Below are positions 1 through 64,000 of a stretch of DNA of 64,000 nt, in pieces. How positions within the stretch are numbered: position 1 is the stretch's first letter; each line of letters opens with the position of its first letter. The stretch covers positions 62,001-126,000 of the forward strand of contig QYRS01000013.1 in NCBI GenBank assembly GCA_006503535.1, in the 5' to 3' direction. Source of the DNA: Arthrinium phaeospermum. Lineage: Eukaryota; Ascomycota; Sordariomycetes; Amphisphaeriales; Apiosporaceae. The position numbers and the translations under genes are program-made. The notes under the pieces are model-generated. The model was not told where the DNA came from. It saw only the letters and a program-made list of their open reading frames with translations, and ran no database searches.

Positions 1-441
1 CACGAGCAAGAGCGACCAGTGGCTCCCTCCCTCGGCCATGCCAACATTCCTATTGTCATTGATTGGCAGGAAGATGTGGGTGATTCCGCGAAAGTCGGGG
101 AGCGCAGACCGAACGCCTTCGGTGTCCCCGTTCTTCATCAAGAGGAAGGTCATGCTAGGACGCAGGAGGACAATGTGCGCCTGTGGGTACTTTGACAGGA
201 TTTCCTGTTCGAGAAACTCTTCCCAGAAGGCGATGTTCTAGTGAAGACGAAAGCAGTAAGCCACCGAGCCACGGCCCACGAATCTTGGCCAAACTCACGT
301 TATCTGTCAGCCAGTCCGCCTTGAGACACTTGATGTCTTCGTATGTCACTTTCCCCCCCCCCCCTCATGTTAGTCTGGCTTTGGAGGAATCGCAGAGGGG
401 CTTCATCGCGTACAGAGAACATCGTGGTCTGCCGCAAGCAT
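1..441 (-). CDS. NEDD8-specific/Ulp1-type cysteine protease, partial (3' end beyond window)
   Basis: C48-family (Ulp1/SENP8/NEP1-like) peptidase that removes NEDD8 or SUMO-like proteins. Three exons are read on the minus strand: up to 414, 348-299 and 237-1. Introns 413-349 and 298-238 carry GT/AG borders, and the first has an ACTAAC branch site. Spliced in phase they give DHDVLLTYEDIK, WLTDNNIAFWEEFLEQ, HIFLPINDN and GGSHWSLLLV. These match the family's 'WLTDN.I.F..E' substrate-groove block and the 'FLPIND...GGSHWSL' block with the catalytic His. The Asp and Cys of the triad would lie beyond base 1. The ATG at 441 is my choice; the same frame stays open further upstream, so the start is uncertain. 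The DEN1/NEP1-like assignment is favoured over general Ulp1 because the family core begins so near the N-terminus. Confidence 0.8.
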
Positions 442-2023
442 AGAGTCAGTTTCGGCCAGCAGGTACAAGGGGCGGCCCTGGCTGCAGTGACTCACATGAA
501 AGGTAGGGCTGCGTTGGCGAAGGTGAGGGGGAAAGCTACAGAGACATAGGTTAACCACAAGACGGCAAGCACACAGGGTGCTGCTTGCTCACGCTGTCGC
601 CTAACCGCCTAGCGATCCTGTCTCGGATAGGCATCTTGGATGCGAGAAGAGAGCGGCAAAGGTAGCGCTGCTGGGTTGCGCGGTGCGAAAGTGATGCGAA
701 AGATGTGTGGGCAAGCAACAAAGACTGGGGGCGAAGCGGGCGTGTCGAATAGCCAGTAAAGTAATGTATGCGCGCAGGGTTTGGCGTGTCGAGAAGAACG
801 GAGGCCGGGCGGCGGAGGTTACTGGGACCTAGTGCAACTCTATGAAAGCCTTCAGACGGGGCAGGCGTGGAGGGAGAGCCCAGCAACGAGGGTTCTCGCT
901 TGGCCTGCGAATGGGCACCGGTGATGACAGTCAGTCGGCGCCCTTGGTTTTTAGAGGCAAGGAAGCGACAACCTACGTAATGGGGGTTGAGGTAGATATG
1001 GAGAGGCACAGGACGGCTTCTGATTTGCCGGGACAAAGATGTGTACAAGGACTGACTACTTTTGGGGCCAGGCGGGATGACGCTGCCGTTGCTTTGCCGC
1101 TGGTGGGTTTTTTTTTTTCCTTCCTTCCTTCCTTTTTTCCCCCCTTTGGCGGCCTGTGTCGTCGGGGTCTCGATCTATGTAGTCTTGAACCTCGATTAGA
1201 TTGGGGGAGTGCGAGGCCGAGATAGCTCCTGAAGAAAAGAAAAAGAGAAGCTCCCGAGAAAAGATCCTCTCCAGGTTCAGGTTCAGGTTCGGGTTCGGGT
1301 TCAGATCCAGAACCAGAGGCGGAAAATAGAAGGCAGTGACAGGGCTGCCTGACTGGATGCAACGAGGGGCAAAGCGGATCGTGCAAAGAGAACGGGGCTG
1401 GCAACTGCAACTGGGTGTTGGTGTGCTGCAAAGTACAATTAGGTAAAGTTAAAGCCAAAATTGCGGGGGGAACCAAAGTCAGGCCCAGTGCCAGTGCCAG
1501 TGCCAGCCGGGGGCCGGGGCACCGATTGTTTGGTTCCTACTACCTACATACACCTACTTACATCAATGAAGCATTGGTACATACAGTACCTACCTAGTCA
1601 CCTCACGTTTTCCGGTACATGTTCCGATATCCGGCTGGCGTCACAGCCGCACCCAGAGCTTACATGCACCGATTAGTTGTTTTGATCATCTCTCTTTTGA
1701 TAAACGGCTTGCTAACTTGACTACCGGGCAGGCCGGCAGGCGAGCAGGCAGTGCTTCCTAGCCGTCACCCCGGGCCCGCCGCCGTGCACGCTCAAGGTGA
1801 ATGCGGCGGGACGGCATGACGCAAACGCGGCTGAGCTGCATACAATATTATCATAACAATGGCCTCCAACCTCTCTCGCCCCTCTCGTATAGCCACCAGA
1901 CTTGATAGCTGCCCTAGGCAGATTGGTCTGGTGAGCACCGGGGGAGGCACCATCGTCGCGACACATGCCGCGGTCCATGCCGCTTAGCTCTGGGGTATAT
2001 GTAGTCTCTTAAGTTGCCTTCTC
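442..2023. other. Intergenic/5' region of the protease gene
   Basis: No coding exon is supported here. A 165-codon minus-strand open frame (1048-551) has no recognisable protein character and is probably leader or promoter DNA. The stretch holds a T/C tract with TTCC repeats (about 1107-1144), a GTTCAG/GTTCGG hexamer array (about 1272-1305), a GTGCCA array (about 1486-1507), and several TACCTAC-type motifs near 1540-1600. Confidence 0.5.
1272..1305. repeat. Hexamer tandem array (CAGGTT / CGGGTT)
   Basis: About five tandem copies of a 6-bp unit, CAGGTT drifting to CGGGTT. It lies in the intergenic region upstream of the Ulp1-type protease gene. A second short array of GTGCCA units lies near 1486-1507. 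Confidence 0.8.
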
Positions 2024-2749
2024 TCACTTCTTGCCGGCGTCTTGTTCTAGAAATTCCGGGTTTTGCTCCATGGTGGAGGATATGAACCCACGCAGGGCGG
2101 CCCATCGGTTCGGCATGCTATTGCTACTGCTGCTTGTCGCCTGGCTCTGCTGCGTCGAGGGGGGGTTTGATTGGTGGCTTGCTTCGGCACAGCCGCGTCG
2201 TCCTGCTCGCTGGCGCGCATGGCATTCAATTGCGCCATGTTACCCTGGAATCGCTCCAGTTCGCTCTTGACCAGCTTCTCCTTGCGCTTCAGTGCGCCCT
2301 TCCGGCTGCGCAAACTTTTGAGTCGGACCTTGCCTTCTTTGAGCTGCCTGAGACCATCTTCTGTCGCGCCATCCTCGAGCAGATCTGGCAGGGCCTTTTT
2401 CAGCGAGTCCAGGTCTGTTACCAGCTTCTTGCCAGGGCGGCGGCGCTTCAGGGGCTTCTTGTTGGCCTTCTGGATGCGCGTGACAAAAGAAGAGTGTTTG
2501 ACCAAGCGTTTGTCCTTTTTGGAACTGATGAAGGAGTCGGACACCGGGGCCGCGTCCGGGCGCGGAGCTTTACGAGGTGCGTAGGGCTCGGGGCCATTGG
2601 CCTTGGCTGCTAACTTGGCACGCAAGGAGCGCCTCTTTGTCGGTGCTATCGGTGCCTGTAAATGGTAAATGAGCCAGAGGCACTATACATATGTACATAC
2701 ATGCAGACGTGGCCATTGGGAATGGAAAGGGGAGGGGGGCGCTTACCAT
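2024..2749 (-). CDS. SLX9: Ribosome biogenesis protein SLX9
   Basis: Nucleolar pre-40S assembly and export factor. Exon 1 is only the ATG (2749-2747). A 91-bp intron (2746-2656) follows, and exon 2 starts MAPIAPTKRRSLRAKLAAK at 2655. Family blocks present: DSFISSKKDKRLVKHSSF, KKPLKRRRPGKK, RKGALKRKEKLVKSELERF and the C-terminal NRWAALRGFISSTMEQNPEF ending at the TGA at 2024-2026. The C-terminal block lies in a different frame from the centre. Either a 41-bp intron (2190-2150, GTGCCG...GCAG) joins them in phase to give 197 aa, or one base is missing from the seven-base C run at 2159-2165. The gene is divergent from UBA4, with about 410 bp between the starts. Identity is secure; the 3' splice model is not. 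Confidence 0.9.
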
Positions 2750-3160
2750 GGTGGTGCATCAGAATGGCCAAGTTACACGCGAGGGAGCCAAGATGGTCAA
2801 GCTTGAAGACAGCACAGTCCAAGGTTGGGTAGGTAGGTATGTAAGTAAAGTATTATTAACCTTTGATGATAACGATAACAATAGCCCCGCTCTTGAGGTT
2901 CTGGACTTCGGTTTTTTCTTCTTTTTTCTTTTTGGTGGGGTTGGTCTTCATGGTCCTGGGCTGGTAAAGTGGAGGGTGGAGGGGTTCCGTTCAGGTGTAT
3001 GCGACCAACTGGACATTTGATCAATGAATCAGATAGTTGGAAGAGAAGAAACAAAAAGAATCAATACACACAATATTTGGTAGGTGCACACATTTACCGA
3101 GTATCGCACGTACTTGTTCTGCTCCATATTTGTTCCCTCCTCCATTTGGCAATTTTGGAA
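2750..3160. promoter_or_regulatory. Shared divergent promoter of SLX9 and UBA4
   Basis: About 410 bp between two start codons pointing away from each other. It contains a TAGGTAGGTATGTAAGTAAAG motif cluster near 2829-2849 and a T-rich pyrimidine tract near 2910-2935. No clear TATA box was recognised. Confidence 0.5.
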
Positions 3161-4573
3161 ATGGAGCCAGCTTCATGCAGAGCCGAACAGCTCCGGTTGC
3201 AGATCGCCAAGGCCGAGTCCGAGCTGAGAGGGCTCCGGTTGCAGCTGAGCCAAGTTGAGTCGAGACAAGAAGACGCTCCTCCCGTCCAGCCCGGCCAGTC
3301 CGAGCCGCCATGGAAGTGGCCTCTGCAGCAGCAAGACTATGAGCGCTATGCCCGCCAGCTCGTCCTTCCCAATGTCGGCGTTGACGGACAACTGCGTCTG
3401 AAGTCGGCTGCCGTCCTGGTTGTCGGTGCCGGAGGGCTGGGATGTCCTGCTGCCGCGTACTTGGCCGGTGCTGGTGTGGGGACCCTTGGTCTTGTCGACG
3501 GCGATGTAGTTGAGGCATCCAATCTGCATCGTCAGATAGCCCACAGCCACCCCAAGATCGGCATGAACAAGGTTGATAGTTTGGCCGAGTATTGCATGAA
3601 CCTCAACCCCCACACAGACTGTGTCCGGCATGCCGCTCATCTCACGCCCGAGAATGCCGCCGGCGTCGTCTCAAAGTATGATGTCGTTCTCGACTGTACC
3701 GACCACCCAACTTCTCGCTACTTGATCTCGGACGCCTGTGTCCTGCTGCGGAAGCCGTTGGTGTCGGCCTCTGCGCTCCGAACAGACGGCCAGCTGATCG
3801 TCTTGAACAACCCGCCCGCGCCCGGGGGAAGCAAGAGCGGCGGCCCCTGTTATCGCTGCGTCTTCCCCAAACCACCGCCCGCTGACGGTCTCCTCAGCTG
3901 TGGAGAGGGCGGCATCCTGGGGCCCGTAGTTGGCGTCATGGGCGTGTTGCAGGCTCTCGAAGCCATCAAGCTCATTGCCGCCGGCCTGGCCCCCTCACCT
4001 GAGCCACCTGCCCCGAGCTTGTTGCTCTTCTCTACAGCCGGTGCCTCGACATTCAGATCGATGCGGATGCGTGGCCGGCGACCAGATTGCTTCGCATGTG
4101 GCAATTCTTCCAGCTTGACCCTCGACGCCCTCAAGTCCGGCATGGTCGATTATTTGCTCTTTTGTGGGGTCCGGAGCCCCGTCCGGGTCCTGGCCCCTGA
4201 TGAGCGCATTACTGCCACGGCCTATAGCAGCATGATAGCAGAGAAGCCTGGGTTTGCACATCTACTGCTGGACGTGCGAGACCGCGAGCACTACACCGTG
4301 GCCAGCATCCCGGGCGCCGTGAACGTACCGTTTTCCATGTTCCAAAGGGCAGACGTGGGCGAACAGGATGGGACTCGCGCGGACTGGTTACCGGAATCAT
4401 TGCCACCAGACGCGCCCATCTATGTCGTCTGCCGCATCGGCAACGACTCGCAACTAGTGGTGCGCAAACTGAAGGAGATGCGCCCAGGCCTAGGCCATCG
4501 ATTCATCGGCGACATACAAGGAGGTATGGAGGCGTGGAAACATGAAGTAGACAAGACCATCCCGTTTCTTTAG
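3161..4573 (+). CDS. UBA4: UBA4/MOCS3-like adenylyltransferase-sulfurtransferase
   Basis: E1-like enzyme that adenylates and thiolates Urm1 for tRNA 2-thiolation (and the small MPT synthase subunit in Moco synthesis). Single exon, 470 aa. The frame is open upstream to 2969, but the ATG at 3161 (MEPASCRAEQLR) gives the family's short coiled-coil N-terminus. The ThiF/E1 domain (about 55-310) shows the VVGAGGLGCPAAAYLAGAG nucleotide loop and NLHRQ. The zinc pairs are CYRC and CFAC, and CGEGGILGPVVG carries the conserved Cys. The C-terminal rhodanese domain (about 340-470) has the active-site loop VCRIGNDSQ. All key residues are present. Cytosolic. Its 3' end faces PAM17 (tail-to-tail, about 190 bp). 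Confidence 0.95.
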   Translation: MEPASCRAEQLRLQIAKAESELRGLRLQLSQVESRQEDAPPVQPGQSEPPWKWPLQQQDYERYARQLVLPNVGVDGQLRLKSAAVLVVGAGGLGCPAAAYLAGAGVGTLGLVDGDVVEASNLHRQIAHSHPKIGMNKVDSLAEYCMNLNPHTDCVRHAAHLTPENAAGVVSKYDVVLDCTDHPTSRYLISDACVLLRKPLVSASALRTDGQLIVLNNPPAPGGSKSGGPCYRCVFPKPPPADGLLSCGEGGILGPVVGVMGVLQALEAIKLIAAGLAPSPEPPAPSLLLFSTAGASTFRSMRMRGRRPDCFACGNSSSLTLDALKSGMVDYLLFCGVRSPVRVLAPDERITATAYSSMIAEKPGFAHLLLDVRDREHYTVASIPGAVNVPFSMFQRADVGEQDGTRADWLPESLPPDAPIYVVCRIGNDSQLVVRKLKEMRPGLGHRFIGDIQGGMEAWKHEVDKTIPFL

Positions 4574-4764
4574 CCATGGTCACACTAGGCAGGTTCAAAA
4601 AGGAGAGCACGAGGTATTGTTTTGACCGACTACATAGTAAACCTCTCTGGTAATAATACATTGGAGTGGAAGGCCGTTGGGCAACTTGAAGGAGAAGTGT
4701 GGCTAAAGGCTGAACAGAATACTCCCTTGCTGACCTGGTCCTTGTTCGATAGTCAGAGGACCGC

Positions 4765-5553
4765 CTAGACAAAGCTGGTGCGCTTCTTGTTGAAGGCCCT
4801 CTGGTCCTTCATCCATTGCCGATAGCCTGCAACGCTGGAGATCTTCTCTCCGTAGTAGTCGGGGACTTTGGGCCGAGAGCATGGTCAGCAACTAGAATGA
4901 ATGGCTCGGCCAAAGCTGAAGGGGACTAACTCACCGGGGTTTCCAACGGAGCTGACGCTGGGGTCAACACGGTTCTTCTTGATCCTGGCAAAGAACTCGG
5001 CTTCCTTGATGGCCATGGGCTGTTTGACACCTCGCTTGAGTGTATAGAAAATGGCGGAACCCAGACTGGGACCAGCCAGCCATCCGAGGGCAGCAGAGCC
5101 CATAGTCATCAAGCCAAGGGTGATGAAAGGATCGAGTGGGATGCTGCCCATCCAGTCCATGTCAAGGTTGACCAGCACCATACTGGCCATGCTTCCACCC
5201 ACCAGCATGGTCACCAAGCTACATGCCAGCTGGTAGCGTCTTCGGGTCTTGCGCAGCTTGAAGAAGGTGTCCCAGTTGAGGTCGCGGGCCGAAGCGGCAG
5301 GGCCGGCAGGGCCTGCAGTGGTGGTGGTAGAGGCGGTGCGGCGAGCCAGGAATTGGCATTGTAGGCTTTTGGGTCTACAGGTGCCGGGGCGTATGTGTCG
5401 GGCCAGTGTGGAGGTGGTGAAGTGGCGTGGCGAGAAGCAGGATGGCGTGGTCAGTGGTGGTGCAGCTTTGGTGACGCCAGAGGCAGAGGGCAGCTGGAGA
5501 CTCCGCCGGCCCAATGCGCCGAGGCGCATTATGTGAGCGTTGGTGGCCAGCAT
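4765..5553 (-). CDS. PAM17: PAM17, presequence translocase-associated motor subunit
   Basis: Inner-membrane component of the TIM23 import motor. Exon 1 is 5553-4935, intron 4934-4866 (GTGAGT...CAAAG), exon 2 4865-4765, giving 239 aa. The N-terminus is rich in Arg, Ser and Thr with almost no acid, as in a mitochondrial presequence. The family core LNWDTFFKLRKTRRRYQ (about 92-108) is followed by two hydrophobic segments, LACSLVTMLVGGSMASMVLV and the DPFITLGLMTMGSAALGWLAGP region, then RRGVKQ-like and FFARIKKNRVDPS. The splice restores the conserved tail VPDYYGEKISSVAGYRQWMK. Either Met1 or Met9 could serve as start; Met1 is annotated. Confidence 0.95.
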
Positions 5554-6268
5554 GCTGTGCGACAGTGCAAGCCTGAGGCAGTCCCGGTCTGGGATACCCA
5601 GCAGAGTGGTTTGGATCGATATAGAGGATGGTATAGGGCGGGGAAGGCTGTTGTCGCTGCAGCGAAGGTGGCTGGATGAGGTGGTGGTGGTGAATCGTGA
5701 AGTCGGGACGTCGGATGGTGAATGACCAAAGGCAAAAGGCGAAGATGAAAAGTCAAAGCTTCAGGGCCTTTTTGGGGGGAAGCTCTACCTAGCTGCTAGC
5801 TTGCAGCTCTTGTTCGAATGTGTACCTCATGTACTTCAAAGAAGTGTGTAGAGTACATGTACCTTCTTGATGTAGATAGGGCCATACACACACTGTACTG
5901 GGGCCAGCAACCAGTCCCCCAGGTGCCAGGTACAAGCAATAGTGGATGCTGGCGGGGCAGCCGAAGCAATTTGGTGCATTTGGTGCAGGTGGAGTTGACG
6001 GCAGGTACTTGTCTTCCCCATGGCTGTAGCGCCAGACAAGGGTCGGCATGGCTAGGCATGGCTAGGCAAGGGCGCGCAAGGGTTGAACAGGTACATGCTG
6101 CGAAGCGCCCTTAAGCCCATCGCGCAGAATATTCCCCAGGTAGGTACAACCATCCATCCATCTCGGTTCACGCGACAGCGTCAAATCCACCACCTGCGCG
6201 TGCTATATTTGCTCGGCCAGTCGAACTCCAGAGCATGTTACCCCGCCCAACCCGGCTTCTTCTGGGCG
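5554..6268. promoter_or_regulatory. Divergent promoter region of PAM17 and the chromodomain gene
   Basis: Contains an AGTACATGTACC near-palindrome around 5851-5862 and a tandem GGCATGGCTA repeat near 6047-6066. An in-frame ATG at 6083 would extend the chromodomain protein by 62 residues, but that stretch has no protein character, so I treat it as leader. Confidence 0.4.
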
Positions 6269-7609
6269 ATGGCATCTTCACCTCACACTGGCCTGGCTTC
6301 GCGCGCCCCGATGAAGCCCGACTTGAACAAAATCGAAATCCCTTTGACAACTAAACCTCGACCCTACCGGCGCGGGGATGGGCCGTCCATGGCCCCCTTG
6401 TCGCTTGCCCTCGAAAACGACTCTACCGCAGTCATTGCCGACAAGTTCGTGCGCTTCCTCCCGGACCGACCCTATAAACAACAGATGCATTACTTGGTCA
6501 GGTGGTCCGATCTGCCCGCCGCCGCTCTGGCTGTTCCTGCAACCGAAATACTCGACTACGTCTCCTCACGCGTCCTAGAGGACTACGAATATCAACTTTC
6601 GCTCGAGGAGGACCAGCTGCTGGAACAACAACAGCAACAAAAGGAACAGGACAAGACCAGGCTCAAGCGTCCCCGAGACAGGCCCGCCAGACCACAAAAC
6701 CTAGCATTACCAGAATCGCAGGCCAAACCAGCCAGTCTGGCAAGGAAGCGCGGGCGCCCAAGGCGAGCCAGCTTTCAGCCGAGCCGTTCCCTGCTCGATC
6801 ATGGCCATGTAGCTGCAGTTGAAATTTTGGCTCCGTCCACCCCTACATCGGCGCCTTCCATGGCTACAACGCCTAAAAGGGGGCCAAAGCCGTCTTTATC
6901 AACGCCCCAAAAGGCATTTGCTCCTGTCGCCTATGCCGACGACCTCGCCGAGGAGTTTACGGATGAAGAAGTAGACCTGGACGAAGCCCTTACGCAACAG
7001 CTCAGCCGAAAGAACGAGTACGATGTTGGTGCTGACGACACAACAATACTTTCCAGTGGCTTCACACCGGTGGGGAGGGCGGTTGGGCAATGGGCCCCCC
7101 GGAAACATTCAAGAAGCCCCGAGCCGGAAAGTAACAGGGAAAGGGAAACGATAGCGGCATTCATGCCCCCTCCTGACAGCAACCCGAATTCCCAACGGAA
7201 GAAAAGGCGCAAGTTGTCCAGGCCCGAGCCCAAACTTGAGCCGGCATGGGAGGTCAAAAGACTAGAGGGGCACATGATAACCGAGGTGGGCGGGCAGCCT
7301 GTGCGGTTCTTCAAGGTGCGCTGGGAAGGCGATTGGCCGCCGAGCGAGAATCCAACGTGGGAGCCCCAGGAAAACCTACCTCCCGGGCTGGTGAAACAGT
7401 ATCTCAAGAAGAAAGCAAGAAAGGAAGGGGCAGAGATGGAGCTTGTGTCTCCGCTGCCAATACCCCCAAGGCCGCCCAGAAAGTATTCGAGTGTTGCCGA
7501 GGCATTCGAAGGGGAGATTGAAGAGTCACAGCACCAGCTGGCTGCTGATGTTGCAGAGAGCGACCATGACGAACGGCTGTTGGTTGAAGAGGATCACTTT
7601 GGTTTTTAA
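6269..7609 (+). CDS. Chromodomain protein with AT-hook-like motif
   Basis: 446 aa, one exon as read, start chosen at MASSPHTGLASR. A C-terminal chromodomain (about 333-388) is clear: WEVKRLEGH, then VRFFKVRWEGDWPP and NPTWEPQENLP, with the aromatic positions that normally cage methyl-lysine. The segment MHYLVRWSDLP (about 73-83) could be a degenerate first chromo-like fold. ARKRGRPRRASF (about 158) is an AT-hook core. The middle is low complexity: a Gln run, Pro/Ser/Thr and acidic patches, and the basic stretch KKRRKLSRPE. Probably a nuclear chromatin reader. It is too divergent for me to call HP1, and I know no specific orthologue. Convergent with the next gene (about 300 bp). Confidence 0.75.
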   Translation: MASSPHTGLASRAPMKPDLNKIEIPLTTKPRPYRRGDGPSMAPLSLALENDSTAVIADKFVRFLPDRPYKQQMHYLVRWSDLPAAALAVPATEILDYVSSRVLEDYEYQLSLEEDQLLEQQQQQKEQDKTRLKRPRDRPARPQNLALPESQAKPASLARKRGRPRRASFQPSRSLLDHGHVAAVEILAPSTPTSAPSMATTPKRGPKPSLSTPQKAFAPVAYADDLAEEFTDEEVDLDEALTQQLSRKNEYDVGADDTTILSSGFTPVGRAVGQWAPRKHSRSPEPESNRERETIAAFMPPPDSNPNSQRKKRRKLSRPEPKLEPAWEVKRLEGHMITEVGGQPVRFFKVRWEGDWPPSENPTWEPQENLPPGLVKQYLKKKARKEGAEMELVSPLPIPPRPPRKYSSVAEAFEGEIEESQHQLAADVAESDHDERLLVEEDHFGF

Positions 7610-7910
7610 AATTCCCTGGCCGAGTCGTGGGAGAACACGACTGCTGTATAGTGGGAAGCAGGGCGTCGGTGGTGGGGGGCTTATAAGAAGTAGTCACTAG
7701 GCGATTTCCTGTATTCATCCAGGGGGAGACTATGGGGTGAACTATGAAGTCTAACTACTTTCTCCTGGAACGGGGCAAAACAAAAGAAAAAGCAACCGCC
7801 CCAGTTCCGCCTCTAGTTCTCGCCCCCTGTAGGTGCCTGAGTCGGCTCAGATCCCGGGAATGATGGTGTTCATACTAGTACAAGATGTGGTGTAAAAGAG
7901 GACAAGCGCG
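7610..7910. other. Convergent 3' intergenic
   Basis: About 300 bp between two stop codons pointing at each other. It presumably holds both 3' UTRs. Nothing else recognised. Confidence 0.5.
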
Positions 7911-9848
7911 TTAGATCTGTGGCTTGAGATCCTTCCGGGTCCGATTCATCCAGTAGCGGATGTTTTTAGACCATTCCTTCTGGTCTTTCAGGAACGCGGT
8001 GAAACCTCTCAGCTCAAGGTACTCGTCGTCGGTGTACACCCTGTCTGGATCCTGGGCGATACCATCGAGGGCGCTGCGAGCAGTTGGGTTTTGTCGTGCG
8101 CCTTCATGCCCGCCCTCGTGGGCGAGGGAGTGGCCAGAGGAGTGGCCAGAGGAGTGGCCAGGGGCACCATCAGCAGCAGGTGGCAACGGGTTCGCGCCAC
8201 CGTGGTCGATATGCTCTGCGGCCTGGCCCATGTCAGGATACGCATTCTGAATGTCCCAAGAAGGGTCGCCCAAGACATTCGTGAGGCGAACGAGCTCATT
8301 TGCCGCCCTGGTCTGCGGCTTCTCCCATGTCTCCAAGGGCCCATCACAGGGATCAGCAGCAAATTCAATGACGGTTTGCAGCATAGGGAAGAGGGCCTCG
8401 CAGCTCTTGACCAGCCGGTAAGTCTTGGTGGCGAAATCCAAGTCTCTGAAGCGCAAAATCAGGCGGTGCTCTCTCAAGTCGAGCATCGCATCTTCCAGGG
8501 CATCTTGCACCCGTGGAAACCAGCGCCGCAGCGAGTTAACGAAAGCCCTCAGTTCCTGGACGGGCGCTTTCTTGATCTCGATGCATCTTGTGAACCCCTG
8601 CTCTAGTGATGCCATGGATGCGGCTGACATGGGATAGGAAGGCGTGTTGGCGAGGTTGACCAAGCACTTGTGGCCACAGAAGACAACAGCGTGCGAGTTG
8701 GCGTACTCGTAGTAGGCATGTGCGTGTCTCCAGTTGGCAAACTGCACGATGGCCGTGGCCGTGGCCGTGTCGCTTATGCCGCGGAGTTGGACCAGGGTCG
8801 CCCGCAGGACCTTTCCACCACGCACCGCCCCCAGCACGTCGCGGAGCTGTGCTCTGATGCTCAAGTCGGAAATCACGACAGTGCGGCACTCGTAATCCGC
8901 GCGTTTCTGCTCTGGTCGTAGCGGCAGTCCCAGCTTGGGGCAATACCGAATGCCATAGCGAAAGACGGGGGAGATGGTTCCATTCTGCTTAGCGTAGGTG
9001 CGGATGGCCTGATTGCGCTTGCGCTCGGTGCCATAAAGCCTGTCAATTAGGTCCTCGTTGGGGACCAGCACCTCTGGCTGGCTGCGGGGGGTTGTTTCGG
9101 CAGGGGCGGTAACGGGGATATCGCCGCCATGGGGTGTTTTGGGTGTTCTGGATGCCGAGGTACCAGCACAAGCAGCCGGCATGACCAGCGCGGGCTTCTT
9201 GGGGCTGGTGTGGGAGTCGTAGGCGCCGCCTGGAGCAGGCTGGGCAGTTTGCTGCTTCTCCTTGGACGGCTCGTGCCCGAAGAGGATGAGGTCACTGCCC
9301 AAAGGTTTCCAGTCCGGTGCTTGCTCCACTGCATCGGCAGCGGCATCGGCGTCATGCTTGTAGCAACCGGGTTGTCTGAAGGTACACGAGGACGAGAAGT
9401 CGTCGAGTAGATCATGGATGACGCGAGCGTTAGTTGGGGATTCGCGTACGCTGCCATGAACCCCGGGCCCGTGGTTAGATGTATGGGCCTGGCCGAGCGT
9501 GCTGCTATGGAGGGCACACTCGTTGAGCTGGTCTGCAAGTTGCTCCTCGAGACGGCTCAGTTGGCGCTGGGCATCGCGGAAGCGTTGGAGCGCAATGACA
9601 ATATTGGCGTGCCCGGTAGGGTAGGATTCGCTGATTTGCACCAGGTCGTGGAGGTTGCGCTCGCGATGTTGTTGCACGGCGTGGAACTGGGAGGTTGCCA
9701 TTCCATTGATGGAGGTGAGATATTTCGTACGGGCTGCGGGCGAAGAAAGAGTAGGCTCGGCGCGGATCAGCTGGAATAAGTCTTTCAGGTGCCTGAAGCC
9801 TTGTTGGTCCCCGTGGGAGAAACAAGTAACGAGGCCATCACCGGCCAT
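7911..9848 (-). CDS. Unknown fungal protein with RRM-like domain
   Basis: 645 aa, single exon. The frame extends 28 codons upstream, but those codons are a translated GT/GC microsatellite, so the start is set at MAGDGLVTCFSHGDQQ. An N-terminal helical part (about 1-130: KDLFQLIRAEPTL; heptad-like QRQLSRLEEQLADQL) is followed by a disordered centre. At about 320-400 the sequence RTVVISDLSIRAQLRDVL, GGKVLRATLV and ATAIVQFANWRHAHAYYEYA follows the beta-alpha-beta pattern of an RRM. A second alpha/beta segment lies at about 425-500. A tandem GHSSGHSSGHS stretch (DNA repeat near 8126-8162) precedes a conserved-looking C-terminus. RNA binding is an inference from the fold pattern only. Confidence 0.7.
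   Translation of the reverse strand: MAGDGLVTCFSHGDQQGFRHLKDLFQLIRAEPTLSSPAARTKYLTSINGMATSQFHAVQQHRERNLHDLVQISESYPTGHANIVIALQRFRDAQRQLSRLEEQLADQLNECALHSSTLGQAHTSNHGPGVHGSVRESPTNARVIHDLLDDFSSSCTFRQPGCYKHDADAAADAVEQAPDWKPLGSDLILFGHEPSKEKQQTAQPAPGGAYDSHTSPKKPALVMPAACAGTSASRTPKTPHGGDIPVTAPAETTPRSQPEVLVPNEDLIDRLYGTERKRNQAIRTYAKQNGTISPVFRYGIRYCPKLGLPLRPEQKRADYECRTVVISDLSIRAQLRDVLGAVRGGKVLRATLVQLRGISDTATATAIVQFANWRHAHAYYEYANSHAVVFCGHKCLVNLANTPSYPMSAASMASLEQGFTRCIEIKKAPVQELRAFVNSLRRWFPRVQDALEDAMLDLREHRLILRFRDLDFATKTYRLVKSCEALFPMLQTVIEFAADPCDGPLETWEKPQTRAANELVRLTNVLGDPSWDIQNAYPDMGQAAEHIDHGGANPLPPAADGAPGHSSGHSSGHSLAHEGGHEGARQNPTARSALDGIAQDPDRVYTDDEYLELRGFTAFLKDQKEWSKNIRYWMNRTRKDLKPQI
8126..8162. repeat. 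12-bp coding minisatellite (three copies)
   Basis: Three tandem copies of GAGTGGCCAGAG inside the RRM-like gene, encoding the GHSS repeat on the minus strand. Because the unit is a multiple of 3, copy-number changes would keep the frame. Confidence 0.8.
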
Positions 9849-11150
9849 GGCGAAAACGTCACTGCCGAGAGATGCCGCGCGCGCGCGTGTGTGTGTGTAT
9901 GTGTCTCTTGGTCTTGATGCGAATCGAGGCACTTGAAGTTGTGTGAGAAACTTGGTGTGGGGGCTTGGCTCCAGGTTCGGCGGGCTCTCTCTCTTACCTT
10001 GTTGTATTCACCGTTAGTTAGGCCGACATTGACGAACAAAGCCGGGTAGGTGAGCAGCTGTTACGTGCCTGGCAGAAGGAGCGAGGTGCTGGCGAGGGAG
10101 ATGGGCAGGTGAGTGGTCGAACAGCCGTCGCCGAGAGTGTGATGTTCAGGGCTCGGTTGGAGGGGAGAAGAGGAGGAGGAGCAGGCGGTGGTGGTGATGG
10201 AGGATTATGGTGATGAGGATGACAAAAAAAAAAAAAAAAAAAAAAAGGTTGACGTTTGTCGGGCCAACTACTCGCCAAAAGCGTAGAGGCAAGTGGCATC
10301 GGGCGTTTACCAGTTCCCCAAGGGCACTCTGTGTTGTGTGCAGTGCAGGAGGCAACTTACCTAGCCGAGGTGGTGGTGGGTGACCTTGGCAGCCGAAGCA
10401 AGGTTGCCGGGCTGCTAGCAGGTCGACCGAAGGCGGCCGGAAGAAGGCGGCCAACAGTGAATTGCTTGTGCTGTTTTTGTTGTTGCTGCGCAGGTCTAGC
10501 TAGCTATGTCTTTGGGGTGGGAGAAGAACAAGGAAGTAATAAACGGAGCCCCATCGCCAACGCTGCCGGCGCCGCTACACAAACAGGAAAGGTACCCCCT
10601 TGGGGCCTTGAACGTCCCCCGAGGCCCCCGTAGCCACTTTCGACGTAGGCTTGTGACATTTCTCTCTAATCCACGATGCCGTCTAGCCCAGGCAGCGCCT
10701 CTACCTTGGGCCCTTTCCCGACGACGTCAACTCCGGATGCGTACTTGGTTGGGGCTGGAAGTCGAGGGAAGTGAGGCGTTCCTCGTTGTCAAGGAACGCC
10801 TGCATGAAGCGTCCCTGGACATCTGCCGATCAGCGGGCTCTATTGACGGGCCTGGACGGGCCTGGACATGGCCTGGACATGGCGCGCCCTCTTTATCCGG
10901 CCACGGAGACTTGCGTCCCGTAAAAGGCGCCATGCACATCCATACAAAGCTTGTCCAGGCCTTGGACTCTTTGCCATACGTACGGCTTAGGCAAATCTCC
11001 TCAAATTGCAGGGCTATTCACACAGATGGACGAAAGGGTGGTGCGGTGTGGCCTGGCCTGCCGCAGCCGTGGGTGGCAGGGAGCGCCCGAGATATCAAGT
11101 GGCGGCCTTTCCAGGTGTTGGGGTCGCGAGGACATGTTCCCTACACCGCC
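9849..11150. other. Divergent intergenic, RRM-like gene / GH16 gene
   Basis: 1.3 kb without supportable coding. It carries a GC/GT dinucleotide run (about 9876-9902) and a 23-base A homopolymer (10224-10246). Direct GGCCTGGACATGG-type repeats lie near 10848-10880. The open frame entering the GH16 gene from 10506 is leader, because the secretion signal starts only at 11151. Confidence 0.5.
10224..10246. repeat. A23 homopolymer
   Basis: Uninterrupted run of 23 A in the intergenic region. It is not adjacent to target-site-like duplications that I could see, so no retroposon is inferred. Confidence 0.9.
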
Positions 11151-12673
11151 ATGTCGTTGTCGTTATCATCGTGCCGCCAGATACTTGCCGCCTGGGCTGC
11201 TTGTCTTGCAGTGGGCGTAGCGTGCCAGCGGGCCAACTACCCCCTGACGAGCGACTCCAACTGTGCCTGCTACCAGACCAACGAGACGGCGAGCCAGTTC
11301 CTGAGCCACCACAAGTTCTTCGACTTCCGCAGCCTCGCGCAGCATGTCCACGTGCCCCAGGCCATCGACGACCCGGCCTCGAGCGCCGGTGCCAACGTGT
11401 CGAGCAGCTACTTTGCGTCGCCGGACTGGAAGAGCTGGTGGGAAATCCAGGCATGGAACAACAGCGACGCCCTGCCGCGCGGCAACCAGACCAACACGAC
11501 CATCTCGGACGCCACCGTCCTCATGGTGAACTCGCCCAGCAACATCTACCTCGAGCGCAACACCGACAGCCGCCCCTCTTCCCAGACCTACCTGACCATG
11601 CGCACCGTCCGGCACCGGCACTTCCAGTCGGCCGCCGAGATCGAGTCGGTCGCCCTCGACTTCCGCTATCTCAGCGTCCGCATGAAGGCGAGAACCAAGG
11701 GCTCCCCGGGCGCCATCACGGCCATGTTCACCTACCGAGCCGCCAATGACATGTCCAAGGTCCAGGAGGCCGATCTCGAGGTCCGGACCACGGATCCCAA
11801 GTACTCGATCCAGTACACCAACCAGCCTTCGTGGAACGACGACGGCGACGTGCCCGGAGCGACGCAAAACATCTCGGACCCGCGCCACGTGGACTGGGGA
11901 AGCTGGCAGGTCCACCGGATGGACTGGACCCCCAAAGCGAGCAACTGGTTCGTCGACGGCAAACTGGTACGGGACCCCGTTTGACTCCCTCCTCCTCGCC
12001 CGACTAAGTCTTATCTGCCCGACTTCTACAGCTGTCGACCATCTCTTTCCAAGTGCCCCGAGACGGCAGCCAGGTCATCTTCAACTCGTGGAGTAATGGC
12101 GGAAGCTGGAGTGGCAATAGTGCGCACCTTTCTCCTGCCAAGTCGTGCGCCTGCTGCGCCTGCTGACCAGGCATATGCCAAACCCCAGTGAGCCTCTTTT
12201 CCGAGGCGTACTTACAGGTCCAGTGGATAGAGATGGTGTACAACAGTACCGGTCCACCTTCCACACCATCGCCGGGCCAGCCATTTCCCGGTTGGCCGTT
12301 TCCTGGCCAGCCATCCACCGCCTGCAAGAGCATCTGCAGCATAGACGAGACCTCGGTCATCGGCACCCCTGTTCTGATCACGCCACCAGGTAAGGAAGGC
12401 CGCCCGCCGCTCCGAGAAGCCATATCCGACGACAGGGCTGACATGGTATATAGGCGGTCCGAACCCGGGAAACCCGGGAAACCCTGGAGGTGGGAACGGA
12501 TGTGAGGAACCCCCGTTTCCCTCTGATGCCTCCCCAGGGCTAATACCATACCAACTGCAGGCACGTCTGCCAAGTACGGGCAGTGTGGAGGGAAAACTTG
12601 GAATGGATGTTCCCGGTGCGCCGCCGGGACAACCTGCCGGTTCCAGAACGATTACTACTCGCAGTGCCTCTAG
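11151..12673 (+). CDS. Secreted GH16 glycosidase with C-terminal CBM1
   Basis: Five exons: 11151-11966, 12032-12119, 12189-12389, 12454-12501, 12561-12673. All phases close, giving 421 aa. A signal peptide ([17 protein letters not shown]) precedes a concanavalin-like GH16 domain. QEADLEV carries the E-x-D-x-E catalytic signature of family 16 endo-beta-glucanases and transglycosidases. Many N-glycosylation sequons (NETAS, NVSS, NNSD, NQTNTT) support secretion. Exon 3 adds [15 protein letters not shown] strand sequence and a Pro-rich linker. Exon 4 is a Gly-Asn-Pro linker. Exon 5 is a fungal cellulose-binding CBM1, with the signature [20 protein letters not shown] and the ending YYSQCL. Likely acts on beta-1,3/1,4-glucan or xyloglucan at cellulose surfaces. 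Tail-to-tail with the b561 gene. Confidence 0.88.
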
Positions 12674-12884
12674 GGGACGTGGCAGGCAGGGGCTCGCTAT
12701 CATGCCCTGCCCGCGTGGGAGAATGCGAGTGCTTTCAGAGTCACCACGGTACAAGGGAATTTGGTACCTAATCCCAGTCTTACAACAGGATATTTATCTA
12801 GTCGCCAGCATACAAGTGGCATGCCAGAATGCTATGATTACTACCGTACGATCCGAGCCTGTGCTTACTTTCATGCTTGATTGA

Positions 12885-14009
12885 CTAGGGGTGTGCCACT
12901 CTACCCGAGCTGATGGACGAGATGGATGCAGCCGAGTTCCTCCGGGCTTGCTTGACAGGGCCCATCTCAATGTCACTAACGCGGCGTGCCGGACCGGCAT
13001 GGTCCGAAGGGCTGTGGGAGGTGGTGGTGGTGTGAGTGTAGGGGGGCGGCACGTCGTAGGCCGGCGGTGGCGGATAGATGTGCTCGGGCGCGGCCTTGGA
13101 AGAGACCCGCCAGCGTCTGTACTCGAACACGAGGGCCGAGAGCAGCCAGACCAGGCACATGATGGCGGCAACGACCGAGTAGGCCGTGATGGCCGAGTCG
13201 GACGCGTTGGCAAGTTCCAAGCCGAGACCCCCGTTGATGATACCCAGGATGATGGCGCCTCTGCCGAGCCACAGGTGCAGGTGAGACCAGGCGGTCCGCC
13301 GGCCGGTTTTGCCCAGTCTGACATGGTGTAGCCAGCCAAGCAGAGGCTGAAAGAACAAGACGCCCAACACCACCAGGCCAATAATGGGGTGGGTGTTGGC
13401 CTGGGCCGAAGTGAGCTGTGTGTGCACCGATTATTAGCCAGTGCGCGTCTGGGAGGAGGGGGAGGATGGTCATGTAACGACGTTGCCCACGTACCATGCT
13501 CGCCCCGTCGGGCGGGATGCGCACAAGCCGGACCAGGAGGATCCCCAGTGCGGCGGCAGCAATATAGACGCAGTAAGCCAGGATCTGGAATACGCCATGG
13601 ATAATCCACGTCAAGCGTCCAGGGAGGAGTCTCATCAGAATGGCCCCGACCGGGAACAGCCCCACAAAGGCGATGGCGGCGAGTATTCCATGGATTTGGC
13701 GGATGGACATGGCCTGGTCGATATCAAAGCCGGCGCCGTCTTGGAAGGGGCCGGAGCCGTTGCCGCCACCTTCGCCGCCGCCTTGGCCAGATCCCGAGCT
13801 TCCGCTTCCGCTCCCACTGCCATCACCACCAGAGCCTCCAAGCCATGGAGGATTCCACCCGGAATCCCAGAATTGGGCCTGGGCCCCGGTCGTGGCTGGT
13901 ACACCGAGCCAAGGTCAGAAACGTGGCCGCCGACTAGGAGCAAAACAAGGCGCCGTGACATACCTAGAGATAGCACCCATAGTAGGCTGTATTGCATCGT
14001 GTCCTTCAT
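12885..14009 (-). CDS. Secretory-pathway cytochrome b561-type membrane protein
   Basis: Exons 14009-13964, 13895-13495 and 13415-12885 (introns 68 and 79 bp) give 325 aa. The signal peptide (QYSLLWVLSLATTGAQA) is created by the first splice. It is followed by a Trp-rich segment and a Gly/Ser-rich linker, then five to six hydrophobic helices. Candidate haem-ligand histidines, paired across helices as in b561, lie in IRQIHGILAAIAF, TWIIHGVFQI, QANTHPIIGL and SHLHLWLGR. The cytosolic tail is Pro/Tyr-rich (PPPPAYDVPPPY) and polar. No DOMON domain is present, unlike many CYBDOM proteins. Predicted transmembrane electron carrier at the plasma membrane; partner unknown. Confidence 0.82.
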
Positions 14010-14677
14010 GCCAGGCAACGACCGTCTATATAATCATCTATCCGACTGACGGGTCTGGCAAGGAAAAGTTGACAGCAGCTCAAGCGCCGCTCACAATGCA
14101 TATATAAAGCATCCATGGCAGAAGGCATGTGCAATGACGAGCGAGTCGGGAAGCCGCTGCATTGCGTAATGCCTCCTCCCCTCGGACTACACCATGGGGA
14201 TGTGCGGGTTGGCTACTCTGGCCCGAGCCTGAGACTTTCAGGGCCAAGCAGCCTTCGGGACCGAGCACGCAGGCTGATTGGCCTCTATAAACCTTGGGCA
14301 ACCTTTCCACCCGCCGCCACCCTGCCAGGAATGCCGACGCCGCCTCCTGTCATGGTCACGTTTGAGCTGTACCTACAGTAAGTAGTACCAAGTAGGTAGC
14401 AATAGTCACGTCGTGCTTGCCAGCCAGCGTCGTCTTCGTTTCCCCATGGGCAAAATGGTCTATTCTCTGCGGTAATTCCTTTGCACCCTTTGGCATCCGC
14501 TGCAATCTAGATGCGCGCATTCGATCTATCATGAATCCCAGGCCCACTCCGTCGTGAATGCAATAGTTAGTCCCTTGTCGTCAGCGACTCCAGCAGCCGG
14601 CCGACCGACCTCCCCGCCTAGATAGATACATGCCATAACGCAGACCGGGCTACTACGACACGCCCGCATTGTCCCTC
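14010..14677. promoter_or_regulatory. b561 promoter and UBX-gene 3' flank
   Basis: On the minus strand a TATATA element (14101-14106) lies about 92 bp upstream of the b561 ATG. A second TATATAA-like run at about 14034-14041 is too close to the ATG for a normal leader. The rest carries no recognisable gene. Confidence 0.4.
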
Positions 14678-16412
14678 CTACGAGTCGTCTTCAATCAACT
14701 CGATCATCACGGTGCCCTGTTTCAGGCCGGCTTCCTCAATGGTCAGGTCCAGCTTCTCAATAAGGTCTCCGCCGGGCTGAGCCTTGAGCTCAAACGGCAC
14801 ACCCTCCTTCCCCTCGAGGGGCTCTGCTTTCAACCACTCGTAGATGCGCCGAACCTGGTCGGCTACGGCAAAACGCCGGATAACCCGTCCCGCCGGGTGC
14901 CGGAATTGGATTCGTGTCACCGTGGCCGTGTCCGGCTCGGGCTCCGTGTGTGGTGTAGCCGATGAAATCCGCTGAAATGCCGAGTCTGACGGCCCCGCCA
15001 CTGTGGTTGAAGATGTTTCCCCCGTCTCCATGTCCTCCTCGCCTTTGCCGCCCGCCACCTGAGACTTGGTGAGCTGGTCGGGGTCTTGAACACCGGCCCT
15101 CGACGACGAGCCACTGGAATCGAGGCTGTTTTGCATGGCCATCTGTAGCATCTCTTCCTCGGTCATGCGGCCGACGTCGACGGGTTTGGACTTGGGCTTC
15201 GAAACGCTCACGGGGTTCTTGCTGTTGGCAGCTAGGCTGTAGCGGTCCAGAAACTCGACCAGGTCATTGTAGAACTCGCCGGCAGGCGGAAATGGGAGAC
15301 CCGACCACGTCTTGACTTGCTCGCCCGTCCGCGGGTCGATGATGGAGACATAAGGGTAACTGTTGGGGTCTTCGTGGCCTGCATTAAAGTAGAAGGAGAC
15401 GTAGGTCTGCGACTCGGCGCTGCCCTTTTCGTACTGCAAGAAGATGAAGTGCTCTTTGAGCAACGATGCAATGTTCTCGTCTTTCCAGTGGTCCCTGTTC
15501 AGAGCCTGGCAATTGAAGTCGCTCATGTCTTGCACGTTGACCATGATCCATTTCTTCTCCTCTTTCCCCATCTCTCTGGCCTCGTCCCATGAGTATCGCG
15601 AGATGATGTCGTAGGGAGGGCGGAAGAGATCGGCGAGGCGCTGGCTGCGCGACGTGGATGGCGCGGGGCCACTGGGGCGAGATCCCATGGGCACGGGCGG
15701 CACGCCGGCGCTCGACGCGCTGGGCTCGTCCCAAACCGACTGACTGAACGGATTCCGAGTGGGCCCTGTTGCAGGTGAGTTAGTAGGTCCTCCCGGGCTG
15801 GGGATGGGTGATTGAGTTGGACTTACTATTGTTCCGCGACTGTTGCCGGCGGCGGAGCTGCTCCAGTACAGCGGCCTCTCGGTCATCGTCGTCCAGGCTC
15901 CAAGAAGGGTCAGGCGCAACGAGGGTCTCGGTGGTGCGGGCCATGGGAGCCCTGACGCCGTCGACAGCACCCGGGTCCTGCGAGTACATGTCGTCTTGTA
16001 AACGTCGGGCCATAGCGGCGTCTTCGTCCTCTTGGGCCTGCCGGGCGAGGGCTGCTATGTTCTCATGGTCATGGCCGTCGTTGTCTGGAATGGTGATGTG
16101 GTTGCGATGGTCTGAAGGTTGACTCATCTCGACATCGGCAGCGGCGTCGTTGTCGTCGTCGTCCGAGTCGATATGTATGACGCCATGGTCATCCTGCCGG
16201 CCCGAGGGTGCGCGGGGTTGGGCGGCCGAGGGCGGATGTGAAGACGACGGGTTGTTTGCTTGTGTGGTGAAGCTCGAGGCCAGTTCTGGGTTCTCGAAGA
16301 AAAGCTGGATGGCTTGCATGGGATCATTGCCCGAGATCTCGAGGTAGCCCCGGGCCACCTGTTCGCTGTCGGTGCCGGTGATGGCCTGGAACTGCGCCAC
16401 GTCTTCGTCCAT
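14678..16412 (-). CDS. UBA-UAS-UBX domain protein (Ubx5/UBXN7-like)
   Basis: Cdc48/p97 adaptor linking ubiquitylated clients to the unfoldase. Exon 1 is 16412-15827, intron 15826-15766 (GTAAGT, CTAAC, CAG), exon 2 15765-14678, giving 557 aa. The N-terminal UBA (about 1-45) reads FQAITGTDSEQVARGYLEIS and IQLFFENPELA. Acidic stretches follow. The UAS thioredoxin-like domain (about 220-360) has KKWIMVNVQDMSDFNCQALN and YPYVSIIDPRTGEQVKTW. A UIM-like helix, EEEMLQMAMQNSLDSS, comes next. The C-terminal UBX domain (about 475-555) has TRIQFRHPAGRVIRRF and VPFELKAQPGG. The ATG at 16412 is chosen over the in-frame ATG at 16472, whose extra residues are a translated GA repeat. Confidence 0.93.
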
Positions 16413-17260
16413 GTTGGTATCGCCTCTTGCTTTCTCTCTCTCTCTCTCTCTTTTTGGGGTCGAGGCGGGCACACTCGTGGTGGTGCAGAGGGGTGCGTGG
16501 GGAGTTTACCAAGGGTTGGCGCTGTGACAGTGGCGAATCTTGTGCAGTATGTACGTCAATGTACGTATGCGTGTATGTAAGATAAGTAAGTAGGTGCTGT
16601 GTTGGGTTGGGTTGTTGTAGCAGTGGGCTTCCGGTGGTGGGGCGGACCTGGACAAAGCTGAATGTAGGTGAGGTCCAGGTGGGATGGGGTTGTTGATGGT
16701 GGGATGGATTTGTTGCAGCAAATTCAATGGAATTGGCGGTAGGTCGAAACTGCAAAATGGATGGATGGACATGGACAGCCAGCCAGCCAGTCAGTCAGCC
16801 AGTCGGCCAGTTGCCTTGTTGCCCTCTTACCTGAGAGGTGCGTAAGGTAGTGAGTGAGTGGGCAGGTTAACTTTTACCAGCCGGGGGTGAGCGCGTGGTG
16901 CAGGCAAGCTTGAACCCCCGCCGTTGTACTTGGAGTAATCTCGATCGGTGCCAAAAGAGCTTGGAAGATCAGGACTTCGTACCTTATACTTACAACCGGA
17001 TTCCAATCGATGCATTGCCTACCCAACCTACCAACACCTTAGGGAACCAAGCATACAGTATCCTCATACAAATATGCACCACCCCAGTTAGCGTCACATT
17101 ATATTGCAATCTAGTCCTTCCCGCTGATCTACTGTAGGCGACTTAGGTAGGCAGGCAAGCAGCAAGGTTGTATGTATTGGTTGGTATCTTGACCTCTAAA
17201 CGCTACCCTCGCTTTCAATCAATCACAACACGGCATCAAAACATCGGTATGCCGTAAAAT
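16413..17260. other. Intergenic, UBX-gene 5' / ECM29 3'
   Basis: About 850 bp. Contains a GA run (about 16436-16451) and CAGC/CAGT tetramer repeats (about 16777-16810). No gene seen. Confidence 0.5.
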
Positions 17261-20200
17261 CTATGAGAATGCCACTGCAGCCAATTTCAGGAGCCTCTGC
17301 ACGTCCAGAGACCGCTCCGATGTCATCATCGATCGGATCCTTTGCTGTGCTTCTCCCCGCACGCTGTCTTGCTCATCCGTCGGCCCAAACGTGCCCTGAC
17401 ACCAGCATTTCCCCAAAGCCTCCAGCGCTTTAGCCTGTCCGCTTCTTTGATTTTCTACCATGGCGTCCGCCTTGTCCATCGTGAGCACAGCAAACCACCT
17501 CATCGCCAATGCTCCCGAGTCGGAGCTGCTAGGCGCCTCCGATGCCACCGCCGCCTTGAAAAGCTCTTCTGCGCAGGTGAAGAAAGTGTCCCTTGCAACA
17601 GACCGCGCGAGCTTAGCCTCCTCGACCCCCGACACCACCATCGCCAGCACTTCCCGGGGCTTCGAGGCCAGACCCGGCCGGCTGTAGGCCGACATCACAG
17701 CCCTCAATGCCGCCGCCATGGTGTTGCGCTCCATTGCCGTCAGGTCTCGCTTGCCTTCGTCTCCGAACCCAAGATATTCCGAGACTACGGGAAGCACCTC
17801 GCTGTACATGTCCAAATCGCTGCGCTCCGCTGCGAAATCGGCCAGAGCCTCCAGAGCATGAGGTCGGTAGCTCTCATTGTTGCGCTTCGCTTCACGAAGA
17901 GCAATCTTCTTCATTTGCGTCGCCACAGCAGCATCGGAGCTCCACATGGTTCTGCTGTGTCGGACGAATATGGGGAAGGACTTGACCAACCTTTCCTTGC
18001 CTGGGAAAGTCTTGAGAGCCAACGATTTGTCGAGCACCGGCCATATCTTTCGGAGGACTGTCGTCGAGAACTGACCAGCTTTACCTACAACCTTACCGAG
18101 GGCCATAATCAGAGACGCCATAGTTAAAGCCGCGCTGTGCTGGAGTGCCCACTGGGATGTGCCGAGACCCATGGTGACGCACTGCACGATTTCCTCAACG
18201 AATCGCATTACCGTGTGATCACCGCCAGCGTGTTGGCCCCAGACCGCTTCGAATTCTTCCGAAACATACTCGCCCGTGTCATGCTTAGCCACGTAGGCCA
18301 GGGGTAGCAGCCGGGTCTCGAGGTCGCTGAAAACGTCCTGTGATATCTTGGCGATGGCCAGAACCGTATCTGCAACCTTTTGCCGGCGGCTATCGTCCTG
18401 GGATGCAAAATAGATATCTGACAATTTGACGGCAAAGTGCTCGCGTGTCTCGGGCCGGGCAGTGCGTAGTAGGTATGCCGAGCTTCTTGCATAGGCCTTA
18501 CTCACTTCGTGGTTGCGTTCCAGAATGTGGCTTTCCATGGATTTCAGCAATACCGCATTATAAGGTGGCAGGAGAATGCTGTGCCGGAGCGAAAGCGTGT
18601 TGAGAATCTCGGCGCAGCCCACTTTCGTCTGTAGCCCAATTGCCGACTTGATCGTCTGGACGAGCTGGGGCACCAGTTGCTTCGCGACCTCGTCATCGGC
18701 GAAGCGCAGGCAGTTGAGGATGCACTCGAAGAGGGGAGAGCGTGTGGCGGCGGTACTTCTAAGTTTGTCAAGCTCCTCCCGGTCTTGTTCCCCAACACGT
18801 TGATAATGATAGTTGATGGCCTCGGGCTCAATTGTGCCCAGAAGACCCAAGCAATGGATAACGATCGTCGGGATAAACGGCTTCAATGTGTCTCCGCCGT
18901 TCTTCACCACGTCCAAGACTGTCCTGATAGCCATGTACTGGACTTCTTTCACAGAATTCTCGATCCCCTTCTCGGACAACAGAAAGGGGAGGACCTGCGC
19001 AACCATGGCTTTGGCCGAGGATGTGGCATTGTTCTCTTGCAACTGCGTGACAAGTGTTTTCGACAGCCCCATGCACAATTTCAAGGCCGCTTCCCGAACC
19101 GACCCCTTTTGGTCATCGAGTACGCGTAATGCCACCCTCCACACGTCGGTGTAGTATTTACCATACCGCTGGAACGGCCGACCGTATATGAGATCCGCAA
19201 TAGCTGCGCAGCTGGCTTCCCTCACGCGCCATTCCCTGCCATCAAGGATGCTTTTCAACAGATCGTCCATGATGGCGTCAAAATGGACATCAAGTGCAGT
19301 CGTCGGGTCCTTGACAACAGCCTTCCAAATGTCATCCATCGAGCGCCTCACATTGGAGTTGGGATCAAACCGGTAGCGATATAACTTGGGATAAATCTTG
19401 GGGTCAAGCTCGGCGTCCGACAAGATGTTGCTTAGCCCAAATTTGCCGAACGCTGAACGTGCAGTCCAAGTAGCAGCATTGGTGGCCAAAGCCATGAATT
19501 TGTAGATGAGACTCTGATCGCCCACTTCATTTGCCAGATTGATAATGTCCTTATAAGAGGTGACATATTTTCCTTCGCCGGTGGGTAGTGCCCCGGCATC
19601 GAACAGCTCCGTGTCGTCATCGACCTTGAGCTGAGTCTTGGTGCCAGTGAATGTTGCGACGAGATCCTTGACCAAGTCGCTTCGAAGGGAGAGATCGCCC
19701 CTTTCATAGACCAAGGCCAAGCCTCTCGAGGCCGTCTCTTGGACCAACTCATCTCGTGCTGATAAGAGCCTCGTGAAGGCGACTTGACATTCCCTGAGCC
19801 TATTTTGGACCTCTCCGAGGTGAGAGCCATATTGAATCAGACAGAAAAGCCATATTCCACTTGCTTTGAGCAACGATGGCTTGGTCGCTTTGCAGCCAGA
19901 TATCAACTTTCCTATGATCTCAGGGACACGTGCTTGCCGCCTGCCGAGAGCCTCTGTGATTTGAATATTGCCTGATTCTGGACCCTCAATATCCAGGCCC
20001 AATAACAGGGCCTCCGAGTTCCAGCGAAAGATAGCAGCCGCAATAGCCTCGCCTATAGCAAAATGTACCTCGGTCCTCTTGATATCAGTTAAGCCAAACA
20101 GCGCATCCAGAATGGCATCCACCGCATCAGAGCCGGCTGCCGAAGGAATTGCAAGCCTGCCCAAAGCAGTGATTGCCTCTTCGGTGTGAGACTTCCCAAG

Positions 20201-22888
20201 TCGCTCGAAATAACCGATTACCTCCTTGAAGTCATCATCGCCGGCTGGGAAGGCTAGGTTGACTGTCCATAATCGACCAATCACATCGACGGATGCACTT
20301 TGGACTTGACCGTCTGAAAACTTCATGGCAGACATAAAAACGCGCCAGAGGATCTCGGTGTTCTGCGATACCACCTCATCGGGAAGCTTCCCGTAGAGTG
20401 CCGAGTGGTACATGTAGCTGCCAAGGAAGGCGAGCGAGCCTTGGAATTGACCGCTCAGCGAAGCAGGAGGTTCCTCCGGCGATTCCACCACGGCTCTAAG
20501 CTGAGCGAGATATGCGGCAGTGCCCTCATTCCATGGTGCAATAATACCAAAAGCTTCCGCCGCTAGCTTTCGGACCCGTTGGTTGTTAGCCTTCACTAAC
20601 ACTAGAAGTTCGCCAACACGTGGTGCAAGTTTTTTGATGATCCCATCAACCGGCGCGTAAGAGACAATTTCGGTGAAAGAGCGGATGCAGTCTTCTTCCC
20701 CGACGTCTGGGTGATCCCGGATCCCATCTAGGGCCGCATGTAACAGCCGGACAAGGCATTGGTGATTGCTACTAGCAATATAAGCCCGGAGAGTAGCACG
20801 AGCTCGAAGATCATTCTGTAGGCGCCTTTCGAGTTGTGGCTCCCAATCAATTTCGACCACATCGTCTCCCATTGCCACGAGTTTGATCATCTGCGTCACA
20901 TATCTGATAGCAGCGGGGAAAGCCCGCAGCCTTTCGTCAGTGAACAGGGGATACGAAGATCGTTGATCAATGATCATCTGGTCATCCGTAGTAACTCTAG
21001 ACGTCAAGTCGAAGAACCAATCGACTAATTTTGTCCAGTCTGGAAGGACCAATGTTTCATCAGGGCGCAACTTGGTCGACCACCAGGGATCCAACCCTTT
21101 TTGGCCTTCTTCCAATATGTCGCGGCGTTCAGACGAGCCACCACCCACAGCCAGAAGGTCGACCCATCGTGCTTTGATATTGTTGTACGGTAAACAATTG
21201 TTGGCAAAGCGGGCCGCAACATGTCTCGCAGTACGCAATCCTTGGCGTTCTGGCAGCGTCATATAGTCGACGAGCAAGATCTCAAGGTCGTGATGATCGT
21301 CTTCATGATTACTCCCGAACAAGCTCATCATGCTGGACAACGCACTTTCGATATAGACTATGATATCCGAGGTCGAGTCAGATACGAGGGAATCGAATAG
21401 CCATTTCAACAGAGAGTCTTTGGCCTTGTGCTCAAACCGGCTCGCTCTCGCGAGAGTACCGATTGTCTCATAGGCTGTTGCGCGAAGCCTTTGCTCGTCA
21501 AGTGCTCTGGATTGGTTGGCAGCAGATGCGGCGTTGGGCCAGCCCTGTTGCAAGATGTAATCCTTCAGCAGCAAAACAAGACTGGGACCCGCATCGATAG
21601 CGGCTCCTGAGCTGTTTCTGGCCATCCAAGATAGAAACCCAAGCAGGGCCTTGTGTAGCCGAAGAGACTCCAGGCCCCCCACGGGAGCGGCCTCCCCTGT
21701 TGTGAGCTGAAAGTCGTCTTTCACCAACTGAACCACTTGGTTGCCCATACGGCAAGCAGCAGCTGATCTTGAGAGTATCTGGAGAATCTGTATCCGGTGA
21801 GACGCTGGCAGCTCCCTATTCAGGGAGTGTCAGCAAATAGAAAGTGCAACAACGTGTGGGCTTGGACAACCTACCGATGCAAGTCAAAGAGGCTTTGAAC
21901 GACGCCAACTTCCTCCAAATTCACTTTGGTTCGTTTAAGCAGATCTTCAGCAACGGAAGTCACTCGGGAGTCTGTTAGCCCGGCTGCACAAAAGGCTGGC
22001 AAGAATCGTTCCTCATCTGTGAAAGCGCCACTTGCAAGAAGGTTGATGGCCTTTAGCCTGCATTCAGGAAGGCTTAGGCTTCCAGCCTCTTTGTGATCCC
22101 ACGTCTTGGGGTCGCTAGCTCTCAGGAAGTTGACCTCATCTGGTTTCAAACCCGTGGGCGAAGCTGCCAACAACTGGTCAAGATCGGTGCCGTTGGAAGC
22201 TATAGCCATGTCCTGCCTTAATAGGAACAGTTTTCCTAGCCACCGCGACACATATTGCGCATCAGAAATGGAAGCCAACCCAATGCTGTTACGGAGTGCA
22301 ATGTCTTCCTTGCTTCCCCTAGGCGGAACTTTAATCTCCAGTAATAGACGCAGGAAGATAATGAAGATACCCGCCGAGCTGGCTTGACTGGCTTCATTCG
22401 AGATGGAAGCAGTCACGACGGGGAGCAACGACCGACGTTTTGTCTGGTCTAGCCGAAGGAGACCTTTCTTCACAAGGCCGAGATCCAGCTGTTTCACAAC
22501 TGGTGACCCAGTGGTTTTGTATTGCCTCAAGAGAGCTGCAACCGGTAGAACCACTCTAGCCAGATCGATTGCATGTAAGAATCCAGCATCAAGCCAGCAG
22601 GGAAGAGTCACTTACGAAGGTGGTTGGATGAGCTTGGTCACGCTGATATATGCTTGGAAGGCCTAGGATACTTGTCAGCAGCTTCTCGATACCACGGGAC
22701 TACAAGGGAGTATGGTCATCTCATACCGCATCGCGAACAGCTTTGTGTTGACTGCTTGCGTGTTCAAGGAGCGGGACAAGGTGGGTTTCCAAAGCCTCGC
22801 TGAGCCTGGCCTCGTCAGTTGACACGTTTGCGATCCGATAACGAATCGTGGAAACGGTCTTGAGGCCAGCGGTCTCGGTCGCAGCCAT
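17261..22888 (-). CDS. ECM29: Proteasome scaffold/adaptor ECM29
   Basis: Giant HEAT-repeat protein that tethers 19S and 20S particles and marks faulty proteasomes. Exons 22888-22727, 22662-22616, 22555-21875 and 21815-17261 close in phase to 1814 aa, close to the usual 1800-1900. The N-terminus is MAATETAGLKTVSTIRYRIA. The short second exon gives AFQAYISVTKLIQPPS, and the third begins with VVLPVAALLRQYK. The last exon junction yields FDLHRELPASHRIQILQ. Helical HEAT-type repeats run throughout, with conserved-looking patches WTARSAFGKFGLSNIL and REASCAAIADLIYGRPF. The 4.5-kb last exon has no frame break. Confidence 0.93.
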
Positions 22889-24361
22889 TTCTGCCTGGCA
22901 AGGGAGTATCACGAATGTGACAAAACTACTACCAATCACCCTGATACAATGTCATTTTTCAATGGCAGAGGAAAGAAAGCTTCAATCGAACCATTGGAAT
23001 AGGTTCAGAAATCGTTAATGGAGAGTGAAATTTGAAACTTGTGTTATTTTCAGCAGTCTCTGGTCGGATTCCGCTGCGAGGTCTCCAAGCTGATAGACGG
23101 CAATGGAGTGCGTCAACCCAACAGGCAACTGACCAACGTGGACGTTCAGCCACAGGTGGCGGCGGGTGTCGGGATTGGCTTGAGAGCACAGCAAGCACTC
23201 ACTCCTCTGACTCCCCGCAATACCATTTGGAAATCTTTCGATGTTTGTTGGAAGGTAAGTAATTACCTAATTACCGTCTACTTCTTCAGACTGCATGCGC
23301 TCGGCGACTCTTTTTACATTGAATGGAACAATGGATGCAATAAATATTCACAACAGTCGTCTTTTACTTGGTTCGCCCGATTGATGAGGTCAAGATCGCT
23401 TTGTCTGCGACCGAATCTCTCCAATTGACCATGCATTTGATTTTGTGCAATGTTTAAAGTGCGAACGAGACATTCAACTGTCGACACGACACTTGAACTA
23501 CCCGAAAGCAATACCGATATACCCATGATGATTGTCTGCCTGCAATACGGATCAATGTTACGGATCCAAAGTCCGATGCCCTCGCTGATTCACATGGTCA
23601 CGCCCCGTCGCAAGCAAGGCTAGGTTACTTTGTGTATGTATGCATGTAGTGAGTGACTCGTTCGTCCAGGCTACAGGCCTTACTACCGCGAAATGATGGG
23701 TCGCTCCATGGACCATCACGACCTTGGCAATGGTGGTATCAGATGGCGGCGGAGCTTGCCCAAGTTTGAAGCTTACCAAGAGTTACCTACATACCTGTCA
23801 CACAAGGCCACTCGGATTATGTGTCGAAAACGGGAGTGCCGCCAACGAGACGGGGGCATGTGCGACCAGTCGAAGTTGCTAGTAGGTAATTGCCTGAATG
23901 AACGCTTTGTTAAGGCAAGTATCGTGCTCTATAGCTGGCCAACTCGCACAGCCGCACAACGGAGCCACAAGTCGCGCATTTGCTCACCTGGCTTGTGTAC
24001 TTGGCAAAACCGCACATCTACAGTATACACGTCAATTCTGATTAGTGAGGCATTTCGGGGGGGGGGTAACGAGTGTCTGGAAGCTTAGTTCTCTAGTGTT
24101 GTTTGGATGTTCTTGGTCTCGCAAAGGCTCAAGCCGTCGGTGCCAGCCGGTGGACGGGACATCATAGTCTTGCAAACCGAGCTGTTTTCTTGATCTGACA
24201 AGTGCCATTTTTGGCCTGAGTGGCTGCCTGCATTCACAACTGGTTCCTCAAAGGGCTGAATAGAGTTTTGGCTCGCTATCTGTGACGCTACTGATGGAAA
24301 CCCCCTTGACTCTCACTTCAATGTTATGTAGGGGGGAGGGGGTCCTTCTTCGCTATGTATG

Positions 24362-24380
24362 AACATACATACATACATAC
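24362..24380. repeat. ACAT microsatellite
   Basis: Short tandem tetramer array, about five units, in non-coding DNA. Confidence 0.8.
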
Positions 24381-27089
24381 AGCCTAAAGTACTGTACGAC
24401 CGGATCGAAGCTACACAGGTCCCGCGACTATGATCCATAGGTACTTCATCGTCCGATGTGTAAACTCAATTGACGAATGAATATGTTCCAAAATCTCCGG
24501 AGAGGTTGCATGTGGTAATTTTGAAAATCGAAAGGTGGTATTCTTTCCTGGAAACGAATTCTTTAGTTGCCAGTATCGAAATTTCCCATTGAGTACATAA
24601 AAAAGAGAGAGAGAGAGAGCAAAAAACACCGGTTGATGTTTTCGAGATAACTGTTTCGATTGCGAGAGCATGTATGTATGTAGGTATGTAATAGGCCTGG
24701 TGGAGGGGCTGAGGCTTTGAGCAAGGATGCCTGCAGATCATCGAAATTCCGGGGCCGCTCTCCTCCATTCTGATTCGAAGATGCGTTCCCAGATTTCGTT
24801 TGCCTGGATCTTCGGGACTGTCGCTTTTGCACACGTGGGAAATACCTGGTTATTAACCCTAGCAGGGGCAAAAAATCTCGATATGCGGCAACTTCCGCCT
24901 ACGTCGCAATGAACGTTACGATCAACGGCACATCTACCACGTATGAGAACATCCTCCGAAAGCAACATCCGCGTGCCTATTTAATTGGAATCATTGCACA
25001 CGCGCAGACGTTGATGCAGGCTGGGAACGAACGCAGAGCAAACAAATAAGCCGAGTGAGTTCCAAGTATCTCGTATGTCAGTCAGGCCTTGCGCAATATC
25101 TCTCAAACAACCGCTTCGCAGTAGACCTATCTCGTCGAGCTACATCCAGGTATGTACGTGTTGTGTATGCCATGTAATTGGATCATACTGTAGCACCTTA
25201 GAAACTGCGCGTTTGGCCATATCATTCGGTGGACTTCCAAATAAGAAGCTAATCCTAATCGTTGGTAGCACCCGATGTGTACACGCATGCACTCGTAGGC
25301 CAGGACGCGTTTCAGGAGGAGATGAGCCGAAGCGAGAAAAACATTATCTATCGTGGGAAAGCGAGCAAACATACGGTTCGTGAAGGGAGGCCGCGGTGGT
25401 GCCCGTTGTTTGGAGCATAACACGAGATCGCTCCTGGGATCAATGCTTTCCAGGTGTGTGCACCGGGCGATTGATTCTGGCCGTGAGCCCGTGTACTGTA
25501 GCTTTCGAAGATATGCACATCATTGATGAGGGGGTGGGCACAGGTTAAACTGGCCAGCCCTTCCCCACCGAGCTTTCGCAAACTCTCAGGGAGGTTCTGC
25601 GGCTGAAGAAGGCTCGCATCCAGACGTCGCGACCACTATGCATTTCCAATTCTGGTACCGGGGACTGTCTGTCCCTCTTGCAGGTTTTCTTCAATCAATG
25701 GTCCATCAGGAACACGCACATTGTGAGCCGTGGTATCGGCCATCGCAATCTCCAAGGTGCGATGCTTGCTTGGACTTGACTGACGTAGTCTCAAAACAAT
25801 CTAATAGGGCAGCAACATCGAAGGTACGTGCTCTAGTGCGCATAAACCATGCAACTGCTAGTTCGATGAATATTTGATTCCGCATCAACGCACAAGCCTT
25901 CGAGGCTAGGTTGCATCCCACCAAGACTTCCCTGCTTGCCCTACTTCTTTCTAGCAGTAAGTGGTAGGCGTTTGTCGGCTTGCAAACACCAATGCCAGCT
26001 CCTTCGGGGAGTTTCCCTGCTCCTCGTTTCCTCGGATTTGTATGGGAAAACATTCCAAGTACAAGTAGTTGTCGTGTGCTGGGGCAGCCGATTGGCGAGG
26101 CCCAGCCATCACTGTACCCTCGGAAGATGTACTAGGACCAATGAGACGTACGTCATTTTAGGCCACGCCCCGGCTCCTCAACAGCTACCTACAGACTAGC
26201 AGCTACAGACTAGCCCCTACAGGGCGACTGTGCCTAGCCGGTATTTCGGTATTTCGCAAATCTGTCTGGTATACGGCTACCTGAGGCTATGTGTCGAGTC
26301 ACTTTTAGAGACCTTTGTATTCTACCTACATACCTTGGTCGTACTGGGTAACCTACCGCAGGGCCTCATTAATGTGCGCATACATACCCAAGGGGCGAGT
26401 AAGGAGGTCGATACGTGTGAGTTTGCAGCGACTTGGGAGCGGAGGACAGACATATCGATCAAATGCATCTCTGTCCCATACGGGCCATACCTCTGCACCT
26501 GCATCTTCTTCGGCCACCAACCAACCTACTCGTGCGTTTAAAGTTCAGTACTTGAGTCGCGTCGGCCACCCGTATCTTGCTTGTATCTTTATCTTGCATG
26601 AGGGACGCAAAGCGCTGCTGGCCTTGCACCATGGCAATTTGCAACCCTGAAACATATCATGTATTTCACGCGGCAAAGCGGACCTGCTATACACATACCA
26701 TGTAGAACCAACCCCGGGAGGGAAAAAGCAGATTTCGTCTAGTGCGCCAGTGTATATGACGGGGATGGAGGCTCCTCATCCTCGCCCTCCTCGGAGCAGC
26801 AGCCGAGTAACTTTGTAAGCCGGACTGTAGATGTAGGCATGGAGGCATGGAGGCATCTAGTGAGCCTATTGTTTGCAGCGACTGAACTCAGTGTACTGCT
26901 CAGTGCCGTACTGGCTGGGACTGCGGCAGGGTCCTGGACTGTAAAAGTAGGTACTCAACTGTACTGAGGTCGCAAAAGCATGTACTACTAATGGCCGACA
27001 GGCAGAGAGACGGGCTTGTGCTAAGCGACTAGCGGCTCACAGAGTTTTTGCGGTCCTCCACCAGGCCTGCCAAAGCCGCAAAGTCAAGA

Positions 27090-27330
27090 GTCGTCTCCTC
27101 CACCCATTCCCCATTCATTCCACCATCCTTTTCCCACTCACACGCAAACCAAACCGGCACCATCGTTGTCTGCTTTTGTTTCTTGCTGCTTTCCGGTCTC
27201 TATCTCTTCCACACAGTCTCGGTCTCTCCTTCTCTCTTCTCTCTTCTTTTTTTTCCTCTTCTCCCTCCTCTAACCCTAATTCCCCCGCCAGCTTCGTTTC
27301 ACCCCCCTCTGCCGCTTGCGAAACCGCTGC
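27090..27330 (+). promoter_or_regulatory. Pyrimidine-rich core promoter with telobox
   Basis: About 240 bp strongly C/T-biased on the plus strand, ending in (T)CTCTTC arrays and containing AACCCTAA at 27272-27279. C/T tracts just upstream of start sites are usual in strongly transcribed filamentous-fungal genes. I infer that transcription towards the RRM gene begins near here, about 3.4 kb before its ATG. Confidence 0.45.
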
Positions 27331-30300
27331 CTGTTTGGCTCGCTACTTGTATTCGTTGTGTGCGTTTTGCAAGAAGCTTCCTTTTGGTGCTGGTTCGTTT
27401 CCTGCTGTGTGCGCGTGCGCGGCCCGTTTCCGGTAAAGCCGCCGACATCTCGTCAACTTCCGCATCGTCGCGCAAAACTTTTCTCTCCGTTGCGGCCTTT
27501 TCACATTGCTGAGTACCACGCCGGTTCTAGTTCTACTTCAGATCGCACCGCGAAATTTTATCTCGGTATCCTGACGACGTGCGACACGACGACTCGATCC
27601 CTCGACTTTATCCTTCAGTCCCTCCCGGTATTTCTCGGTCTTGCGGCTGTTCGTTTCCACGGCGCTTGTGATCTGCTGCTTTCTCCCGTCTGCATGACCA
27701 ACAAGGGCGTCATTTGGTGCACAAAAGTAAGTGTCGGGCTTTTCTTCCTTCATTCCTGCCCGGGTAAGTAGCGATCACGCTTCTGCTAGCCTGTCGACCT
27801 GATGTTCGGTTTGCTCTTGACCTCCTTGTACTGCTCATTCCGAGTTGAGTCCGGATTTGACCATTGATCTATTGGTCAAGTCACAAGTCACCAACCAAAC
27901 CCGGACGCGGCATGCTGTGCAGACTTGGGGACGGGGGCCATGGATCGGGGCGTATGACAAGTCCGCTGGGCACGGTGGCAATGCGATTTTCCCAGGCCCT
28001 TTTACTCGCTCGACCGAACCGACCTACTATTCCTGCTCGACCTTGTGCCAACACGACTATTCGCAGACTGGCCTGCTTGGTTTTGGAATGGTCATGCACA
28101 ATTTAACCGAATTGTGGCCCGCGGCAACCACCATATGTCAAGTGGATCCTTCCATTTACGTAGGACACCAGACTGTACTTGCGAGCGAGACAGCTGCGTC
28201 CAGGCAATCATGTGGAATGACCGAATTCCTCAGCATGCTCTTGCGATTACTGGATCCAACCGAGGGACTATTTGCGCGAATGTGCTCATGCTGCAGGCTT
28301 CTCTGGGATAGTACGAGGCTCCCTCATGATGAGGTACGATGTCCGGTAGCTTTCATGTGGAGAGGGTTGGTTCACAGCCTGCACGTGAAAGACCTTCGAA
28401 AGTATGGCCTCTGTCAAGAACGGATCAGACCTCTTGGCACGGCGTTTCAGTACAGTGCACCTCAAGCTACTCTTTTATACCATCCAGCCTTCGCTTCTAA
28501 TGTGGATTTCTCTCACTGGACTTTGGGGGACCTCCGCAGTTTCAACATCCGCGATTTGCGCACTCTCGGGGTACATACGGTCATCCAATGACTTGTTTCG
28601 CATACAAGTGGCCAAGGATTCCCTGGGTTGAGAAGCTAGGCGGCCAGATATCCTTTCGACGTTCCCGGCCTGGAGCGAAGTCATCCATGCCTGACGACCC
28701 CTCGCACTTGGTGCAGCAGCTTGATCGCTACTACCTTTAGAGGAACTGCTCACTATTACTTTCAGTTATATATTAACCATGAACATACACAGGTTAGGAA
28801 TTCCGAAAGTCATATCCTTTAGATCGTATCACGACTTGACGTTCACTTTATTCGTCTTCTCTTGATCAAGCGTCTCTTCAAATCTTTGGTTGGCGAATCG
28901 GGGGAAAAAAATAGATCAAGGTCTCGGTTGTCGACGTTTGCATTTCAATCCGCATTCAGACAGGAAAATTTGGCGGCGTCGGCGTTCGTTGCTGGTATAA
29001 GCACACCTGGATATCAGTTGGTGAGTCGATTTATATCCAGCCCTCCCTATGCTGTTCCTCGAGCGACCGAGCTGTGGTTTAAGTGCTTTTAAGCCAATGC
29101 CTCATGTTTGAGTCTGCCCTGTACTCATGTGGTGTCTTGTGTCGGCCGTTGCCATCTACAGCTATCCGGTGGATCGAGGGAGCAACGCCATTGAGCGTTT
29201 AAACTTCTCCGAGGATGGCTTGTCGAACGGACAGTAGCCTCCAAGGCCACGGTGCTGGTCTGTCTTGAATCCGTGCCCTTATGCATGACCAAGTTGATGT
29301 TGCTGGTCAGAGGGTACGGGAGGGAAGAAGACATAGCAACACGAGGGCTGCTATTATTTTCACTGAGCTTTCAATTCTCCCTGTAGATTTTTGTTCATCT
29401 CACTAACATGCTTTTGCTGCAGCTTCTACCTATCTCACGAATCTTAACCTGCTGTCATCCGCACATTTGTGTGAGCCTACTTCGTAAGTACCCCTGATCG
29501 AGGTTCAATGCGTTGTGCGATTCTTTACAATCACTGGGGAGAAATGTCTGGTCTTTCCCTAGCCAAGCTACCCAAATGCATCCCCGGGACTCAGTAGTTC
29601 CATCAGCTGGCTTTGTATACCCTTCCATCTGCCTATCTGTATCGGCCAGATGCATCCTATTTGCAATGATATACCCAACCCCACTTCAGAAATAGCAAAT
29701 TCGAGCAAAGTTGCGTCTCCCACAACCGGGCTGAGATGAATCGAGCAAGGTCTCGCGGCAAATGTGAACACAGACTTGCGGCACCATGGTTGCCCTGCAA
29801 TGGTCCCCCCCTCTGCTCTCTGTCTGGGTGTGGCTTGCCAGGAGTGAGGGCCAGTCGACATGCTATCCCCCTATCCAATGACTTCTCCAACCTCGTGTTC
29901 CTGCACTCAGAGTTGCCTTGCACTGGCGTGGAAGAGGGTCAACAGTTAAGGCTATTCCGTCGGCTGGTCTATGGGCGTAACCACTTGCCGTCACAGGCCA
30001 CTGCACATGTTAATCCTCCCTACCCGACCCCCCCTTTCGTGATGGCAGTAGCTTCTGTGAGCGTGCCTACTTTGCATTGCTTGCCCCTCATATTTCTCCT
30101 TCTGACACCCTTCTGCCATCTTTGGGCTGGGATAGGCTGTTTGGCCTCAATGCACAAACCTCCCTTTGATAGACACGCGGATACGTCTACTCTGTTTAAT
30201 TTCAGATAGGAAATCTCGGTAGATCAACTGTTGCTCGTGGGTCTGTATATCGCCGAGTCTTTGCAGGCATGGCAGTCGGGTAGATCGCCGAGGGAGGGGT

Positions 30301-30689
30301 CATTGGTGTCGTCGCCGAGGGCTCTTTGCCGCCTTCCAAATTACGGCCCTCCCCCTCCGCAAAAAGTCAAAAGTCCATCTAGTTCAGATGACACAATATC
30401 CCACTTCACGATCCCAGCACAACCCAAATTTCCACTTGGCATCTCTTTTCACCAAGTCATACGCATTGTGCACATCTTCCTGGAATTGTGCCAATTGATG
30501 CCCTTGGTTCCGATAGCACTTCTGCCAGCCTCCGGCTATCTCTTTTGTTTGATTTCCTAGCACCCCTTTCGCCCACGGCTTTCTGGTCGTTTCTGCACGA
30601 GCATTTTTCCTGCTTCCTTCAACCGAACAGTCACCGAGAACTCTTCCAGCTTCTAAGTCTAACATCCGGCACCCACTTCACAGGTCAAG

Positions 30690-32353
30690 ATGGAAAACTT
30701 CAACCCCTACAACGGCAAGGCTCCTTCCAATGGATCCGGCTCTCAAGGCGAGGGCGGTTCCCAGGGCGGTGGTCCCGGTTTGCCTCCTTCCGGCCTTCCC
30801 ATCGCCCCTCCTAACGGTCAATCCGGTGGTGATGGTTCTACTGGCTTCCCTTCTGCTGATGCCGCTCGTCAGACCCTTTGGTAAGTTTTCATTTTCGCTC
30901 CTCTCATTCTTCCTATTTCCCTCCCTTCACTTCCGGGCTTTGGCCCTTGAGGCAGCAGCTCTTTCCTGCCACGTTATTTTTGTACTTGCGCTCCCTGCGG
31001 AATTGCACTTTGGTAGTCACTACCCTGGCCAGGATCCACCGTTCCTGCCTAATGTGACAGAAACTGACCGATGTTGGCGCACCACAGGATGGGCGAGTTG
31101 GCAGGATGGATGGACGAAAGTTTCATTCGCTCGATTTACTCGTCTGCCATGAACGAGAATGTCCAGGTGAAGATTATCCGCGACCGTCATTCAGGGTAAG
31201 CTTGTGGCCTCGATCCTTCATGTGTTTAATATTGACACGCTGCAGTAACGCCGGATACTGCTTCGTCGAATTCTCCAACCCGGAAGCTGCGCAAAAGGCA
31301 CTTGCGCTCAACGGCACGCCCGTGCCCAACACCGACCGCGTCTTCCGTCTCAACTGGGCCTCGGGCGGCGGCTTGGTCGATCGTCGCGATACCCGCAGCC
31401 CCGAGTTCTCCATCTTCGTTGGCGACCTCGGCCACGAAGTCAACGAGTTTGTCTTGGTTGCCTTGTTCCAAGCCCGCTTCCCCTCGTGCAAGAGTGCCAA
31501 GATCATGACGGACCAGCAAACTGGCCAGTCCCGCGGCTACGGATTCGTTCGCTTCTCTGACGAGCAAGACCAGCAGCGCGCTCTGGTGGAGATGCAAGGC
31601 GTCTACTGCGGCAACAGACCTATGCGCGTCTCACCTGCCACCCCCAAGAACAGGTAAGCCAACCCACAAGCCCCCTCTCTGCTGCTCGCTTGGAATACGT
31701 AATCAGAATACATGACTGACGCGATTCAAGAAGTCACCAAGGTGGTCAGTTCCAGAACTTCGGCAACCCTGCCATGATGCCTCCCCAGGGCGGCATGCAG
31801 CCTCCGGGTGGCATGAACAACCAGTGGATGGCCCAGCAGCAGCCAAACTACGGCTTCCAGCAGGGCGGCGGCGGCTTCAATCCGATGGCCATGAATCAAT
31901 TTACCGACCCCAACAACACCACCGTCTTCGTCGGAGGCCTGTCTGGCTATGTTACGGAGGACGAACTTCGCTCTTTCTTCCAGGGCTTTGGTGAAATCAC
32001 CTACGTCAAGATTCCTCCCGGAAAGGGATGCGGCTTCGTCCAATTTGTTCATCGCCATGCTGCCGAGATGGCAATCAATCAGATGCAGGGCTACCCCATC
32101 GGGAACTCTCGTGTTCGCCTGTCATGGGGCCGTTCTCAGAACAACTCAGGTGTCGGTACTCCCTATCGCCCTGCCCCTCCCCCCCTCACTACTGGCCCCC
32201 TGGACCTCCCGGACCCCCCGGTCCTGGCGGTCCTTTCGGTGGTCCTGGCTTTGGCGGCAATGGACAAGGCCCTCCTCCTGGTGGCTTGGGTCCTCAGGTT
32301 CGTGTTGGCACATTCTTGACCGGTAGACCTTTTGGCTGACATTGTCATAGTAA
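30690..32353 (+). CDS. Three-RRM RNA-binding protein (Nam8/Csx1/TIA-1-like)
   Basis: Exons 30690-30880, 31088-31195, 31246-31653, 31731-32297 and 32351-32353. RRM1 (about 63-145) spans three exons: TLWMGELAGWMDE, NAGYCFVEF. RRM2 (about 154-230) has FSIFVGDL and SRGYGFVRF. RRM3 (about 299-371) has TTVFVGGL and GCGFVQF. This three-RRM layout with Gly/Pro/Gln-rich ends is that of post-transcriptional regulators and splicing factors such as Nam8, Ngr1 and Csx1. The exon sum is one base short of a multiple of 3. The frame breaks at the seven-base C run near 32179-32185, and with one more C the tail becomes HYWPPGPPGPPGPGG ending in GGLGPQ, about 425 aa. The last intron (32298-32350) places TAA directly after the acceptor. 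Unspliced, it would add about 12 residues. Confidence 0.88.
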
Positions 32354-33842
32354 ACGCCTTGATACGATTTTAGCATTGAGGCGTCCTGCGTTCCGGCGTT
32401 TTGGTCGCTTTACTGCGCGTACATCTTCGGGTCCTGCTCCCTGGTTTCGGCTGGTACACTTTCCTTCGCATACATTGTCTTCACTCCTTGACTGTCCTTT
32501 GGGCGACACACGTTCCGACGCATATTCCATTGCCTCCCCCATTTCCTTCCCATGTCTTCCCGACCGAATCCCGCTCCTGCTATCACCTCATGGATGGACT
32601 GAGACATACAGCTCACGTCGGCCATGTACCTTGGCGGCTTGATTCTCCATGAGCGAGCCTGTGCTGTCAATTACAGTACTTTGGCCAGTAAGGCTGGGGT
32701 GGCACGCAGGTGGCGGGGTGCGATCTACTGGCAGATTTCCGACATTCGATATTCAGATGACGAGACCAATGACCCGTCTCATAACGTCTTTACGCGATGA
32801 ATTGGCGCTTTCCTTTACGAGGGACGACCTTTGTTTCGGGTTTGCGTGGTTTCTGAGCATTTGAGTTTCGCGTTGCATTAAAATAGATGCTTTTTCATCT
32901 TCTGTCTTGCTTGCCTTGTATTTGTGACCCGCCTTGATTTCACGCACAGGCGGCCCTTGGCGGCGTGGATCTTGCTTCAGCCCTTGCATGATGTATTCGT
33001 CTGACGGGTCTTTTACAATGCCTGCCACTGGCGACATGATTTGCGTGCTCGAAGTCGAGCGTCCGGGGACATTTTCAACCCTACTTCGGCGACACCAAAA
33101 CCGTATATCCTTTTCCTCGTCCACATTTTCCAGCTACACAACCGGGTAAACCAGCCGAGGATTATTAGGCTTTGCCCTCGGGGCGGTGTTGGGCTCTACC
33201 AGTAGGTGAGGCTGCCACTGCTAAGAACTACTGCTTCGAATGCGTGTTGTTGTTGGGATAAGATTCTACTTTTGGGAACTTGGGATATGGGGCATCTTGT
33301 GATGCGGATGGAGTTTAAAAACATGAGGCGAGTCGGCGGAGGACATGGTGATAAGCCCACCCACCTGTTTGTTATTGTTTCGAAATGGGAAAACGAGCAA
33401 TGAACCTACGCATTACTAAATCCACTCCAGTCTGCTCAGGAGGAAATGTCATGAATAATGAATGATGTGTAACGCGATTTCAGATTTGCTTTTCCTCGTC
33501 ACGCTGACATGTATTTGCGCGGGAGGACACAAGTTCCAAGGAAATGAAATATATACTTGGGCAAGAAATCAGATCTGGCCAGGGACAACGCATCTGTCGT
33601 GCCCAAGTCCCACGGCACGTCTATTGATAAAAATCTGGGGGTATAGTACACTTCATACGTCGTTCTATCGACGTCGTCCAGCAGCCGACAAAGTGTCATG
33701 CAGCCACCGCCTTCCCGATACACACACCTCTACTTCATTTTTCTCATTACATCAGCAAAGGAACCCGCGTACACCGCATTGTAGGTGGGCCACGCCGTCC
33801 TCCCGACCGGGGACACCCAGGTGCTTGCTGGTGGCTATCATA
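32354..33842. other. Convergent intergenic, RRM gene / kinase gene
   Basis: 1.5 kb holding both 3' UTRs. No coding exon, RNA gene or repeat array supported. Confidence 0.5.
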
Positions 33843-35994
33843 TCAAGTCATTTCCTCTTCGTCCAAGGGCTCAACACGAACCAGGATTTCCTCGAGAAGC
33901 CCTTCCAGAAACGTACCGACGTCCTTGCCCATTCCAACGGGCTCGCTTTTATCCAGCCGGTCAATCTCCTTACAGACATTGGCGAGTTTATATACGTGCT
34001 TTCTGATTTTATCATGGGCCGCCTCGGCACGTTGCCTTTGGGGCGTGACTCTCTCGTTGCGGTATATTTGCTGCAAGCGGATCTGCCGCCGCTTGAGAGC
34101 CTCCTCCAGGGCGGGGAAGATGACATCGTTCAAGGCGTCCAGCTCGCCGTTGGGGTTTGGTGGCGCCGGCGTAGGGAATGACTCGGGGGCTGCCGAAAGC
34201 TGTTTGGGCTGGGCCTTGGACGGGAATGCCTGCGGGCTCGGAGACACGGGCTGCGGCATTGCAGGTTTGTGCAAAGAAGACTGTGAGGCTGGACCCCGGA
34301 AAGGAGGGATCTCGGGTAGGCTTATGGGCCCGACCTTGGAAGGTACCCGCTGCGACGGTTGCCCTGGCGCATAGAGCTGGGTCTGGGATGGTCTCGGGGC
34401 CAGATCTGGCTGCTGGTAGTTCAGTTGGGGCTGGGACGGAGGGGAGGTGATGTTCATATGCCCCATGTCCCATCGTAGCTGTTCCTGCAGAGCATGGTCA
34501 TAATCGGTCGAGTTCATGGTGGGCACGGTGGACGTGTGCTTATTGAGGGGCCGCGGCGTATCAGGGTCCCCGTAGTACTTCTGGGGAGAAGATGGCAGCG
34601 CCACCTTGGTTGGCGATGCCGGAATAGAGCCAGGTACCGGCTTCCGCTGCGGCGACACTTGGCGTGACGTGCCGGTCGAGGGGGAGTTGGCCGCCTTGAG
34701 GGTACTGGAAACCGACGAGCCGTTGAAATCCTGCATCTTGACAGGCGACTGTCCCCTGGACCTCTCGCCGTAGTCGCCCTCGAGCGGCCTGGATGCCCGA
34801 GCGTTCCTGGCCGAGTCGTCCATAGGGTTGAGGCCTGGCCTGGTCACGAAGCCGCCGCGTTCACCAACAAGCCGCACGGTGCCGAAGTCCCACATGTCCT
34901 CGTTGACTGGTTCTCTCTCGCGCGCCTCGTCGCCACCCTCGGTCGCCTCCTCGTCCTCGGCCTTGTGTGTAGCGCTCCATCTGCTGTGCCGTTCGATGAG
35001 CTCCGTCAGATACGTTGTCTTCTTGGCCCGTCGAATAAAGGTATGCTTTAGTAAGTCTCTGGCCGATGGCCTCTCCTTTGGATCGCGCTGAAGGCAAAGC
35101 TCAACAAAGTCCTTGAAGGCTTTGGTGAAGTTGCCTTCCAGCCTCGGTGGGTGGTTCTTGGGAATGAGGAAAAGCACCTTCATGGGGTGGATGTCGGCGT
35201 AGGGAGGCTCTCCGTTGGCCAGCTCGAGGGCGGTGATGCCCAGCGACCAGATGTCCGCCTTGTGATCGTAGCCGGACTGTTTGATGACTTCGGGGGCCAT
35301 CCAGAAGGGGGTTCCTACGAAGGTGTTCTTCTTGGTCATGGTGGCCGAGAGCTGGCCCGACACACCGAAATCGGCCAGTTTGACCTGGCCATTGTGGCCC
35401 AGGAGAACGTTGGCGGCTGTTCACGAACAGGGTCAGTCATCCAGAGCCAAATGGCACACTTGTCATGGTTGCTTGATTCTCTCTCACCCTTGACGTCGCG
35501 GTGCAGCTTCTTGTCGGCATGGAGGTATTCCAGCCCCAGCAGCAGTTCGCGGATGATGATGGCAATGTAGTCCTCGCCGATCATGCCGGGCTTCATCAGG
35601 TCTGCACAGCTACCGCCGGAGCAGAATTCCATGACAATCCACAGCTCTGCGCCCTTGGCATAGGAGCCATAGTACTTTGTGACGTAGGGGGACTGCAGCT
35701 CCGAGAGAATGGCAATCTCCTGTATGATATCCTCGACCTCGTCTTCGGCGCTCTCGATGTCAATAACCTTGATAGCGACCGCCTGGCCGGTTCGTTTCTC
35801 CACCCTGGCGCACGGTTTTGCAGTCAGTACAAATCCGATGCTTCCGAAGCCTTGGTGTTTCGGTCGGGGAGGCCACGTGCGTACCCCTTGTAGACTTTAC
35901 CGAAACTGCCTCCTCCTATACAATACTCCTTGGTATACAGAAGCTCCGGGTCCAGAGCCTCGTTGCTGTTGTCGTCATAGTCGCGGTCCGCCAT
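33843..35994 (-). CDS. Germinal-centre (Ste20-group) kinase, GCKIII/SPS1-like
   Basis: Ser/Thr kinase. Exons 35994-35885, 35804-35488 and 35416-33843 (introns 80 and 71 bp) give 666 aa. The kinase domain is at about 20-275: Gly-rich loop CIGGGSFGKVYKG, VAIKVIDIE, catalytic HRDVKAANVLL, DFGVSG and GTPFWMAPEVIKQSGYD. All catalytic residues are present. The middle is Pro/Ser/Gln-rich and disordered. The C-terminal helical region (about 575-650: LNDVIFPALEEALKRRQIR, then RAEAAHDKIRKHVYKLANV) is typical of fungal GCK homologues (severin-kinase/MST-1/Kin3 type). That subgroup works in septation and hyphal fusion with STRIPAK components. The subgroup call is an inference and needs a tree. Confidence 0.9.
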
Positions 35995-36449
35995 GGTCAA
36001 GGTTCACTCGTAGTTTCGTCGGTAGCGCTTGTCGGTCGTGACGGTCGCAGTCGTACATGCGTTGTCTGGCCGTGGATGGCTTTGGTATGCGCACAGCATA
36101 TGCCGGTCGGTGGTGGGCAAGCAAAGGGACGGACGGGAGCGAGCGGGACGGAAGGACTTGACCGCCTGGGCTTGGGCCTGGGGCTGGGCCTGGGGCTGGG
36201 GATCACGAGAGAAGAACAGAATCGAGAAAGCGAACCAAGGCCTCGCGATGCGCCGGAGCCGAGCAAACGAGGACTATTGCACGGGAAGTGACATGCCACA
36301 TTCGCCGCCGGGTGAGAACAGCGTGAAATGCACTTGGATAGCCCGGGTCCAGATCCGAAAGAGGTCAAGTCAAGATGGCCGGATGAAGGAACGAACAAAC
36401 AAACAAACAAACAAACGAGCGGACGGACGATGGGTGGGTGTGTATGTGT

Positions 36450-36504
<55 letters not shown>

Positions 36505-37845
36505 TGTGTGTGTGTGTGTGTGCGTGCGTGAATGACGGATGATGGTGGATGCGAGCGAGGGTGCGTGCGTGCGTGCGTGCGCCTGTCTGTCTGTCTGGTT
36601 GCTGGTTGCTGGCTGTCTGGCTGTCTGTCCGCCTGTCTGCTTAATGTTTATGGTAGAGGAGAGTAGGGCCAATCGAATCCAGCGTCGCGCGTTGATAGCT
36701 TCACCCAGCCTAGCGCGGGGTGAACAGACGGGATTCCTGTTCTAGTGGGATTCTGAGTTGGGATGGATGGCAAGATGGACACTGGAACCTGGACACGGCA
36801 CACTGGACTGACTAGGCCGGGGGGTCAATCGGATCGGATCGCCTTAATTGATCATTGATCGCTCCTCTAGGTACTCTTTGGTCGTCCCCTCAATACTGAG
36901 GTTGGAATTTTTGTTCCGTCTTGCTGACTCTCTACAATACTCAAGTAACCTTGGTTATACAGCCGAATACCAAAAGAACACGACCCTGCCTGCAAAACCG
37001 GGAGGGTCGCCGGGGAGATCATGTTTCAGTGGTGTGCATGTTTTGTTTTTCGCTTCCGCCCGGAGTTTGGCAGAACCGCACCGTCCATTGGCCAACAAGG
37101 CATGAACGCATACCACCCACCTGCCTGCATAGGCAAAACTTAGCCGTCCCGGCTCCTGCCCTGCTTGGGCTGGCATACCTAGTAGGTAGGTTAGTAGTAG
37201 GTATTGCTGCAAAACAGCATGGCGTCCATGCCCTCAAGCGGCTGGCTGCATGGTTTCAATTACCTGCTCAATACTCGCTCACTCAACACATAATGGCATG
37301 TGTGTGCTTGTCGGGAACGCGTCCTAGTTCATGGCCGTCTTGGTCCCTCCTCGGACCGGCGTCGGCGTCGGCGTCGGTGGCCAGGCCAAACTGCTACGTA
37401 AAAGGGCTGCGCACTAACCGGATCACATTTGAGTTCAAGCAAGCATGTCAGTCAGTACCTGTTCAGCTTGAATGATACTCCCAGTTCGTAAAAGGCCGCC
37501 ACTGGTTGAATCTTTGGGGGAATTTCTTGCTACCACTCTCGGATACTCTGCTCCGCCGCCCACAGTTCTTTGGAAAACGAACGACTCGTGTGATTGCAAG
37601 AATGGATATGGGCGTGGCGGGACCTTGAACAGGCCAATGTGGCGTAGCAACTACATCAGGTGGTTGGATCAATGTGGATATTATCCTAATCTACCTACAG
37701 TACAGTTTAAGAACCATCAGATGCCGTGACTCCATGCACTCATGCTAGCATCCCCAGTGTCCGACTCTGGTCTATGAAACGCGCCGTATACAAAAATAGG
37801 GGCTGTGGTATCAAGGTTGGGTATAGGGATTCCTAAGAGGGGGTT
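35995..37845. other. Kinase-gene promoter and IDH1 3' flank
   Basis: About 1.85 kb. Holds (GGGCTGGGCCT)-type repeats (about 36167-36200), an ACAA array, a compound TG/AG/TG microsatellite, GTGC and CTGT tetramer arrays (about 36395-36600), and further on a GTCGGC repeat (about 37360-37378). No gene recognised. Confidence 0.5.
36395..36600. repeat. Compound microsatellite block
   Basis: In order: (ACAA)n, (TG)n, a long (AG)n of about 18 units, (TG)n, (GTGC)n and (CTGT)n. All lie in the presumed promoter or leader of the kinase gene, 400-600 bp upstream of its ATG. Confidence 0.9.
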
Positions 37846-39261
37846 TTACAGCGTCTCCATCTTGTTGAGGATGGCGCGGGTGAATTCGTGAGTGGTGGCC
37901 TCACCGCCCATATCCCGTGTTCGCGACTTGCTATAGGTTTGGTCAGTAACTCGGCGAACCCTAGGGGGAAATGTGAAAGGGGTAGATTTGGTGGGGAAAC
38001 GTACCCCTCGGCAATAACGTCGTAGACGGCCTTGGAGATGCGGTTGGCATGGTCATCCAGACCAAGGTGGCGCAGCAGCATGGAGCCGGACAGCAGGAGA
38101 GCGGTAGGGTTGGCCTGGTCCTTGCCCTTGATGTCGAGACCGACGTGACGGCAGCCAGGCTCGAAGACGGCGACGTCACGGCCCATGTTGCAACCGGGGA
38201 CGATACCAGGGCCACCGACGAGGGCGGCGCCAATGTTGGACAGAATGCCACCGTACAGGTTGGGCATGACCATGACGTCGAATTGCTGGGGCTTGGAGAC
38301 ACACTGCATGCTGGCGTTGTCGACAATCATGTCGTTGTACTCGAGGGTCGGGTACTCCTTGGCGACACTGGCGCAGGTGTTGCGGAACAGGCCGTCAGCC
38401 AGCTTCATGATGTTGGCCTTGTGGATGCAGGTGACCTTCTTGCGGCCGTTGGCAAGGGCGAAAGAGAAGGCAAACTTGGCAATGCGCTCCGACTTGGCGC
38501 GGGTGATGATCTTGAGCGACTCGACGACGCCAGGCACACTCTGGTGCTCCAGGCCGCTGTACTCTCCCTCGGTGTTCTCTCGGATGATGCAGAGGTCGAT
38601 GTTCTTGTGGCGGGTCTCGTAGCCGGGAATGTTCTTGATGAGACAGATGGAGGCGTAGATGTCGAGCTCCTGACGCATGGCGACGTTGAAGCTCTGGTGG
38701 CCGGATCGGCTGATGGGAGTGTGGAGAATGCCCTTCAAGCCCAGCTTGTTCCTCTTGAGAGAAGCAACGGACTCGCGGAAGGCCTCCTCGGCACTGCCGG
38801 GGGAGCCAGAGTCCACACCAGAGACGTCGATCTGCTCCCAGTCAATGGGGACATTGTCGGCCTTGAAGATGGTCTTGACGCTCTCGGCGACCTCGGTACC
38901 GATGCCATCACCGGGGATCAGGGTGACTGTGTACTTGCTGCCGAACTTGGTGGGCTTGAAGATGTCCGACTGGATGGTGGCGTAGGATCGGGCGGCGGCA
39001 CGGGGTTGCTGGTGAGCAGCAGCTCGCACCAGGCGCTAAAGAGGAACACACATGTCAATGTCGGCGTCGAGACAGGAAGTCCAGAGTCAAAATGAGGCTG
39101 CAGTATATGTAGCCAGCTTTTGCGACCAATCCCCGCCATTCAATGGGCAGCGGCGTGCATGGAGAGAGAGAGAGAGAGAGGGACAGGGACAGGCAGGCCA
39201 ACAAGCAAGAAGAGAGTTCTGGATTTACCTGAGCTGCACGTGCCGAGTTGCGCGAAAGCAT
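37846..39261 (-). CDS. IDH1: NAD-isocitrate dehydrogenase subunit 1, mitochondrial
   Basis: Regulatory subunit of the TCA-cycle IDH3 octamer. Exons 39261-39229, 39035-38005 and 37930-37846 give 382 aa. A presequence MLSRNSARAAQ|RLVRAAAHQQ is split by a 193-bp intron, the longest found here. The mature part begins near YATIQSDIF. Family blocks: VTLIPGDGIGTEV, DLCIIRENTEGEYSGLEHQ, RKKVTCIHKANIMK, DNASMQCVSKPQQFD and PNLYGGILSN. In the substrate-loop region GLKGILHTPISRSGHQSFNV, Ser and His replace some Arg residues of catalytic subunits, as in IDH1-type regulatory chains. The last splice yields GKSRTRDMGGEATTHEFTRA, the normal C-terminus. Strong and complete. Confidence 0.96.
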
Positions 39262-39647
39262 TGTGGCAGATGCGAATTGTCTTATTGCAATGTCTGGGCA
39301 AAGGTAGGGGAGTGAGAAAAGAAGATGGCGGCGTCCAGGGCAGACGGTAGAACTAGAGTTGAAGACAACGGGCAAATGGTGTATAGTGCATGTGAAGAAG
39401 AAATATCACAAATTGGAATGCCTGCTTGGGTTGGGTTGCAGCTTGCATGCAAATAGCGCAAAAGATCTGCTAGCTCACTTATCTCCTCCAGCAAGTAGTC
39501 AGAGTCTAAGCCGAAGACTTCCGAGCCGCCTGGAGAGTGCTTTGGGCGGCACTAGCTGACTTTCCCAGTTGCATCAATGGGTCTGGCTGCCGCCGCAATG
39601 TGCTAACGGCTCAAACCTAAGGTACCTGCTGTACTGCCACTACCTAC

Positions 39648-39663
39648 TACGGAGTACTCCGTA
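39648..39663. promoter_or_regulatory. Perfect palindrome TACGGAGTACTCCGTA
   Basis: Sixteen bases identical to their own reverse complement, carrying CGG and CCG triplets separated by six bases (CGG-N6-CCG), the geometry of Zn(II)2Cys6 dimer sites. It lies about 390 bp upstream of IDH1 and 900 bp upstream of the acyl-CoA ligase. Confidence 0.55.
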
Positions 39664-40450
39664 CAGACAGACCTTTCGCTCAATGTCCACCTGTAGCGTC
39701 TTTGCCCACTGAATCCTGACGCCTTACCCTGTCATCCTACTACCTTCTTTTTATGTACACCCACCCACTCACTAAGCCACATGTGGCGAAGCAAATACCC
39801 TCGGGAGACTAGGTAGGTTACTCGACAACTTCACGAGAAACCAAAGAGATTGGTCCAGCAGGAGCAAAGCCGTGTTTGGATGTCGCATTGCCCTCCCCGC
39901 CTCCCTTCATGTTTCTTCAATAGATGCAAAGCAAGCAGTAACCATATGTGCCAGGCCGAAAAGCATCAGCGTACCGTCTCATAGAATCCCATACTTGTAA
40001 GCCAACAACTTTAGATGCAGTCAGTAATAGTACGGTAGACTACGTTTATCAAACTTCCGTCAGTGCCTGCCTGCTCTAGCTTCTCGTTGACCAATAGCTG
40101 CTACTGCCTCGTTGCTCGAGCGAGCATCATGCAGTATGGGTAGGCTTACATCAATATATAAAGTATATGAATTGATGATGGTTGGCCATGCCAATTCGTG
40201 ACTTGCTCTCGCGAAACAGGTATTCCGAGTCCACCGCGGCGACCGTCACACACCACAGCAACCACAGCACGGTGTTGCCCATCTGTGCGTACCTACGTCA
40301 CACCGAACACCGACTGTGACGATCCAAGAGGGATGGCCTCTGCAACGCCAACATCGGGCTGCAGTGAGTCGAGGCCACGAATGGGCATTACCCCGCAGAC
40401 CCCTCACCAGCGACAATGCAGGCTAGGTCACCGGGTGCCGGGTTACGGAA

Positions 40451-40457
40451 TATATAG
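40451..40457 (+). promoter_or_regulatory. TATA box of acyl-CoA ligase gene
   Basis: TATATAG about 107 bp before the ATG at 40564, a usual fungal spacing. Confidence 0.5.
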
Positions 40458-40563
40458 GGGATGATTGCATATCTACCTCTGGCTGGAACTTGGCCTCTCC
40501 AGTACAACCCGGCGCCTGTCTAGCAACTAGCACCCAGCAACCACCAGCGAACCCAGCCCAGTC

Positions 40564-42613
40564 ATGCCCGTCTTCAAAAGCAAGCATCCCGACATTGCCT
40601 GTATGTATAGCCTACCCCTATATACCCATCTGTCGTGTATCCGCCTGACGGCCGTCAAAGTTCCCGAGCATTGCACCATATGGGAGTGGCTTTTCGATGA
40701 GAAGTCTTCGTACTCTCCCCTTAATAAGTTCCCTCAGACGGACTGGGCAGGTTACACCGACGCGGCCACCAAGGACCACCTGTCCTGGAAAGGGGTCAAG
40801 GACGCGGCAACGCATATCTCCACGGCTTTGAGATCCAAGTATGGATTTCAGGCCAATGACACCATTTCTCTGTAAGCGACTTTCGGTGTTTATTCCCCCT
40901 TATCCCAGTGTCTCATGAGGGAAGGAGCAACCGTGTATTCGAGAGATATTCATAATCAATACGCCTCCTGGAAACATACTGGTCACAGGAGGAGATGCTA
41001 ATGCCGAGAATCGATAGGTTTAGTAGGAATACGATATGGTAGGAGACTCCTGATAGCTCCATGAACGCCCAGCCTGTCGCATGCTCCAGCGAGAGAAGAC
41101 CCGCTAACCATGGCGTCAAAAAGGTATCCTGTGACCTTGTTCGCAGCAGTCCGTCTGGGTGAGTTTCCCCCCTGACCAGGCCCGATGCTAAAGATGGGCA
41201 AACTAACGCCACACAGGCGGTGTCGTGTCGGGTGCATCACCGGCGTACAACGTCGAGGAAATGGCCTATGCTCTCACGGCGGCAAACTCCAAGTATCTGG
41301 CCACGCACCCGACATCGATAAAAGTGGCCGAGCAGGCAGCCCGCATCGCCGGGATCCCCAAATCCCACATCTTTTTGCTGGAGGGTGAGCTTGAAGGGTA
41401 CACAACAATACAGCAGCTAATCCAGATGGGGAAGAGGCAGGGAGAGCACGGCCAAGCTCCGGTTGCCAGCCTTCCGCCGAGTAAGAAGAACGGGGAGGTT
41501 TGCGCGTTCCTCAGCTTCTCGTCCGGCACCACGGGGCTTCCCAAGGCTGTCATGATCAGCCACCAGAACGCCATCGCCCAGGCGCTGCAGATCGAGATGC
41601 TCAAGCCGGACGACCAGCCGAGGAAGGCTCTCGGCGTTCTGCCGCTTTTCCACATCACTGGGATAGTGCACAGCATGATATTGCCCGTCTTCATCAACGC
41701 CGAAGTCATCATGCTCCCCGCCTTCAGCATGGGCTCCATGCTCTCCGCCGTTGTAGAGTACCAGATCCCCGAGCTCCTCCTGGTGCCGCCTATCCTGATA
41801 CGTCTGGTACGCGACCCAACTGTTCCGAAATACGACCTGGGCTGCGTGAAGCGCTTTTCGAGCGGTGCGGCCCCCTTATCCGCGGAGATCATTCAGCAGC
41901 TGAGGGACAAGTTCCCAGGTACGGGGTTCAAGCAAGGCTATGGCATGACCGAATCATGTTCTTGTATCACTACCCACCCTCCGGATAAGTACAGTTACGA
42001 CTACGCGCACATGGGAGGTACCATCGTCGCTTCCACCGAGGTCAAGCTGGTGAAGGACGACGGCACCGAAGCGGGGCTTGGGGAGCCTGGAGAGATCTGG
42101 GCACGTGGCCCACAGATAGTCATGGGCTACCTGAACAATGACAAAGCAACCAGGGAAACATTTGATGCAGATGGCTTCCTGCACACGGGGGATCAGGGTA
42201 TGATTGACGATGAAGGGTTCATCACCATCACGGATCGTATCAAGGAGATGATCAAAGTGAATGGGATCGGTGTGGCACCCGCCGAATTGGAGGATCTCCT
42301 CCTGGGACATGTAAAGGTTGAAGACTCCGCGGTACTAGGGATCCCTGACGACTGGTCCGGCGAGCGACCCAAGGCATATGTGGTTCTCAAAAAAGGGGTA
42401 GCTCGTGGCGAGAGTATCGGCCGAGAACTCATCAAGTATGTTGAAGGAAACAAGGTAAAGCACAAGTGGATCAAGGAGATCGAGTTCATCGACGAAATCC
42501 CCAAGAGTGCCAGCGGGAAGATCCTGCGGCGTGTTTTGCGAGACAAGGCTAAGCAGGGCATACAAGGCACTGTGGTGAAGGCAGAGGGCGGCGGCCCTAG
42601 AGCGAGGCTGTGA
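40564..42613 (+). CDS. Peroxisomal acyl-CoA / 4-coumarate-CoA ligase-like enzyme
   Basis: ANL-family adenylating enzyme that activates an acid to its CoA thioester. Five exons: 40564-40600, 40661-40871, 41018-41038 (a 21-nt micro-exon), 41124-41158 and 41217-42613, in phase to 566 aa. The small exons are needed to complete the block NDTISLFSRNTIWYPVTLFA leading to GGVVSGASPAYN. Motifs: P-loop SFSSGTTGLPKAVMISH, YGMTESCSC, GYLNNDKATRETFD, LHTGDQG, DRIKEMIKVNG and catalytic-Lys loop SASGKILRR. The C-terminus is ARL, a PTS1 peroxisomal signal. Substrate unknown (aryl or medium-chain acid). Its 3' end lies 43 bp from the convergent G-patch gene. Confidence 0.92.
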
Positions 42614-42656
42614 CACAGCCTATGGAGGCTTCTGTGCCTATTACTTGTTAGCTAGA

Positions 42657-43821
42657 CTAGATAGCTTCTCCCGGTTGCCCAACGCCCGGGGCAGGGTCAA
42701 CGACGATGCACATGAAGACTTGCCGAGCCAACAGGAACTCATCATTACCCAGCAATGCTATGCGCCTCGCACACCATCTCACGTATTTCACTACTTGCCC
42801 TTCACCATCCGTTGCAGAGCGAGTTGGGATATCGCGGCTTGCTTTGGAACAAGAGTGGATCCCGATCGAAGGGGCATTCCCAGGTCTCCTCATCACTTTT
42901 GGCGCTGCCAGTGGTCGACTTCTTGTTCTTATCGGTAAGTTGGCCCTCGGTAACGTGAAGGGTCGAACCGGTGTGCAGTTCCTTCCTAATACTGTTAGCG
43001 CCTGCCGAGGCCTGGAAATTTGTAGAGATGCAAAGGCAATATTCACCTGGGCATTGCTGACCTGGCTAGCAGCACTGGATGCACGTCGGGAGACCTGGTG
43101 CTCCATTCTCTTCCGAGATCCAACGCCCGGGTTGTAATCCTTTCGGTCCGGGACAAGTTGTTCAGTGGTGAGGACAGGCTCGGTAATACCATCACCTCTT
43201 GCACCCAGGCCTTGACCGGGCTTCCACCCGTTCTTCATCATCATCTTCATCCCGTAATTTGCAGGCGAAGCCTTCGGCTGCGGCATCTCATAATCAACAT
43301 AGCCCGGCTGACTATCCAACTGCATTTTTGCTGATTCGGCTGGCAAGCCCTTGGCAGTGGATCTAGGGGTTTCGACGCTGCACGGGTGACGCTTCTCTCC
43401 ACCAACATGAGTGTAGGCAGCCTCTTGTTGAAACTCGTTGGCGATATGGGGGCCCTGGGTTTTCGCTGTGGCAGGATTTGAAGCTTCCAGCGCATTGGTC
43501 GCCGATGCTGCATTAGAAGTCTCTGCCAAGGCCGCCAGGGTCTCTTGGATGCCCTCGAGGGCAGTCAGCTCGAGGCAACTCAAGGTCGAGTGAGCTTCAA
43601 CGTAAGCAACGACCTAGTCATGTGTCAATTCAATAAGGCAACCAAGACTACGAAGACCAGAGTGTCTTGCTCGAACTTACCGACTTGAAGACGCGATGGG
43701 CCAGATCAGCCTCATCATCAGTCTCGAGAGAAGCCTTGATCATCTTGTGCAGGATGATCTTGTCCTTCTCTTCAAACTTGTCCAGCAAGTGGTCTAGCAT
43801 CTCGGACCGAAGCGAGGGCAT
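42657..43821 (-). CDS. G-patch domain protein of unknown role
   Basis: Exon A 43821-43681, intron 43680-43614, exon B 43613-42657, 365 aa as read. The N-terminus is helical and charged (LDHLLDKFEEKDKIILHKMI; VEAHSTLSCLELTALEGIQE). The central G-patch reads NYGMKMMMKNGWKPGQGLGA followed by GITEPVL and DYNPGVGSRKR. G-patches recruit or activate DEAH helicases in RNA metabolism. The last 100 or so residues, after SSAASQ, are basic and featureless; a further intron (for example GTGAAT at about 43047, CTAACAG acceptor) may remove part of them. The frame also continues in phase upstream of the ATG (GLTVDWSFEGSKYLK), so the true start may lie in an earlier exon beyond 43870. Confidence 0.6.
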
Positions 43822-44797
43822 CTTCAAGTACTTTGAACCTTCGAATGACCAATCAACGGTGAGCCCAGATGCTTGGGCAAATTGACAAAGGGAGGAAGGA
43901 AGATGGGTGTCTCAACAGGCCTCGATGGCCTGGAACATTGGTATGCCAATTGACAACGGCGCCCCGAGTTCACAATGAACAAAGCCTGCCCCGATATTGG
44001 GTGTTTGGAATGTTTTGAACAACCTTGGATTGCCTCAAGTATTGTTAGTCTGGCAATTTTCAGACAGTTGCAATCAAAGCTGGCAGCTGGTTGGTTCCAT
44101 TGGCCTACCTTGTAATCAATGTGCCGGTCAGTGGGGGACCCAAGTTGCATCCGTGTTGTTCTGGAAACACGGATCAACGGTTGCCTGGGGCAGGATGGAG
44201 GTCAATGAAGTACCATCAAATGTAGGTGATGTAGGTGCCTACAGCCCACCTGGGCAGACATAAAGGGGGCCGAGGTACATTAGGTACCTAACGTATAAGC
44301 AACCTAGATGGAAGTCGCGACGTGCCACGCTTAACTTCATGTTGTTAGCAGAACATTGGGCCCTTGCCATTCACATCCCAAAAAAGTGCACTCTCATCGA
44401 CTGATGTCAATATATCAATCATTTGATTGACGGTCGTTTACCTCATCTGTTCCAGACTTCAAGGCATTGACAGATGAAACCAAGTGTACCTAAGGTGGTA
44501 TTGCCTCTCTACTTGGTAGAGCCGTCCATCCACCAGTCCATGAAGCGACATGATAGCCCAGGTTCAGGCGAGTCCTCGCAATGCTTTAAGCTCCCAGGAA
44601 GCCGCCCCTTCCACTGCCCAATCTTTGACATCCAACTGGCATTGGCCCGTATATTGCGATCCAACCGATCCCCAACTGCCATCATAGGACGGACTCTCAG
44701 CCCGATCGCCCTTTGTTGTGACCCAGGTTCTAGAAGGCCGTGTTAGCTAACGAACAACACGGGTCTCCGCACCCGCGGGGAGAGGGGGCAGAGTTAC
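43822..44797. other. Intergenic, G-patch gene 5' / small secreted protein 3'
   Basis: About 975 bp. The first 50-60 bp on the minus strand may be an upstream coding exon of the G-patch gene. The rest shows no supportable gene. Confidence 0.4.
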
Positions 44798-45058
44798 CTA
44801 TGGGATAGGAGCCACGAGAGATGCAGCACAGGCGGCCTGACAAGTACCGTATGCCGAGTTGCAGGCGACGACCGCTGCAGGAGCGGCGACGGCAGCCACG
44901 GTGCCAAAGGTGAAGCCAGCAGCACTATAACACGCGACCACGACAGCTGAGCACCCTGCCTGACAAATTCCGTAGGCCAGTGGGCCCGCGATAGTAGCTG
45001 CAGTGGAAGATAGAACGAGGAGGGTGTATCGAAGCGGCTGCATTGTGATATATCGCAC
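44798..45058 (-). CDS. Small secreted cysteine-rich protein (zygote-specific-protein-like)
   Basis: 86 aa. A signal peptide (LRYTLLVLSSTAATIAG) is followed by a very hydrophobic, Ala-rich mature part. It contains two copies of an AYGxCQAxC module, AYGICQAGCSAVVVACY and CNSAYGTCQAACAASLV, joined by FTFGTVAAVAAPAAVVA. Six cysteines in all. I recognise the pattern from filamentous-fungal proteins annotated as zygote-specific cysteine-rich. Function unknown; secreted or membrane-associated. A TATA-like element lies about 85 bp upstream. The second Met (residue 6) could also start the protein. Confidence 0.78.
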   Translation of the reverse strand: MRYITMQPLRYTLLVLSSTAATIAGPLAYGICQAGCSAVVVACYSAAGFTFGTVAAVAAPAAVVACNSAYGTCQAACAASLVAPIP

Positions 45059-46405
45059 GGCTACTGTTACCTTAAGATACGTATATGATTGAGGCTAGGA
45101 AAGAAAGCCGATGCGGTCGAAGAGATCAGGACGAAGACCATATATAAGGCAACGGAGAGAACAATGAGGGGGTGAGGTCAGATGTACCGAAGGAAGACGG
45201 CTGTCTGCATGCTCGGGTCACACCGAGACGGTGGGCCTCCCACAGCAGCCCCAATGGTTGATCTTGTCCGTGATGGCAATCATTTGCCCCGAGACGTCAA
45301 GATCGAGAAACGAACCTGGCAGTGTATATGACCAGATTAGCTCCTCGATTGCATCCTGGCCTCATCTCGTCACAAGTAGGCTTCGCCGGGAGTCTCTTCA
45401 GGGGGGCTGCCAACCAACCCTGGAACTATGCACACGGCATGGTATCAACCATGTCCCCGGCAAGAAGGTTCGCAAATGTAGTGACTTGACAATGCCCCGG
45501 GCCCGAAACGGGTTCACCTACGTAGATAATGCATTTTGGGTTGTGTATTGGTAATACTATATTGCAATCTAGCTCACACCCGATGGGTAAGTCGCCAAGG
45601 CAGGAATTTATGACCGAGCTTCTTGCCGAGTTCAATGCTTGGGAGACCATCTACCGCCCAACTCGACAATCCAAGCAACGTGACTGTACTCCGGGTTATA
45701 TGAAACCCCGGGGCCCGTACTTGCGCCTACACAAAGGTGGCCACTACAGGGCAATCGCAGGGCACAAGTTACGCAGGCCCCAGCAGCCCGCATCTGATAG
45801 TCGCCGGATATGCCATGGCCTGATCAGAGCTCGCTGTAGGAAACACTCTAGGGTGTCGGGAGGGTGCTGGAGCTAACCGCGTAGAGCCCAGGCTAGTCCA
45901 TAGGGCAGCAGGAGCTGGTGCTCCATGTGAATCGGTCATACATTGCTCATGCATTGCCAGTTTCTGGTGCGTCCATCATGAAGTCGCTAGATCATTGCCA
46001 AGTCAGCAGTGGAACTCCTATATTAATGAACCAATCTGGAACTGTAGAAAGGAGTGTTCAGAGTAAACAATATTTCGCATCAAGATCGACCTTGTAGTAG
46101 GTGATTCAAATACAATCTAGCTTATTATTGGATAATTCATCATGAAAAGGGCTGGGCGAAGGGGAAAAACAGCATTAGTAAAACTTACGGGTGGTTCGTG
46201 GGGGTAGCACCGAGTACTCTATGTAAGTGTACGCTGAAAGTGACTCAAATCTCCTGTAGGGTTCTGACACAAGTGGCTGGGAGAATGCGATATGGAGTCC
46301 CCGTCTTCCAGGGGGCCAAGGGAGTGCTTCTGACAGCTGAAGTGCTGCCGAATGCGTCATGCTTCCTTGACCTGCGCCGCTGGCAGCTGCAATATCAACC
46401 ATGGC
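45059..46405. other. Intergenic, small secreted protein 5' / SVP26 3'
   Basis: About 1.35 kb, AT-richer between 46000 and 46190. No frame with protein character and no repeat array. Confidence 0.5.
45140..45147 (-). promoter_or_regulatory. TATA element of the small secreted protein gene
   Basis: TTATATAT as read on the minus strand, about 85 bp upstream of the ATG. Confidence 0.45.
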
Positions 46406-47194
46406 TCAGAAGCGATCTTCAGGCTTCTTCCAGCCAGCCATCCGACTCACTTCGCCTATACCAGATAGAATGTGGTCCACGCCAAGCTTGACTATACTTT
46501 GCCTCTTGTTCTTCCCGTCCGAGTCGTGCGAGGGCGGTTCACTACCGATGGTAGGCAGCACATTGTCACTAGCCGACAAGCTGACAAAGAGGGCGAAAGG
46601 AACGAACCAAACGCAGAGTCCAAAGAACGAGGCGATCTCGGTGAAGCTCGGGATATCTGGTTGGTCGTACACGCTATTCATTGCCGCGTAGGAGCGTGAC
46701 TGCGCATTGGAAAAGTGGCGGAACCAGAAGTAGTGGTTGACAAGAACGAGAACTGGCATTGTCCAGGTTAGTTCCAGAGCGCGGCTGCGTTCCAAGAGAA
46801 GGGGAACTCACGGCACGAGGCAAGAAACAAGGGATCCGTGAGCTTGACGAAGGGGAAGCGTCGCATGTTGCCCAAGTAGACCACGTGGGATGCGATGCCC
46901 ATCAGGGTCAGGGCCAAGGGGAAGCCATCGGCAAGGCACAGGATGAGCTGAAGGCCAATGATGGCGTATATGAGCCGGGTGAGGAGACGTTTGGCTATGA
47001 CGGTGTGCTCTTCGACCAGCTCTGAGAGGTAGTAGAGGCCGGAAGCTATAGTTGTGGAATTGAAGTCGTCAGCTTCCAAAGGACGTCTCGCATCAATTCA
47101 ATTGATGGCGGGAGCGTGGCCTACCAATTGCCAGAGTCAGAAAGCAGAAGCCCACGACGGAGCCTAAATAGCCGACCAGAGGTAGAATCCACAT
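46406..47194 (-). CDS. SVP26: SVP26/TEX261 family early-secretory membrane protein
   Basis: ER-Golgi cargo receptor (Erv26) that exports type II mannosyltransferases and alkaline phosphatase precursors. Exons 47194-47125, 47045-46812 and 46752-46406 (introns 79 and 59 bp) give 216 aa. The N-terminus is MWILPLVGYLGSVVGFCFLT. The family block ASGLYYLSELVEEHTVIAKR is formed across the first splice. Then come IGLQLILCLADGFPL, HVVYLGNMRRFPFVKLTDP, NHYFWFRHF and SFTEIASFFGLCVWFVPFALF. Four hydrophobic segments. The polar cytosolic tail ends KKPEDRF. Divergent from BUD23. Confidence 0.92.
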
Positions 47195-47775
47195 CTTATC
47201 AAGCAGGCGATAATCTCATTATCTGCTGGAGGCTAATTGATGTGTTGTTGAAAATTTTCTCTTCTGTTCTTCGAGGACGGATGTTTCCTTATCTCAAATC
47301 GCGAGTGGTGGTTTATATGGATCACGACGCGCACGACAGCCAGCGTGGCCTTTGATGGCGACAGGCTAGGCACATAAACCCATCGAATAAGGTAAGGGAG
47401 CTCCGTATCTAATGTAGCGTGGCTTGCGTGCTATGTACCCAACATCAAATTGACATTATTGTATGTAGGTCTGGTACATGGATCTTACACCACACGATAC
47501 ATCGATTGATGTACCTACAGAACCAAACTCACAAACAACCTAGCTCTTATCAGTGCATATCGATAAAGGCAACACCCCCACTAAAATTGTTCTCCAGAGC
47601 AGAGGGGTCTTGCATTTTCCCAGATGGCCGCCGTCATTATCCTGAAAGCCGTGATCAAATCTCAGACGGTCAACTGCGAACCAGCCAACATTGTCTTCGA
47701 TCGCTATAAACAACTGAAGACCCCAGTACAGCTTCCGGTGGTATACTAGATTTTGCGCAGAGCCTGTTGCCCATT
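47195..47775. promoter_or_regulatory. Divergent promoter of SVP26 and BUD23
   Basis: 580 bp between opposed start codons. Nothing beyond short T-rich tracts was recognised. Confidence 0.5.
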
Positions 47776-48712
47776 ATGTCTCGCCCCGAGGATACACTGT
47801 AGGAAACCGCCCCTCCACAAGTCCCTGTTTTTTTTGTATTTTTGTACTGCTTGAGAAGCGTCGCATTCTGACCAGCGTCACTATTGCTCCAGGTCCGCCG
47901 ACGTGCACTACGATGATACCGAGGCCCGTAAATACACAACCTCGTCGCGTATACAAAATATCCAAGCGTCTATGACCCATCGTGCCCTCGAGCTTCTAGA
48001 TCTGCCCTCTGCGTCCTTGATCCTCGATGTCGGCTGCGGTAGTGGCTTGTCCGGCGAAATCCTCTCCTCCTTGTCGCCCGAAGAAGGCGGCCCACACGTA
48101 TGGATAGGCATGGATGTCTCGGCGTCCATGTTGGACGTGGCTTTGCAGCGGGATGTGGAAGGCGACTTGCTGCTGGCCGACATCGGTCAAGGCGTGCCTT
48201 TCCGTGCCGGAACATTCGATGCCGCCATCAGCATCAGTGCGATACAATGGCTGTGCAACGCCGAAAGCAGCGAGACATCCCCTGCTGGCCGGTTGTCGAG
48301 GTTCTTCAATGGACTGTATGCAAGTCTGAAGCGAGGCGGAAGGGCTGTCTGCCAATTCTACCCAAAGAATGACGAGCAGAAGAAGATGATAACAGGTGCT
48401 GCTGTCAAGGCTGGCTTCGGAGCCGGTCTGTTAGAAGATGACCCCGACACCAAAAGCGCCAAGCTCTATCTTGTCCTCACCGTGGGTGCGGCGGTTGTGG
48501 ACGGAAAAAGCGGCGACATCACAGGGGTGGTTCAGGGCATGGAGGGGGTAGATGTTATGGACGCCCGGAACAGGGGGAAGGCTGGAAGTGGCGAGATCAA
48601 GAAGGGATCCAAACAATGGATCGTCAAGAAGAAGGAGCAGATGGAACGGAAGGGGAAGGTGGTCAAGGCCACCTCCAAGTATACCGGACGCAAAAGACGG
48701 GTTGCTTTCTAG
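47776..48712 (+). CDS. BUD23: 18S rRNA (guanine-N7) methyltransferase BUD23
   Basis: Methylates one guanosine of 18S rRNA during small-subunit assembly, with Trm112. Exon 1 47776-47798 (MSRPEDTL), intron 47799-47892, exon 2 47893-48712, 280 aa. The Class I SAM fold shows YDDTEARKYTTSSRIQNIQA, motif I LILDVGCGSGLSGE, IGMDVSASMLDVAL, ADIGQGVPFRAGTFD and SISAIQWLCNA. The basic C-terminal tail KKKEQMERKGKV and GRKRRVAF is the family nuclear/nucleolar signal. Convergent with the aldehyde dehydrogenase (about 290 bp). Confidence 0.95.
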
Positions 48713-49000
48713 ATTGATATTCAAATGGCGGGAGATACCATTGCATTGGCTGCGGCGTTCACGGAGTTACATATTCTGCATTGTCTGCAAAATAGGAAAC
48801 AACAGATCAAGCAATGTTGATGTCGGATTTGTTCAAAATAGCTTCCTGTCTGGTCTTCAAGGGGCACTGCTGAATGGCGCGATCTACGTTGGCCCGCCCG
48901 CATAGCTGGCGTGGCCCTCAAATGTCGCCGATGTTGCCAGATACTAAGGAACTCGGGCCCTGCCGGGCTTCGGTGACCTGACATGGTGCGGAAGACCGTG

Positions 49001-50671
49001 TTACCTTCCAAGAGTACTATCGCCGGCGCCAGCTTCGTCCAGCCCATCGACACGGATGAATACGGCCTTTTGCTCTAACCAGTCGTCCAGGCTCAGCAAC
49101 AGGCTTTCTCGTCCAATACCGCTTTGTTTGTAGCCGCCGAAGGGCATGTCCCACGCGCCCGTGGGAGACGTTGCTTAGGCTGACAGTTAGATGTCCATCC
49201 CAATACTACTGTTTCTGCAGAGCAACAGGAGATGTACGTACCATTTACGCCCACCATGCCGGAATCCAACCCCTTAGCCACGCGCATGGCCCTGTCGAGG
49301 TCTTTGGTGTAGACGGCGGCATACAGACCGTACTCGGTATCGTTTGCGATCCTGAGGGCCTCTTCCTCCGTCTCGAACGTGTTGATGCAGACGACGGGTC
49401 CGAACACCTCCTCCTTCATGATTCGGGAGTCCTCGGGCTGCTGCAGAAACACGACGGGCTGCACAAAGAGATCGGCCTTCTCGGCGGGGAGGGGCGCGCC
49501 CGTTTCCACCATCTGCCCCGTCCTCTTTCCCTCCTCCACGTACCGCATCACCGCCTCGTACTGTGCCTTGTCCGCCTGCGGCCCCGACATGGTCTCCTGG
49601 TCGCTGGGGTCGCCGAGCTTCCGCGTCGCGGCGAGCGCGTTGAACTTGTCGATGAAGGCGGCGGCGGCGTCCTTTTGGACGTAGATGCGCGAGTTGGCCA
49701 TGCAGGTTTGGCCGCTGTGGAAGAAGATGCTGTGCTGGGTGTCGCGGGCAGCGCGATCGAGGTCGGCGTCGGCGAAGATGAGGGCGGGCGATTTGCCGCC
49801 CAGCTCGAAGGTCAGATGCTTGAAGTTGGATGCGGCGGCGGCCGTCTGGATGGCGCGCCCCGTCCGCACCGAGCCAGTGAAAGACAGGGCCCGGATCTGC
49901 ATGTGGCTGCTAATGGCGTGGCCCGCCACCGGCCCGTGCCCGTGGATGATGTTGACCACGCCCGGGGGGAAGCCGGCCTCGCCCAGCATGGCGGCGACCT
50001 TGTCGGAGCTCAGGGGCGCCTTCTCGGACGTCTTGAGGACCATGGTGTTGCCCGCAGCCAGGGCCGGCGCGAGCTTCTTGCTCAGGAAGACCAGCGGGGC
50101 ATTCCAGGGTATGATGGCGGCGCAGACACCATACGGCTGGCGGATGGACATGTTCATGAAGCCCGGCGTGTTCAGGCTGGACGTGCCCACGGGGTAGGCC
50201 GCCTCGGAGAAGTAGCGAAAGTGCGTCGCGGCGTAGTATCCATCGAAATAGGTGCTCACTGGTCTGCCGAGAGAGAGAGCATCTAATTGGGCCAGTTGGG
50301 CATCTGCATCCGTGATCATCTGGGCCAGCTTGGCCAGAGGTTTGCCGCGTTGCTGCGGTGACAGGGCCTTCCAGGCTGGCAAAGCTGCTTGTGCGGCAGC
50401 AACTGCGCTGTCTACATCCTCGGCGGTTGCTTCAGAGACTATCAATATGGCAAGGTTAGATCAGAGGCTTCTCGTATTGCACTGTGCACATCAGATCCAC
50501 ATACCTTGGGCCACACAGTCCCCTGAATAGGGCGAGAAGAGCTCGAAGGTCTTGTTGTCGCTCGAGGGGAGGAACTACAGCCGAAATCAACTACTCGCTC
50601 GGTCATGACTATGGCTAGGGCTATGAGCTCACCTCTCCGTTGATGTACTGCTTGACCTCGATGGGAGCCAT
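49001..50671 (-). CDS. NAD(P)-aldehyde dehydrogenase (cluster)
   Basis: Oxidises an aldehyde to an acid. Exons 50671-50633, 50574-50505, 50438-49242 and 49173-49001, 492 aa. Start MAPIEVKQYINGE. Cofactor-site signatures IIPWNAPLVF and SFTGSVRTGR. Catalytic Glu in FELGGKSPALIF and nucleophile Cys in FFHSGQTCMANSR. KEEVFGPVVCI is the C-terminal family block, and the last exon gives MPFGGYKQSGIGRE. All catalytic residues intact. No targeting signal, so probably cytosolic. It is the left-most member of the candidate catabolic cluster and shares its orientation with the GMC oxidoreductase, which would supply an aldehyde. Substrate unknown. Confidence 0.93.
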
Positions 50672-51461
50672 GGCGTACAGCAAGGTATCATCAGTAGAAC
50701 GTTAGTAAGACGATATGGACAAGCCCAGCCAGAACCACTGTTCGTTATACTCAGCGCAACATCGACTGTGTTGAGGCGAGGCGAGGCGAGAATGGATGGA
50801 TGGATGGATGGATGTTCCATTGCGCCCGAACACGCTCGTGAAGGCCATCCTGTCTTGCCTTCTCTATTTGGCAATAGCCGTCCGTATATTGACAACGTCA
50901 CACACCCACCATCTCGAAGGGGGTTCGACTCCCGTGCGCTCCACGGAACATATGCCGCGGTAACTGTGTCAAGGTAGACGGGTCTCTCTTCCTATCACTG
51001 CCACCGGAGACGGAGCGATTGCGTAAGCCGTCATGTTGGGGGTCCATGAATCGAAAGTATGGGGAATGGTGGAGGTTGGTTTGCGGGGTTGACAGGGGAG
51101 CCTCCTATCAGAATCCTATCATCGGCATAGTCAGCCCGATGGACTGTGTGCCTCCGTCGGGGTCTCCACGTGGGTACCAAATCAGTGCTCTTATGTACAT
51201 ATGCGCCTCCCTCTTGCCTCGGCCGGAACTGGCGCACCGACGGCGTGGTACCTAGTCCTAATACGATCCTGCGACGTGACAGGTCAACGGCATCAGCTCC
51301 GAGCCACTCGGTAGATGATTGACAATGCCGGCAGGCCGGGTCGAGCCATGCTGTCTACGGTACAAGACTGTCCTGTCCTGTCCTGTCCTGTCCTGTCCCC
51401 AAGTAGGTAGGTAATAACCACCCCGCTTTACATTGAGATCCATTTGTTGTCGCCCCATCTG
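50672..51461. other. Intergenic, ALDH 5' / GMC 3'
   Basis: 790 bp. Contains (GGAT)n (about 50793-50814) and (CTGTC)n at about 51369-51398. An isolated tRNA B-box-like segment, GGTTCGACTCC, starts near 50924 with no matching A box or acceptor stem. No gene recognised. Confidence 0.5.
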
Positions 51462-53351
51462 TCAAACTGGCCGGACCTGGTTCAACCCATATTCAGCTAC
51501 AATCTTCTCGGCCGCAATCTCGCCGATGATGTATGCCGTCGATTGAGTGTGATTACTGGCCTCGTTAGTTCGAACGGACTGGGCCTCACAAATCCATGGG
51601 AAAACGTTGGCTCACTTGGGAAGCAGGGGGCAAACACTCATATCGGCCACTCGTAGATTCTGCGTGCCGATGACCTTGAACGAAGAGTCCACACATGCTT
51701 CCTGCGCACTGTGGCCCATCTTCACTGTCCCTGCCATATGCCAGGAACTCCTCAGATTCGATGAAAACGCTTCCTATGCCTCCTGTCAGTTGACCTGCTG
51801 GAGAGAGGAAAAGGGGAGGTGGAAACGTGGTCGAACCCAAACGGCCTTGTCGGAGTCGTCCTGCGGCCATGACACATTCCGCACCGTCTTCTGTTTCCAG
51901 GTGGGGGCTTGGAAGAACCGAAGCATCTCCCTCATGCCTTCGATGGCTGTTCTGCGGTCGAATGGATGTGTCAGGAATCTTGGGTCGATGGCTGGGGGTT
52001 CTCTCGGGTTTGCCGATCTCAAGGCGACGGTCCCCCTTGATTGAGGATTCATCACCAAGCAGATGGCCGAGAAAACTTCTTCGTCGTCCGATATCTCGAC
52101 ATGGTCCAAGAAAGGGGCATGCGTCGCCATCTCCCAGTTTGGGACCAACGGCCTCCTCAGGTAGGTCTGCATCGGCAGTGGAAGGGCTTGGAATTCGCTT
52201 GAACGGAGAACCGCAGGTAACTGGAACCAGCCCATTGGGGAGGGGCTCTGCTGTAACAGCGGTGTCGTAGTATGCCCCTTCTTGATCACTATGCCGGCCG
52301 TCGAGAAGCAGTGGTCTTGCAGATTCCTTCCCACTTGCGGCAAGTCGAGGACACGGGGGATGCCATGTTTCCGCAGTTCCTCCTCTGGACCAAGCCCCGA
52401 GAGAAGCAAGAGCTGAGGGCTGTTGATGGCACCCCCGGAGATGACGACGTCTTTGCGAGCCATGAACCGAGCCCCAGACGCAATCTTTAGCCCAACAGCC
52501 ACATCCTGTTCGAATAGTATCTTCTCGACCAGTGCATCGGTCACAACCACGAGATTGCTAGGGGCGCTCGACAGGTAAGCACTGGCGGACGTAACTCTTG
52601 TCCCCTGGTGGATGCAGGCTGTTCCGATGCCCATGCCAATAGGGGAGCCACTGTTCACATCGGGGTTGATTCCCAGGCCAACTTCTTCAGCAGCCCTGAA
52701 CACATCGTCTGTCGTTGGTAGCCATTCCTTCTGGTACGACAGATCAACGGCGCCTCCCATCCCGTGGTCTGAGGCAGTCAGCCACGGCTCCATGCCTCAC
52801 TCAGGCGCAGGCGCAGGCGCAGGCGCGGAGTCGCTACGTACCTTCATTGTTGGGGGCAATACGCTCCCGGAACCCGGCCGGCACATCGTTGTGGAAGTTC
52901 TCGATCCGCTGGAGACAGCGCCGGACGTTCTTCCAACCGAAAGAGTCGTCGCCAACCCGCCGTGCCCACTCGTCGTAGTCCTCCGAGGAGCCGACGGCCC
53001 ATCCGCAAAAGTTGATGGCAGTGCTGCCGCCTAGCCCCTTCCCCCGCGCGTAGTCAATCTTCTGGCCCCTCACTTGAGGCTCGGTCTTGTAGGCCCAGTT
53101 CAGGAGCGATCCCTCGCGGAACGCCACCTCGTAACGCTCGGTTCCAGTCAAGTGAGCTGCATCGTCATTCAGCCCCCCTGCCTCTAACAGCAGAACGGAT
53201 GGACGCGCTGGCGACTCGGCTAGTCGCGCCGCAATCACGCAGCCAGACGGGCCACCTGTAACAGACGCATTAGTCAGCCACTCGATAGCCGGTTACTGAG
53301 CATGAGTGGCAACTCGCCTCCTACAACGACGAAGTCGAAACTTTGCGTCAT
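51462..53351 (-). CDS. GMC-family FAD alcohol oxidase/dehydrogenase (cluster)
   Basis: Flavoprotein oxidising a primary alcohol to an aldehyde (choline/aryl-alcohol/pyridoxine-oxidase superfamily). Exons 53351-53318, 53255-52842, 52795-51837, 51773-51616 and 51555-51462 close to 552 aa. The first splice forms the dinucleotide loop FDFVVVGGGPSGCVIAARLA. GMC signature 1 is GKGLGGSTAINF; signature 2 is GGAINSPQLLLLSGLGP. The C-terminal catalytic His lies in SSWHMAGTVKMGHSA and the Asn-His partner in NHTQSTAYIIGE. Intron 1 has a GC donor (GCGAGT); intron 2 is only 46 bp. No signal peptide, so intracellular, unlike secreted aryl-alcohol oxidases. Divergent from the permease, with 342 bp shared promoter. 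Confidence 0.92.
52803..52826. repeat. GCGCAG hexamer array forming most of an intron
   Basis: Four tandem copies of a 6-bp unit (AGGCGC on the plus strand) inside the 46-bp second intron of the GMC gene. Confidence 0.85.
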
Positions 53352-53693
53352 GTTAGCAATGACGGGTGATGATGGCGCTCAAGACGGCGCAGCGTGGGGT
53401 GAAGCGATGCTCCCAGACGATAGATGCCCTGCACCAGCATCAAGTACGTACGGACCGGTGAAGACCGATGGCTCTGAAGCTAGCATCGGGACGAGCCTGC
53501 CGATGGATTCTGGGGTCGGCTGTGGTTGCATGGCATGCTGACGAACGGCACATTGCATTACCCGATATCTAGCTTGTCCCGTATAAGGCGGGGCCTCGCC
53601 ACTTCTGGTAAAAGTAAGCAGGTATCTGATCCCATCTGCTTCGGACTCTCGTAGCATTTGTCGCGAGACACAAACGCCAGTACGACCCCAGAC
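53352..53693. promoter_or_regulatory. Divergent promoter of GMC oxidoreductase and NCS1 permease
   Basis: 342 bp between opposed starts, implying co-regulation. It contains GACCGGT (53453-53459), which is also present in the monooxygenase promoter. It also holds a GTATAAGG TATA-like element (about 53580) next to the near-palindrome GGCGGGGCCTCGCC (about 53587-53600), and CGATATC. Confidence 0.55.
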
Positions 53694-55415
53694 ATGGGCG
53701 TCCAAGCCCTTTTCAAGAGGCTGGAAGTCAGGCCGGCCGACGATGAATATGAGTCGATTGCGACGAGCAGATGGGGCAACAAAGACGTCTATCCGATTCC
53801 CAAGGATAAGCGGACGTATGGGTGGCTGTCTTTCTACGCCTACTGGGGAACCTGCGGGATATCGCTGTCTAGTTGGACCATCGGCAGCAGCTTGATAGGG
53901 ATAGGCTTGACCGCCGGGCAGGCCTGCGGCGTGGTGGTGCGACTCACTGGCCCCCACCCCCCTTCGTCTAGTTCCATCTTGCAGGTCAACTGACCAGAGT
54001 ACTCTGAGAAACAGGTCATTGGATGCGTCCTTGCGTCTCTGAGTTCCTACCTGAACGGCGCGGCTGGGACGATTCACCACCTCGGCTACGGAACGCTCGC
54101 CCGCGCAGCCTTTGGCCTCGGGGGCGCGTACTTTGTGGTTATGCTGAACGTCTTCCAGTCCTTCGTCTTCTATGGGACGCAGATGTACTTTGGAGGCATG
54201 GCCTTTGTCCTGATCCTCAACGCCATCTTCCCAAGCTTCCTCCACATGGCCAACACCCTGCCAGAGAGCGCCGGCATCACCACGCCCCAGCTGATAGGAT
54301 TCGTACTCTTTGTTTTGCTGTACATGCCCGTCATCTACCTGGTGCCGCCACACCGGATCCAGAGGCTTCTGGTGGCCAACTTGGTCATTTCCAGCGCCAC
54401 TCTCTTCGGCATCATGGGCTGGGCTGTGCATGCGCGCGGCGGCGGCGGCGGAAACCTCGTGTCGCCGGCGATTGCGGTCTCCAAGTCCCAGGTGGGCTTC
54501 CTGATGGTCCACGGCATCACCTCGGTCGCCGGGACGTACACGGGCGGCAGCGAACGTGTCAGCGACTGGACCCGGTACGCGAGACACCGGCATTCGGCGA
54601 CGCTCGCCCAGCTGACGGCGCTCCCGGTCACCGTGACACTGGTGGCTCTGATCGGCATCGTGACGACATCGGCGTGCGCCGACATGCTGGGCCAGGTGGA
54701 ATGGAACCCGATGATGCTGCTCCAGACGATCCAGGTCCGGTACTACACGGCGGCCTGCCGGGCCGGGACGTTTATGGCGGGGCTGGGGCTCTTGTCCGTC
54801 ACCGTCTTCATCAACTACACGCAGAACTGCGTCAGCTCCGGCATGGACATGGCCATGCTGGTGCCTCGTTATGTCTCGCGCCGGCGAGGCTCCGTCATCT
54901 TCGCCCTTCTGGGCGTCCTGGCCAACCCGTGGAGGTTCCTGACGCAGGCGACCACCTTCATCACCGTCTTGTCCTCGTTCGGCGTCTTCATGTCCCCGGC
55001 TGCGGCCGTGCTGGTGGTGGATTTCTGGCTGGTGCGCCGAACGAAATGGAACATCCCGGACCTCTACGCCTCCGATGGCATCTACTGGTTTTGGCACGGG
55101 GTGAACTGGAGGGCACTGCTATCCTATTTCTTGGGCATGGTATGGACATTGCCTGGCTTCGTCATGGCGGTCGGCGGCCCCCCTGTTGCCCAAGGTTGGT
55201 ACCATCTGTACCAGCTCTCCTTTTTCTTTGGATATGCGGTATCTGGAGGCTTGTACTACCTGCTGAATCTGCTGTTCCCACCACCTGGGCTTGGCGAGCA
55301 GGTGGATCTCCCGTTTGCAGAAGGGTCCGTCGTGGTGGGCGTTACTCCGAGCCGCCACAGTCCGACCGGTGCGGGAACTGACGAGCCAGCCCGGCTTGGC
55401 GATGAGAAAGTATAG
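53694..55415 (+). CDS. NCS1-family nucleobase/vitamin permease, Fur-type (cluster)
   Basis: Plasma-membrane proton symporter of the nucleobase-cation-symport-1 family, whose Fur-like fungal members carry uracil, allantoin, uridine, thiamine or nicotinamide riboside. Exon 1 53694-53936, 78-bp intron, exon 2 54015-55415, 547 aa, about 12 hydrophobic segments. Family marks: KDKRTYGWLSFYAYWGTCGI, SSWTIGSSLIGIGLTAGQA, SERVSDWTRYARHRHS and FINYTQNCVSSGMDMAMLVP. The polar C-terminus would be cytosolic. The real start is the ATG at 53694 (MGVQALFKRLEV). Its position among degradative enzymes suggests it imports their substrate. Confidence 0.92.
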
Positions 55416-55541
55416 CAATGCACTAGATAGAACCTGAAGAAGGTTGGTCATTTGTCGCATAGGGCATGGTCGAAACTGTAAAAGGCAGGCCGGGGTTCAT
55501 CGATGACGTCCTATATCGACCCCGACAACGGCTGTGCACTA

Positions 55542-55549
55542 TATATAAA
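55542..55549 (+). promoter_or_regulatory. TATA box of the small membrane protein gene
   Basis: TATATAAA 124 bp before the ATG at 55673. Confidence 0.6.
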
Positions 55550-55672
55550 ACATTGAAGAGCACGCACGGATTTTTTAAGGCCTCGTTCCGAGACAAAGGA
55601 CCAAGAGCCAACTGTCATTGAATAATTATCAATCATCTCTACTGCTACAACATCCATCGGTGCGCAGGAATA

Positions 55673-56603
55673 ATGGGCATCTCTCTGTCTGCAGCGCGCT
55701 ACTTGGCGCCGGCCGCATTCCTGGTCGACTTGGTGGCGCAGCTGTACGGGCTGTTGAGCAGCCCCAACATGAAAGATGTGCACGATGCCAACATCTCGTT
55801 CTTCTCACCCCTGCCGCTCTTCATTGCCTGCTTTTACTTACCGCAGCAGCTATTCCAGGCGGCTTGGCTTTGGAGGCTGTGGAAGGCCAGACCGGAGCAT
55901 GCGGAGAGCGACCGCGCGCTGAAGCAGACGATAGACTATGTCCCCTACTATGCGGCGGGCAGCTTGTGCATTGCCGGTACGTCCACTCCGCCCCTGGCCC
56001 AGCCCACGAGAACGGAAGCGAACAAGGGCAAGCAAACTGACAGTATGTGTCGGTCGTGCCGCACAGCCTGGATGGTCGTCTGGAACCAGTCCGACCTGAA
56101 GACGGCCAACGATTTCGTCATCGTCAACAGCTGCTTGCAGCTCTACTACGTCTTCGCCAGACTGGGCCCGATGGACCTGGACTCCCGGACCTCGATCCTG
56201 ACCCACGTCGTCTCCAAGATGTTTGCCGGCATCGGCGTGCTGGACCTTCTGCACAACAGCTCGGCGGCCTACGCCGTCGGCCAGACCCCGAGCACCGCCG
56301 TCCAGGTCTTGACCGGCCTGGGCTTCGGCGGCTTGGCCGCATGCAGCGACTGGATCCTGGGTGGCTGCCTCGCCTACGACTTGGTGGCCCTCGTGGTCGG
56401 CCAGCGTGCGTACGGAAACGTCGCCTGGAGTAACCTTCTCGGCGGGTTCGTGTCCGTCGTCGCTGGTTTTGTCGTGGTTCGTAACTGTCTCCGGTAAGTT
56501 CTTCTTCGCGTTCCAAGCAATCATGCCGGATTTATTTTCCCGGGGGCTAACGGGTTACAGACCCCCCTACGTTCGTCGGGGCGACTACCAGGCTCTGCGA
56601 TGA
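55673..56603 (+). CDS. Multi-spanning membrane protein, unknown function (cluster)
   Basis: Exons 55673-55976, 56067-56493 and 56561-56603, in phase to 257 aa. The acceptor at 56066 (CGCACAG) is preferred, giving CIAAWMVVWNQSDLKTA. The 90-bp intron is a multiple of 3 without stops, so retention would still yield a protein. About six hydrophobic segments, for example AARYLAPAAFLVDLVAQLYG, FFSPLPLFIACFYLPQQLF, AACSDWILGGCLAYDLVALV and NLLGGFVSVVAGFVVV. The tail is PPYVRRGDYQALR. No family recognised with confidence. It resembles small fungal integral membrane proteins often found beside catabolic or transport genes. Convergent with the MBL hydrolase (106 bp). Confidence 0.8.
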
Positions 56604-56709
56604 TCTACTAGGACGCGATAGGGTACGGCTTGCAGGCATGGATTATGATATACGAACGAAGTACTGGATACTAGGATGCCCTGCGGGGGTGTGTATGTAT
56701 GAGTGTGGG

Positions 56710-57933
56710 TTATGTATCGTCGGGCTTGGCAACCGGGGAGAAGTCCTGTTTGCCAGCCACCTCTCCTTCGTACCCAACCGCCCTGGCAAAATCCTTGAGG
56801 AATGCCCATCTCGTCTGCTTCACCCACCCTTTCTCTGCAAACCGGTTGGCTGATTTGGGGAAGAAATCGGCCACGTGTAGGAACGTTTCATCGTGTGTAG
56901 GGACAATGAGAAAGTTGTCGTGTGCATCAACCTCTTGCAGCTTCTTGATGGACTCTATGGCCTCGGGGATGTCGTAGTGGACCTGCGGAGCGTTGGCCGG
57001 CTTGGCCGGCAGATAGAACGGCTGCTCCTTGCCATCGCGTAATATACTCTCAAACATCTCGCCTGGGCAAGGCATCGCGGGCAACCCGGTGAAGGGATTG
57101 GGTGAGATAGAGGCGGGCAGTGGATGCCACGGGTGCGGTCGGATCTCCCCGCCGTGGTGAGCGGCGTCGCCGCCCATGAGGATGAAGCTGTCGGGCTCTG
57201 TAGTCACCCGGGCTAGCCCACACATGTGCCCGATTGCGTGCCCCGGGCTGTCGAGTAGATAGAACGAGCCATCCTCAAAGTAGTCGAAGGCGGCAAATCT
57301 GCCAAGCTTCAGCCCCGACCGGGCAAAGTCTATCTCTCGGATCTCACGACCCGCCACGTCGGCTTGGTTGAAGGCTGCCGACGGGTTGTCCGGGTAACCG
57401 GGGAATATTCTGTCTTTGCTTCCGGGGCCCACGACCAATGCCGTCTCGGGTTCAAACGTCGACGGGTCCCCTGTGTGGTCAAAGTGCCAGTGCGACCAGA
57501 TGACGGCCTCGATGGACTTGGTCTCCACGCCGCCCTGGTCGAGGATCTCGCGGACGTGCCTCGGCACCATCGGCGTGTACCCGCTGTCACGAAAGCGCTG
57601 GACGAGAGGCGGCGGGAGGCTCTCCCAGTCCTTCTTTATGCCGAGGTCGAAGACCAACGAGCGGCCGAGCTTAGGGTGCCGGATAAGGAAGGAGTAGCAG
57701 GGCGTAGCGAGCCACTCATGGCCAGCGATCGCAGGCTCCACAAACCTCCACTAGCAAGCAGCAGAGCAAGATCAGCACCATCATATCAGTACAGCACCCC
57801 TGTTCATCCCATGCGACGGGTTTAGGTTAGTGCCTACCGTGTTAATGCCTTTTATAATGCCGCTGCTGTTGATGATGAAGACATCGACGGTAGAGGTTGA
57901 CGCGGGGATGTTCAGATCCGGGAGCGAAGCCAT
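56710..57933 (-). CDS. Metallo-beta-lactamase-fold hydrolase, lactonase-like (cluster)
   Basis: Exon 1 57933-57838, intron 57837-57751, exon 2 57750-56710, 378 aa. Zinc-site motif HWHFDHTGD (about residues 120), further ligands in SPGHAIGHMCGL and GGDAAHHGGEIRPHP, and a C-terminal His in IVPTHDETF. All ligands expected for a di-zinc site appear present. The arrangement is that of AiiA-type N-acyl-homoserine lactonases and bacterial 4-pyridoxolactonase. No signal peptide. In this cluster a lactone made after alcohol and aldehyde oxidation of neighbouring ring substituents is a plausible substrate; that is an inference. Confidence 0.9.
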
Positions 57934-58550
57934 GGCTAAGTAGAAGTAGTCAGGTCTTTGCAGTGTTCCCTTCTCAAAGCAGCAAGGAAAGAAGCAGAAA
58001 AGAAAATGGTTCGAGGGAGAAGAAGAGAACCACTAGGTTCTTCAACCGTAATCTTACCAGATAGGCCGGCCTTCCGATGCGTGTTAGGGCGGAGAAACCC
58101 CTCCTATTGACTGATTTACACTCTCGGTCAGTTCCGCAAGTACATGTAGATATGTAGTTAGTTACCCCAGAAATGATCGCAATGCCATTTCCGATCCGCT
58201 CACTAGGCGATATCGCATTTAGACAACACAGCCGGGCGCTAGCTCATTGATGACCCGCATGGTAGGGTACAGCAAGGGATAGCTTACGCTATACCCAAGG
58301 TATAGGTATACGGCTCTGTCCAAGCAGCACATACAAGTCACCGAACAATTTCTGCAGGGGAGAGACACTGTGCGCAGGAAGAGACTCAGGCCGTTGTATG
58401 TATCATGGATCCAATTTGTGATCTCCAAGTCAGATGATTTCAGATGCTCTGTACATGTTGGCAAGCCTGCTACTGTTGATAAATGCCCTCCTACAACTCG
58501 AACCCCTGATTCCTTGGCTCCTGCGTGTGTGCTCGTCGTCTTCGTCGTCT
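57934..58550. other. Intergenic, MBL-hydrolase promoter / regulator 3' flank
   Basis: Contains the palindrome AGGCCGGCCT (about 58062-58071), about 130 bp upstream of the hydrolase ATG. Nothing else recognised. Confidence 0.5.
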
Positions 58551-60947
58551 TCATTGATAGATGCCGCTCATCGCATCTATAGAACTCAGGTCGTTGGAAT
58601 CTTGCGGCAATCCTGTGGGCCATACTGGGAACTGCGATGGATCGGATGGTTGCTGCAAGGGTCCGTTTCCCGCTATATCCGTTGAAGTAGAGTCCATGCT
58701 AAAGTCGAACGGTGGCGTCGTCACGTTGCCCGTCATAGTATTAATCATATAAGAGAAGTCGGCGCCCATTCCACCTTGGCCCCATTGAGTAGCAAAGTGC
58801 TTGAACCCTTCTTGCACTGGGGGCTCAATCACCACAGGGTTGCGAGGCTCGTGTTTTCCTTGCGCAACCAGGCTCATGATGGTTTTCTTGATTCGCTCGA
58901 AAACGTCGCGATACTTGCGAGCCGAAGGGTAACGTTCAGTGACAATACTGGGGCGGTCGCAGTTAGAATACAAAACAAACCCTGGAGTGAGAAGGAAAGC
59001 CCGCGAACGAGGGAATGCTTACTACAATAGCAACTGGCAGTCCGTTAGGGGGGTGTCCACAGTGAGAAAGCTCGCTGGAGCCAACCACGCACAATATATC
59101 AAGGTTAACCCTGTACAATGTCAGAATTTCAGAACCAACCAACGTAGACTGCCAACTGGGGACGAGGTGCCTTACCTGCCAAAAACACGGATTGTATGCT
59201 CAGGGCCGAGAACCCGACCGGGAAAACGTGGTGCAACCTCCTATAATCCGTAATGATCCCGGAACACGCGTTGGCGCACAACTCAAGGTACTTCATGTTC
59301 ATGGGTGTTTTAGCAAGCCGCGGATACAGTAAGAAGCGGATGCAGCGATAGTAGTGAATCGTGTAGAACTCGGCCCCTTCGTATGCAGAATTCTGTTGCT
59401 GGACGTAGTTGTTGGCATCATACGGGATAGCCTCCTTCCAGGAGTTCAACTTGTCCAGGAATGCATCGATTGTGATGTCTGCGATGGTGCCCGGCCTGTC
59501 CACCCTGTAAACGATATGCTGGATTTCCGACTCGATTCGCTTGAGCCTCGTCCGATGGATAAAAGATGTCAGGGTCGTTGGCGGGTTGACGGGCATATCG
59601 GTCACGTGGGTAGAAGCCTGACGCACAAACTCGTCATCCCGCGTGTCTTCGTTGATGTCCAGAGGTAACTCTGCATCGATGTCGTGGTCGGACAAGCTCG
59701 GTGGTCTGCCAATGGCAATGGATATATCGCGATCCAAAAAGTAAGTTGTCCAGAATCGACGCTTGTTCATTTCGGCCTCGACGCTCGGGAGCTGGCGCCT
59801 CGGCCGGCGATGCAGCCCGAGCTCGACGCACAGGCGCATGGCGGCGCCCACATAAGTCCAGGCCCCCGGGTCTCGCGGTGCTCTTGTACAGTAGAGTGCC
59901 ATGAGCAGTAGGTAGTCCACAGTACGGGAATTGCGAAGCTGCAGCAGGGAGTCCATGTAGCCGAAGGCTATGTCGTAATGTTGCTCACTAAAGAAATGAC
60001 CCATCTCGCCAGCTGATTCGAGCCAGCGTCCACTGACCGCGTAAACCAGATGAAGGATGCTCTTTTCGTACTCATCAGAAATATTGTCGCGGTTGGCATG
60101 GAGCTCTAGCACACGGGCAGTGTGCAGCACTGGGTAACGGGTTGCGATATGTCTAAACCAGCCTTCAAGAAGTCTGTGGGCAACATTCGGGCTAAGCATG
60201 GGGACGCCCACAAAATCGGAGAGCTGGGCCGAGTAAACGGATTTGGGGGCTGGGTCGTCTTCGTCCCCTATAATATGACTGTCATGTTGGTTGGCTATGG
60301 AAGTTCTTTGGCTTTGTACAACGGAGTTGAGGACGCGCCCGATCGTGATGTTTGAGGAGGCCCCAATGTAATGGCCTGAAGCAGACAGTGACAAGTCACG
60401 CACAGCAATGAGAATGTCATTTTCGTCGTCATCCGAGTCTGGCTGCATGTGTTGTTGTGGTTGCTGTGGCTGCAGCACACGGCGACCAGGTGTCTGGAGG
60501 TGCGGCGACGGGATTGCTGCACCGACCGTCCCTCTCAAGTGGTCGGTTCCTGCGCCCATGTGGCCCAGCGAGGCCAAGGCAGACTCCAGCTCCGCTACGC
60601 GCTGTTCGAGTGCCTTGATATAGAGCTTCTTCTCGCCCGCCGCCGGGATGAGGGGGACGATATAGACACATTTGAGAGATAGCCGCGCGCATGATGCACA
60701 GGCCGGTCGCTGCCCGTCACACTACGGGGGGAACTGTCATATTAGCCGAGATCCAGTGCAAGTTGGATTGACCGCAAGAGGCTGCTACTACCTTCTGCTT
60801 CCGCGTCTTGCAGCGCTGGCAGGCGAGAGCCACACGGTCACGCTTGCCGGCTTTGCGTTGGGTCGGCGGAGCTTCCGTGGCGGGTGCGTTCGGCGACGTG
60901 CCTTGGCCTGTCTCCGTGGTGTCCGGAGAGGACCCGGTGGCGTCCAT
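58551..60947 (-). CDS. Zn(II)2Cys6 transcription factor (cluster regulator)
   Basis: Exons 60947-60792, 60721-59176, 59110-59023 and 58947-58551 close to 728 aa. The binuclear zinc cluster is formed across the first splice, ACQRCKTRKQK then CDGQRPACASCARLSLKC, with six Cys in C-X2-C-X6-C-X5-C-X2-C-X6-C spacing. A linker and coiled coil follow (KLYIKALEQRVAELESALAS). The fungal-specific TF middle homology domain (about 215-560) contains GWFRHIATRYPVLH, GAAMRLCVELGLHRRPRRQ and RRFWTTYFLDRDISIAIGRP. The third exon gives GLTLIYCAWLAP. Upstream in-frame codons before 60947 lack protein character. It lies between the MBL hydrolase and the monooxygenase, so it is the obvious candidate pathway-specific regulator. 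Confidence 0.93.
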
Positions 60948-63491
60948 TATTGCGAGATCCAATGGCGTGGTATGGAGCGACGTGGTGTGAAGCAAGGCAG
61001 AACCAGGGTTTTCAAAGCAGGGATAGTATGCGGCTCTACACACCGAAGGCTGGATGGTGTCGGATCCGCTTTGTGCCGGCAGCTGCCGATGGTCAAGAGC
61101 ATGGGATCCTCGCGATCCCCCAGGCTGCAAATAGAGGCGCGGAAGATGGCACCGCAGCTGACCCGCGTACGGCTGGCAGTAGGTATACTTTGCAAAGCAG
61201 CGAGCAGATGCCGATCTCACCTAGGTCGTGTAGTTCCGGGACAAGATGGCCGGCGATGGATAAGTAGGCAGATGTCGTCGATATGCCAAGTTGGCAGGCA
61301 GATAAGGCGGGGGAAAGGGACCCAGCACTCGGTTGGGTGCTTCTTCGCCGCTCACCGAGGTGGCTCCGCTCCCGCTTTTCCGTGGCGAGGTCGTGTTGCT
61401 AACCCATACACACTCCCGCCTCGTCCTTCTTTTCCCTGCCTCTGCGGCGGCGTCCTTGTCTTGGTCGGCGAGATGTTTCCCGGCTGGTGGCACGCAGTGG
61501 TGGATTATGGATAAACACAATGCCGTCTCATGATGGCGGGATCAGCTGATGCAATGTCCAGCTCGGTCAGAGAGACTTGGTCTCCGCTGCAAGCATGGTG
61601 GTCGGCTGAAGCTTTCTTTGGTCATGGATGGAATGGAGGTATCAGAGCGCCACGAATGCCGCCAATGCCGCTGCCACTGGCACTTGTTGACTCCAAGGTT
61701 GGGCCTTTCCCCTTTGGCTTCCGCCAGGGGCTGAGATAAGCTTTGAAAAGTGGCTTGGGGAGCACGTTGAAGAATCCAGCACGGCTATCTGCTGCCCACG
61801 GCCCCGGCCCATGCCCATGCTCTGGGTACTGAGGCATCAGCAGGAGCAGATACTGCCTCTTTGAAGTGTTATGGCGGCACAAGGAGCAGGGCAGAGTGGA
61901 TTCGCCAAGGACATTCAATCGGTTAGTTCCTGGCGCTAATCAGCGCTCGACTGAGATTCCCAGGATGAGTTCTGGTTTAAGGCCCACCGCAATCTTTACA
62001 GTACCGCACGTTACTGTATGTACATTAGGCCTGCTGTGAACCTGCGACTAACAATCGCTGCCGCAGCACGATCTTCCCAGCTCGATTCATTCCCGCCGTT
62101 TCACCAGATTTAAGGTTCAAACCTAAGGATGACAGTGGACGGTCTGCGGAGGGGGCGGAGGGGTAGCGAGCGAGCCTGAACGGCAGACGCAGGTAGGTAG
62201 ATACATCATACATGCACATGCGTACTGCTTGCATTAATTGATCGGATGTGGGATAGTTGTATGGAGTACCTGGCCTTCCCCGCATCTCGAATCAATTGAT
62301 CAATTTGATGATGGATCGATTGGTACGCGGAGGTCCAGTCTTCAATGTTCTCTCGATGGCTGTGCATCGCAGGCGGTAGTGGTACAAATCTCGTACCACC
62401 CGACCCCGTAATACCGCAATCTCACTGTACGGTAGCGTCGAGGATTGAAGTTCTTTGAAATCAGGCAACATCGTGTTGGTACGGTGGTGGTGTTGTTGTT
62501 GTTGTTGTTGGAGAGACCACTCACTCCTATTGACGCCAGAGATCAACTATATCCCTCCAGCACGGAACCAGAATGCTCACACGCCTAGTAGTAGGAAGGT
62601 AAGCATGTAGGTAAGTACATATGTACATACGTGTAGTCGCTTCCGTTCGGAATAAGGCTCCCGCTAGCGCGACCCCATCTCCAGCCCATCCGCTGTCCTA
62701 CTTCTATTTGGAATGACGGCCACGATCATGGATCGCCTCATAGAACGCCTCAACGCCGTTGCCTCTGTTGTTCTGTTGCCTATCATAGAGCTAGGTCGTG
62801 CCAATCAATAATGTTCAGAGCTGAAAACAGACCATCAGACGGAATATGATCGGGGAGCGCGGCACATCCAGCTATGTGTCCCCGTTCTCTGAAAATGCAC
62901 GCCTACACCGGCGACCGGCAAACAACCGGTCGGATTGGACAAGCTTCCTATCTTCTACTATTGTGCCCTTCTTTGCTGTGGCCACGAGCCGATACTGCCG
63001 TCCCTCAGACTGGCTCCGACACACCTAGGTACCTATCAGATTGGCAGGTGGGACATCGGCAGCCAGTTCAGGAGCGCTCTCTTGGGGTCGGGACATGGTT
63101 CCGCGCTGCCTCTCTGGTGAAATGGACACCACTTGGCCTACATGGACGTCACCCACAGCTGGGCTAAGGCATGATACCGAGAATCCACTGGCGCTGGCAC
63201 TGCCGATCTGCTCTCTTTACGCCTGTTGCGCAATCTCGATACCTACATGTATCCCATTTGCTACACGTAATAAGTCTTACGGCCTACCCGCCATATCATG
63301 CAGGACGGCATGCTCGTCTACTATTGGCCCTTCCCAGCTTACCCGAGCCCGTCGTATGCGTGATCAAGATGGTTACCACTACCACCAGCAACACAGGCAT
63401 CAAGAGGCAGCCCGCTATCCTGCAAGTCAAGTCCTTTATCACTCGAATTTTGAAGCATCTCCAAGTCCGAGACTCAGCACCTGCCACCTCA
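60948..63491. other. Divergent intergenic, regulator / FAD monooxygenase
   Basis: 2.5 kb without a supportable gene. Contains a (GTT)n microsatellite (about 62490-62511), TACATATGTACATACGTG motifs (about 62615-62633), and a perfect inverted repeat CGACCGG-N7-CCGGTCG at 62912-62932, about 560 bp upstream of the monooxygenase. Confidence 0.5.
62912..62932. promoter_or_regulatory. Inverted repeat CGACCGG-N7-CCGGTCG
   Basis: Two perfect 7-bp arms around a 7-bp spacer, containing CGG/CCG triplets like Zn(II)2Cys6 target sites. It includes GACCGGT on the minus strand, shared with the GMC/NCS1 divergent promoter. Confidence 0.5.
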
Positions 63492-64000
63492 ATGGACTAC
63501 ACGGAGCTGCCCCCTACAATAGCCATTATTGGTGCTGGCATTGGCGGATTGGCTTTAGCTATCGGTCTCATAAAGCGTGGTGTGGATGTCACTGTCTATG
63601 AGGCTGCCGATGCCTTCTCTACTGTCGGAGCTGGGATTGGGTTCGGCCCCAACTCCCTGAACGCCATAGACTTAATCGACTCCCGCTTCCGCCAGGAGTA
63701 TAACAAGGCCAAAACAGCGAATGAGAAGCCCGAGTTTGAGCACAGCGTATTTGATGCTCTGTATGCCGAAGAAGGACTTGGCACGAACAGAGGGTGGACA
63801 AAGGGCCTTATTGGCGCCCCGTATTTTACCAGGAGCAGCGCACATCGCAAGGATTTGCTGGACATCATGGAGAACCTCATCCCGCCGGGCACCGTCAGTT
63901 TCAACAAGCGAGCAATTTCAATTGAACAAGTCGGGTCCAAGGTTGTCCTCACCTTCGGGGGCAACGAAACAGCGACTGTGGACGCCGTCATCGGTTGTGA
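63492..64000 (+). CDS. FAD-dependent aromatic monooxygenase, salicylate-hydroxylase type, partial
   Basis: 5' part only (169 codons); it runs off the window without a stop or evident intron. Start MDYTELPPTIAIIGAGIGGL. Dinucleotide loop AIIGAGIGGLALAIGLIKRG with the acidic VTVYEAADAF end. VGAGIGFGPNSLNAI is characteristic of salicylate 1-monooxygenase and related class A flavoprotein hydroxylases. SSAHRKDLLDIMEN corresponds to the R-x-x-L substrate/FAD contact. Such enzymes use NAD(P)H and O2 to hydroxylate, decarboxylate or open aromatic and pyridine rings. Placed at the right end of the cluster. Confidence 0.9.
   Translation, partial: MDYTELPPTIAIIGAGIGGLALAIGLIKRGVDVTVYEAADAFSTVGAGIGFGPNSLNAIDLIDSRFRQEYNKAKTANEKPEFEHSVFDALYAEEGLGTNRGWTKGLIGAPYFTRSSAHRKDLLDIMENLIPPGTVSFNKRAISIEQVGSKVVLTFGGNETATVDAVIGC

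Follow-up and report, generated by a model that had tools for sequence, protein, structure and literature searches.

Gene content of the locus

The stretch of Arthrinium phaeospermum DNA that was analyzed (the window, 64,000 nucleotides) ends in seven adjacent genes, for ALDH, a GMC oxidoreductase, an NCS1-family permease, a membrane-protein-like product, an MBL-fold hydrolase, a Zn2Cys6 transcription factor, and a salicylate-hydroxylase-type flavin monooxygenase (FMO). All seven are present where the first-pass annotation had placed them, with reading frames that are intact once introns are modeled, and Pfam agrees with the assignment of six; the membrane-protein-like product matches zero Pfam families. 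That annotation had also suggested that further pathway steps may lie beyond position 64000. The cluster does extend beyond the window: the FMO frame, a point not noted there, crosses the end of the window and is followed by genes for RAC, an arylmalonate-decarboxylase/maleate-isomerase-like enzyme found by reading past that end, and for an MFS transporter (Table 1). The resulting nine-gene cluster is bordered on both sides by genes of the housekeeping type, an rRNA methyltransferase on the left, which we take to be BUD23-like, and an MSH3-like gene on the right. The permease scored 292 bits with TIGR00800, for a cutoff of 353. Searching the genome with RAC returned its own exons only. Amidases, ring-cleaving dioxygenases, and CoA ligases are missing from the Pfam assignments of the nine genes, so that any catabolic route that they encode is incomplete.

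Table 1. Genes of the cluster and its left boundary; coordinates beyond 64000 continue the numbering of the window
Gene	Coordinates	Strand	Product and gene model	Pfam (bits)
ALDH	49001..50671	-	492 aa; 4 exons (50633-50671, 50505-50574, 49242-50438, 49001-49173)	Aldedh (508)
GMC oxidoreductase	51462..53351	-	543 aa; 5 exons, intron 1 modeled GC-AG	GMC_oxred_N/C (126/127)
NCS1-family permease	53694..55415	+	547 aa; 2 exons; divergent from the GMC gene	PF02133 Transp_cyt_pur (257)
Membrane-protein-like gene	55673..56603	+	257 aa; 3 exons	None
MBL-fold hydrolase	56710..57933	-	378 aa; 2 exons	PF00753 Lactamase_B (35)
Zn2Cys6 transcription factor	58551..60947	-	716 aa; 4 exons	PF00172 Zn_clus (40), PF04082 Fungal_trans (94)
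Salicylate-hydroxylase-type class A FAD monooxygenase (FMO)	63369..64844 (window ends at 64000)	+	491 aa; one exon	FAD_binding_3 (81)
RAC	66040-65141 (G000:C13:127141-128040), wholly beyond the window	-	255 aa; 3 exons	PF17645 (66)
MFS transporter	67497-69226 (G000:C13:129497-131226), wholly beyond the window	+	499 aa; 4 exons	PF07690 (93)
rRNA methyltransferase (left boundary, outside the cluster)	47776..48712	+	Presumably BUD23-like	PF12589 WBS_methylT (55)

Six intergenic stretches were searched for a shared Zn2Cys6 site with 63 patterns, none of which stands out. The largest excess was that of CGG-N11-CGG (10 occurrences versus 3.8 expected), which we do not count as evidence because it involved only three of the six stretches and 63 patterns were tried.

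Conservation in other fungi

Seven of the nine genes recur within about 16 kb, at about 35 to 66% identity, on a second fungal contig (L023/L100) that had been mis-binned in a bacterial MAG. The ALDH, GMC, and NCS1 genes are collinear with those of A. phaeospermum, and the MFS, RAC, FMO, and MBL genes are also there. Identity reaches 59 to 62% for ALDH (48% over a short first stretch) and 37 to 45% for the MFS transporter, whereas a counterpart of the membrane-protein-like gene was not found in L023 (20.8 kb). In Xylariomycetidae and Dothideomycetes, homologues of FMO, MBL, and RAC recur together, either on contigs of identical length or under locus tags that nearly adjoin. Among 120 FMO homologues, 41 had an MBL homologue on a contig of identical length (120 MBL homologues compared) and 14 had a RAC homologue on such a contig (45 compared); near-adjacent locus tags were found in six species. 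RAC itself is 94% identical to a protein of Apiospora hydei (P0001). Conservation of the gene content in another fungus, together with the recurrence of FMO, MBL, and RAC, indicates that the cluster is more than a chance neighborhood. A possible second cluster in the A. phaeospermum genome, suggested by neighboring MBL and GMC genes at G000:C7:417-421 kb, was discarded, since of ten proteins searched only MBL (42% identity, tblastn) and, distantly, GMC (26%) had matches there.

Closest relatives of the GMC, FMO, and MBL proteins

Among solved structures, the GMC oxidoreductase is closest to aryl-alcohol oxidase (5oc1, 227 bits), ahead of pyridoxine 4-oxidase (4ha6, 146 bits). It has His472 and His515 at the candidate catalytic positions, which we take to be the two usual catalytic sites. 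Comparison of FMO with the PDB gave 210 bits for salicylate hydroxylase (5evy/6bz5) and 138 for 6-hydroxynicotinate 3-monooxygenase, and at most 37 for MHPC oxygenase, which thus trails salicylate hydroxylase by about 170 bits. The MBL protein scored 37.8 bits with the NCBI model of 4-pyridoxolactonase (cutoff, 325), behind the acyl-homoserine lactone (AHL) lactonase AttM (48.6), and 20.6 bits with the structure 3aj3. It carries HxHxDH at residues 119 to 124 plus His203, Asp227, and His318, all conserved in at least 97% of 121 sequences, and resembles any lactonase only distantly. Since the evidence consists of the MBL fold and the zinc motif only, the label lactonase used in the first-pass annotation is a guess.

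The same annotation had suggested that the locus could be a eukaryotic counterpart of the bacterial pathway for pyridoxine (vitamin B6) degradation, acting on pyridoxine or on another hydroxymethyl-pyridine or aromatic alcohol, with the missing steps possibly to the right of the window. The likeness to the bacterial pathway (pyridoxine 4-oxidase, 4-pyridoxolactonase, and MHPC oxygenase) is one of broad enzyme classes, a GMC enzyme, an MBL protein, and a class A FMO, accompanied by an NCS1 permease, whereas all three fungal proteins are closer to other enzymes. The next genes to the right are those for RAC and the MFS transporter, and the further frames scanned are not B6 genes: neither by eye among frames of at least 110 residues over 39 kb nor in the 8 of these that were scanned was a pyridoxal or pyridoxate dehydrogenase, the decarboxylase, or the final hydrolase (acetamidomethylene-succinate hydrolase) recognized. 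A search of the genome gave zero matches above the 4-pyridoxolactonase cutoff, and a literature search on fungal B6 breakdown found no description of such a cluster. Pyridoxine degradation is thus highly improbable. What survives of the proposal is its catabolic logic, a conserved cluster combining import, conversion of an alcohol to an acid, ring hydroxylation, and hydrolysis, but not the vitamin-B6-like enzyme set.

The kinship of the GMC enzyme with aryl-alcohol oxidase and of FMO with salicylate hydroxylase would fit a carbocyclic route, in which GMC and ALDH would convert salicyl (2-hydroxybenzyl) alcohol or a relative to salicylate, FMO would decarboxylate this acid to a catechol, and MBL and RAC would process lactones or diacids formed further along the route. 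We consider this route unlikely. FMO falls below the cutoff of the NCBI salicylate monooxygenase model (TIGR03219, 273.6 versus 446.35 bits), the nine genes lack a catechol dioxygenase, and both the NCS1 permease and the amidase-bearing bacterial loci that contain RAC (see below) point to nitrogen compounds.

Relatives of FMO also include SorC, AfoD, and TropB (sorC, afoD, and tropB), and GMC, FMO, and MBL proteins are found in biosynthetic clusters as well. These relationships would suit tailoring of a secondary metabolite instead of catabolism. No polyketide synthase (PKS), NRPS, or terpene synthase was recognized among the frames inspected, however, the two transporters belong to importer-type families, and the bacterial kin of RAC lie in catabolic-looking loci, making a tailoring cluster very unlikely.

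RAC and its bacterial relatives

Sequence searches placed RAC in family PF17645 of the arylmalonate decarboxylase (AMDase)/maleate isomerase/EutA superfamily, where bacterial proteins, most of them from actinobacteria, surround it. The G74/S76-type motif of AMDase is kept in RAC as MGMS, whereas no cysteine is conserved at the G74 or C188 site; Cys171 is near-invariant instead. The catalytic cysteines of maleate isomerase are presumably Cys76 and Cys194 in N. farcinica. This pair was not found in the RAC family, the second site being Gly in 190 of 190 sequences. For the first site, HMMER pairs the cysteine with Cys82 of the RAC motif CACLP, a candidate that we provisionally set aside because its column is occupied by Ala in 114 of the 190 sequences and by Cys in 69. 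In the AMDase register (profile 81 = chain residue 72), which places the active-site Gly at MGMS, the first site is an invariant Gly. This register was derived from alignment end points, so that the placement of Cys82 relative to MGMS stays tentative. The proton-donor cysteine of AMDase, C188, is not conserved either among the 190 sequences: by register it falls on column 196 of the P0085 alignment, where 45 of the 190 have Cys and the A. phaeospermum RAC has Ala, or on column 197 (Gly in all 190). Since the cysteines of maleate isomerase and AMDase are not conserved, the step catalyzed by RAC is not readable from these enzymes.

The 12 bacterial loci closest to the fungal RAC all encode a flavin monooxygenase, located at most 1.2 kb from RAC in nine and 2.9 to 3.6 kb away in three. 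Eleven contain an isochorismatase-type amidase, and 11 a nitrilase-type amidase, which lies some 8 kb away in four. A PEP-mutase-like match is also present in 11, and in three of these it follows the monooxygenase in the same frame. Around more distant bacterial relatives of RAC, the neighbors are less regular (of 67 loci: monooxygenase, 22; isochorismatase, 16; PEP-mutase, 2; nitrilase type, 49). For the amidase of Microbacterium, the best matches were N-carbamoylsarcosine amidohydrolase (152 bits) and 3ot4/3uao (146 bits), 3uao being, we assume, maleamate amidohydrolase; for the monooxygenase, they were PnpA and HspB. PnpA, HspB, and salicylate hydroxylase are ipso-hydroxylating enzymes. The bacterial and fungal monooxygenases belong to different subfamilies. 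Maleamate amidohydrolase and maleate isomerase form part of the bacterial nic-type lower pathway, and HspB is an enzyme of nicotine degradation. The bacterial RAC loci resemble this combination in holding an HspB/PnpA-like monooxygenase, a maleamate-amidohydrolase-like amidase, and a protein of the maleate isomerase superfamily. They differ from it in that no ring-cleaving dioxygenase was recognized among their annotated neighbors and in the Gly of RAC at the second cysteine site.

Comparison with fungal catabolic clusters

In the FDB1 cluster of Fusarium verticillioides, the part of the published account consulted lists a salicylate hydroxylase of the TIGR03219 type, a Zn2Cys6 factor, and MFS and amino acid transporters alongside MBL1 (FVEG_08291), which is essential for benzoxazolinone breakdown (PMC4726666). 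The A. phaeospermum cluster likewise unites an MBL protein with the HxHxDHxG motif, common to both, a salicylate-hydroxylase-type FMO, a Zn2Cys6 factor, and MFS and second transporters, and Apiospora hosts are, according to the section consulted, mostly grasses (PMC12044342). The cluster could accordingly be imagined to disarm a plant lactam or lactone defense compound, such as a grass benzoxazolinone, with MBL as the key hydrolase. In contrast, the two amidases, dienelactone hydrolase, and NmrA-like protein of FDB1 are absent from the nine genes, GMC, ALDH, NCS1, and RAC are missing from the FDB1 genes listed in that part of the account, and an importer with an alcohol-to-acid series fits nutrition rather than detoxification. 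Detoxification of this type is therefore also quite unlikely.

The hxn regulon of Aspergillus nidulans mediates nicotinate degradation (PMC9304392, PMC5746545). Within the portions of these reports consulted, it resembles our cluster as a fungal pyridine catabolism with a decarboxylating monooxygenase (HxnX) and transporters, and it differs by the molybdenum hydroxylase HxnS, a Cys2/His2 regulator, a second monooxygenase (HxnV), and the cyclic imide hydrolase HxnM; RAC, MBL, GMC, and ALDH are not named there among its genes (PMC9304392). HxnX and NicC are described in the same portions as having common substrate residues, His211 and Tyr215 in NicC. Pfam identified neither an hxn-type molybdenum nicotinate hydroxylase nor a Cys2/His2 regulator among the nine genes, the regulator here being of the Zn2Cys6 type. 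Riboflavin catabolism, judged from the excerpt consulted, is unrelated (PMC12746152). No account of a cluster combining these families, in fungi or in bacteria, turned up in our literature search.

Proposed function

We tentatively favor a conserved peripheral catabolic cluster with a small hydroxylated aromatic as its substrate, the most likely candidate being a nitrogen heterocycle with a hydroxymethyl, formyl, or carboxyl group. The compound would be a small ring compound of plant or soil origin, probably imported and then broken down by the products of the nine genes. Observation covers the gene set and its conservation, the assignment to families, the relatedness of RAC to bacterial proteins, and the genes surrounding these; we infer the substrate class, the order of the steps, every reaction, and coregulation. 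The NCS1 permease would handle the neutral heterocycle and the MFS transporter the acid. GMC would oxidize the alcohol to the aldehyde and ALDH the aldehyde to the acid, and FMO, like salicylate hydroxylase and NicC, would exchange the ring carboxylate for a hydroxyl (decarboxylative ipso-hydroxylation). A lactone, lactam, or cyclic imide would then be opened by the MBL hydrolase, and RAC would act on the resulting short dicarboxylate, possibly through chemistry unlike that of its known relatives. Regulation would fall to the Zn2Cys6 factor. A bolder version, possible but doubtful, is that the locus encodes an undescribed eukaryotic N-heteroaromatic pathway in which a bacterially derived RAC, devoid of the usual catalytic cysteines, would use another residue, perhaps Cys171, for a reaction new to the superfamily, the same chemistry operating in actinobacteria from an equally undescribed neighborhood.

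Fungal routes for nitrogen-containing rings seem to be few in print, nicotinate degradation in A. nidulans being the detailed one among the reports consulted. The nine genes form a defined set conserved between distant fungal lineages. RAC recurs with another monooxygenase in an independent, bacterial setting, and the likely active-site residues of its family do not match those of the solved relatives compared in the maleate isomerase/arylmalonate decarboxylase superfamily.

Gene content of the cluster

The A. phaeospermum genome comprises 48.4 Mb in 19 contigs, and the window spans bases 62001 to 126000 of contig 13. Exon models were produced with a codon-usage and splice-site script, three genes being corrected by hand, and the splice sites are predictions. 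The first-pass annotation had proposed a seven-gene catabolic cluster with a vitamin B6 degradation-like enzyme set. Reading the next 39 kb to the right revealed that the cluster continues past position 64000 with the end of the salicylate-hydroxylase-type FAD monooxygenase gene (FMO), an arylmalonate-decarboxylase/maleate-isomerase-like gene (RAC), and an MFS transporter gene. The observation of a cluster was right but understated; RAC and MFS bring it to nine genes over about 20 kb. The right flank contains genes that we take, from their families, to encode an MSH3-like MutS protein, a GH11 xylanase, a subtilase, a CSC1-type channel, and a WD40 protein, in addition to a second MutS-like fragment (25 bits, below the cut-off). 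The frame at 41207-42613, which lies beyond the BUD23-like gene on the left and so is no cluster member, is presumably 4-coumarate-CoA-ligase-like, judging by its motif. The first intron of the GMC oxidoreductase gene model (53256-53317) has an apparent GC-AG splice pair.

Cluster and left-flank genes (window coordinates, continued beyond 64000) and amino acid identity of counterparts in fungal locus L023
Gene	Coordinates	Strand	Basis or remark	Identity in L023
BUD23-like (presumed name)	47776-48712		Family match; left flank	
ALDH	50671-49001	-	Modelled exons	59-62%; 48% in short first stretch
GMC oxidoreductase	53351-51462	-	Modelled exons	45-50%
NCS1	53694-55415	+	Modelled exons	57-62%
Membrane-type protein, no family assigned	55673-56603	+	Modelled exons	
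MBL (metallo-beta-lactamase-fold hydrolase)	57933-56710	-	Modelled exons	35-36%
Zn2Cys6	60947-58551	-	Modelled exons	
FMO	63369-64844	+	Modelled exons; crosses window end	49-54%
RAC, arylmalonate-decarboxylase-like	66040-65141	-	PF17645, 66 bits; just past window	66%
MFS transporter	67497-69226	+	Just past window	37-45%

The nearest named proteins come from Apiospora (RAC, 94%, A. hydei; MBL, 92%, Apiospora sp. TS-2023a; FMO, 89%, A. saccharicola). RAC is single-copy in a search of its own genome, where the second-best FMO and NCS1 matches display 33% and 41% identity, respectively. One MBL paralogue (42-47%) adjoins a distant GMC gene at G000:C7:417622-421074 (contig 7, locus L097), and another is located at C8:2628 kb.

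Conservation in other fungi

The clustering is real. Conservation elsewhere, which the first-pass annotation had proposed as a check, was established by seven cluster genes in one further locus, by co-occurrence of FMO, MBL, and RAC, and by near-adjacent locus tags. The further locus, L023, emerged when bacterial and archaeal genomes were scanned for relatives of RAC. Its contig, assigned to a "Deltaproteobacteria" MAG, is fungal, because introns split its genes and these match the fungal proteins. L023 (NYXK01000009.1) and L100 belong to this 114-kb contig of MAG CPC1, mis-binned fungal DNA bearing cluster genes. The seven genes lie inside about 16 kb, and ALDH, GMC, and NCS1 have the same order and orientation as in the A. 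phaeospermum cluster. The membrane-type protein had no match in L023, whose Zn2Cys6 gene shares only 23% identity with that of the cluster.

The best 120 homologues each of FMO, MBL, and RAC (45 of the 120 for RAC) were counted as sharing a contig when their contigs were identical in size, a criterion by which long scaffolds may coincide by chance; with the lists limited to the best 120, the counts are lower bounds. An MBL homologue was on the contig of at least 41 of the 120 FMO homologues, and one of the 45 RAC homologues compared on that of at least 14. Among the matches listed, all three occurred together for at least 6 contig sizes, and at least 14 of 49 FMO contigs of 5-100 kb also carried MBL or RAC. 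Locus tags are near-adjacent for all three genes in Neoarthrinium moseri (JX265_009003, MBL; 009005, FMO; 009006, RAC), for RAC and FMO in Anthostomella pinea and Saxophila tyrrhenica, and for MBL and FMO in Zasmidium cellare, Parahypoxylon ruwenzoriense, and Hypoxylon texense. Of these genera, Saxophila and Zasmidium belong to the Dothideomycetes; A. phaeospermum is a member of the Xylariomycetidae (Amphisphaeriales). Several FMO homologues (including P0241, P0246, and P0262) are named "mannitol 1-phosphate dehydrogenase" in the database, a name at odds with a protein of the FAD_binding_3 family.

Relation to vitamin B6 degradation and to described systems

The vitamin B6-like character of the enzyme set was not supported, as GMC, FMO, and MBL all scored higher to other enzymes. 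GMC matched aryl-alcohol oxidase with 227 bits versus 146 for pyridoxine 4-oxidase; FMO matched salicylate hydroxylase (210), 6-hydroxynicotinate 3-monooxygenase (138), and MHPC oxygenase (at most 37 bits). For MBL, the AHL lactonase AttM (49) and 4-pyridoxolactonase (38 bits) were both well below the cut-off, and solved lactonases gave 24 and 21 bits. The whole genome contained no match to 4-pyridoxolactonase above the model cut-off. This comparison, made by similarity scores rather than trees or assays, speaks against a vitamin B6 pathway and makes B6 activity of the cluster enzymes unlikely.

MBL residues His119, His121, Asp123, His124, His203, Asp227, and His318 are at least 97% conserved in 121 sequences and make up a motif of the dinuclear-zinc type. 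The closest described fungal cluster that we met is FDB1, the benzoxazolinone cluster of Fusarium verticillioides, which combines MBL1 with a TIGR03219 FMO, a Zn2Cys6 factor, and transporters (PMC4726666). Decarboxylating FMOs are used by fungi on pyridines in the nicotinate route of Aspergillus nidulans (PMC9304392). No description of the present gene set turned up in the open-access literature searched, where subscription papers are largely missing.

Origin, neighbours, and putative active site of RAC

RAC relatives occur in both bacteria and fungi. A tree was built from 82 selected sequences, with a midpoint root that serves for drawing only. In it, the 34 fungal sequences (33 named plus this one) group with 7 bacterial (mostly actinobacterial) and 15 unassigned metagenomic sequences in a single branch, supported by an SH-aLRT of 98 and nested within bacterial diversity. 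This placement suggests a transfer, with bacteria as the putative source.

The 12 bacterial loci nearest the fungal branch were compared with the other 67. A flavin monooxygenase was present in all 12 (no more than 1.2 kb from RAC in 9 and at 2.9-3.6 kb in 3), an isochorismatase-type amidase, a PEP-mutase-like match, and a nitrilase-type amidase (about 8 kb off in 4) in 11 each, and a Dabb protein and an IclR-like match in 10 each. These neighbours were less consistent in the other 67 (nitrilase-type in 49, monooxygenase in 22, isochorismatase in 16, PEP-mutase in 2, Dabb in 1, IclR in 0). The PEP-mutase-like match lies in frame behind the monooxygenase in three loci (L018, 8016-9989; L022, 7971-9836; L035, 7845-9839), and the Microbacterium monooxygenase (L014:8187-10004) has a weak C-terminal PF13714 match (24 bits, below the cut-off); the two parts are likely to form a fusion. 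The Microbacterium monooxygenase is closest to PnpA (224 bits), then HspB (188 bits), and the amidase to N-carbamoylsarcosine amidohydrolase (152 bits), then 3ot4/3uao (146 bits). These counts and matches indicate that a ring monooxygenase accompanies RAC in fungi and bacteria alike, and that in bacteria nitrogen-handling genes do so too.

PuuE/allantoinase-like genes, possibly encoding cyclic imide hydrolases, lie close to RAC in three of the 12 nearest loci (L022:12419-13375, NCBIfam 88 bits, below the cut-off; L018, near 12322; L016, near 13828, a frame with no Pfam match). Locus L013 (JASDDH010000008.1), labelled Planococcus sp., has 70% GC and Microbacterium-like genes (RAC, 92%; monooxygenase, 87%), and is probably a contaminant or mislabelled.

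In an alignment of 190 sequences, drawn from 79 bacterial loci and 110 database proteins plus this protein, G-M-S (residues 90-92 of the 255-residue RAC) and a later G-T-N (204-206) are invariant, and Cys171 is kept in 187. In arylmalonate decarboxylase (AMDase), C188 is the proton donor, G74 the mirror site, and S76 part of the dioxyanion hole, and V156 was among the residues substituted to remodel the active site (PMC12576825). Cys171 would fall near V156 by register, as placed from alignment end points only. HMMER aligns Cys82 with the first cysteine of maleate isomerase, a site occupied by Ala in most of the family, and the second cysteine site is Gly throughout. Naming RAC a maleate isomerase or an AMDase is therefore unjustified on present evidence.

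The best account of the locus is a conserved catabolic cluster for a probably nitrogen-containing aromatic compound. Fungal catabolic clusters as such are of an already known kind; the RAC reaction, if new, would raise the importance of this one.
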